A DNA stretch of 64,000 nt, taken from assembly GCA_034670405.1 (NCBI GenBank), contig JAXDDX010000004.1:7105001-7169000 (forward strand), read 5' to 3'. Under the pieces are notes generated by a model. It saw nothing but the letters and a program-made list of their open reading frames with translations. It had not been told where the DNA came from and did no database searches. This document shows positions 1-64,000 of the stretch, piece after piece. The stretch is from Hoplostethus atlanticus. Lineage: Eukaryota > Chordata > Actinopteri > Trachichthyiformes > Trachichthyidae. Numbering within the stretch: position 1 is the stretch's first letter; the number at the start of each line of letters is the position of its first letter. Made by a program: the position numbers and the translations under genes.

Positions 1-1025
1 CAATGTTTAATGGTGTGGTAGAGAAGCTCCCAAGAAAGTTCCCTTCCTACAAATCTAGATATAATTAACGTGATGTTTGGGAAAGGGAAGGCTATCCATT
101 ATGTATAGAGGACCCTGCTGACTGCAGGCTGTTAAATAGTAATTTCCATTCTCTATTTTCTATTAAACAAAGTGCATGCTGTGTAATGCATATAAGCTGG
201 AAAAACATATTTCTAGTAAAATTGTTTCTCATAGGGACAATATCTGCAAGCACCACTCATTGAAGAGAATGGGTTTCTCTTCTATCCAGCTTAAATATTT
301 CTAACACTGTTTGAATGAGAGATATTAGAAAGTATGTATTTTAGTGAAATACTTTGAGAGCAAGAGACACTATTTATAACAGGGTTCGTTCCTGATGCTA
401 GATTGCACACTGGCTAATCTGGCAAACCATAATAATAATAACCAAATTAAATACATACAAATTAAACAATATATACATTTGGTCTTAAATGTAAATACAA
501 AAAACATTTCTCAGTTGGAGTTTTTCTTATTTCTGTATCAAAATTAGTACAGATCATGAAATCTGTGGGTGTATTGCACAGTAGTTACCTTCATACCAGG
601 ACACTCGTGAATTTGCCTTAATTCTGTTCAGTGAATGGAATGCTCTTCTTTTCAGCATCTGACAATGGTGTACATACTGTATATCTATGTGTAACTGTAT
701 GTATACAATACTGTTACAGTGTATGTTCTTACTGACAGATATAACACATACAGTATAACTACCAGCTAAATTCCTACCCTATTAGAAACCCTTAAACATT
801 GTTGGCACTAGCTACACTGCTGGGACAAACCAAAACAAAAGCAGTTGTTCTTCTAGTCTTTAGGAAAGATTAATTGGACAACTAACCAGGCTGGCAGTTC
901 AGCAATGTATGCACAATAAGGGTCAATAGGAAAGTGTATTTAAAAGGTATAACTCACACTTAACAAGACACAGATGATGAAAAGACAGAAAGTGTGGCTT
1001 ATCAAACCTACATGTTCCCTTAGGC

Positions 1026-1175
1026 TACACTCACCGGCCACTTTATTAGGGACACCTATCCGGGTAGGACCCTCTTTTGCCTCCAGCCTGAATTCTTCGC
1101 AACATGGATTCAACAAGTTTGTCCTTCTGCACTTCTAACGAGCAGGAGTACCTAATAAAGTGGCCGGTGAGTGTA
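1026..1175 (-). mobile_element. Tc1-like non-autonomous element with 25-bp terminal inverted repeats
   Basis: The left end starts TACACTCACCGGCCACTTTA and the right end (1151-1175) is its exact reverse complement over 25 bp; both outer ends carry TA, as expected for Tc1/mariner insertion. This terminal repeat is familiar from Tc1-like elements scattered through fish and frog genomes. The 100-bp core, read on the minus strand, looks like the end of a transposase gene and its tail (codons for a TLLNPC-like stretch), so this is an internal-deletion derivative in minus orientation without coding capacity. Confidence 0.8.
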
Positions 1176-2641
1176 TATACAGAATGTGGCAAAGACATCC
1201 TGTCCTGCTGGTGAGTCAAGCAAGCTAAGTAGAACCCTGCCTTATGCTAAATGAAGTGCACATCTTCACTCACTGTGGTTGGCCTCTACAATGAGGCTGT
1301 CCTGCTGCCCTGACCTCAGGCTGTTGCTGTGTGGGCCATCTGGACACACTGGAACACCTGCTACTGTTGCTGGCACAGAGGAGAACAAAACTGCAATCCT
1401 TCAACTCCTGTGTGCCCTTTCGCATGATTTATGCTAGATAGATGGAATCTGAAGAATTTCTTGCTGCCCAGATAGCTCTATAGATCTGAGAGGAATGGTG
1501 ACAGGGATGAGCTCAATAAAAGTAGCAGAGCTTTGCGCACTAGTACTCATAGATTTTTGGAACATCATGCTTCTACCTCTCCCATTCCTGCAGATCGGAC
1601 GATGGCTAAAGGCTGTTTTAAAGATGTTAAAACTGCATCTCTTCCATTCGACCTTGTCATGTTTATGAAGGTAATGATGTGTCACACAGGCCATAGTAAA
1701 TGTCCCCAATGATATGCTCAGGCATTTTGATGTATAGATATCGGAAAGGTAATAGTGGCTTGAAATTAAACTCATCCACTGTACAGGGGGATTGAGAGAA
1801 TATATGGTCTAAGTTGAGAAAGTATTTTTGTTGTGGATGTAATGTAAAAAGAGATACAGTATATACATACATAATTGTTATTACAGTATGACTATTTTCT
1901 ATCCAGTTTCAGTTGATGTTCTATTTATCTAATGTTTTGACCCTGAATGAGGAGGCTGAAGTTCTGTCCTGGTCTACCTCCGGCCCTATTCCAGGAGGAA
2001 CAGGCCAGCTGTCATGTCAATGTGTCTCTGTCTGATGCATGGTTATATATTTTTTCTGTATGTTTATTTACTTAATAAAGATGAGTGTCAGGCAATACAT
2101 CACAGTCTCCTATGGGTATACCCATTAAGATGTTTTCTAAGACAAAAGGGACATGTTTTAAATAAATAACAGTGCTGGGAAGTGAAAGAAAAGAAACATT
2201 GAGCCATTAGAATTTCCCTCAGCAGCAGTAAGGTGTTAAAGTTATTGTTAAAGACTGTTATACTGGATATTCAATAAGATGCTTTAATGATCACAAGCAA
2301 GTACTGCACAGTCTGCCTATCTGCCCTTAAATGCTCTCTTGTTGAAATGCAGAATTGAGAGAAAAGGTGCCATTACTTTGACAGATGTTTTACAGTTTTT
2401 GTTTCTTTATGATGCGCAATCATATCATGTTAGAAACAGACAGGACAAAGAGTCATGGAGCAAAGAGGTGTGCCTGCACAGTATGCACTTAAAATCAACT
2501 TTGATTACAAAATGCCCAAAGAGAAAATATTATTTTGCTTTTGCCAAAAATCTTCAAGAGTGGGATGAGGACCAAAATGACAAAAAGTATCATTCCCTTG
2601 TTGTATTTGGAGTACAAAGCAGACTATAAAAGCAATGAGGT

Positions 2642-2670
2642 TGTGTGTGTGTGTGTGCGCGTGTGTGTGT
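2642..2670. repeat. GT dinucleotide microsatellite
   Basis: About 14 GT units, interrupted by GC steps. Confidence 0.9.
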
Positions 2671-3252
2671 GCGCCCGCAGCTGACAAGACAGTCCGCTTG
2701 CCTGCCGCCTACCACTTTAGATGATAATACCCACAACATTTTACTCTTTGAAATGTTAATTATGAATAAACTTCCTTTGATCCTCTGCAATGTAACGTGC
2801 CCTGACTGCATCTCACCCACCAGGATTACAGGATATCAAAACAATGCAAGACGAGCCAAATGTGAGTAACCTACTTACAGTAAAATCTACACATTAGTGT
2901 CTTTGTTAAGTTGTCCTCATGCCACCGTCTTTAGATACAAATTCATACAAAAGGGAATGAAATGAAAATGTGAGAGGCTTTCAGATGGTTTCAAGAGGTA
3001 AGTGAAACTTTTTTTCAACTCTTTCAAATTAATTCTGCTTCAGTAGATTCACAAAGGACAACAGTGAACAAGTGCCAGCATTTTTGCCAAGTTCTTATCA
3101 ACCTATGACAAGTCATTATGAGAGATGAAGTCCCCAAAGGTGGAAGCACTCGTGAGTGGGAGTTTCTTGTCTAATACACAGTAGTCCATCTCATTTTCTC
3201 AGCCAACCCACTAGCTCTCCTTGGAATTTAGTCCATATTTACTCCTCCATTC

Positions 3253-6200
3253 TCAATGCCAGACCTTGACCTCGCCACCCCAGTCACAAGTGGCCACATT
3301 GGCAGGTAGAACAGGGTGCTGAGACACACACAGGCAGGGCTGGCTGTGGGCACGGAGAGTGTGTAACATACGAGCATTGTGGTAGTCATAGAAGTGTGCA
3401 GAGCCGGTGGAGCTCCCTGAGGCCAGAATAGTTCCGTCCAGAGAAAACTCACACTGCACAGCGTATCCCTCCACCTAGAACAAGACTATATATTAGTCAT
3501 GCTGCATAGCACCACCTTCCACCAAAAGCCTTAATAGTATTAGCATCAGCATAATATATTGTATTGTAAGCATTGTGACCCAGTGAGGAATAGGTTTTAA
3601 GGCAGTAACACTGTCAAGTCAGCAAATAAAAGTGCAGGTGCTTAACCTCGTTGGCCTATCTGAATATAAATCTTCGCAAAGTCATGAGTGTCTGTTATTT
3701 GGTATAGAAGCAAAAGGCATTTGTTACTGTGAATTGGGGGCATGATGGTGATGGTCAGGTTGGCTGCACAGACGTATACATAATCACAGTAACGGACATC
3801 CTCAAGGGTGTTACAGCTTTTATACACTGGTTACTAACACATATGTACTGTCTGAAAAGTTTTCTTCAATATAGAATAGAGCTGATGTCAGCTAGCAGCT
3901 CAAGTTACTAGCTCAACCAGCTCAAAGCAGCTTACAGCCAGATTGATCAGCTCATACCAGCTAGGATTCTAAACTGGTCTGAGCAGAGAACTGTGTGGAT
4001 TGCAGCTTTTTCATTGGCTCAGGCTTATCATGTGGTACAGTGTGCTTATCACCTGCAGTTGGCTCATTGCAGAAAGAGCCGTGCCGGCGATTGGCAGCCT
4101 TGTAGGAGGCCACTGCCTGATGGGCCTTACTAAGGGAACAGGAGTCCGTAGGCTACCCCAGCGAGCTAACTTCTCTACTAAATTCAAGCAGTCACTGATA
4201 ACTACATTGTTGTTCCAGAGAATGCTAGCTAATCTTAAGTCCTCACTTATGTGTTGAAGTAGTGCTAGTTTTATATACTGTATATGCCAATCTTCTGGGT
4301 AAAATTTCTGATTGTGACATTGAGAATAAGGTCAATTGTCAATGTCTGAATATCCTCTTTTCAGGCTTTGGAAAATGCTAACTTTAAATTTAAAACATTG
4401 GTTGTCATTACTATACATTACAATGGTGGACATGTTTAGTTTTCTTAACAAATGAACAGAAAATCTCCTCAGCATGCCATGAGTAATATCTGACAGACAA
4501 ATCCTGCCTGTTAGTCCTTACTCAATGGAAATATTGTATTTTATTTAGTGAGTTTGTTTTGGGGGTGGGTGCTGTAGAAGAAACACCACAGGCTATGAAT
4601 CTATAGAGTGCTATAAAGTATAGACATGTCAACTGTGTGGCTTATGTTTATGATGTGTATTTGATTTATGTGAATGCTTCTATGTGACTGCCTTTGCACA
4701 GATACGCGTGCATGTGATGTGTGCACGGATGTGTGTCTGTGTGCTTGTGCATGTGGTGTATAGATCAAAGTGTGATGCTTTTCTGCATTGATCAGGCCTA
4801 TGCAACACCCCCTCCTCCCCAGGCAACATTCTTTACTGACCTTATGTCCTTCATATCGCCGCCTCTTGTTCATCCTAAAGGGCCTCTGGGAGGAGAACAC
4901 TGCCATGTAGTTCCCATTGGTCTGCGCAACAAAGGACTCCTCCACTGGGTGGAGAGCCAGGCTGGGGCACGTGTACTTCTCCTAGAGGTCAAATGAGTGG
5001 AGGGAAACTAATTCAAGCCATTTGACCTTTACTGTCACTGGTGCTGGTCAAAAGGGCATCTGTATGTCAGCTAATCTATTATTTTAGCGAAGCATAATAT
5101 TCAGATGTACATTAAAATATTTAGACATAATACACAAGTCCAGTACACATACACAAAGTAGCATGAAAGACTTGTATAATAAATGCTAAATTCAAATTAC
5201 AATAACACCAATTAAGGAATTATAATTTCTTCAAAAAACTGAAAATAACAAGGTTCTTATATCCCATCTATAAAGAAATGACTAAGAATGAATCTTCTAG
5301 CCTTAGTTGCAGCAGACAGACAGACACACACAGACACACATCTTTCTCTATCTGTCTGTCTCTCTCTCTCCCTCTACATATATCTCTAATCTATCTCTCG
5401 CTCACACACAGATCACCTTACATGGTAAATCTGGTTGGAGACCTTGGCTGTGGTCTGGTAGTCCCAGGCGATGAGGGTGCGTTCAGCAGAGTCCCTGCTC
5501 ACAGAGTCAGAGCTTGTTATAAACTCCACACCACCTCTCAGGAACAGGATGTCCAAGGTCTGCTGGATCCCTGCTTTGTATACTTTCACCACCTAGAAGA
5601 TAAGATACACAAACCAAAACATAGAAGAATTCTTCTCAGTTGACTATTACTGTTGCTCTATGCCTCATCTACATGAACACAGTGTATTGGGTAACATGTA
5701 GGCTACAGTGTGACATTTGGAAAAGAAACCCAAATTAACTAAAGCCACGTAAAGTGTTGAAAAATCTGAAATAGCTATATGTATCATTTAGTACCTTTAG
5801 TACTATTTTAGTTAGAATTAGTGTATTTAATGTTGCAGAAACCAACCACAATGGCTTTTATGGTACTTTTCTAGCCTGATTAGACAATGTACAGGGAACT
5901 GGTCTCAGAAGGGCAATTACCAGTAAAGAGGGAGTCATCTGGACTTTTGCCATGCAGGTAAGATGACAACTATAGTGTCACTAGTCCTTGCCTATAACCC
6001 AACTCCGAGCCAACTACTTGCCCAGCTGTCTCTGCGAGCGGCAGCATGTATGTTTTTGTCAAAGGACAAAAATGATCCCTATATAGATATTTTGGTAAAA
6101 ATGATACAAATTGGATGTTCAAGAGATTGGTGCAATGACGGTTGGTCGATAAATCCTAAAAGTCAATAATATAGCTCTGTCTGATACAGCTTGACCTGTC

Positions 6201-7429
6201 GGCACAAATGCTAAATGCTTGACCCATCTGGACTTCAACCAACTCCCAGTAGATCTTAAAACCTGTAGGCCAAACGCCAGTGAATGAGAGAGGGTATCAA
6301 TCAAATGGCAAGATGCAGCCAATCATAACTGAGGTCCAAGTAGGGCGCACTGAAAGCATTTCTTATCCTCTCAAAGGGCCAATAAGAGAGCTACAGTTTA
6401 ACAGTCTCCTTTGATAGTCCAGTTTTATCAGATAAGATGTACACAGGGACTTTGCTGGGGTTAGTTTTGATTTCAGAGCTAGCATGAAAGGGGGATTCTA
6501 ATACTGATCAGGTCAGCAGTTAGGATACTCGGGACAACCTAAACTTTGACACCCAATCGTGACCTCCACCCCTCTCCTCCTTCTTAACCAATTTATCTAA
6601 GCCCAAACCTCTTGTGTCGACAATCACTAAGTTTCAACATAAGATGCACACAACTGCATGAGTCTGTGGCATGACTTCACACTACTGGTTTAATGTTGTG
6701 CTTGAGGGTGGGTGAGCTGCTCTCAGTCCTTTTATCTAGTGGGGTAATTTCACCCCAGAGCAAGAAACACACAGCCCAAGGCTAAGACTGACAGGCAGTC
6801 AGGATGCCATTAACAGCCTATTTGCTGTGGACTGGTTCACGCTTCCTCTGCAACCCACATAGACACCTACTGGCAGAACCAATCCCTGCTGTATTAAAGC
6901 TAAACCCCTGGGGGGAAAAGCTTCAGTATGCCCTGGGGACACATTCTCTAAGTGAACATTTAGATTCTAAGGTAGTGAATAGGATTATCATATAAAGCAG
7001 TCTATTAAGTTTAATATTGGATTGAATTGAAAATGAATTGAAAATTTGTATTGAACAGTGAGACAAATTGGAGCATTGCTCCTGAGTATAATAAATACAA
7101 TGGATGCATCATCATGCACAACCAACAGTAGAGGGCTGTGACTGTACCGGGTGTAATTGTGTGAGCATGTAGCATGCAGAAAAGCATGTGTGCTCAATCT
7201 AGCATCCCTACATAAATAAACGTTACAAAAGTAAATTAAAAATGATATGTCTACAGTAAGGAGGTTAATTAGTTTGACCTTGCAGATGCGAGAGTCCCAG
7301 GCCTTAACAACTGAACTGTAACCTCCGCACAGGAATACTTCTCGGTCGCTGGGTTGGAAGGCCACACACATCACCTTGAACTGGTTCTCCACCTTCACAA
7401 TCTGCTGCCCTATGGATATGCACACAGAA

Positions 7430-7505
<76 letters not shown>

Positions 7506-10500
7506 GCTTCTTGAATTTCTAAATCTTGTATTGTGCCAATTAAGTCTTGGAATACGAGTCATTGTCCAGAAATATCTTTAAAAGTTTCTGTCTACCATAT
7601 TGTATTATGTGGTAATGTCAAATGTTGAGATTCTTCAGGAAAGAGCAACTTGCCACATCTTGCTCTCATTAACTGAATGCTGTCACCTTCATTGCTGATA
7701 TTGCATGAAAGGCATTTCTTTCATAATCCTCAGAATCCATGAAAGGATACCGTTTCCTCTAAGAAGATTAGCTATCTCCTATAGCCAGACATCTTGACCA
7801 TTAAAGACTAATACTGAGCCTTTCATGTGGAGATAAGCAGCCACATAGCGCTCCTCTCATTTGGGATGCACCTAGTAGAGAAACAGTGCAACATCCCCCA
7901 GGTTCACGATCCTGTGTGTGTGTGTGTGTGTGTGTGTGTCCTACTCAGCTGTAGGGAACTTCTTCCCAGCTCAACTCCAATCCCCTAGCTCAATTCTGCC
8001 CTCCCTGGTCCCCAACATCCCCCTGAGCCGTCAGGCCAGCTAAGCAATTACCCGATTGCTGTCCCATCACTGCCTAGGGAATACCGCTGCTGCTGCTGCG
8101 GCGGCTGTTACACACATCTACCTGAAACAAACCAACAGACCAAATACACTGTGTGTGTATCTCTGTGTGTGTATCTGTGCGTGTGTGCGTGCGTGTGTGT
8201 GAGTTCTTAGTTATTGCCAAAGATATGATTCCCAATTCAGTGTAGCTTTTGAAATTCATAAAGCAAAGATGTGATTTATAATTTTGCAAAAGTACACAGC
8301 AAGGCAGGTGGAAGAAAAAGTATCATCTTTAATGGCTCTGTGATCATTTCAGGTCAGAAGCAGGGTCTATGCCTGCTTACAGGGTACATATATCACACAT
8401 TGATCACTTGTCTGTCTGACATAGTGCTACTAAAAAGATCATGGAGATCTTATTATGATAATATCAAAGTTATTATTGGGCGCCCTGGGTCAGTTCAACA
8501 TCACATCGACCAAAGGTCTGTGATTGCAAAATCATGGCTTTAGTTGTTTAGTGTACAAGATGCATGGCTTGACACAACATGTCTGGGATATGCTTTGGAC
8601 TGAAGCACATTTGTAACAAATGAGTCTTTGACAAGCTGCTTTGAAGAAAACATCACTCAAGACAAAAAGATAATCTAAACTGTCAAAGGAGTAGTGATGT
8701 AGAAAAGAGAAAACAGAAACCCCAAAAACAAAAACCCCACTGTTTTGGCTAGAGGCTTTCTACAGTCAGCTTTATCTAAATCAATTAAAAGAAGGTTGTG
8801 CTTAAAAACAAAACAAAAACATTGAGGGGCTTAAATATAATTAAGCCTGAAAGGGTGCGACCAAAAATGAGTTCCTTGGGAAATGATAAAGAGGCTACAA
8901 AGGGCCCTGTTATGAACCGAGCCAGTCTAAAAGCCAGCGGCTCTGTCAAAGGCTATGCAAATCAGAACACCTCAGGGTTCAGTGGCTGCTCATTAATTCA
9001 TCGAACAAACACCAAAACCCAATCCAAAACAGTCTTAGGCAGTTAGCCCACAACAAAAAAAGCACTTCATTACACACTCGTTCCAGGAAATTCCTACCAA
9101 CTCTTTTAGAAAAGGGAATGGGTCACAGCTAATAAACTGCAGCAACTGGACCTTCTTTCATTTAATGGTGGACTACCTTGCTCCCAAATTCAATCACATT
9201 GATCCAAAGTTTTAACAGGCACTTTATTTGGGCTTGTGCTTGCCTGGCGGGGAGCCTTCTTGCTTAATTGGCTTACCCGTGGTGATACTGAGAAGATCTG
9301 TCATCTAGATTTAAAGCTCATGTTTGGAGAGAAGATGAGAAATCAACATTCTCCCCATAATAAATAGAGCCTCGTTATGTTTTAATTAAGCAAGATTAAT
9401 TAGTTTGCACAGGGAAGGAAGATAAGGAAAGACTATGACAATCTGTCCCTCTCTTACTATAGTTTTCTTTGTAGTCCATGTAATAAAGAAAACTCTGTGA
9501 TCTTCTGCAGAGCTGGCATAGATGACTACAGAGCAGAGGACATTAGGGATGATTGGGATGGCCGGGATGAGCCCCTCGGAGCAGAGGGGAGTTTGGATGA
9601 AATAGATATTCTGCCTCATTACCAGATCTACCAAAGGAGGACACTTTGATCTGGAGACAGTACTGTCACTGCACATAGTTTAAGGTTGGAAACACTTTAG
9701 TTGATTTTTACAAGAAATCTCCCAAACAAAATGTGGAAAAACTGGGGTGAATATTCTTTTTGCTTTACCTTGATTTAAAAAAAAAAAAAATGGTGGCAAC
9801 AGTAGATATGTGCTTAGCATGGCTAGACAATAAGGACGGCCAGTATGAGAGTGGTTAGGGACAGCTGATTTAACTGTTTCGTCGTTGCAGCATTGTCATT
9901 GGTTGCACGTCGATACGTCTTCGAACATTTTTGATGCTTGTCACTGGATTCCCGGCGATTTTATACGCTGCGAAAGTTTGTAGGCAGTACAAAGTGCAGG
10001 CAAGACAGGCAAAAGTGAGGCAAGCGAGCGAGCGCAAAAAAGAAAATAAATAGGAGATGAGTTGGAAAGCGACAGTCAAGATCGGATCGTCTTATATTGT
10101 TGTGACACAAATAAAGTGAACTCTTCTCATCCTGCCTGTGTCTCGGTCATGGCCCCGGGGGAAGCGAGTTCAAGCCAGTGAAGGAATTTGATTCTAGGAC
10201 GGCATAAAAACGATGCATCAACAATATGTATACATATATTTAGAAAAGGTGAAGCGGGGCGTCGGTTAAACAGTTTATTAATTTGCATTGCCTTATTTGG
10301 AAATATATAGCTCAAAAATGGCTATTTCTCATTTTTGCAGCAGGGCCAGTGAAAATGTTGCTGGGGCAAGTGAAAATCTGAAAATTGTTGAGCCCTGGCT
10401 TAGTCCAACCTGGTGTGAGAAATCTTCATCTTTCATAAACCAATAAGTTTAAAGATTTAAAGCTTATGAGGCCTAGGGCTGGACTGTGGTCCTGTGTAGT

Positions 10501-12909
10501 CCAAGAGCATGGCACTAATACTGACAAGTTTAAGGGTTCCGCTGTTTTCCACTGAGGCCAACTGCACTAAATGGGGCTAACTGCACACATTGAGAACTAT
10601 GTGTGCATACACATTTAGTGTAAGGCATGCATTAAACAATATACTGGTATATGTAGCCTGTAGCTGAATCCTAGCCAAGACAGCATTAATAGGACACTGT
10701 ATCGAAAAAGTAATGCATAACATTGCTATAGTTTACTGTGAAACTCCATCATACAAATTAAATATTGTTGGAGCCTTTAGCTAAATTCATAAAACATCCT
10801 TCTGCAAAGCCAAAGGGTGATGTACATGCCTACACCAATACTGGCACTCTCTTTGTTTACTAGTTTTTTTTACTAGTTTTTGGAGAGCAAGGACAATCCA
10901 CATTCTGCCAGTGCCTGCAGGGATCTGGATAGGAGACTCAAGTCCTGTCATATACACATGCACACACGGACTCGTCAACCTGTGGCAGCCTGTGGGCAAG
11001 TTTTCCTATGCCAACCTCTGCCAATCAACTTGGCCAAGGACAGCTTTGAAAGCATTGGACAACAGATGCCACTTCACACTAATGCCCTGCAGATGAAATT
11101 AATTTATTCCCTCCCAGCTCTCCCTCTCTCACTTTTTCTCTCCCTCTGAATTTATTCTGCCTCTTTCAATTTCTTTCTCTTGCAATCTTTCTCCTCATCT
11201 CCATTTTTCCCTTTCTCCTGCTGCATTATACCACCTAACCTGTTCTCTCTCTCCATATCCTTCTCTTCCTCTACAGATTGCTGGTCAGCTGTGACAGCCT
11301 GTCTGAGTCCCAATGGGAATGGATATAGGATTCTACAAATTAAATTGGACAAGGGAACTACTGCAGATGGGGAAAACACTTAAGCTGGCCAGGCAAAATG
11401 GGAACACACACCACTCTGCATGCATAGGCTTACCTATAATTCTATTTCTATGTAAACATACCAATAGCTAGCATTTGTTTAGGTATGCTGCAGTGAAATA
11501 AGGGATCAGGGGTCATAAATCCCGTGGGAATATGGGAGCCACTGGAAGATCCTTCATAGGTTACCCTGCTGTGCTGAGAAGTCCAAACCACACTTATGCA
11601 TTTAAAATATGAGGCTAATCTTGTATATTCTCTCTTGACCACATATTAATTCTTTCTGCTTATACATGATCTGTTAGAAAGTGTCTATGCGTAGGTCAAG
11701 CCCTAACATATTAAATTTAACTGAGAATGTGCAGCAACGGCATTGGAATTCCCAACTCCCACGCTAATATGCAATGAAATTGAACTTTCCTGATCTTGTG
11801 AGGAAGGAATGCATGCTTGTTGCTCTGTGGTGCCAGAATCCTTCTACCAGCAACCATCTCACATCCTCAGCAGCCATCTGGTTTATTCACTTTCATATTA
11901 AAGTGTTCTGTATTCTGGTTTGATGTGGATACATGCAATAGTATGACAGCCCTTTAGAAAACTGAAATGGCTTGAACATTTTTCGTTTTTGTTACGTTTG
12001 AACTCAACAGGGAAATTACACACTGCTGAGCTCAGCTGGTGGCTACGAAAGCATGAGACCAAAATAAACATTTGTTTGTTTACGGTTGTGGCTGGTGACG
12101 TTCCAGTATAAGGTCATGTTGGCTGCTCCTGTGGTGATATATCCATTATTGATCACCTTCCTGGAGCTGCCTGTGTGTTTAATGGCCTGCCCGAGCTATT
12201 ATCTGTAGGCTTTATTGACAGACTCGACAGACATGCTGAGGGGGAAGTGCAAACTGCAGCAAGTCATCATGGGAATATGTTGACCTTAGAGATGTGGATG
12301 CCATGCTTCAAAACAATGTCTATTGAATGTTGGCTCATTGTGCTCAGCTTCTCTGTGATTGTTTGCTGTATATATAAACATTGCTCAATTCCATTGAACC
12401 TTTTGTATTAAAGGTTCAATGGTCTCTGAGGGGATGTTCCGCAGGTGGCGAGCAGGAAGCAAAATAGAGAATTTTAGATTATTTTTAGTGCCTTTTCAAT
12501 CTGTTCAATACAGACAGAATATTGAGCCTTTCCATGAATTCCCATTCCCATTTTGAGTAATCTTGACAAATAATTGAGCCCTCTTGAAATTCATGAATCA
12601 TTTCAGATCAAGGGAATTAGTTAATTCCATTCAAATTCCAGATGAAGTGGCCTTCCTGTTAGAGACTATCTGTATGAGTGGTTCCTATCCTTGCTGCCAG
12701 CTGGTGCCAGGCACGCTTGAGCAGAATTTCCAAAGCAAACCAAATTATTGATTCCTTGTAAATGTCACACTGAAAATGCTTTGTATGATCATACAAGAGG
12801 GCCAGCAAACACAATGAGCCAGTGGACTTGGCCCAAATTAGATTTCACTGTTTTTGGACCAAAACCACCTCTGCAAAAACGTTTTCAGGAGGGAAGAAAA
12901 TAATGCTTA

Positions 12910-12946
<37 letters not shown>

Positions 12947-15799
12947 TGAATGAGTTTTTCTCTGGGGCCCAAGGCTCATGAAACCCACTTACCATTACCA
13001 TGTAAACTTCATGTAAGAAAAACACCAAAATCGCAGTAGCATGATGTTTTTTTTCTATAACAAAAGCAATTTGCTTGGAGAAAAATGTTTGATGAAAAGC
13101 ACATGAAACTGAATTTCAATTAAGCACATGCAATGCTGTTTGTTGGAGGCATATATCTTGTATAGAATATTTTTGGTAGATTAATTGTTTTTCTATATAG
13201 TGCAAGTGAGAATGTTCTTGATCTCATTATTGGGTTATAGATAATCATGTTTATTTTACAATAATTATTAACATTCGACACACTGGAATGATTACCCCCC
13301 CCCGCCTCCTAGCCTATGTTACTGTTACTGCTCTTACCTTTAATGGACACTCCCCTTTAATGGAAAGCTCATACTCACCTTTAAGAGGGATGCTTACCTG
13401 GAAGGCAGGCAATGTGGGACAATAGACGGGGTATCCATACAATTTTTCAACCACACTAACCATCATCGTTATCACTATCACCTACATCGTTGCTTATCCT
13501 TTTTGTGTTTTGGAATTGTAAAGCCTGGCAGTTTGCGCCTTTTTTCGAAGGCTTATAATAAATAATCTTGAGTTTATCTACGAGTGGAGTTGGAGTGTTT
13601 CGTATTGGAGGTGCGTTTGAGAAGTTACCCTGTTGTCCGCAGCTTATGAAGCTTCGGAACATAGAAAGCCGATACACTGTTTGACAGACTTACTCAATAT
13701 TTGAGGGGAAAGTCAAGGTACACAGAAGTTATCGGCATTACATACCAGTATACCTCTTGACAGTTGAGAACCACTGAAATACATACAGTATCTACAGTCT
13801 GGTTCAACTGATGGTGACTGCAATTCCGCAAGTGTGCCTTCGCATCAACTGTACCCACGCCACCTGCTGGGAATCACTGTGGGACAATTCCTTGATTAGG
13901 AAAGCCAGTTAGATCACATCATGTTAATCAGACCTACAGAGAGGAGCGTTGCTGCTCACCTGTCTCTACATCCGTTATCACAGCTGTGTTGTCAAAGGAG
14001 CCGGTGAGGAGGTGTCGCCCGCAGGGGGTCCAACAGGCATCTCGAACCGCTCCCGAATGGCAGGAGTAAACCATCAGGCACCGCCCACTCTCCACTCCAT
14101 CCCACACCTGCCAGACATGAGTACATTGCAGCAGGCCATAGTCAGAAACTACACATAAATTCTATCAACAAATGTTTACTGTATGAAGCAACTTGACAAC
14201 ACAATGCTTTATGCAGTCAGGTTATCCAGAGCATGTTAGTGACAGCAAAGGTGACATGAGACAGAACTGTAGCTGGTTCCAGCCACAATACACTCTCATC
14301 ATCACATAGACATGCCTAGTGACTGTGTTAGCCTGCACGGACACTACTGGAGAAAAAAAAACCAATCTGGTCCTGTCTGCTAAAAGGCGGAAAGGTCACA
14401 CTCTTCTGAATCCTTCACCCCTGAAGCAGGCACTTATTAAAATGTAACAGTATGAGAGAATGAAGCAACGAAAAGAAGACATCAGACTGCTCTGACACCT
14501 ATTTCTCCCCTCTACACAAACAGGAAGAAAGGGCTGCATGCTTTTGAGGAGGTTTCAAGGCAATTCACTAAGGATTTAATACTCTAAATTTGATTTGGCG
14601 ACCACACCTCTCCCCACTGAAAAATAAACACACCCTGGAAATTTTCTAGCAGCTTTCATGACAGATGCATTCAATTCTGTGGCACTGAAAATCTCTTTCA
14701 TAGTGCTGGAAAGATAAAATCAACATTACCTAAAAGCAAAAGCAACCTTTCTAATGAATTCATCAAACTAATTACCTTTGTGTGTGCCATAAATCAATTC
14801 CCAGTGGGGAGTAATAGCTTAATGATTTTGTAATTTGAGAGGTTTCTCTGATCCTAGACAGTGCAGAAGAGAAAAGCTCCAAGCTGTCTGTTGTCACCAG
14901 CATGACTGGGCTATCCAACACCTTGCTGGTTTGAAACGTGATCACTGTGAGAGGGAAGCACAAAAAGAGGACTGGAAAACAGACACACTGATTTATGATG
15001 AAAGTGGTAACCTGAGAGTCTCTTTTTTTATTATTTATTTTGGTACTTGGCAATCAAACTGTGTGACCAATATTGTGACGCCTTTTTCCTTGGATTTTCT
15101 GTTGATGAAGTTTGAGTCTCTCTCTCTTTTCTTTGTCTGCTCAGCCATGGTGGCTATCACTGCTCATGCTAACAACCCAATCTGCTACCAGGTGTTTAAA
15201 ACACCAAACGTCAAACATGTAAAAGCTTTCTTGAACATGGTATAAGTTGAATCACTATTGTTATATCAATTGGTGATAGAGGGTAGCAAAACAGTAATAT
15301 TTATATGAAAATGTCACAGATTATTACTTTAACTATAAGAACTGTATATTACATATTAAAAATTACACAATTATATTTGTGGAGCCAACTGCCTGAGGGG
15401 GTGTTTTGGAAGACTTGTCAGACATGTCAAAAGAAAAAAGCTCAGTGAACGCCTCTCTCCCTGGGGCCCATCCTGAAATAGAGTGGGTGGTCTGGTCCGA
15501 TGCCCAGTGAGGTGCAATATTACACTAATGATGGGAAGTTTCTTTGCTTTCCCCACATTGCCAGGCCCACATAGGAACTTTGAAGATCTGTAGGGCAGTG
15601 TAGATCCCTCTCCGCCTCGCTCTGTTTCATTATTGAAGAAGACTGCTCCACAGAGTATGAAACAGCATTGGGAAACACCACAGCTCCCACAAGAGACAGA
15701 AAGAGGGAGAGACATGGACGAGAGAGAGTGACATATCAATCCAGCAGCCAGTTCTTTACCAAACAGAATCCCAGAGATGCCTAGAGGGCGGGAAAAAGT

Positions 15800-15851
<52 letters not shown>

Positions 15852-18800
15852 CACACGTAATTACAAAATAGCAATAGCAGTGCATGAATGAAGAATATTT
15901 CAATTCTATGTACAACAGGAACAACCTCTTCATATCCTCTGGGTGAAACACTGCCATAGGGAAACACTGCCATCTCAAGGCTACACGAAAACCTGTTAAA
16001 CTGCAAGTTAAACTAATTATAGGATATATAGGGTATCAATACTGTAAATCACAAAAGTTGAATAGATTTCACAAAATATTCAACTAAACAGAGACTACTA
16101 CATAACAAGTCTGACAAACAGGCAAGCAGCTTGAGCTCTGTTCCTATGAGAGCAGCGTTAATGACATGCACCATAACAGCTTCATTCAAGGAACAGACAA
16201 TAGAAACAGTCCTATATATGAGACCTATGCATGGATGAAAATGAGCACTTGTTTGTTTGCTTGCATCCCCTTTAATTTCACCAGCCACTTCACAGACATG
16301 CAGAACGGATGCCTGCAGATGACTCATTGGGTAATCTGCTTCCTAGATGACTCTTGGTAATTAAAACTAAATTGGTATTCGTGTTATCAACTTAAAACGG
16401 CTGCCTTACACCTGCCGTAGCCATGGTGACAACAGCTACAAACAGGCTGGAATAATAATAGTCTGACTGAACACTGAAGAGTGTTGATGTAGAAACAGAA
16501 CCACACAAAGCTAAATGTTAGACTTCGCCTCCCCCTTTTCACTGCTCTTAGCTGTATAAGACCACAACCAGGCACATAATAGAATAGAATTGAATGAGCA
16601 AAGATAGGGGCTACACTCAGTACCCTGATAGCTCTTGGCTGATAGCCGAGCTGTGTGAGTTAGGGCTGAAAGACATCACATTTTCTTCCTACAATTCTAG
16701 TCTAAAGCTGGTGCGGTTCCAGCAATTTGAAGCAGGAACTCACTATAATGTAGTGTCAACAGCTAGGCTAACTGAAATGATCACACACACACTTTTCTGG
16801 CTCTACTAATGTCACGAAACAAACCTTTGGAGAAAAATAAAATAAAAAATGTTAGACTCACTGACAAACCCACATTCAAAATCCCTAATTGGGCAAAATG
16901 ACTCACAAGACATCTGGATGGAAAAGATTTTTAAAAATTGTATATTTCACATCTTTTTTGTTTTTATCAGCCAGAAGAAAGCACCTGGCTGGGCTGCCTA
17001 AGAGGAAGAGAAAACACTGCACACAAACTCAAGCCTTCCCCTCCCCTTCTCCCCTAAGTCTCCACCATCTGCTCTGAGCAGCCCTTCCAGGTGCAAGGTC
17101 CAAGAGGTGGCTGCCATAGCCCTGCACTTGGATTGTTATGCAGATTATCTCATGCATATTTAAATTATTAATTATTCAGCATCCTCACAGGATACTGGGC
17201 CGATGAATCCCTCGCGTGGCAGGGAACACAATTTCATACTGGGATTTAAATATTTAGTCATCGGCAGGCACCAGCAACTTGACCTTTACAGTAGGGAAAT
17301 GAGGGATTGTTTTCCTGGTGTGAGGTGGAGAAAAAGAGAGGGAGAGGGAGGAATATAGAAAGGGAGTGAAAGGTGGGAAGGCCCATGGGTCCTGACATAC
17401 ATTCAATTGACACTGACAGATAGGATGCTAAAGAAAGTGGTTGGTGCTGCAGGAAAACAGATATCATCCCTCTCTGTAACACTGTGCCAGTTACAGTCAA
17501 TGTCAGGTAAATAATTGTTATTATCCACTTACACCTCCCAGATGCACTTGATCCCTTTATGAAACCACACTGATGGTTGGATCACAACATGTTTCACATT
17601 CTGTAGAAGCCTACAATGTACAGTCATGCTTGAAAGTTTGTGAACCCTACAGAGACTGGTCATAATATCATATATTATAGAGGAATAACCTTTTTAAATC
17701 CTTATCGAAACCTCAAATTTTCAAAGATAACCCAAGTAAAGAACATCCACAAATAAATATGATATACTTTTATATTAACAAAAACTCCTCCTTTGTACAC
17801 AATATCTTTGTGTGCAAAAACAATCAATAACTTGTGGCACCTCCTTTGGCAGGTAACTTAATGATGTGGAGTGGCCAGGTGCAGAGGAAGACAAACAGCC
17901 CCAGACCAACTCCCACCACCATACTTGACCGTAAGGAGAAGGTTGTTGTGGTGGTGGGTAGTTGTGGGTTGGCTGGAAGAACAGGCTTCCAGAAATCTTC
18001 AGGTTGGTCCAGGTGGTGTCTAGCAAACTTAAGACAGGCAGCTTTGTTCTTTTTAGACAGTAGAAGCGTCTTCCTGGCTGCCCTTGCAATAATCCTATTT
18101 CTATTGAGTGCACTTCTTATTGTTGACTGCCCTATTGTTTTTTACTAGCTTTAATATTTTTCGTGTGGCTCTTGGCGGAGTTTTAGAAGGATATCCACTT
18201 CAAGGAGCCCAAATCCTTTTTACATGACTTTATAGCCTTCCCCAGGCTGCTATTAACTTCCTCAGGTCTAGAGTTCCTAGAGGCCTCTGAGGTCTCCTTA
18301 AATCACAGCAGTGTTTTTCTTTCACCTGCAGGGGTAACACCAAACTGACCAGGTTTCTAACCTGTATTTATGGGAGTGCCACACAAACTCCTCCACAAAG
18401 ATCTGAGCTTTGATTGGTTAATTTCCTCTAAAAATGACATTGGTAAAAACAGGTCCTTTATTACAGTTAAGAAAACACTGTTTTTGATTGTGGTACAAGC
18501 TCCACATTTCTATAATTGCACAAGGGATTCACAAACGTTCAATCATGACTGTATGGAGCTGTCAACTGTAAGTGGGTCTGAGCATCCTGAAAATTGTCTT
18601 AATGACAAATCTTACCACATGCAAAAAAATGAATACAAATTGAAAACCTTTCATTGCAAAAGTCAATCAAAATAAATGTTAGAGTGTAATGAACTACATC
18701 ATAGTATCACAAAAGCACGGATTTCCTTCTCTACTGTAAGCTTCAAGGGCTAAGTATAAGCATGCATCATTTAGGGCAGGCAATGACAGTTGTATTATAG

Positions 18801-19599
18801 CCATCCTTACCTTAACAGTCTTGTCCATGGAGGCAGACAGCAGTAGATGACTGAGATGAGGTACTGGACACCATTGGACAGTGTTTACTGGGCCCTGGTG
18901 GCCTCCCAGGCTCATCAGAAGCTTCCTCGGTATCTCTGCCCGGCCAGGCTTGTGAACCAGGTAGGGCTTCACTCTATCAGACACTTCTGAGAGCATCTGG
19001 CTTACTCTGGCTTGATCCACTGGGACTTTCTCTACTGGGGACTTCGGGTCAACTTTCTGTACTGAAGTGGCGAGTCTCTGTCTCTTAGGAATGTATGGTC
19101 TGATGGCAGATGGGGACGTCTGATATCTTTTTGCTGTGTTTGCCCCTGTATGGTTGTAGTTTTGTGATGTTTGAGGAAGGGTCCGTTGTGCAGTGATCTT
19201 CTCTAGGGTCCCTGGTAAACCCAAAGGAGCTGCAGTTTCTCTAAAAGTCTCATCATGTACTGCCCTACGACTACAGCATTGTCTTTCCCTGGCAAAACGG
19301 CTTGGTGGCTGTGGAGGTGGGTGTAGTGAAGACCTGCTTCTTTCAACAACTGAGGTAACCAGAGAAGGGTGAACAGAGGTATTCTCATCACATTCCAGGA
19401 TTGTTCTATCATTGTCAGGTGTGATGGAGAGAGAACTGGGTGTTAGCCCATAGGAATTAGACACCCCAACTTCCTGCTCTCGTTCTACCTGTCTAGTAGT
19501 TTCAGAGGTGCATTCGACAGAAGGCGACCCTTTCCCTTCCTCTTGATCCAAAGATTCATCCTCTGAATCAGAATCCTCATAAGCCACTAATGAAGCCAT
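3253..19599 (-). CDS. wdr25: WD repeat-containing protein 25 (WDR25), six coding exons
   Basis: Coding exons on the minus strand, 5' to 3': 18811-19599, 13960-14107, 7279-7409, 5422-5592, 4841-4981, 3253-3474. Phases match across every junction with GT-AG borders, giving about 533 codons (human WDR25 is about 544). The start is fixed by [16 protein letters not shown], nearly the human N terminus. The first 180 residues are acidic to low-complexity; after [20 protein letters not shown] come WD40 repeats ending in the conserved WGGEVKVWH just before the stop. Other recognisable blocks are [40 protein letters not shown] and [11 protein letters not shown] splice acceptor at about 19614 lies 14 bases upstream of the ATG, so a non-coding first exon is expected further upstream, toward wars1. 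WDR25 is a beta-propeller protein of poorly known function. No frame disruption was seen. Confidence 0.93.
7433..7502. repeat. GA dinucleotide microsatellite
   Basis: About 35 uninterrupted GA units starting roughly 24 bp from the acceptor edge of the third wdr25 coding exon, so on the minus (coding) strand the intron ends with a long TC tract followed by the acceptor. Confidence 0.95.
7913..7939. repeat. GT dinucleotide microsatellite
   Basis: About 13 pure GT units in a wdr25 intron. Confidence 0.9.
10331..10398. mobile_element. possible hAT transposon terminal fragment
   Basis: The segment ends in TTGTTGAGCCCTGG. Read on the other strand it begins CAGGGCTCAACAATTT, a start typical of hAT-superfamily terminal repeats in fish. 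A partner end with matching inverted repeat was not found nearby, so this is at most a truncated end. Confidence 0.3.
12391..12422. repeat. short perfect hairpin, 13-bp arms and 6-base loop
   Basis: CCATTGAACCTTT at 12391-12403 is followed by a six-base loop and then its exact reverse complement at 12410-12422. It lies within a wdr25 intron. The stem is far too short for a microRNA precursor. It may be the remains of a small inverted-repeat element or chance. Confidence 0.6.
12914..12944. repeat. GT dinucleotide microsatellite
   Basis: About 15 pure GT units in a wdr25 intron. Confidence 0.95.
15804..15851. repeat. GA dinucleotide microsatellite
   Basis: About 24 pure GA units in a wdr25 intron. 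Confidence 0.95.
17619..18553 (-). mobile_element. Tc1/mariner-like transposon relic
   Basis: The left end (TACAGTCATGCTTGAAAGTT) and the reverse complement of the right end (TACAGTCATGATTGAACGTT) match closely over about 30 bp, and both outer ends carry TA. Length is about 935 bp. The interior of 17775-18113 read on the minus strand has transposase-like pieces in shifting frames: a segment around [15 protein letters not shown] and a [16 protein letters not shown] block that corresponds to the conserved GGG..MVWGCF region of Tc1 transposases. The frame is short and interrupted, so the copy cannot be autonomous. Confidence 0.75.
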
Positions 19600-20992
19600 T
19601 TTTGCATGAAATCCTGTTTGGAAATGAAGACAGGTCAAGGTGTCTGTAGAGTTACTTCATTAGAGGCCCAAGAGTGTCATCTGGTGATTGCTTTGAGTAT
19701 TGCACACATAACTAGCATTCACTGTAGCTTTCTATCTTCATATTCTATAATCACATTTAGGAGATTCTGTACAATAGTTTCTAGAGCCAAGGGACAGGGC
19801 CCACAGTTTATATACAAATTCCAACTTTTAGAGCATTTTGTCTCCTGCTGACACATCTTCTGGTGTTCTGACTGTAGATACATGGGTAGGTTTTCCTGTA
19901 ATAGTCAAATCCTTCAAAGCAGGCACAGAGAGGATACTGTATGCAGAGCAAAATAACTTGGAGCAGTTAACGTCTGCTACTTTTACAGACAGACTAAAGT
20001 AATCAGTCCAGTCGTTTTTGTGTATTTGAACCTTGTGGCTGTGGTGTCTAACGTTAACCGCCACCACGAGTAACGTTATCCTCAAAGTTTGCATCTACGA
20101 CCTAGAGCCTTAACTAGCATACATAAAACGACAAGACGCCCAATGAATCTACCTTAAAGTGTTGGCCCTGCAATCAGCATATCCGACAATTATTAAATCC
20201 GACGGTTAAAACAACCAGTAATCATCTGTCCAGCATCACGCACTAGAGTGAATGGCATATTTTCAAAATAAAACGAATGTTGCGCTTTGTCACTACAACT
20301 CGCCATCCACCCATGCGAAAAAACTTTATTTTGAAAACAATCGGTAGGAACGAAGTAGCTTTTCCGCGTCTCAACATATAGCGCATTATATTTATTTAGA
20401 TTGAACTCAGTGGGTTTCATACTACATTATACTGATAAAATACAGACAAATACACAGAGGTCCTAATGACTATTAGTGGATAATGGGCTTAATGGTTAAC
20501 ATAGCTATCAAGATAGCAAGTTTGTGCTACTGAATCCATAACGGAACTGTTGACTAGGGCTTGTTTGCCTGGGAGTATTTTGATCCAAACAGCACCCCAC
20601 TCAGGCTGATGCAAGTTAAATGAGTGAGCTGTCAGCTGTGTGAAGATTATAGTAGTACGGTATGCTGGCTAGTCACGATATCATATATACCATGATATAG
20701 TTATGGATAAATAGCTAATTCAGTAATTGTGTCATATGAAAGCCACTGTTATGGCATTATCAGACGGCTTGCTTAGCGTTACTTACTAGCTATAGCTAGC
20801 TGTGGTTATGGTATGTTCACATATGGGGAAAGCTAACTGAATTGTGTCTGGAGGTGATGTGTTGCTTCATTAATACGATTGCCCCTATTCTAGTTACTAT
20901 TCATAACCTTAAGTTGTTTTCATTTTTTCAGATGTTTAGTCACTCAACCTTTGCTTTTTCCTCTTCTCCATGTGTTGGTCAGTGTGAAGAAG
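19600..20992. promoter_or_regulatory. shared wdr25/wars1 head-to-head intergenic region
   Basis: The two start codons are 1.4 kb apart and diverge, so the promoters of both genes should lie here, most likely with non-coding first exons. A wdr25 acceptor at 19613-19614 shows that its 5'UTR is spliced. On the plus side the wars1 start exon has two possible acceptors (CATTTTTTCAG ending at 20931 and GTGTTGGTCAG ending at 20981). CpG dinucleotides are denser between about 19990 and 20400 than in the flanks, which makes that part the best guess for the transcription starts. No specific factor site is claimed. Confidence 0.5.
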
Positions 20993-24038
<3,046 letters not shown>

Positions 24039-24526
24039 CCTGCTTGGAGTTGTAATTTGAGCTGTCTGGGATTATCATGCAGTTAATCTCAATGCAAGTA
24101 CCAATGTGAGTCCAGATTTTTCCATCTAAAGTCATTTTCATTTGGTACTGATGGATGGAAGTTCTCCTTAAGAGTACAATTCACTGCAGGACTGGAGAAA
24201 AATGAAAATTACTGAAGCCATGATGTGAGCTTCCATGTTAAACTAAGCATGACATTGCACACGCGTACATGCTACTTGTCACCAGAAAACCTATTAACTT
24301 ATGTGTCAAACCACACTTAATGTACATGTTTGTTTCCATGAAGTGATGGTCTGGGCTGGACTGCTGCTATGATTACGATTATTACGATGATTATTATGAT
24401 TAAATCTGAGGAAAAACTGTATAATGCAGAATCTGCTTAATGACACAGCTACACATCTGTTTCGGAAAACATGGGCTAAAAGGGAAGTCTTAGATCTACT
24501 TAGACCAATAACTTCACAACTTTCTT

Positions 24527-24540
24527 ATTAAACAATTAAA
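24527..24540 (+). terminator. wars1 polyadenylation signals (two ATTAAA)
   Basis: Two ATTAAA hexamers (24527-24532 and 24535-24540) lie about 490 bp after the wars1 stop, followed by a T-rich stretch. This is a plausible 3' end; other signals were not excluded. Confidence 0.5.
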
Positions 24541-24675
24541 GCTCTTCTGTATATATTTTTTTCTTCAACACCGCATAAATGTGTCTGTAAAGTTCATGGT
24601 AATACTTTCACACCACATTTGCAGTTCAATTCATTAGGTACCCTGCCCAATTCTTCCTAAAACAACATGTACCTT

Positions 24676-25420
24676 GTCATGTATGTATTCTTGCTGGAGG
24701 ATGACGATCAGCTGGAGAAGATCAGACAGGATGAGAGGGGGAGCAACTGCAAAAGGAAAGAGGTTAGAAGAAGGGAGGAAAACACAAAAGGGAAGAATGA
24801 GATGGAATGAAAATAACATTCAAAGAAAAGTGTCAATTCATCTCCATTCTTGTCCTCTTTGTGCTGTGAATCAGAACAATAACTGCCACTGTCAAAGTTC
24901 TTGTAAATGTCCTACCAAGCAGATTCTTTGAAGAGTTGTGGTTTCTTTAGAAATTTCTGGCTTCTATGTGCGGTTTTCTTTCTTCTCTCTCTGATTATCC
25001 ACCCCTCTCTGTATTCTCTCCCTTTCTGTCTGTCTCTGTTCTGCTCCTCCCTTCTCCTGCTCACTCCTATTACATTACATTACATTAGTCAATCATTTAG
25101 CAGACGCTTTTATCCAAAGTGACTTACAAAGGTGAGTCCTATCTCTTCTCTCTAGGACTACACTAGTGGAGCTCTGCTAACTGGCACTGAAAAAGATTTT
25201 GATTGAGAGTGAGTTCATGGCCCCCAACTTCTGGGCTGTGTGTGGGTCTATTTTCTAGATACAGATGAAACCTAATCCCATGCCAGAAAACAGTCTACAA
25301 ATAGCATTAAGTCAGAGGAAAACAGCCTATGCAGAATCTGTTGAATGATGAACACAGCCTCACGATTCCCTAAGAATGGGCTAAGAAGTGAGAGGTTTTA
25401 TTGAATTTCTGCTTAGATTA
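24676..25420 (+). pseudogene. decayed tandem copy of wars1 exons 9-10 and 3'UTR
   Basis: 24680-24730 reads MYVFLLEDDDQLEKIRQ, a copy of the end of wars1 exon 9 ([18 protein letters not shown]) with one codon lost. The donor after CAG is destroyed (GATGAG instead of GTGGGG). At 25143-25205 the splice acceptor and start of exon 10 recur (CTCTCTAGGACTACAC), then the frame breaks after TSGALLTG. Matches continue patchily into the 3'UTR, including AGAGGAAAACAG, TGCAGAATCTG and ATGGGCTAAAAG-like words that parallel 24405-24500. The middle of the last exon is deleted. The intron between the two pseudo-exons has gained a repeat (25069-25140). This is a partial, non-functional duplication. Confidence 0.85.
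25069..25140 (+). repeat. dispersed fish repeat inserted in the wars1 pseudo-intron
   Basis: The segment begins with ATTACATTACATTACATTA and carries the TTTAGCAGACGCTTTTATCC word and GTGACTTACA, a combination very common in fish genomes. The functional wars1 intron lacks it at the same point (CTCACTCCT joins directly to pyrimidine tract), so it inserted after the duplication. Confidence 0.75.
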
Positions 25421-25440
25421 ACAACTAAATTGCAGATGAA

Positions 25441-27511
25441 TAAAAAATGACCTTGTGATTACACACATTTTATTCAATAATTAAACCATTTACATATAAA
25501 TAATAGTTTTATTTACTAAAATGCTACAGAAATGCCTGTGCAAGTTAGAATTATATTCCATTCATATGCATAAACTCACACAGTCAAGGTGTCCATTTCT
25601 GTTAAAATATCCCACAAAATGACAAGATCAAATGATCAATGATCTAAAAATCAATGATGCAAAATGAAATGATCGCAAAGATAAGCCAAGTCTCAGGCTG
25701 AGGATACATGGCGTTGAGTTAATGAAAATGTTATTTCACAGAGGTAGGTTTCAAAAATTATTAGTTCAGTAACAAAAAAAAAAAGCTGTCCAGGTGTTCC
25801 AAGTCCAGACGGCTCCATCTTCATCTGCCTGACACATTATCACAAGCTGTAACAGTGATATGAGCAAAGTATTCTCAATCAAAAGTGAGTGATCTTAACA
25901 ATTCTCTGTGGCTGTACAGAACCTTGATGGGGAAACATCTTGCAAAAGCAGCTTTGGACAATAATGTCAGAAATAATAGGCCATTTCAAAACATGTAACA
26001 CAGTATAGTTTTAGCCCAGTTGTTGCAAAAAATAAATTAAAAAAGACATTACCACTTAAACAAGTTTATACTCTATCAGTAGTATAAATCCAGTACACCT
26101 TTCCACTAACTTACAGCATGTTTTATAAACCAGAACGTGGTAATCCTGGTCCATTAAAGACTTCCCAGTAGTGTTCTAATGTAATGAGAGGAATGTGAAG
26201 TTTTTATGGAAGGAAGTTTCCCAAAAACAATTCTGAACAATGCACAGTACTTTGCATATCCTGTTAAGGACTCATTTGATTGGGCGCCCTAAAGTAAAAT
26301 ATTCACATTTGCAATAAAAATGATGTACATTATTTGAAATGTATGTACGGATGTATTTATCAGACCCCCAGGATTCTGTGATCGCAGAATGTTTTGCAGA
26401 AAACTGGATGCAGCGCAGAAAATGATGGACCGCAGAAAAATAGAAAAACCACAGGCTTACAGAAAATAGCCCATAATTACCTACAATTGTGTGTCAACAC
26501 CGCCAGATGCTCTTTACTTCTAGTCTGCATCTCTGTGTTTTTCTGCTTCACAGCTTTAGTGCTATGCACACTGGCCATGGAGCCATTTGTTCAACCTGTG
26601 CAGTCAAAGGATGGAAATAACACTGCTGCCCAATGAGCCCAGTCTTATAAAGATCTCCATGAGGATGACGGAAAGCTCTTTTGTACAGTGTGCAATTAAG
26701 TTTCATAGGTGGGTCGGTTGAATCCAGCCCTAGCTGTGGTATATCTGCATTATAGCACGCTTACCATAGCAAGCACTCCACAGTATTACTATTAAATATC
26801 GGCCTACCAGAAAAAAACAGCAACAATATTGTATGATGAAAATGTATGGTAATATATGGAAATAATGTAGCAACCATTTTATAAAAGCTTTGCTGCACCT
26901 TTGGCAGATAACGCACCTTAACTGTGATATACATTCCATATACCACAGTCTGTAGTGGACTATTGCTTAATTAGACCACAGTTGAAAGTCAACAATTGAC
27001 AACCACTTCAAGTCAGCCACTATCTCAAATGCAAAACAGACCTTCTTAAAAGGCAGAGGACCATAACAACCACTATCAGTGCAAAAATGTGCTTTTTTTA
27101 ATGTCCGCAGAATATTGCATGAATTGCAATTTTACAATCGTAGAATTTAAAAATTGAGATTTGTTTTACTGCAGAATCATGGGGGGCTGATTTATGTTTG
27201 TACAAATGTTGTACAAACTCTTACCGAAGAACAAAATCACTTAAACTGATTTAGTGAAGAACATTATTATCTGTTATCTGAAATATATAGCACATCAGGA
27301 AAAAAAATTGATCTCAGTTTCTAAAACACGCCTCTGGAGATTTCATTTCAATTTTCTCAAATCACATCCATCCTTCCATGTACCAGCCCTGTCACACTAT
27401 GGGTGATTTTGCTCCTGTGAAGGTGGAAAGTAAGATGAACTTCTAGCATATCCAAACAAATTCTGTCCACTTGCAGTATAAAGATACAACATAGGTAGCC
27501 AGAAAATGAAG
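25441..27511. other. wars1/slc25a47 tail-to-tail intergenic region
   Basis: This AT-rich stretch has no recognised exon. It probably contains the slc25a47 3'UTR at its right side; no poly(A) signal was assigned. One short inverted-repeat element lies at 26734-26948. The frame at 26394-26636 has no splice context or recognisable domain. Confidence 0.5.
26734..26948. mobile_element. short inverted-repeat element (MITE-like)
   Basis: CTGTGGTATAT at 26734-26744 and its exact reverse complement ATATACCACAG at 26938-26948 bound about 215 bp. The GTGGTATAT...ATATACCAC ends and the internal ACGCTTACC/ACGCACCTTA words resemble a family of short DNA elements widespread in bony fish. No coding capacity. 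Confidence 0.6.
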
Positions 27512-29716
27512 TTAAGTTGAGGGCTTTAGAAGGCGAATCACTAATTCATACATAGCGAACACAGACATATTGACAGGGAAGCCGCGTATGCAGTTGAGAG
27601 TGAGGCCCTTAAAGAGGACACCAGGCCCCTCGGAGCGTACGCTGTCTGTGATACAGTGAAAAAAGCCTCGATATCTCCGCTCACCCATCCAGTCCATCTG
27701 GAGACGAGCTTTGATCACGTCCATGGGTGTACCAATGCACCAGCCGCACATCCCTGACACACCTCCTGCCAGTAGTACCACTTTCCACTCTGTATGGAAG
27801 GGAGACATTATGTGGATATGTAAGATACAACATTTATTTTCATATGAAACCATGAAAACTGCTCCTTTTAAGATTCCTCACAGATGGTCTTTAGATGTTT
27901 GACTATTGATAAATGCCAAATCCCCACCAACCTGTAGCTTTAGATGGTCAGAATTAAAAGCAATAGTTAGAGTATCTTGACTGCCTATTTCTAACAAAAC
28001 CTAAATCTCATATTAGCAGGGTTTTTATTTACCTGGCTTGGTCTGCCCTGGGGCCGTCAGCTGTTCACAGATGATGTTATAGGTAGTAAAGTAGACGGCA
28101 AAGCAGGGTCCATCTCTCAAAGCCTGGGCCTGGACTCCCTTGTACAGACCCAGAACTCCTTCCTCGCGGGCGATGGTAAGCAGACAGTGGATGGGACCAT
28201 GGTACTTTGGCTTTGGGGCCCTCTGCTGAGAATCCCTGATAGGCAACCATCTGGCACTGCAGACGCACCTTCACTATGTCAGCTGGGGACACGACTAATA
28301 CCTAACAAGGGAGAGGTATAAAAGAGAGAGAGACTTACTTGACAAAGACGTTTAGAACAGAATGCAGCAACAATGCTTTTAACTAAATCTAAGAGATGGG
28401 ACAATATTAGCTCTGTTTTAGCCTCTACACTGGTTTCCGGTAAATTATTATTTTATGACTACCTTCAAGGCTCATGTTACTACACCCCTGAACTATTAAT
28501 CCTCTACAAGCCAAATCGCAACCTGAGATCTTCAGGCTGGGCGCTGTTAGTGAACTCCTCTGTATAACCATAAGTGCTTCTAAAGAACATACTGCATTGT
28601 TCTAATATCAACTACTACTAAAATATAACAGTGTGACAGTGTTATCCTACACAGCCAAAGCTTAAACATACCTGTGCAACTCCTCCAGCCATGCCTGAGA
28701 GGAACATGTCCAGCTTGGCAGGTTTGGCATCAGGACTTGCATGCCGTAGTTGACGGAGGCACTGTAGGACATTCCTGTACATCCCGAACACCACAGAACT
28801 GCTGAGGGACACAATTGTGATGGGCATGGACATGCCCTTGAAGAAACCATTCACCTAAGGGAAGACAGTGACACAGACAGTGGGCTTACAAAAACAATAG
28901 AAGGATATACTGTTGGGGTTGGCATTGTCATAGTCATAACATTGACAGGCACCATGAGGACTATTTGACCAATACGGTAGTGACACAGGACAGCAGTCCA
29001 AACTGCACTGCAAAGGTGAAAAATTAGGCAATACTGACCGTGTGTGACACACTCACCCCTTCAGTCTTGCATGTTGACTGGATACAATGCCAAATACCCC
29101 TGTACTTGTTCTGGGTTTGTAACCGGACCTACACAGGTTATCAAGAACAGGTAGGTTATTCAAATTCCCTGTAACTATGACTGTAACTTCAGGCTACTGC
29201 AAATACACTGTGTGCATAACCATACCTTCACTGTGTCTAAAGGGTACCCAACAGCCACACCAAATGCCCCTGCAAACAAAGGATCAGATCATCCAATAAT
29301 TAAAAAGTAAATTCAAAAGTGGAGAGCAGGGGAAGGACTCTCCAAACAAGAGTGACAGTAACGTTACAGTTGTGAATAGTGAATAATGTACAGTTAGCTT
29401 GAGTTGGACATTCGCCATTTAAAACCGACATGTCTTCAATAAATAGACAACGACAACAAGTCAAGTAAATAGCTGTAGAAAAAAGTAATTTAGGGGTCAT
29501 TCACAAGATTTAATTCCGAAGAAAGAAATAATTATCTTCAAGTCTGAAGACTCTGCTTCAACTACCACCAGTATGCAGGCTGCGCGCGCTCCCGCTAAGG
29601 GTATTGACTTCTCGGCAGTCACTCAATTTTCGGCATGACACCGACCCCCAATGTACAACAAAAAATGTAATCAGTTTACCTCCAACAGAACCAGCAATAA
29701 AATCCGCGAAACGCAT
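27512..29716 (-). CDS. slc25a47: mitochondrial solute carrier family 25 member 47, six exons, one frame break
   Basis: Exons 5' to 3': 29680-29716, 29226-29269, 29057-29128, 28672-28854, 28033-28301, 27512-27789. After allowing for one surplus base it encodes about 293 residues (human about 308). It begins [13 protein letters not shown] and carries the three mitochondrial-carrier signatures: [18 protein letters not shown] and TPMDVIKAR, each followed by the Y.G....C motif ([24 protein letters not shown]). The family spans the inner mitochondrial membrane with six helices in three repeats; mammalian SLC25A47 is a liver-enriched carrier whose substrate is still debated. Exon 28033-28301 is 269 nt where the flanking phases require 268; the extra base lies at 28245-28248, between VRLQCQM and [14 protein letters not shown]. 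The paralogue slc25a29 lies next door in head-to-head orientation. Confidence 0.9.
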
Positions 29717-30008
29717 ACTCTTCTCGTGTGATTTGAAGCAAATGCTAGTAATTCTTTCAGCTGGCAGATGTTATCCTTAACGTTAACGTACATTACCTAG
29801 CGAGCTAGCAAGCCAGCCTATGTTACTAAACAGCTCAAATTCCGATCCCATAAACATTAACAAACATAATCCCTGTATTTGCGCAACAATAACCATGAAT
29901 ATATCATTTGTTTAGTCTGGAAATATCTACTAATTGTTTTTCCAGAGGTTACAATGATTGTGAGCTACCCACAGCACACCGGTTGTGTTAGTGTTAGAAA
30001 TCCCTCTC

Positions 30009-30048
30009 TGACGTAATCTGTCAAACATCAAACATCGTGCACGTGCAC
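30009..30048. promoter_or_regulatory. candidate slc25a47 promoter sites: CRE-like and E-box
   Basis: About 300 bp upstream of the slc25a47 ATG are TGACGTAA (30009-30016), a CRE-like octamer, and GTGCACGTGCAC (30037-30048), a 12-bp perfect palindrome centred on the E-box CACGTG. Both are seen directly; a role in expression is inferred from position only. Confidence 0.35.
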
Positions 30049-30426
30049 ATGGTGTTGTGTTACACTATTTTGGTTCGTGGTGAAACAGCAGTCAGTTATC
30101 TGTCCAAATCTATTGTTGGCCCAAGTGACAACCAAAAAATGGAAAATAATGGAAATACACATTAAACAAAATATGGTAGTATTTATGTGCTGCTAGTATC
30201 AAAATACGAGAGCAGGAGAGTTCATGAGAGTTCTTTATATTCACATCACAAGCTCATCTTTTTATGCATCACTCTCTCGCTCTCGCTATATATACACACA
30301 CACACAAACACACAAACAAGCACCGGCCTAAACTCGAGACGGGGTTGGAAAGCTAAGCATATCAGTATTCAAAAATAGTATGGACTATGTGTGCTTGCCA
30401 AAGCCCCCTACCTATTTTCAATCATA

Positions 30427-30451
30427 TTAGTAGTAGTAGTAGTAGTAGTAG
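30427..30451. repeat. TAG trinucleotide repeat
   Basis: About eight TAG units in the intergenic region between slc25a47 and slc25a29. Confidence 0.9.
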
Positions 30452-30670
30452 GGGCTGTATTTAAGTTGATAAAATGACATAGATTGTTTCTGTTTGGTTG
30501 ATGATAATGCATTATATGATTGCGAAAACATGGCAGGCTTTGTTTTCATTATAGCCTACTTTTTACATTGGTACTTTTATTTTGAAATCCAGGTGCCCAA
30601 ACTCACACCTGTGCAAGTTTTGATAATTGAGTCAGTGTGCGTGTGCCCAGCCAGGTAGAGTCTGTGGAAG

Positions 30671-30880
30671 ATGCTGCTGAAGATGCCGTACCGCTTTCTT
30701 TTGATTTTCAACTTTTTATTTTTACCTTTGGTCATAATTATGTTGTGTGTATTTCTGTTGCACTTTGATTTCTTTGATGGTTTGGCCGTCCCCAACCCTT
30801 ATACTCGAGTCACTTGGATATACACTCACTCAAGTCAAGTCTCCGCCACTGACAACCAAGAGCTCCAACAACTAAACAAG
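30671..30880 (+). CDS. orphan exon-like frame with a signal-anchor helix (unidentified)
   Basis: Seventy codons open with MLLKMPYRF and then a continuous hydrophobic stretch of about 24 residues (LLIFNFLFLPLVIIMLCVFL), followed by a polar segment with TRVTWIYTHSSQ and NQELQQLNK. The frame ends in phase 0 at AAG/GTAGGC, a good splice donor. This is the layout of a type II membrane protein first exon. No second exon was recognised before slc25a29 starts, and I do not know the family. It could be a real lineage-specific first exon, the remains of a relocated gene, or chance. Confidence 0.25.
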
Positions 30881-31913
30881 GTAGGCCTGTGCCCTTCCTA
30901 ATAAGATATGGAACTGAAGCCGGCGTCTCTATGGCTATATTGAAATCTTTTGAAACCTACAAAGCCATTATAATCACTTGTTCCTTAGATACAGACAACA
31001 CTGCCTACTGGGGATACTGAGACGTGAATAACTAGAGTTTTGTTCTTGGTATATAATAAGAATAAGAATATAATAATCCCACAGGTCAGTTTATATGGTC
31101 TGAAATATTTGAGAGAAGTTCATAGCCTCAGGGATAAATTGAAGAAGTGCTGGAAAACCGCCACTAGCTGACATTTTTACATAGGCTATGGCACATGCTC
31201 TGAGCACCCTGGGGCTGCTACTGTGGTGAAGTTAGCTTGAGGTGTACAGTCACACAAATTTTCTTCAGAAAATGTAACCCTTTCTAGTTTCTATTTCTAT
31301 AACTTCAGAAAATCAGGAGCAAACTGACATTCTAAAGTTGACATGGTTTTCACATATGACACAGAACTCTGGTTGAAGATGATTTATATTTCTACTGGAG
31401 TGGTCTTCAACTGAGCCTGGACATGGAAGACTTATGTACTAGAGTTTTGTGGGCTGAGGGGAGAATAAGGCTCATTCATTGGCTGAGGAGATGAGCAAGG
31501 CACAGTGGTTGGTATAGAGTAAGGCGGGTCCACCATTTGGAGCATTGGAGGAGGCGGCTGCCTTTCAGTCAGCACTCAGGGAATAAATCGCTCTTCTGTC
31601 CGGATGTGTGTCTCAGAAAGCTGAATCTGAACGAAGAATTTGTTTTTTCAAATTGAAATTGTTCCTTACAAATTCAATTTTTGAATTTATTGAATTAATT
31701 CTTTGAATTCAACAGGTCAATTTGAGCAAATTCATATTTATGCAGTTAAAATACAATATTTGCTGTCACTAATTTGCTGTCCCACTTCATTTAGAAGCGT
31801 CTTCAGATTTAATATCTCAGTTGGAGAGGCGACCATGATAGCACTGTTGACTGATGATAAAGAGCAATAGTAGAAGATTGAAGATGATTTTTAAATGCTC
31901 TGTCTGGGGGCAG

Positions 31914-31991
31914 CCAATGAGTGAAGGGGCGGACAGTAACAGCTGGGGGAGTTGTCTAGTCCGAAGCGATTTGATTGGGCTTCCTTAAAAA
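31914..31991 (+). promoter_or_regulatory. slc25a29 core promoter candidates
   Basis: In order: CCAAT (31914-31918), a GC box GGGGCGG (31926-31932), an inverted CCAAT as ATTGG (31974-31978), and a weak TATA-like TTAAAAA (31985-31991), 370-450 bp upstream of the slc25a29 ATG. Spacing fits a start site near 32015-32040. The sites are visible; their use is inferred. Confidence 0.5.
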
Positions 31992-32364
31992 GGGCAAACA
32001 CATTTCTTATTACCTTGAACTCCCCCTCCTTCTCCGGCACAGAAATAGAAAGGTTTTGAAGAAAGAATTCATTCGGTTTAGAACTGAGTAGAAGGTAAAG
32101 CGTCTTATCCGTTCAGCTCCAGCCAATTCACAAGCTCCGAGTCCGAGTGATTATCACTTAGTCTTAGACGATAGCATAGCATCAGCAAGGAGGATACTAA
32201 AAGTGTTACCAGCTTGGCTTAACATCAAGCCGTTTTTAAAAAAAAAAAGTTTACACTGGTTCCAAGCCAGGTTTTAAAGCAAAAATATTCACTAAGGGCT
32301 TGTTAATAACGTTAGCTGGCCTCCAAGTTATCTTGGCAATTTAAACCGTTCGACTTTTGAGGGA

Positions 32365-35300
32365 ATGGCATTGGACTTCGCTGCGGGCTGCATAGGAGGT
32401 AAGTAGTTAGTATTGATGTTAGCTAGCAAGTTAGCCCGGTTAACTGAACTAAACTTGGGGTAACAAAATGCAGCTAACAATTAGCATTAGCATCAGCCAG
32501 CTTGTATCTTTTTAATTCTCAAGCAACGCGTGGCTGCAGCGGTAGTGGCTTTTGCCTGCGCTAGCCCGCTGCCACGTCTCAGTATTTACCAACAAGTCAG
32601 AATGAAAAAAAAAAAAGGTTGTGAATTACCACTTTTTTCTTTACTTTACTATGTGAAATACCCAGACCTAAACTCAAGGTGTGGAAGTTACATTCCTTAA
32701 CTTGTGCTCATACTGGGAGTGCCGCGTCTGTTTTGACTTGCTTGATAAAATCAAAGAAGTTCATGCAGTCCTACTTGAACAAGGGCTGTTCAGTTTTAGT
32801 TAAAGTCAAGGTCTGCTGAAGCCTAATCCTTGGGAATGTTGTCACCTGTTTTGTCTGTGCACTAGGCCAGGGATTTACAAACTTGATCATGTTAAGTACC
32901 CCCAGGTACACACTGTATGCTAATGGTTATTTGATAAAGGTATTGTCCTAGAGACCCCGGTCTAAGAAGAGTTTTGCTGTCGGTCTCTGCTGTAGGTTGA
33001 GAGAGGGAAACCAATGACCAGAACAGTCTTTTCTCCAGTTTGGGAACCACTGCACTAGACTGACATTGTAGTCATTTGTCACTCCCAAGATATTGGACCC
33101 AGACAACTGGAACTGGATCTGTCCTCAGTGCAGTCATGCTTATATAGGCCTAATACTGCACTGCATTTTCTTCTATACCACCAGTTGGCTAAAACCTTCA
33201 TTATTGTTTAGATGGACATTGACTATTTCATTCATTCATTCAGACATTAATTCAAAGCCTTCCCCCAATGCAAGCCGGTAACACCGCAATAACACATGGA
33301 GTACATAAAGTCAGCAACACCACTGGTGTGAGTCTCAATCATAAAGCTGCAGGCAAGTACACTAGTACTGTAATTCACTATTATCAACAGCCACAAGGGT
33401 GTACAATGTGCTACATCATCCTTAAAATAATTTGGTTAAAGCATTTTTGTATTCTGCTGTTTTCATACAACAGTCCTAAAACAATAATGAAAGATAATTG
33501 GTGGCTATTTATTTATTTATTTATTTATTTATTAACATATGGTGTAACAAATGGCCAAATTGCCATATAGTAGCATAAACGCATACATGTTTAGCATGGG
33601 TTGCTCCAGTGCGAATGAAATCCACAACCCTGCCATGCTTTACCCTTTGAGCTACAGAATGTTGTTTTTTCACTTGCACAACGGGAAATAGCGTTGTGCA
33701 AGTGCAACTATGTAGCGTAGTACATAGTTAGAGCGATATTTCACTGAATGTTTGCCTTAGTACACACCTCCATAGACAAGTTCACTAGCAGTCATCCTCC
33801 AACATACACTACCCTGTGTATCACTGGTGTTCAGGGTTTTTTTTTCCTCCAGTTTTCCATTTTCATAATTTCAAACAAGTAGCAGTGTCTACATTGGCCA
33901 ATTTGTGTAAAAATGTGTTAGAAGTATATATTTGCTTAGTTCTCAAAACACAAGTAAGTAGGTTAGTGGTGGTGTCCAATACTGGTGGTTGACTATTAAT
34001 GATTCCCAGTAGATATGTACTCGTAAGATTCACCTCGAAATGAATACTTTATAGGGTATTTGGGAAGCTATCGGTCTTGTTTGGGTTTCCACCACTGTTG
34101 TAAAAGATTATAAAATGTTAAGTTTCTTCAGAATCTGTCATTTTCATACCAACAGTCATGCAAACATCATTTAGGAAGCGTTAACAAATTCTTTCATTAG
34201 ACTGTGACAATGAAATACAAGTAGGCTACATTTAGTGATGAGGTACCTTTTTGATGTTGTACTGAATAACATCACAGGTGGAATACCTTGTGGCTTGTAA
34301 TGTTGCTTGGTCAGATGTTACTGTTTGATAATGCTTTTTCCTCTTGTTGGCATAAGTCAAGGACAGTTGGGCTGTCGTCACCGGGCACAGTGCAGTTACC
34401 AGCTGATTAGTATGTCCAGCTTTGGGTGGGTGGTGGGGTCGGGGGGGGCACTTTAAAGCACTTTATCTTAAATCATCCTCTCTGCTGCAGGCTGTAGGCT
34501 TATCTGGCTGTATAACCAAGGCTTGTTTTATCGGGAGTACTTGCCTAGATCATGAACACAAACCTGAACATTTTTAACCATGCTAGAAGCAGGGCACTGC
34601 CTGTGGACAGTGAACAAACTTGTAATTGAGATTGATTCATTAATCACATTTCTGTCACATCTGACAATTCTAACTTGTTTCTCAGGTGCTGCTGGTGTTT
34701 TGGTTGGACATCCTTTTGACACTGTAAAGGTGGGTTTCTGCTCCATCGTCACCATTATTTACTCATTGGGCAATGTGATTAGCCTGTGTTTAGTCATCAA
34801 GATTTTGTAAGTCAGACCACAGAGTTGGCAGCCTGAGTTTGAATCTCGAGGTACTGGATCAACCTACAGCATGAACTCTGTTTACTGTATTAATTTTATC
34901 AGTAGATGGGGCTAAGTTCTATCTAGTACTATTATGAATCATAATTCTGGTTTGATATTGATCATTTCAAAATCCCCCTTAAACATCAGTATCTGTCAGC
35001 AACAGAGTATGATAACTGAATAGATGCACACCTTAAAGATTGCACAAGGGATAACCTCAGCCTCTTAATTGAAAGAAATGTGCCAGCTCATGGAGTTAAG
35101 TGTGTGCTTTGCTTGTTAGTAGTGCACACTGAAATGCATAATGTGACACATGTGCTCACTACTTTTTGGCTTTCAATGAATTTGTCACTTAACAGAACAG
35201 GCTATGTAGAGGCATTGACTTCAGTTATTAGCCCTTTGCCTTAGTGTCTGGTACTCAGTTGTTCTGCATTTTACTCACATTCTCATTTTGACTAACATCA

Positions 35301-38245
35301 GAGTTACAGGAAGTATGGTAAGCACTAAGCAGGTAGTGGAAACTCAACTATGTATTGATGTGAACTATGTCTTTGCTGTTTTACTCCATTGCCTAATATG
35401 TATGTCCTTAGTCTACAAACCTGCTTGTTAAAGCTGCACTAAGCAAGATTTTTATATAAAAATACACCAGTCTTAGCCTAAATTATGAAGTGGGGCTGTA
35501 ACGGAGATGCCATAGTTTCGCCATTGAGGAGAAACTTAGGTTTGAGGCGTGCATTTTTTGATGGTTGGTTATTGAAGACCTCAAAATTCAAACACTTACC
35601 TTTTGGTGCCGTCAATGTGTGATATCGCCTAGTGCAGCTTTATATAATCCTGTATCTTGTAGCTCAAGTTAAAGGACAGAATCACAAGCTACACATTTTT
35701 TTGCACCTTGCAATTAGTACACTCCTTAGGTATTTGCATTCATTTTGTTGTCAAATCATTTACATGATTTGTTTGAATAGGCCAGGCCATTTTAAAATTT
35801 TGCATACAATTGTTTCAAATGCCGACATTCGCTTTGGAGACATGATAATGCAGTTTTGGTTGAAGCTCTTTTCTGCCTTGCTTGTCATTTCTCCCTGAGC
35901 TGGTGTGTGTTGGGGGCTGGGGGAGGCTGTCTTTAACAGCAACAGTGTCACTTTGTTGTAGATGAGAGAGAGAAATATACAACCTCTCCACGGAAATGTG
36001 ACCTAGTAAGTATGGTCATGGTCTTCTGTTTCTCTCACCCCATGTCCTGTCTTGAACTATAGAAATCCAAAGCACCAGTGATACTTTGTCTTGTTTCCAC
36101 TCCAATTTTTTTCTCCTTCTATGTTGCACCCCTAACACCTTTTCCACCTTTTCCATTTCAAAGCACTGATGCTTACTTGTTTGCCTTTTACCTGTATTAC
36201 AGTATGTGGCTTGTAGTCGTTGTGGTCCTCTTTGGTCTTGTAGGAATGTGTTACTCTTATAAAGGACTCTTACATGAAATTATCTCATCCTCAGGTGAGG
36301 CTTCAAGTTCAGAATGTGGACAAACCTCTGTACCGTGGGACATTCCACTGCTTCCAGTCCATCGCACGCCAGGAGTCGGTAAGCAAAGGTCAAATGCAGT
36401 TCTCTGAAGGGGGAAATACCTAGACAGTGGTTGTATATAGAGAGTGTAAGGCAGGGATAGATCTACACCCATGTTCAAGGTTATTCTACTAAACCCAGTG
36501 GGAACAGGTTGTACTGCGTGATATGTTTCTAACAGCCCTTTCACACACAAGTCCCAAGATTTACTCTGGTTAAGGGTCATTCTCACGTTGGACCCATTCA
36601 GACCACACTACTACTTATCTCAGGTCGTCGACCATTCAATCTGGAGCATGGGTGTGTTACATGGACTAGAAACTTTCACAATTATCCCTTGTTTAAGCAG
36701 AGAGTCAATGACCAGTTTAATGCCTTTAGGGGCTTCCGGTGATATTTTGCACAGTTTAACTGATGGCATTACAGCATTAAGCTTAATTTTAACCTAAGCC
36801 CAAAGCCACCTGCTAGGCATGTCTGATCATTGAGCTCAATAGGCCACCCAGTTTCAGCCCCATCTCTTAACAGAGGCGTCAATGCAGTATCAGCCAGCCC
36901 TGATCCTAACATGTGGGGGCACATATCAGCTAACCAGGGTCACCCAGTACATTATTCCTGCGTGGGCTAAATTAAGCTTTTGACATTTTGCCATTTGAGT
37001 CGAGTAGAGTAAGCATGGTCTCTGAGTGAATATCTGAAGGCTGTTTCACATGGAGGTATAGGATGATTTTTAATCCCACAGTACAATGTTGAGTCATTTC
37101 TTTGCTAAATATGAAAGTTTACCAGGTTCAATATCTGCTCTTCCTTTTGTTAGATGCCATAAGTTATTGGAATGACTATGATAGTACAAGATAATAGTTG
37201 GGACTCAAATAGACCAGCAGGATACCACTACCACTACCATTCCCTTCATTACTTTTGCCATCCTCTCACTTTCTTTCTGGTGTATCTCTTGTATTCATGT
37301 TGCTGTCTGTCGTTTTAACCCCAATGTGTGTCTTTCCATTTTACTTTTCTGTGCCACTTGACTGAAGTACTCTTTATTGGTTTACTTGTCCACACGCTGT
37401 GTATGAGCATGCGCACGCTTGTGTGTGAACATGCCCTCAACCTTCCCACTAATGCATGTCTTGCTGTCCATAGATGCTTGGTCTGTACAAAGGCATCGGC
37501 TCTCCAATGATGGGGCTGGCCTTCATCAATGCCATAGTGTTCGGTGTCCAGGGCAATGCCATGCGCAAGCTGGGCCACGACACACCACTTAACCAGTTCT
37601 TGGCTGGGGCCTCCGCTGGAGTCATCCAGTGTGTCATCTGCTGCCCCATGGAGCTGGCCAAGACACGCATGCAGATGCAAGGGACCGGGGAAAAGAAGTC
37701 CAAGAGGAAGCTGTATAAGAACTCCCTGGACTGTCTGGTTAGAATCTACAATAGGGAGGGAATCCGAGGTATCAATCGCGGCATGGTGACAACACTGCTC
37801 CGTGAGACACCAGCCTTCGGCGTGTACTTCCTGGCTTACGACACCATGACACGTTCCCTGGGCTGCGAGCCGGAGGACCCTTACATGATACCCAAGCTGC
37901 TGTTTGCTGGTGGAATGTCCGGTATTGCTTCCTGGCTCTCCACCTATCCTGTGGATGTGATCAAGTCCCGTCTCCAGGCAGACGGCGTCGGTGGGGTCAA
38001 TCAGTATAGCGGCATCATGGACTGTATCAGACAGAGTTTACAGAAGGAAGGGTGGAGGGTTTTTCACACGTGGGCTCACGTCTACTCTGCTTCGTGCATT
38101 CCCAGTGAATGCTACCACATTTGCCACTGTGACTCTGTTCTTAATGTACATGCGCAATGGGGGGGAGAGTGTCATTCAGGACTGTGAGCCACAGGCCGCC
38201 CCCCTGCAGCCTCTGCAGTCACAAGCACAGCCAACCAGCATGTAA
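32365..38245 (+). CDS. slc25a29: mitochondrial basic amino acid carrier (SLC25A29), four exons, one frame break
   Basis: Exons: 32365-32398, 34686-34729, 36295-36378, 37474-38245. Corrected for one surplus base, it encodes about 310 residues (human 303). SLC25A29 moves arginine and lysine across the inner mitochondrial membrane. The protein starts MALDFAAGCIGG and has the three carrier signatures HPFDTVKV, CPMELAKTR and YPVDVIKSR, with LYRGTFHC and YSGIMDC matching the repeat motif. The large last exon carries repeats 2 and 3. At 38060-38064 a run of five T replaces the four needed: the frame reads KEGWRVF then shifts, while the +1 frame continues TRGLTSTLLRAFPVNATTFA to the stop at 38243-38245, almost the human C-terminal region. 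Uncorrected, the protein ends at 38187 with a 30-residue foreign tail lacking the last transmembrane helix. Confidence 0.93.
33505..33534. repeat. TTTA tetranucleotide repeat
   Basis: About seven ATTT units in the first slc25a29 intron. Confidence 0.85.
35429..35642. mobile_element. short inverted-repeat element (MITE-like) in slc25a29 intron
   Basis: TAAAGCTGCACTA at the left is the exact reverse complement of TAGTGCAGCTTTA at the right; the element is about 214 bp, flanked by TA-rich sequence. No coding capacity. The family name is unknown to me, though AAGCTGCACTAAG-type ends recur in fish. Confidence 0.6.
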
Positions 38246-39995
38246 CCTGGTTTAGGATCCTGTGGTAGTGGTGGAGCCCTCCGTGCGGCAGTGAGCAGTA
38301 ATACAGCAATCGGCACATCTGTTTTACCTCGCATTGTTTTGATGGCCATGAGGGAAGTTGGAGCTTAATGCAGATCTATGATCTGTTTATTGGTTTCCAC
38401 AGAATGGGAAAGGTGAGGTGCGCATCTGTCCAAGGAAACTCAATCCTTGGCGCTTCTTTCAAGTGAGCACTTGTACTAGCTTCAGTGCTTGTAAATATGG
38501 TCTCTTTTAAAAGTCATTGGTTTTGTACAGAGCTTTTTTAAAAAAAAAAAAAAAAAAATCTGTAGTAATTTACAGCAGTTACTGTAACAGTCACATCGAC
38601 ACAGTGAGTAAAAATGTCACTGCCTGGCTTATCCCTAAGTATTAAAAGTATTGGTCCAGAATTCACATTAAAATGGCTTCCACAATCAAAAAGATGTCTG
38701 AAGTCGTAGGGTATGCAAAGTTATAGCATAATGAATTGAAACAAACATACAGAAACATTCATATTCCTCTTTGCAAACTTCATTCATTGACTCAGTGCAA
38801 CTTAATGAAGTTCGATGATATGAGTGTGAAGTAGGGGATTGTGAACTTGTATACTGTGAACACAGCATGTCAAACTATTAATTGTAATGGTTATAAATAC
38901 AAAGGCAGCCTTATACATGTACAGTACATGTATGTACATATTGTTGTATTTATATGTATGTATATGTATATGTATTTATTTTCTGAGGTTACACCCTGTG
39001 TATGTCGTGAAATTAAACTTTCCTATGAAAAGTCATGTTACTGCAGAGTCCCAGGGACTCTTCAAACTAGTGATCTGAAAAATATGACTTCCTAGTGTGG
39101 ATCCTGTTGGGAGCCTTCTGCTGGGTTTTTAATCAAGTGAAAGATTATAATTATCTTTCCTTTTTCTTTCTGTCCTTGGTCAAGTTAATTTATCTGCCAT
39201 GGCTGCTGGAATTTGTAATAAAAGTAAAAATGACAGGGTTGGTCTCTACACTGATTGCAACTTGGTCTGGGTACAGGCCAAGCAAGCAGATGCTTCATCC
39301 AGATACAAACTAGATTTAGATCACTTGTGAAAAAATAATGTGTTGACTTGTTGCTGTTTTTCCCAGCAACTTTTCATTCATGCTTCTTTGACTCAATCTT
39401 CTTGTTCTGTTCTGTGTCCAAAGAAAGCACCTTATTTTAATCATTAAAATACTGATATCCAATCAGTCACTTTAAGTTTATTTTATTTTTCATATTAAAT
39501 CCCCAACCATGTACCATTCTGTTGCTGTGTGGATGAAAATGGTTAGAAGACTCTTCCTGTCCAGTGAGGTAAAGATGAGATGAAGTGTCAATTGCAGCAT
39601 GGACATCATCACTACAATCTAATAACCGAAATGATGAGTTGTATAAAGATATTGTATGAGGTCTGTACTGTGTATTTGGCCTTGTGTTTTGTCTTTATAT
39701 TTCTCTGCATCTCACCCTCTTCTCTTTTAGTACATGAGTAAAATCTCATTTGGCTGCTGAATTAGCTCATAGCAATCCTGTATTATTTTCCTTGTTTGTC
39801 ACAGTTACATATATTCAAGACTTAAAACTGTTTTCTGATGTAAATTCATCTAACTTGGTCTGAACTAGTTGGATGACACCACTGCTGACATCTTTGTAAA
39901 AGGGATGCTGATGTCTGTCGCTAGTGTTGTCCGTGTGTTCTGTACTTATTTACAGTGTCCTACATCAAGCCATCATGTACGTATGTAGTTCTATC

Positions 39996-40001
39996 AATAA
40001 A
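39996..40001 (+). terminator. slc25a29 polyadenylation signal
   Basis: AATAAA followed within 15 bases by a second AATAAA, about 1.75 kb after the slc25a29 stop. It implies a long 3'UTR (38246 to about 40020) containing a poly-A tract at 38541-38558. Confidence 0.6.
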
Positions 40002-40495
40002 GGGTTAAATAAAAGCCTGATAAATATTTGTCATACGTTTCTGTTAACTGTCCTGGTAATACTGCTGTAGGGTCTACCTTTAAGTTTTAAAATGTTTAAA
40101 TGTAATAGCCATCCAGCAGTTAGTCATATTTCCATATTTTTAGTCTTATGCCTCTGATCAAATGGGTACAAAATACATTGTAAGACGAGTTAAACAGACC
40201 TGCTTTCCATTACAATTTTTTTTTTCTGACAAATGGTTGACTGCCATGCCACACAGCATAGATTGTTTTCCAATGTTTAATTTTTCCAAAGTTTAATTAA
40301 AGGAATAGAAAGCAATTCAACAATAATTGACGAGTCTGTCATTGTGTCATAAGGGATGAAAGGCTGGCCTCTAGTGGTAATAGGTAGATATCACATGTTT
40401 TGCTTAAAGGTGGTGACTGCAGTACAGGTTGGCTCAAATTTACCAAGGTGGAATACAAAAAGACTTCACAAAACAATGTACAAAAATAGTACTTT

Positions 40496-40501
40496 TTTAT
40501 T
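40496..40501 (-). terminator. fancm polyadenylation signal
   Basis: AATAAA on the minus strand (TTTATT on the plus), about 620 bp after the fancm stop codon. With the slc25a29 signal at 39996 it leaves roughly 0.45 kb between the two converging transcripts. Confidence 0.55.
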
Positions 40502-41118
40502 ACAAAAATTTGACATTAAACATCGTCTTACTTAAGAACAGGGTTGTAAACAAATAAAGACAAATAAAGTTACTGAATCTTGAGTAAACATATGAATCCA
40601 TTATTTTAACACAAATAGCAATAAGTTATTCAAGTGTCAATCAAATATTGATTTTCTTATAAGGATTTTCATCAAATCGCAATATTGCCTTCACACTGGA
40701 CAGAATTAGTGCCAGTACATCAGGTTTCAGGAAAAACTACTCACTTGAAGAATACATGTTCTAAAACACATGCTGCATGTTTTACAGGAACAACCTATGT
40801 TATATAACATATACAGATTGAGTTGAGTGGTGCTCCCCTTTAACCTTTTGTGCAAAAAAAGTTGAGACATTGTACTGAGGCTCTTCCAACATCAGATAGA
40901 GCTGTAGAATAGTGTCTTTTGGTGACCAAAGTGCAAAGGAATGGACAGTGAGAGGAGACGGAAGTAATGAAAAAGTAGGGCAGGGAGAATAAATGCAGAG
41001 AAAATTAAAAGGTATATCTGTGATTAAGAGGGGAAGGAAAAGAAGAGGAAAAAAATTGAAGGAATATGAAAATTGAAAAGGACGAACGGGAGAAACAGAA
41101 CCAAGACTGTAGCTGTCA

Positions 41119-44100
41119 CTAGCTGTTCTTCCTTGCTATGGATGTGTTCATGAGGAAGGAGTCACAGGAGTAGCGCAGGCAGCGGTAGATCCCCTCGGCT
41201 CTGGAACGACTCATACACCCTCCCTTCTGTATGGCTTCAATGGAGCTGCAGGGGGAGGAAGAGGAGGAGGAGAGGACAATCTCTATATACATGTTTCTTT
41301 ACAGATTTTCTTTCGGGCTACATCATCAGCAACAGAGCTGAACTGATGCTTGGTGTGAACGTGGCCTAAAACATTTATTTTACCTGTTTATGAAGTGAGC
41401 CATGGACCTGAAGTTGTGGCTCATGTTGAGGGCATGGGCATGGTTGACGGAGCGCAGGGTTAAGTAGAACTGCAGTGCCTGCTGCCTGTGCTGCCCTTTG
41501 ACCTCCAGGGGTACAGCAATGCCCTGACCTTTCCGCCGCTCCAGCTGTGCCAGATCTGCCAGCAAGGTGGCAGTCTCTTCAGGGCCATCGCTCCACAGCA
41601 GACGCACCCCTGTACGCACCAGCGCAGCCACCGTGCTGTCATAGTAACGTGTTCGCTGGAACGGACGTGACGCCTCACCTGGGACAGCATGACAAGGACA
41701 TATCACTCACAATATACACAAATTACTTTATTCACTCAACATTTGTGTACTAAAATACATGATGGTATGGTTTAACATCACTAACATCTGAATTATTAAT
41801 GTTATACTTATTAAGCATGAATTAGTTATTGAGAGGAACTCATCACATCCATTATGTTATCTGTACCCATGAAATATGTACCTGTATTCACACTTTCCAC
41901 ACCAGCAAGCAAAAACCCATCAAATAAATACCATCAAAGTGTACAGCAGCAGACCCACACATAACAGTTCCTCAACATCAGGAGGCTGACCTGGCTTGGT
42001 GCGGTCCTTCTCCACGACCAGGCAGACACGCTCAAACAGGTCCTGCAAGCTGTTCACCCTCTCGGCCAATCGCTTCCTGTTCTGCATTGCGGCCAAATCT
42101 GATTGGCTGTGCCTCTCGACTGCCATGCGGTTACTGACGATGAAGTAGCTACCGTCCAGCGAGCAGACATGGACGGTGGCGGCGTGGCGCTGGCGCAGGC
42201 TGGTCACCACCTCAACTCCGCTACTGATGCAACGACTATCCACCAAAATAGAAACAGGCCCAGATGGAGCAGGGGCCTCGCCTATAGACGAAGCCTGTCC
42301 AACGGCCCTCTGAGGCTGATGCATTGAGGAGGAGGAGGAGGAGGAGGAAGGGGGTACCTGGAAAAAGCAAAATGCACATATGTGAATAATGTGAGTTTAG
42401 TAAAACAACTGACACAATATCCCATGCACCTACAAAATACCTCTTATTTTTGTAGACAGTGTATGACCCTCGGCAGACCCTATGTCTTATCTTGTTTCCT
42501 ATTACCTGTGGTGGTTTCCTGGAGGCTAACAGGGACTCTGACTCCTCAAAGTCCAGCTCATCAGACAGCAGAGCCTGGTTTTGTAACCTCTGGTAACACC
42601 TGCAAAAGAGAGTAAACAATGCACTAGTTGATGAGCGTGTGTGTGTGCACGCACATGTGTGTGTGCACAAACGTGTGTGTACATTTTGTTACCTGTCCTT
42701 TTGCTCGTCCACTTTTGCCGATTCTTTCTGCCCCCTACTCAGTAATGAGACCTTGGCTGCTATGGTGTAAGAGGAGGAGGAGGAGGGAGCTTTCTGCTGA
42801 TGTGGAGGCTTGTTGGGTGCCAAGTCCTGCTGTATGACCTTTGGCCTGAAGGGGACAGCAACATCCCCCTCAGTCCTCACACTGCTCTCTTTAACAGCTT
42901 CCTCTGTCTCCTCCTCACTAGAATCCTTCATGCGTATGATTCGGGAGGGCTTGGTTTTCACCCCAGCCTTATGTTGGGGAGCGCTCTGTTCTGTCGGGGA
43001 TTCGGCCCCGGTCCTGGCCCCAGCTCCGGCTTTTGCCCTGGTTTTGCGTAGAAAAATTCTGCGTCTGGTGGCGTACTGCTTCCTCCCATCCACATACGAG
43101 TCCTCAGGGATAAGGTCAATGGCATCTTCTTCAACCTCTTCCTCGCTGCTCCCAAGCTCCTCCACCTCACTGCCCACCACAAAGCTGTCCTCTGCATATG
43201 TTTCATCCATCTCGGGCACCTGGGAACAAAAGGGATTTTCATGTTACTGAAATCATTTATAAATACACAGAGTTGAAAACAAAATGAATCAGGCAAAATT
43301 AGCTCTGAAGGGCTTTTCCATGTTCAGCGAAGCGAAGAGTAACACCGAGAATAAATGATACATCGTTCTGTGTACCTGGGAGAAGATGTCCATGTTGTGG
43401 TGTTTTTTGTAGACCATTTTGAACTTGCCAGCAACTGCAGGACTTCTCACAGACTTCAGGTACACCACCTGCATCTCTGAGTCTGGTAGAGAGAGGAACA
43501 GACAGGAAGTCAAAGTGTGACCGTCATGGCAGGATGAAATACTTCAATCCTTCAATCCCTACATCAGTTAACTACATTTAAATCTAATGCATTAAAGTGT
43601 AAGATAAATCAACCGTTACAGTATGCAATGTTAGGATGGGGTAGTAGGATGAGTTCCATAGATAATCAATGGCTCTGAATATAATGCACAGCTCATGGAT
43701 GCATAAGAGGTAATGGGTGTTGGTGAGGAGGATACCGGTCTGGTAAACTCGTGTTAAATGACCCAACTCTTGGTATAAGCTGCGTGTTGTACCATTGAGT
43801 CCCTGGGAGAGGTGTGTGTTGTCCACCACAAAGCCTTCCAGAGACTGGTTCTGGTCTTCCCCATCCTCTTCATCAGATGACACCTCCGCCCCCTCCTCCT
43901 CTGACAGATCTGCTTCCTCATCCAGGAAGTGACGCCCCCCTCGGCATATGGCACGCTGACAAAGGAACAATGGAAAATGTCAACGAATAGCGATGCGTTG
44001 ACAAGGTATCCACGCAACTGACAGATTTATAAAAACCTGACATTTTCACATAAGCAGGAAGGTGTCATTTGAGAGTGGGCATCCTATAGTGCCCTACAAA

Positions 44101-44844
44101 GGCAAACGGCAGAAGCTACTTTTTTTTGAAGGTCAAAAGTAATGACAAGGGTTCAGATTTCAAATCAACAGAAAATATACTCAGCAATCCTCCTGTTGTT
44201 GTTGTTGTTGTTGTGACAGGAGATAAACACTGACATCATTTTTCTCACTTTTACTACTCACATAGCTTAAGTGGCAATGTCTAGGCCAAGCAGGAAGTGT
44301 CAATGGAATCAGAAACATACAACAACCTGAGCCGTTTTGGGATCTATACATATTTTTTTCCCATTGTGTTCAGTGAAATGAGAGAAATAAATCACATAAA
44401 TCAGATTCAAAACACAGCATCCAATAAGGGCGTCTGTTGCCAGGCAGACCTTGGCTTTGTCCTGGTGGACGCGCTGCCTCACAGGTCCTGCTGCTGTGGG
44501 TTTGCGTACGAACACAGAGTCATTCTGGAAGTCGTCATCAGACGCAGCTTCCTCCTCGGTTTCATTAGACTGGAGGACAATCAGAAAGATGAATCAGTCA
44601 AATACTGCACTCTAGACTCTTGTGTTGGTTTATTATACCGCAAATGATTAGATTAGGTAATGCAGAGAGTAACGATATTATAAACCATCAACTGTGCCGA
44701 ATCAGTTAAACCATATGGCACAATATAATGTTAATGAAGCAAAACTTACTATATTAAGTGCAGCTGCATTTTTCCTTTTCACTAGCAGAGGGGAGTCCAC
44801 ATCACTGAAGATCTTGGACTAGCAGCGACAAAACATATTAGATT

Positions 44845-44898
<54 letters not shown>

Positions 44899-47800
44899 TT
44901 GTGTCTGTACACAGTACCTGCGAACCATGTGAGTTTGTCAAGTATTATATGAATTGATCTGTTATCAATAAATGTTGACGAAAGAGAGATCAAATATTTA
45001 AACAAACGACAGGGACAGAAAGAACAGCACATCATACATCCACTAAGCAGTCTGCAAACTGGTTGCCATGCCAACTGCAGGCACCTAGGAAATGATCGAT
45101 AGAAACGCCTGTAACAGATATCTCCGGTCTTGGATGGATATACTGTGCCATAACACAGAGATGAAGTGATTATCCAAATGTCTTCCTGAAAAGCTTAACA
45201 CCATCCAATACATCCTGATGTTGGATTTGTAATACATATACAAAAAGTAATGAAATAAGTGAGTATCTTCTGTATAAAACATTTAGAACAGCTCATTCAC
45301 TATATAAGGAAACATATAAAAGTTCAATAAGGGAGGGAAAAAAGCAATAATTTACTAGCATACATGTGTGTCACTTTGTGTGATAATGTGTCACTGTGAG
45401 TGTGTATCAACAGGCCTGACTCACCGCTTCTGGAGAGGACAAGGGGTTGGCCTTGGTCTGAGGTCTTCTTTTAAGAACCACAACTTCATCCTCGCTGTCA
45501 GTGTTGCACTCTCCTGACAAGGGTGGTGAGACACACAGAAACATGCAGGGATCTTGACAGCTATTTCAAATTTGAGTGGGGCAAAACAAAGTGATCCAAC
45601 ATAACTTGAGCCAGAAAATGTGTATTTGACGAACTGCTCGTAAGAGTAAACCAACCTGGATGAGGAGGGGGGTCAAGCAAAGACACCGATTCCTGACACA
45701 AACTGTCTTCCACGCTCAACGTCTTCTGCCAGGCTGTGTCCCGTCTTTCGGCCTCAGTGGTACAACTCTCCTGCTGTTTCCTTTTCAAGCTGGAGAGTGA
45801 AGAAGGGGGGCAAGGTCTAGAGGGACCGGGCATGAGTGTCCGCCTAGCACCCAGTGATGTGATTGGCGATGGGAGCACCCCACCTTTAGAGGTCAAAGGT
45901 GTCAAAGTCCAAAGAGAGGCAATTTCCCTCTTCCCATGCTCTGACAGGGGTAGAGGCGTTGACAACTTGGATTCACTGGACCGTATACCGTGTCTATGGA
46001 AGCTCTGACAGGGAGTGGAGGAGCCAGCGATGGTCGGCAGAGACGCCGTGGAGGCAGCCCCCGCTTCCTGCTTTTCAGGCCTGGGAGAAGTTGTCACCGA
46101 TGGGGCAGAAACAGCCTCGACTTCTACTTCATCTTCAGAATCCTCCAATGAATAGCCAAGGTCAAAGTTGACAGAGAAGAAGTCACCGGAGCTGTCAAAT
46201 GACTCAGGGTTCTGCTGCATTGTGGGAGATATACAATGGCTTGTATTTACCTTGCCTGCCATGGAATTGTCAGTTACATGTTCACTTGATGCTGCTGTGT
46301 GTGTCTCTAACTCAAATCTCTCATTTTCTATAGTGTTTTCTTCTGTCGTCTCCAGACAATGCGTAGTGTTACGGGTTTTTGTAGCCCTAGATGTGAGTTT
46401 GCTGTGCAAGGTGTGAGTTATGTGATTTGTGTTGTGCATGTGGGCTGTCTCGTGTGTGTGCATTGTGTTGAATCTACGTGTGCTGTCAGTTAAGCGTCTA
46501 GTGCTAAAGGGGGTACGTGTGTGTGAAGTGTCCGATGTATCTTTTGTACTATTAGCGACATGCTCAGTGGTAGGTGATGTATTGGGTGTTATGCAGTCTT
46601 CAGGTGTGGGGATGTCTGGGATGGTCATCCGTACGAAGGCTTCGTCGTCCCCAAACAGATCCATGCTCTCATCCATCCTAGATCTGCACTGCTGCTGAGC
46701 TGGAAGCTGAGGATGAGCGGGGCGATGGAGGTGAGAGTCTCTTTCCTCATCCATACCATCACCTGTCACGTACGGCATTTCCTCATTCCAACCGTCTTCC
46801 CGCTCACTCCCGCCATCATTTTTATTTTCAATTTCCTTGTTTTTTTCAGTGCCCCTATCAACCAATTCCTCCATGAAGTCATCATCAATCTCATCGTCCA
46901 TCTCCTCATTGACGGCATCATCCCTGATGTCATGAATATCACTTACTACTTCATCCCCAAAGACCTCATCCCAACTGGGACTGTTGGCTGCTACGGCATC
47001 ATTGTCAACCATAGGCTCCGAGTCTGGCAGTGAGTTGGGGGAGAGTAGCTGCTGCGGATGCTGATGAGGTGAATCACGATAGGCTTTATTGTCCTCTACA
47101 TCTATTGGAACGTCATCCGAGTCAACTCTGGGGGAAGCATCGTCATCGTCGTTTATCATCAATTCATCGTCATCCGCATACAGGGCAAAGTTGACCTGGA
47201 ATGACTGATGAGGCCCTTCGTCCTCCTCCACTCGTTCAGGAGAGAAAGGAAGTGGCGCAGCAGTAGTGGTGGCTGGCCCAGGGTCGTACAGCGAATCCTC
47301 TAATTCAAAGGTCAGTGACGGTGGAGACCTGGACAGGAGCTCAGCCACGTTGGCCAAGATGACCCTCAGCCTCTCATCTCCCTGTCTCTCTGGGAAGAGT
47401 TTGGCAGAGGAGGAAGAAGCAGAATCCCATTTAGGAAGATAGAACATTGCCTGAAGTTCAATGTCCTCATCTACGCTTGGCTCTCTATTGTCAATTTTAG
47501 TGATCAACTGTGAAATATGGTCTAAATTCACTGGATCAGTGACAGTACGCTCTGCTATTACAATATCCTTCCCTGGAGACTGGATCTCTTGACTGTCAAT
47601 CTCCTTAGAAACTACGACACAGCCATCATCCATGTCAACAAATGGATGATCATTATTTGCCTCAGTATCATGCTCTACAGGAAGCTTGTGCTTTATCGTG
47701 GTCGACGGGGAAAGTAACCCCACTCCTCGTGTAGTCTCCCTCTCTCCTTCCTCATTGATACAATCCAGGTCAGACAAAGACGGGTGAGGGGGCTTGAGTT

Positions 47801-47949
47801 TGCTGTTCGTAGTTTTGGTGCAGTTCTTTGTGAGCTTTTGTCTTTTTCTGTGTGTGGTCTTGTCCACCTGTCCACCCTCAGCGTGGTCAACAGCATCAGC
47901 TTTGTGGAGGTGAGGAAAAAGCTCCCGCTCATAACTGCAGTCTCCCTAC

Positions 47950-47990
<41 letters not shown>

Positions 47991-48641
47991 TTAGCCAACC
48001 CTTGTAAGACACTTGTGATAGTTAGGGCAGCCAATTTATCAATCAAAGGGAAATCACTAAAGGACCTCAATCAACAAACACTAGTGTCGTCAATCATGCA
48101 ATCAGGCGATGTCCAATCAAGACATGTCACGTTGCAGCCAATCGTTGGGCAGGTACAACATGCTCAAACTTCAAACAAGACTCACATGGGAATATCTTGT
48201 GGAAATTAGGCTACATCACCCAGCTATTGTACAACAGTCTGAGCTGCAACCACCTGACACAAGAGACACGTCTGACCTGCCAAATCACACGGAAAAAGGA
48301 AAATCGAAAACCTGGGATTACACAAGATGACCCTCACTCACTCACTACTTCTTCACTCCAGTTCCTAATATGACACATTTTTCTCCCCCCCTCAGTGTGT
48401 ACATCTAGGTCAGTATGGTAGGTAGTGAGTACCTTGTGTAATCACAACTCATGATATGATCCACCACCTGGCGTTTCCATTTGTGCAAACCATATGACCT
48501 GAAAGTGATTTATCGGGAGTGGTTTCCAGCTTGGGCCGGCTGGGGGGGGGGCGATCGAACCTGTGGCCCTGGCAGGAGGATGTGAGACAAAGAGATGATG
48601 CTTGGTGGACATAGGGAGCAAGGAAAGTGGGGAGATGGTAC

Positions 48642-48683
<42 letters not shown>

Positions 48684-51600
48684 CTGTGTGTGTTAACCAC
48701 TCAGATCAGGGACACAGGAAGTGAGATACGGTAGCAGTGAACCTTTATAGGAGCTGTAGAACATGATGTACTGGGAACTCTTTTTGTGTTTGCAAACAAA
48801 GACATATGTAATGTAAACATTCAACCATCCCCTTCAACATCCACAAAAGCACTAGTGCTTACAAATTCAGGAACTGCATCTTATGGTTTCAGGTTATTAG
48901 CAAATAAAAGCATAATGAACAACAACACAGCACCTATTCTTTCTCACCTTATACACTCGCTGAACAACATTATCCTTGAAAAACAGAATCAAAGCTTGGA
49001 CTGTTTACCTTCAACACTCACAGGCATCTCTTTTCTCCACACACTTTTTTTTATTGAAAAATGAGAAATAAAACCTGCTTTGCACAAGATTAACACCCCC
49101 TGGCAGACAACTAATTAATGACCGGATGAAGTCTTTACATTGGACATGTCAGAGACTGAAATACACTTGACTAGGAGGACAGAGTGGTGCAGAGGCTGGA
49201 GGGGTCATAGGGTTTGTGTTGGTTAGATTGCACGAGGGAGGGGCAGCAATGAGTGGAAACTCATCTCCTCTCGTATTTTCTTCAAATTATGTCCTATTTG
49301 GCTTCGCTCCTCTTTTCTTCACGTTTTTTTTCTAGGTCATTATGGCATATCCTGGCTTTATGTAACAGTTATGTGAAAATGGAGAGTGATATTATTGATG
49401 TTTTCCCAGTCGAAACAACATGAAAGGATGACCCAGAAACAGCCAGTCAGATGAAAATGGATTATTATTCCCAAAGCCGTAATTACACCACGGCGGCTGT
49501 TTATCAGGCCAGTTATTTGCCTTCCAGTCCCAAAGGATAGATGTGGCAAATCACTGTGACCCAAATCACCACTGTATGGTCACATGCAACTCAGTTGACT
49601 CCTTTCAGCCCATTTTCTTGGTAGTTGAGTGTAAAAATAAATTTTCCATTTCCTAAATGCAGCTGGCATTTTCATTTTTTGTGAGACTGCCAGTGTATGC
49701 AACATCCAAACATTAAAACCGCCTCAACCACTTGTTAACTTTGTAGCCTATGGGTATATTGGGTATATTGTGATTCATCAAGACCAAGCAGGAATTAATA
49801 TTTGGTGGGGACTCACAAATTCCCTAGACACTGAGGTGGGTATACGGCCTATACACGCGACTTCACAAATGTCCTGTTCTCACCTCATTTTCCTCTCTCA
49901 AACGGTCTATGAGCTCCATCACCTTGATGAAGTGGTGGCAGCGGAGGGAATGGTCCACAGAATGGGTAGGCAGCACTCTGTTCTGCCAGTGTCTCCATTC
50001 CCACAGAGACAGCTCTCTGGATGGTGGGACACTTTTGGAAACCTCCTCCTTTGCATCATCAAATGACAAATTGACACAAGGAACAAATAACATGACATTA
50101 GAGCAAGGAACAAAACAAAGAAAAGAAGGAAAATACAAGATAAGGAAAGAAGGAAGGAAGGAAAGAAAGACGAAAGAAAGATTGCTGCTGATAGTTGAAA
50201 GGTGCTGTTGAATTAATTTATGTGTCTTGGCCAAATGGTTACCTGTATCAAGATCTCTGGAATAGCCATGATGTCGGCTGTTGAAATAAGCTGTCAACTT
50301 TGCAAGAGTAATACAAATTTAAAAACAACGAGTGTTATTGCAAGGTTGACCTAATGGTGGCACTGTAAAAATGATGCCTCTCTTCCTGTTTGCACATCTT
50401 CGCCGCCAACTTAATCTGTGTGTCACAGTCAAAAATTTCAAAGGTCGAATAGTGTAATAGCTTTGATCCTGCAACTATTCTATTTTTATTATTTCAATAT
50501 AACAAAATAAAATTTGGTTCACAGAATCAACCACAGTAAATAATCTGGTCTGATAGATAGATAGATAGATAGATAGATAGACAGATAGATAGATAGATAG
50601 ATAGATAGACAGATAGACAGACAGGAAGAAAGAAAGGTACTTACAAGAAAGAAGAGTGGGAGGGAACAGTTTACCTGAGGTGGCAGGTCACTGGGTAAGG
50701 ACAGGAAGTGTGATTGTCTCAGGGTTGGATGAGCCTCATCTTCCTCCAGTCGCATGGTGGACGCCCACAGGGAATACTCTGTGGGGCTCAGAAACCCATC
50801 CGACTTCACACTGCCCCGCTGGACTACTACAATGCATATACGCATACACACACACACACACACATACGCAGAAACATGCCCAGTTTATGACACAGTTAGT
50901 GAAACCAGAATCTTGCAACGTCCCTCCTTTGCACAGTAACAAGTAAAAGTTACCCCTGTCTAACCACTTACGCAGGTTTTGAGGGTGGATGAGTGAACCC
51001 CGTCCCTCGATGTGGGACCGTCGACCTCTGACGGACCGTCTGCTGTTCTCCCGGTGGTCAAACTGGCCACAGGTAATGTGCATCTTGTGCAGGCTGGGGT
51101 TCACCCCCTCGGGCAGCATGCGGGGACTGTTGGGGTTCATGTGGAAGCTGCTCTTGTTGCCGGTGATTGACTTGTACAAACTGCGCTTGTTGCTCTGGCT
51201 CTGGTTGTAGATCTGAGAGAGAAAAAAAAAGATGTATGTCATTTGTCAGAACTGTTTGGGGTCAGCTGACTTTGAACTTGACTGTTAAATGACTGTAATG
51301 TAATAAAAGCATTGACTATACAGCATATTGTCATGAGGATATTTGGAGCTGTATAATACATCTCTTTGGATGAGGTTCTAACATATTACCATTTATTACA
51401 TACGCATTTCTGCCGTAATTCCTGATGCTTTTCTTGACCTACATCCCTGGCAAACACTCACCCTCTCCTCGCGCCCCTCAGCCAGGATGACAACGATGCG
51501 TCCCTGCCGCTTACGCCCAGTGCGGCCCATTCGCTGCACCAGGCGGATGGGACTCTTCTGAGCATCGAAGCAAACGATGAGGTCCACCTCTCCGATGTCC

Positions 51601-54116
51601 AGCCCCTCCTCCCCGACACAGGTCGAAACCAGAGTGTTGAAGCCTCCCTGGCGGAACTGACGCACCACCTAGAGAAGAAGTGAACAGCGTAAATAAAACT
51701 TTAAATGCAGACTTCTCTCTGTAAGCTGCTCTTGATAAGAAAATTCACAAAATGCCAAAATATCAATGTCCATATTAACATCATATGTTTTTTTTTATAT
51801 TGTTAATTATATGCTACTATTGTAAAGATGTCTGATAAATTGAGGCATATCTACCTCCAGCTGTTCCTTCTGGGTGAATCCTTTAACCCCTTTCCCTTGC
51901 TGACGTTTGGCCCATAAAAGTCATGACCTTGATCAGCGGTGCATGGCAGTTCAACATGGCCGCAATCTCCTGTATGCTCTCGCGAAATGATGAAAAGATC
52001 ATCACACGCGTGTTTACTTCCTGAGGTCTACTGACAGGCGGCAGGTCCTGACCCTAGAAATCAATGGGACAGAAGAGAGAGAGAGAGACTGGTGAAATCA
52101 TTGTGAGGAAATTCCTTGAGCAAATGGTAGCTTTTTTTTCAGGGTGTTTTGTTTAATTCAGATCCTGGAACACTTCGTACTGTGGTTAAGTGGATATGTT
52201 AAGTGTAAACAAACCCTGATCAAAATGAATCTTGGTCTCTGGTCCCAAGTTGATTTACGAGCAATAAATGTTATAAATACACTTTGTTCTGTCTTTGTCT
52301 GGACAGGTGCTTCCAAAATCTGTACAGTAAACTATTATCCTGAAACAGTGGACAGAAAAACCGTACTTAACCTCTTTTGCAGTTCCACTGTGTCGTTCAT
52401 GCCATGGTGTAAACACCAAGCTCAGAATAACCACTCTAAGTGGATGAGCCACAGCAAAGAACTGCTGTAATAAGCAAATCACCATTGTCGCGGGCGGAGC
52501 TCTCAGCCCACAGTCTGAAGTGCTGCAGCACCACCTCCTCCAGTTTCTGCAGTTTGGGATGACTGTAAATGAATGGCTCATCTGGACCTAGAAGTATTAA
52601 TGGTAGAGGATGTTAGTCAAGCAGGGGCTGTGAATTGATTCACAGCTTTGTTTTAAAGCACTTTTTTATCAAACAGAGGGTTTGTTTAGGGTTTGTGTAG
52701 TTATGCACCAGAGGGTACATATTATATAATATAGATAGATATTGCATATATATATTATATGGTATGAATGAGTGTTTTAGCACCAGCAGATGGCTTCAGA
52801 AAAATTGCTTCCATCTCCTGGTAAAGGTCCATGAAGGTAGGAGTCCTCTGCAGCTCATTCCTTGCCCTGGACATCTCTGACCATACACACAGAAACAAGC
52901 AATCATAAGAGAGTGATCACATCAAACATTTGTTTTTCAATTCAAACACAGAATATTACTGGCTGAGTGTGATGGAGGACTTGGGGTATGATAGGGCCTG
53001 TTTTCTGTATTCTACATTCAGGAGAAAGGTAGAGAATTTGTAGGAATTGGAAAGATACACACTTAAGGAAAGTGTTCCCTGTTACAGCCTAGCCAGCTGC
53101 GTGGATGAAGATGGTGGAATCAGTCAGGAATGCACTAAAAGCCTGGAGGTGAGGTAGCCTACCTCTGGATCCGTCCATGATGCCCTGGATGTAAAAGAAC
53201 AGCGACCGGAGCCCCATCTGAATCAGTAGTTCGTAGCCATGGTACAGGCTGATGCAAAGGGCAAAGTCCCCCTCCAACATTCCCTGCTGTGGACCCTGGA
53301 GACGACATGTTGCTGGACATGAACCAAGGTGGATTCAGACCCACTATAGTGTCTCACAAAACTTGGAGATATGGAAAATGACATTAAAGGCCAGGGAATC
53401 ACTACTGGGACCAGTTTTCATATGTGTTGATTGTACCAACTCTATGTAAGCAATAGATAGTGATAGATACATAGACAGATAGGACCAAGCCAAACTCTGT
53501 GTACAGTGAGACAACTGGTTATGATCACTGACTATGCATGATTTTGATGATGGTGAATCTACTTGCCAAATAAAAGTGAAACTGCTCACATACATATGTG
53601 AATGTGTAAACACATGCAGTTGCAACAGCCACACGATAAGACACATCATGACACCACACAGTGCTCTCTAGAATTGTTGGTACCATTGGTAACAATCTGA
53701 TAAAAAGGCTGTAAGTAAATCAACTATACAAGTTATTACCTTTATGTTTGTTTTTCTCAAATAATAATGTTAACTTTTTTTAAAATAAAGATCATCACAC
53801 ATTAAAACCAAACCAGTTAATTTTAAAGTTATCGCTCACTGCTTGTGTTATGTATAGAGCCCTTTTGGCTCATCTTTATTGGGGGTGCCAATAATTCTGG
53901 AGGGTTGTGTATCATATCATATAAGATAGTATAGCATACAGTATATCTATATTATCAAAATGCTTCATAGTGTAGAGTATATGCCTTGATGTGTGGTGGC
54001 GGGTTCTTGCGGAACTGTTCCCTGGCTAGGATGAGCTGGTATTTGGTGAGGGTCCGCAGGTCCTTATTGGCCATCGCCCGGTTCTGGACAAGACGAGAGG
54101 TAAACTTCTCCAGCAC
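41119..54116 (-). CDS. fancm: FANCM DNA translocase, 20 exons seen, N-terminal part missing, one exon frame-broken
   Basis: Exons 5' to 3': 53985-54116, 53163-53295, 52784-52876, 52483-52587, 51855-52053, 51462-51668, 50972-51212, 50675-50823, 49884-50048, 45656-47945, 45425-45513, 44750-44818, 44450-44569, 43793-43955, 43376-43482, 42693-43219, 42506-42599, 41991-42357, 41384-41678, 41119-41245; 5672 nt. FANCM remodels stalled forks and anchors the Fanconi core complex. Visible: insert region ([34 protein letters not shown]), helicase motif IV ([11 protein letters not shown]), V ([17 protein letters not shown]), VI ([12 protein letters not shown]), MHF-binding region ([14 protein letters not shown] to [14 protein letters not shown]), the RMI-binding MM2 motif ([19 protein letters not shown], about 46129-46206), an acidic linker, a degenerate ERCC4 nuclease domain ([16 protein letters not shown]) and the C-terminal helix-hairpin-helix. 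The first exon aligns near human residue 330; motifs I-III were not found upstream. Exon 51855-52053 has two surplus bases. Exon 53985-54116 ends at a GC donor. Confidence 0.93.
44849..44894. repeat. AC dinucleotide microsatellite
   Basis: About 23 AC units in a fancm intron, roughly 30 bases upstream (minus strand: preceding) of the exon 44750-44818 acceptor. Confidence 0.95.
47949..47988. repeat. AC microsatellite abutting the acceptor of fancm's largest exon
   Basis: About 20 AC units; on the minus strand this is (GT)n TTGTAG immediately before the first base of the 2290-nt exon at 47945. The usual polypyrimidine tract is replaced by the GT array. Confidence 0.95.
48644..48681. repeat. 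GA dinucleotide microsatellite
   Basis: About 19 GA units in a fancm intron. Confidence 0.95.
50552..50626. repeat. GATA tetranucleotide microsatellite with GACA variants
   Basis: About 18 GATA/GACA units in the fancm intron between exons 49884-50048 and 50675-50823, 50 bases from the latter. Confidence 0.95.
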
Positions 54117-55624
54117 CTGCCAGAGATGGTAACAGAGCAAACAGCTTAGAGATCACAGACATGCAGGCCTACATCAATAACGGGCCATTACCTTAGCTAA
54201 CATCCTGCAGATACAAAGCTGAAAAGTAGTATGTTCTTTTGCCTGCTCTAAAAAAACCTTGTGATCAATGTGTTTTGTGAAATGTGTTTTGTGAAAAGGT
54301 TTTATGAATAGATCTGACTTGTGATACACAGGCATTACGTAGATAGTCTGACAAAGATTGAAAGAGAGTCTTATTTCAACCACAGATACACAATAAAACT
54401 AAAAATGTGTTGAACTCTTTGTCCTCATTTCCTCGTAATAATGGGAAGAGAGTAGGAGGTAGTCTGTCAGCCAGACCAATTTAATGTTAATATCTATTCA
54501 CTACCACAGATTGATGCCACAGTGGGAGGCTGGATCATTACAATTTCCATTTCTTTTATAGGGAACTGCTGCTCTAGAAACAGAAAAGAATAAAGGGCTG
54601 CTCTGGTACCTTTTGTACAGTCGTTGGTGAAAAGATGAGATTGTGTAACAGAGGACAAATAAATGAAATCAAGTACCATGTGCAAAGAAAGCCTATGAGG
54701 TTATTTCTAAATAAACAGAATGTATATAAAGTCCTTTAGATCAATAGTTCCATACTTAATATAATAATAATAATACTATACATATAACACAAAGGCTTAG
54801 CTAGCCATTTCCAACACCCAGACACTCATGAGTGTCTCTAGAACTACAACTGATTGTAATTCAAAATTTGGGGACAGGATAGAAAACATAATTCTGTGGT
54901 TGTGAAAAGAAAATGGAAGCCGTTTCCCTCCCAGGCAGCGACATAAGCTGGTCTCTGCTGAGTCTCTGCCTGCTGCCGTGAGCTGAGGTGAAATGCGATT
55001 ACAGCACCTAACCCTCACCGAGGTTCTGACGACAAAAGCAATGGGTTAAGTAACAACCATTAATTCCACTGGCCTTTCAGCAAACATCAACAGCTATGTC
55101 ACCTAGGCCTAAAAGTGCTCTCCTGCCAGTGAAAGGAGCTCAGTCGTCGCAGCTCTGTCCATCTGGTTAGGATTGTGCCTCATCATATAAAAGGTTTCTA
55201 TTTCAAAATAGTCCACTTTACAATATGTCATAAGATCTGGGTTATTAGGAAATCGTCTGCCAACCAAAGCCTGGTCAAATAACCTGTAACCCTGTTTTAA
55301 TGAGATTAGAAAGAAAGATATTAGTAAAATAATAAAGTTTTTAGGTTCTATGTTAGGTTCTATGCTGTCTGGTGAGAATTTAAGATTTTACTGATTTCTG
55401 AGGATTTCACAACTAGGTCTGACTGACTGACTCCATCTGTGATCTTTTAAAGTCTTGATGAGCCTTGAAGTAATATATGAAGCTCCACATTACAGTGCTT
55501 TCAGATAACAACAACACGATCATAGGCCAGCAGATCTCTCATACAGGTGTAAAGACATCAAGTGACCTTGAGTGAACTTAACTCACCCTCCTAACAGCAA
55601 CTGCCTGCCTGCCTACACATCTTT
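54117..55624. other. sequence upstream of the first visible fancm exon, no exon found
   Basis: The region where the preceding fancm exons would be expected. No minus-strand frame resembling the helicase domain 1 (Walker A GLGKT or DEAH box) was recognised, and no other gene. Confidence 0.45.
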
Positions 55625-56193
55625 CGCTACACAGACAGTGCCCCGTCTTATCTGAACTCGTATTAACCTCACTCCCTTGAACATCATGTCCTAGTTCTAG
55701 GAACATTGATACATGATTTTAGATACATTGTCATTGTGGCGTATGTTATGGAAAATAATAATGTAAGTGTGTTTATAATATGCTTAAAGTATAAACTGCA
55801 ATAATATGTATGCATACGTATAGTCACAGCCAGTGGAAAGCTACTGTATGTTTCCTCTTTTCTCCTGTCCTGGCTGAAAGTTTGAAACAACTGTTGTATC
55901 GTTATGAAAGATGATTTTGCTGAGAAATGTCAAGGACACATCGAAGGTATCGAAGGACAAGTCGTAGGGAGTTGGGGCAGAATGTTCCAATTACGATAGA
56001 AAGTACTCCCTTTTCTGCCAGGTGTCTGTGCACTGCCTTGCTTCTTTGAATCTTCACTTATCTGCCTTGAACTATGTAGAGACAGTTACAGTCACGTGTA
56101 TAAATGTATCTGATGAACTGAATTGCTCATCTCATTCTGCATTCACCCTGGTGTGTGTAGTTTCAGCTCTGCTTGCAAGCATTAAAGACTAAA
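55625..56193. repeat. duplicated segment A, copy 1 (569 bp)
   Basis: This segment starts CGCTACACAGACAG and ends GCATTAAAGACTAAA. It recurs at 56971-57407 with one substitution and one 132-bp deletion. Features such as TATAAA near 56099 and ATTAAA near its end recall a long terminal repeat, but no TG...CA ends, target duplication or internal retroelement genes were found, so the origin is undecided. Confidence 0.9.
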
Positions 56194-56612
56194 GAGACTG
56201 CTTGAGCTGATCATCATCATTGCTTCCTGAGTCTAAAACAACTACGAAGAGACAGTTTTTCCTCTTCAGCCTACAAATTCAGATACGAACAAAATGATGA
56301 ATCAGACTATGTTCGTAGAAACGTTTGTACGATCAAATCTTATCTTACGCACGTTTCGTGAATGAAGCCCACTGAAGAGGTTTGCATGCAGCACACATGC
56401 AAAGCTTAGGTGACATGTTGCTTCACCACAGTTGCCAGGTGAACTGAGAGATGGCATCTGCCTTACGTGGTCTACATCTGTCTCATGGTATGCAGATGAA
56501 GCAGCAAAGGTAACTACAATCATGATAAGTATATGTTGCAATGTATGAATGTATCATGAGCACAATAATAACAATGATACTGTTATTACTACTGCTACCA
56601 TTACTGGTAACG

Positions 56613-56647
<35 letters not shown>
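56613..56647. repeat. ATA trinucleotide repeat
   Basis: About twelve ATA units between duplicated segments A copy 1 and B copy 1. Confidence 0.9.
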
Positions 56648-56781
56648 CTAGCAATAATATAATAGTCTACATGTTTTATCATGCTTGCTGTTATATGTCA
56701 TACTGACTGCAGGCAGTATTTCCACATGTGAGATGGTTAAACTTGCAGCTATACTGGGAGCTAAGGCATCTCTGTATGTTT

Positions 56782-56974
56782 TAGATTTTTAGATTTAATA
56801 GACTTGACACAGTGGAGAGTGACAGGAAAGATGGGAGAGAAGGGGATGCAGCGATGGTCTTGAGCTGGATTTAACACGTTCAGCCAGCCGGGTAACGAGG
56901 ATGACCCTGGCAGCAGAGTTATATCCTCAATTTGTAGTAGCAATTTGTCAAAAGGTTCTGCCATATTTCCCGCT
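56782..56974. repeat. duplicated segment B, copy 1 (193 bp)
   Basis: This segment starts TAGATTTTTAGATTT and ends ATTTCCCGCT. It recurs at 57418-57610 at the same length with two substitutions. Its last four bases, CGCT, are also the first four of segment A copy 2. On the minus strand it carries an open frame around MAEPFDKLLLQIEDITLLPG that I could not assign. Confidence 0.92.
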
Positions 56975-57407
56975 ACACAGACAGTGCCCCGTCTTATCTG
57001 AACTCGTATTAACCTCACTCCCTTGAACATCATGTCCTAGTTCTAGGAACATTGATACATGATTTTAGATACATTGTCATTGTGGCGTATGTTATGGAAA
57101 ATAATAATGTAAGTGTGTTTATAATATGCTTAAAGTATAAACTGCAATAATATGTATGCATACGTATAGTCACAGCCAGTGGAAAGCTACTGTATGTTTC
57201 CTCTTTTCTCCTGTCCTGGCTGAAAGTTTGAAACAACTGTTGTATCGTTATGAAAGATGATTTTGCTGAGAAATGTCAAGGACACATCGAAGGTATCGAA
57301 GGACAAGTCGTAGGGAGTTGGGGCAGAATGTTCCAATTGCTCATCTCATTCTACATTCACCCTGGTGTGTGTAGTTTCAGCTCTGCTTGCAAGCATTAAA
57401 GACTAAA
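56971..57407. repeat. duplicated segment A, copy 2 (437 bp, internally deleted)
   Basis: Identical to copy 1 apart from one G/A difference and loss of the 132 bp corresponding to 55993-56124. The deletion endpoints share the word AATT, pointing to a short-homology deletion. Confidence 0.92.
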
Positions 57408-57433
57408 TCTAAAAATCTAGATTTTTAGATTTA
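57404..57433. repeat. perfect 30-bp palindrome at the A/B junction
   Basis: Centred on CTAG at 57417-57420. The left arm TAAATCTAAAAATCT is the exact reverse complement of the right arm AGATTTTTAGATTTA. The right arm is the normal start of segment B; the left arm is a short inverted copy of it fused to the end of segment A copy 2. Confidence 0.95.
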
Positions 57434-57610
57434 ATAGACTTGACACAGTGGAGAGTGACAGGAAAGATGGGAGAGAAGGGGATGCAGCGATGGTCTTGAG
57501 CTGGATTTAACACGTTCAGCCAGCCGGGTAACGAGGATGACCCTGGCAGCAGAGTTATATCCTCAATTTGTAGGAGCAATTTGTCAAAAAGTTCTGCCAT
57601 ATTTCCCGCT
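57418..57610. repeat. duplicated segment B, copy 2 (193 bp)
   Basis: The same length as copy 1 with two substitutions; it continues into unique sequence (GCTAAAAGCC) after the shared CGCT. Confidence 0.92.
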
Positions 57611-60289
57611 GCTAAAAGCCTGTATATTTCACAGACTCTTTATCACGGATTCATCAAAGTGATAGATTACATTTCCTGTGCTCTGATGAGCAGGATGTAA
57701 AGGCTAGCTGGGTGGACTGCTCCAGAGTTATGTTGATTCCACCCTTTCAGACTCTTCAGGCAAAACAGTGAAAAATGACATACTCATTCCATTTCTCAGT
57801 TCATTAAATCAGTTCCCTCTTTGTTCTTCTGCTGAGCTAGCAGAAATGATCTTATAATTTCACAAACATGACACATATTCTTGCTGTCTTTCTATACACA
57901 ATAAAGATTAACATGGAAATACTGTTGTCAAGTTGCAGTGAGGAATTACCCTGGCAATCAATGTGTGAGGTGATTTTGGCCGATGTCAAGACAGTAGGCT
58001 ATATGCAGCATCATCTGTATGTATGTGAGCCCCATGGCTGTAACTCAATGCATCCCTAAGTGTCTTTATCAGTGTTTGTGCAGTTACTCCATCTTGTAGT
58101 GGCAGATCCAACTGTCTGTGTTACACACACACAAAAGCACACATGCACACGTGGCCAAGGTATTCAGCAGTTACTGGTTCAATGACAGTAGAGGGTCGGG
58201 GAGAGATAACAAACTGCTGGTTAACACTAGCTCAAACAAACACAAAACTTTAGCTTTCAGAATTTATGATTTGTCTGCAAATCATATTCTTTTAAAGATC
58301 TCTGTTAATATTTGATGTTTTTTATATGTTGATGTTGATGTTTCCTGCCACAAAAACTATTCTGCATGTGGCTATAATGTGCACAGAATTACAAAATAAA
58401 TAATTGCTAGGAAGGAAATGTATCAAATGCTTTCAAATGCTTATATACCACTTTAACGAATAACAGAGGACAAGCCCTGCAGCAGCAAGGCCACAAGACC
58501 AAATCTCTATTAAGGTAATTGACAGGAAGACCTGAATGGGGCAACGTGCACCCGATGGTCAGATCCAGATTATGAGATTACAGAGAGACAGATTAGTGGG
58601 GTCGCCTTGTCGTCTGGGTGGAATGTGGAGAGAAGTGTGACAGAATGTGTTTAGGACAACATGCAACCAGCTGATTGGTTGAGGAGCATGGAGCTAGGTG
58701 ATGTAGGCAGCTATTAATAACACAACCTATAGAAATGCACTCAAATGAACCTCATGCACTCATGCATGTCATGAGTGACATCACTGCTTCTAGGATAAGC
58801 AAGAAAAGAGAAAAAGCAACTCCAATGAGTTGTGGAGCATTTGAACCTGTTATATCATAACTGGTGAAACCCAACTGTTTCAGCAAGATTGCTTATTTGA
58901 TTTAGAGGGCTGTCATCCTAAAGTGCAGTACTTTAATCAAAAGGCAATCAATGTCTGGCTATTATGATCTAAACAGGAGGGGACAGACACAGTGAAACAC
59001 ACAACGGTGAGTGTATGAAGTCCTACTGTGTTCTGGGCAGTCTCCACCTCTCTAACATGCTGTGAACTGTATTGAAGAAGGGTACTCTCCATTGAGGTAG
59101 GCAGCCAGGCAGGCGACCTACGAAGAGCACTCCTTGTAGAGTGTGTGTGTGTCTGTATCAGTGTACAGTATGTGTAGGTGTGCTCCTCTGTGTACATTTG
59201 CATGGAGGCTCCACCGCAGACTACAAAGTTTTATATAATCTCCTCTCTACGTGCTAAATGAGGGATGCAGCATGGTGGCTGGCCGGTGCAGCAACATGGG
59301 TCAATATCCAAATCCTGCCTAGCCTGTCTCCGAGCACTCAGGTTCACGTTTATTATTATTATCGCTTGTTGCAAAATCCTGTCGACCAGCATCCACGTCA
59401 AGGGAAATTATTTTTTTTAAATGAACCATTAAGACAAATGGGCAATAACACAGCAGACAAGAAAAGCCTTCTTAAAACACCCTAACCTACAAAACCATTG
59501 ACAGAGCGCATGTTCAAAGAAGGCTTCAATGAAATGAAGTGTATAGTTCTTATAAAATGTATATTTTATGGTGTCTGCTCTCTCTACTACTGCTATACTA
59601 TACCTACAAAGACAGACACACACTCTCCTTCTACATCATTGCTCTGCCCTGTCCTGTTGACAATGCACTCATCAATTCATATAAAGGGTAAGTACAGTGT
59701 GTAAAACATAAATGACTGTCACATAGAACTCAAATGCATCCTATCTTTATTGTTGTGTAAATAGACACTGAATGGCGGGAAATAGATTATTGTCTGGACA
59801 AACCTTTTTATACTGGCACAGGCTAAATTTCTGAAAATTTCACTTGAACTGGATTTGGTTGACAATCACTAATGCAGCAAGTCTACTTCGGAAAGACTGT
59901 TTTAATTCATTCTGCCATAAAAGTACATTTACCAAACTGAACGAGTCTATTCGCTTGGGATGAATTCATGGTTTATAAAGCGGATAATCTGATGTAAAAG
60001 ACAATAAAAACGCACACCTGTGAAATGTGAATGCACTCAAAAAACACTATTCACACTGGAACTCAAGCGTCACTTTAGCTATACTGTTCAATGGCTCTGT
60101 TGTTTGGCAGAAGAACACAGTTTGATTAAAGTTTGACATATTACTTAAGTATATTCTGAAAACCACTGCCTCTTGGCGTATTGCTTGATCAAATGCCTGG
60201 ATTGGCTTTCTCGGGTATTTATTGCCCTGGCTGGAGGAGGGTGGGCCAGCAGGAGACCAGAGTGGCACGTGGTCCGCCTGCCTTTATAA
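57611..60289. other. intergenic region, no gene seen
   Basis: No recognised exon on either strand. There is scattered low-complexity CA/GT sequence near 58120-58150 and 59140-59200. Small open frames lack splice context and known domains. Confidence 0.5.
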
Positions 60290-60623
60290 ACATCGCATTC
60301 ACCATGGCAAGCCTCGCGCTCCGTATAGCACTGACGGACGAAGTTAATAGCGTCATCAAAATACCTAACAAATGTGACTCGTTTTAGTGATGCTTAAATG
60401 CGCCGGGAAAAGCCGCGTCCTGCCTGGTTTGTTGAGCGAGAAGTAGTTACTCTACTAATCCGGACTAACGTTAGACACAGAGTTCCAAAAAAAACAGATT
60501 CGCACCAAGACAAATCGTAAATTTCGGGGACTATTAGTAACTAATTTTAGTAACTGTTTTTAATCAAACGCCGGCATTTGCGACCTATCGCTTCGGTTAG
60601 TTACCAATTCCACAAACATCCTA
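60290..60623 (+). promoter_or_regulatory. putative promoter and 5'UTR of the unidentified plus-strand gene
   Basis: CpG dinucleotides become frequent here (GCGCCGGG, AGCCGCGTCC, CCGGACTAACG) and continue into the first coding exon, unlike the CpG-poor surroundings. A TATA-like CTTTATAAAC lies at 60282-60291. The region could also serve fancm on the opposite strand if its first exons were present, but none was found. Confidence 0.4.
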
Positions 60624-63600
60624 ATGGACCGCGGTGGTTGCCGATTAAATGGCGATGTTAACGGCCACGCGCATGGATCCCGTGCAGGGGTGATCACACT
60701 GGAAGACCTTCAGTCTTTCAACGAAGAACAACCGTTAGACCCGGGCAACGGGGGCCACGAAGGGGAGGGTGAGACGATGGAGGAGGAAGATGAGGATCGA
60801 TTGCTGCACTACTGGCAGGACGTAGCGAGGGGACACCAAGTGGACGTCCCTCAAGGTAAAACAAATATACAGTAGACAAAACATTTAGGGGGTCGACAAC
60901 ACACCGTTAGGTTTTTAATTTGGCGTATACTCCTAAGTAGTTCAGTCAAACATTACTGTGATGACTGCTACACCTTTCAGCAATGGAGCCGTTACAATGG
61001 AGCTTAAGACAGCTCAACATACCATAACAGAACACAATATAGGTGGAAATACAGTATAGCAGAGTGACTGGTCTGTGATCTATCCAAGAGTGTGGACAGG
61101 GAACACAGGGTTGAGCTGCTCAACATCCTTTGACCTGAAAGTCTTGACTATAGCATGGAACTGTCCTTAAGGCAAAGTCTCTCAAAGCATGAAATGTGCA
61201 TACACTCACTTTCTAAAATAGTCTGTACCATCTAATCTGCTATTTGCACTGTATGCTTTTTGGTTAAACACACACTTCTGAGTACAGCGGGAGGTGAATA
61301 GGCTTTATCAGGAAGAAGGTAATGGTAGTTAGGCTAGTACCTTACATTCATTGTAGAACAAATTATTATTACTAATATAACTTTTTTTAAATACAATTCC
61401 TCCACCTCACCTCACTGTAAACTTGGCTCTCATTGGCTGTTGGCAGTCTTCTCTCTTGGATTGAATCTGTGATACCCACACATTTCAGGACCCGCCCAGA
61501 AGACAGGTCATAATATTAAATGTGTTGGATATGATCAGGGCATCTCGAATCGGTGTAGTTAAGACTGAATTTGTGAACTCTTCACACTACCAGATAATCT
61601 GTTCAGATCATCACCTCCGACCAAGCCTCAGATTGGGGATTCCCCTCCTGATTGTCGGGATGTCCAAATATGTTGTTAATCGGCCAGATAATCCTCTGCT
61701 GCTACTGTAGGGTGTGCACACAACCAGAGCATTGTCAGTGAGAAAAATATGGAACTGCAAAAAGATGACTCCGTCAACTTCAATAGTTTGGGAGAAGGCT
61801 GAGATGGAACTACAGAGGCTAACTTGCGGTGTGTTTGGTGGTCCTACAAACGTCAATCGAGCTTCGTCTGACATGCCTCAATGCAATAGATAATAACTGA
61901 ATTTCCATTTTCAGGTGAACTATTCCTTTAAATTTCCTCAGCTCTCGCAGTATAAGCTAGTAACACTGTAAGGACGCCCTTCACAAACCACACACACTCT
62001 AATCCTAGTTCTTTGACTGCTGTAAACAAAGATGATATTGTTACTTGCAATATACTGTATGTTTACAGTGCCTCCTTGCAAAGAGGAACATCTGATACCT
62101 GATATGGATGCAGGCACCACCCAACCTGTACACAAGATGGAATGTCTTGTCCCAAATATGCAGGCCATGATTCTTCAAAGAGAGCACTCTTAAACAACTG
62201 TTGCATTACAACAAGTGATTTGTTTACACTACTGAATACAGAATGACCACCAACAAAGAGGCTTTCTTATGCTCCCTTCCTAATTATTGACATTACAAGT
62301 AGCAGGTACATTAGCACATCAAAGAAACTACTGACAAACTAAGGCCCTAACAGGGCCTAATACTGCCAATAACACAAACCCACTAACTGGCACTTCCTGG
62401 CATGCAGATTTGCTACCACACTAATCTATTGTCACAGTGAGGCATTTGAAAGTGTGTTTGAAGCTGATTGGTTTCAAACAAGTAGCCTACTTTAACCTAC
62501 TTTTTTGCTGACCATGTTTTTCTCAAGAGGAATAGGATTGTTCACAAAATAGGTTAGTCAACACGGCAGGCATTGCATGTACTGGTAGGCACAGACTGCT
62601 TTGGGAGTGCATGTACATGTTTATTATTAAATTATCCTCTAAGAAACGTGGCTTTGGGTTGAACTTAATCAAATCAGCGACCAAACATCCCCTGAACCAC
62701 AATAGTCTACAGTCTTGACAAATTCTAATGACTCTAATGACATGCTGTCCTTTACGGAGCTAGGCTACCCTGTAAAGGATTTATTAGTGGTACAGGTGTA
62801 GTTATAGCTAAAAGATGAGATAAAATAGCTAAAGTATGTGATTGGATCAGTCATAGATATACTACCCTCTCTCGTAAGTATAGATTGGAAACCCCAAGTG
62901 TGTTTGCGTTGACTGTTCTGCGTCAACACTGTGTGTCTTTAGAGGTGCTACTATAGAAACAGATGAATTTGCGTGTGTGTGTGTGGCATGTGTACCTGAC
63001 CATGGACTTGTTTACAGCTGTTTGTTAACTGTTCCACGTTAACTATTTTCAACAGCTAATTGCGTTGTGGCATTGTGTCATTGTACCTTGTATGTTAAAC
63101 AACAAAATTCCATTTTGGTCAGTGCCCTTATATAAAGTCACGGCTAAATAGGACTAAGCTACATTGTTACTACTCAAAAAGCCAGCAGCATTGACAGCCT
63201 GCTGTATTCCCGCCCTGTTAATACCAGTCTATAAGTGGCCTCAGGCAGCTTTAGCCTGTTGTCTCTCTCTCTGCGGCATCTTGGCACAGTGCCCTGCCCG
63301 TCTGCCAGGCCCGTAAAGATCCAGCCTTTTCTCACATAAACTACCAACACCACCTGTCAGCAGATCACTTAACTGGAGGATAGTTTGTGCAGGTTGGAGA
63401 GTGGAGTCTACTAGTGTAGATATAATGTGAATGGAATAAAGTTGGACTGAAGTACATGTATTCTGTGTGTATGGAAACATTGTTTCAGGGTCAGAGATAA
63501 CCATGTAGAACGAGCAGTGTGTAGTAAGACACAGACATGATTGCTTGTACATGCTTTGTGTTCATAGAAGGACAAACACAGCCAAAGTGTACTGGGCTTT

Positions 63601-63858
63601 CAACAAGGATGTTTGGCTGCCAGTGTCCAATACAAACATATCATGGCTTAAGGAAACAAACTTTATGGACAAACAACAAGCACCAGACTATTTGTTTACT
63701 CTTATCATAATCTTGTAAATAATATACTATTTTTGCAACCAAGTATTGTTTGTTTGTTGACAGAGATGGCAGAGCCCATCCAACAGCTAGCCAGCAACAA
63801 CCAGGGACGCAGTAACAGAGAAAACGTCCCTTTCACCCTCATCTCACGCAAAGAGAAG
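60624..63858 (+). CDS. N-terminal two exons of an unidentified acidic protein (runs off the window)
   Basis: Exon 1 60624-60855 and exon 2 63764-63858 are joined by a GT-AG intron in phase 1 with a strong GTAAGT donor after exon 2. The 109 residues start MDRGGCRLNGDVNGHAHG, become acidic (GEGETMEEEDEDRLLHYWQD), and continue VPQEMAEPIQQLASNN, then RENVPFTLISRKEK. No signal peptide, membrane segment or catalytic motif is visible. The start is chosen because it is the first ATG in frame after a CpG-rich leader. I do not recognise the family; the phase agreement, CpG setting and charged, non-repetitive composition make it very likely real. The remaining exons lie beyond position 64000. Confidence 0.75.
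60856..63763 (+). other. first intron of the unidentified gene
   Basis: An intron of 2.9 kb with no recognised exon on either strand, including none of the missing fancm helicase exons on the minus strand. Contents are ordinary AT-rich sequence. Confidence 0.5.
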
Positions 63859-64000
63859 GTAAGTCTGACAGATACTAACAAGATCATAACCATCAAGATC
63901 ATCTTTTTACTCTCAGCCTGGGTTACCCAGTCTGTTTATATTGTTTTCAAGTTCTACATGAAAAGGCAAGACGTGCCAAATCCATAAGCAGCAACCTAGT

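Follow-up and report, generated by a model that had tools for sequence, protein, structure and literature searches.

The DNA analyzed here is a 64,000-nucleotide stretch of a contig from Hoplostethus atlanticus (JAXDDX010000004.1), which we call the window. FANCM is encoded on its minus strand, from approximately 41.9 to 54.1 kb. Fanconi anemia group M chain 9el5_A is matched by 51396-51668 (E 1.2e-37), a stretch in which Pfam also places a Helicase_C domain; an ERCC4 domain lies at 41920-42396, likewise on the minus strand. In a tblastn search with an approximate human FANCM query, the credible exon farthest upstream was located at 53988-54119 (E 1e-10). Residues 1 to 305 of this query gave only scattered matches (E 1.4 or worse) across the whole window, including 54120-64000, and a search for six helicase motif words returned a sole match, DEAH at 50740 on the minus strand, which is downstream of the helicase exons. 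Exons for the N-terminal helicase half of the gene were not found upstream of 53988-54119, nor at better than E 1.4 elsewhere in the window; an intron there may be very long, the gene may be truncated, or the assembly may be wrong.

Two other features of the window are worth recording. Rfam reports a UnaL2 LINE 3′ element at 25087-25140 on the minus strand, and near it, within 23615-25208, BLAST detects two pairs of diverged direct repeats that are 89% and 91% identical. On the plus strand, an open frame at 60564-60875 encodes 103 amino acids and has no Pfam match; judged by eye, it could represent the initial coding exon of a gene on the plus strand.

Two segments, A and B, lie upstream of the minus-strand FANCM exons that were detected, and each is present twice in plus orientation. 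Copy 1 of A (55625-56193) is content-complete and is followed by a 588-bp spacer (56194-56781) and copy 1 of B (56782-56974); we take both of these copies as the source. Copy 2 of A, or A′ (56971-57407), is without 132 bp of copy 1, and copy 2 of B, or B′ (57418-57610), pairs with B copy 1; the spacer has no counterpart in copy 2. The whole gain is 636 bp (56975-57610). Because the N-terminal exons of FANCM were not found, this duplication would sit within a long intron of FANCM or, if the gene is truncated or misassembled, upstream of it. FANCM is a fork-remodeling translocase that acts at replication forks; nothing here connects that role with the duplication.

When the window was compared with itself by BLAST, with matches listed to E 1e-6, the A and B pairs were the three top-scoring repeats, and their E values of 0 to 1.7e-29 mean that they are not due to chance. 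The same comparison showed no third occurrence of either segment anywhere in the 64 kb. The alignment of 55625-55992 with 56971-57338 (A copy 1 versus copy 2) is 100% identical over 368 bp, the rest of A (56121-56193 versus 57335-57407) contains 1 substitution, and B (56782-56974 versus 57418-57610) contains 2 substitutions in 193 bp. Between the copies there are two large skips and no small indels. The first-pass annotation had described segments with these coordinates, in this order in both copies, and had counted one substitution in A and two in B; the self-comparison and the alignment of the copies bear out each of these points.

Four joints, J1 to J4, connect the segments, and each can be read to the base. 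At J1 (56971-56974), the word CGCT is common to the end of B and the start of A and marks a jump back of approximately 1.35 kb; CGCT is also present at 55625-55628 and 57607-57610. J2 (57335-57338) is a forward skip of 132 bp at AATT, and the stretch that copy 2 skips is edged by AATT on the left (55989-55992) and on the right (56121-56124). Both a joint of B copy 1 to A copy 2 through CGCT and a 132-bp deletion in A copy 2 with AATT at its ends had been claimed previously, and we confirm them. J3 (57404-57407) consists of TAAA, which ends A copy 2 and also flanks 56782-56793 on the opposite strand, so that the sequence there passes to the opposite strand of the B start (56797-56794). More than a simple gap separates A′ from B′, a point that the first-pass annotation did not describe: the joint holds a 12-nt insert at 57408-57419 (TCTAAAAATCTA), read on the minus strand, which is the reverse complement of 56782-56793. 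The last two bases of the insert, TA, are common to the insert end and the start of B copy 2 and constitute J4. Within the window, the reverse complement of the insert occurs at two places and no others, 56782 and 57418, where the two B copies begin. Taken alone, the 16-nt inverted match to B copy 1 reaches only E 0.14 in the window by BLAST, and its weight comes from its position exactly at the joint.

We estimated how often such sharing would occur at random joints by pairing random positions in copy 1 and its near flanks. At least 4 shared bases were found at 1.9% of direct and 2.0% of inverted random joints, and at least 2 shared bases at 17%. Three of the four observed joints have 4 bp of microhomology (CGCT, AATT, and TAAA), and J4 shares 2 bp; thus J1, J2, and J3 each share more bases than expected, and J4 is not above chance.

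Together, J3 and J4 produce a perfect palindrome of 30 bp (57404-57433), which is the longest in the window; the runner-up perfect palindrome is 18 bp. Its arm of 15 bases compares with a maximum of 12 in 60 simulated 64-kb sequences, which were first-order and keep the dinucleotide makeup of the window but not its local AT-richness. The fold predicted for 57390-57445 as a single DNA strand is better than those of all 200 shuffled sequences (z −5.37). Simple slippage would not be expected to yield a palindrome of this kind.

On balance, the explanation that we favor, with modest confidence, is one multi-switch replication or repair event of the MMBIR/FoSTeS type, including a short inverted switch, with a gain of 636 bp. 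Synthesis, described from left to right, would first have run through A, the spacer, and B, then, at CGCT, moved back from the end of B to where A begins and copied 364 further bases of A. At AATT it would have jumped forward by 132 bp and continued for 69 further bases to TAAA, where a switch to the opposite strand of the B start would have allowed 12 bases to be copied backwards. At TA it would have switched back, copied B again, and run on into the right flank. The corresponding path (55629-55992, 56125-56193, 56793 to 56782 in reverse on the opposite strand, and 56784-56974) totals 636 bases, exactly as long as the gain, which it rebuilds from copy 1 at 633 of 636 bases. The mismatches, at 57353, 57574, and 57590, are the three substitutions counted between the copies. 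The identities, the joints, the palindrome, and this rebuilding of the gain are direct observations; from them we infer the presence of the arrangement in the animal, a single event, the direction of synthesis, and the kind of enzymes involved. The spacer contains a pure ATA microsatellite of approximately 12 units (56613-56647), which is a possible fork-stalling place. Template switching had been proposed earlier from the order of the segments and their microhomologies, and our data support that proposal, which the 12-nt inverted insert and the perfect palindrome strengthen; the TA shared at J4 is at chance level.

Taken together, the locus is best described as a small duplication of MMBIR/FoSTeS-like type, which adds an example to a known kind of event and is neither a new kind nor a new element. 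As in MMBIR (PMC8421209) and FoSTeS, there are serial jumps at short microhomology, a short inverted templated insert, local templates, and a gain in copy number, and the few-base microhomology typical of such joints is found here as 4 bp at three of four joints; unlike typical cases, the event is small (636 bp), and its history would be that suggested by one assembled sequence. For MMBIR-linked insertions, one study takes as its signature an insert that is inverted, measures at least 10 bp, and has a template no more than 100 bp away, and it counted germline events from 25 bp upward (PMC8421209). The insert here is an inverted copy of 12 nt, a reverse copy both of 56782-56793 and of the start of B copy 2, which it adjoins; at this length it is shorter than the 25-bp germline threshold given there (PMC8421209). 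J3 and J4 also resemble the four-point template switch as outlined in PMC7954356 and PMC8794818, in that the path leaps ahead onto the opposite strand, copies in reverse, and returns, and the perfect inverted repeat of that model is matched by the 30-bp palindrome. By our own assignment, the four points are 56193, 56793, 56782, and 56784. The difference is that the switch here is part of a larger duplication, and the nascent strand could also have served as the template, provided that B copy 1 was freshly synthesized. Deletions from theta-mediated end joining can carry inserts copied from their own flank, and the deletion joint with its flank-copied insert is alike in this respect; unlike the present case, theta-mediated end joining alone gives no tandem gain.

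The copies differ at 3 of 626 compared bases (0.48%, 95% interval 0.10 to 1.40%), which supports the earlier description of the duplication as recent. The duplication would be young if these substitutions postdate the event. Error-prone synthesis may have made substitutions during the event itself, and gene conversion can mask age, either of which could alter this reading. The ancestral state, taken to be copy 1, and the number of events follow from the comparison of the copies by inference.

A stepwise origin would begin with a 1.35-kb tandem duplication of A, spacer, and B joined at CGCT, followed by two deletions in copy 2, one of 132 bp by microhomology and one of 588 bp repaired with a templated inverted insert by polymerase-theta type end joining. 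End joining ordinarily yields joints like those observed here, so that every joint, taken singly, is an ordinary outcome, and a later templated deletion could yield J3 and J4 without a multi-switch event. We nevertheless consider this origin unlikely, given that it needs two large deletions in one copy against only 3 substitutions and no small indel, a combination that is odd for independent decay. For 1350 bp at this divergence, the probability of at least two large deletions is 8e-5, 5e-4, and 2e-3 if the ratio of such deletions to substitutions is set at 0.002, 0.005, and 0.01, respectively. These ratios are assumed values; therefore, the probabilities (8e-5 to 2e-3 under the stepwise origin) favor one event but do not prove it.

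The arrangement could also be an assembly artifact in which two haplotypes were set in series, one contributing A, spacer, and B and the other A′ and B′. In that case, J2 to J4 would belong to a real deletion allele, and the tandem joint J1 alone would be false. The range of ordinary heterozygosity takes in 0.48%, so the difference between the copies is compatible with two haplotypes. The window, which contains 0 N and hence no gap between the copies, speaks against this reading, as does J1, which shares exactly 4 bp, an overlap on which an assembler would probably not have made a join. False duplication, mostly between haplotypes, made up 4 to 16% of sequence in three earlier vertebrate assemblies (PMC9516828). 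The marks of false duplication listed there include gaps between same-scaffold copies and half read depth, and 7 to 24% of false duplications were on the same scaffold (PMC9516828). The locus is like the false heterotype duplications described there in having near-identical adjacent copies in one assembly, and unlike them in having no gap and a clean 4-bp joint (PMC9516828). We regard an artifact as quite unlikely.

If the multi-switch duplication is real, the locus is a small, fully readable example of apparent germline template switching in which each joint is known at single-base resolution. If it is polymorphic, the duplication could be dated, and a single event could be tested against several. 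We suggest, as a tentative and rather doubtful extension, that a small rearrangement made by four switches in a single event in an animal germline is still segregating in or just upstream of FANCM, and that its palindrome and direct repeats form a hotspot for further change. If it is still segregating, an allele series in one population would directly show the steps of germline template switching. The case is also a reminder that near-identical neighboring copies need spanning reads.

That A′ and B′ are a mobile element or a spliced cDNA reinserted beside its source is very improbable: the two skips do resemble excised introns, and the minus strand of B carries an open frame, but splice-site edges were found at neither skip in the placements tried, A and B have no further copies in the 64-kb window, and the gain ends without poly(A) and runs into unique flank. 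Specifically, GT-AG, GC-AG, and AT-AC edges were found in 0 of 5 equivalent placements of the 132-bp skip on both strands, and in none at the spacer edges, for the one placement as drawn, on either strand. We therefore rejected a processed retrocopy with spliced introns, there being no splice-site edges in the placements tried, and likewise a transposon, there being no other copies in the window, in which the sole Rfam match at gathering score is the UnaL2 LINE end at 25087-25140. A search of viral contigs with one exact 26-base word of B gave 0 matches, which says little, since the window's own genome may be outside the scan. Searches with the 67-amino-acid form of the B minus-strand frame gave no match among Pfam families (up to E 1) or PDB sequences (up to E 5), and therefore there is no support for B as a known coding exon. 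Both B copies hold the open minus-strand frame with an ATG, at 57409-57639 and 56761-57036, and when the frame is read by eye, one of the B substitutions is silent and the other changes P to L.
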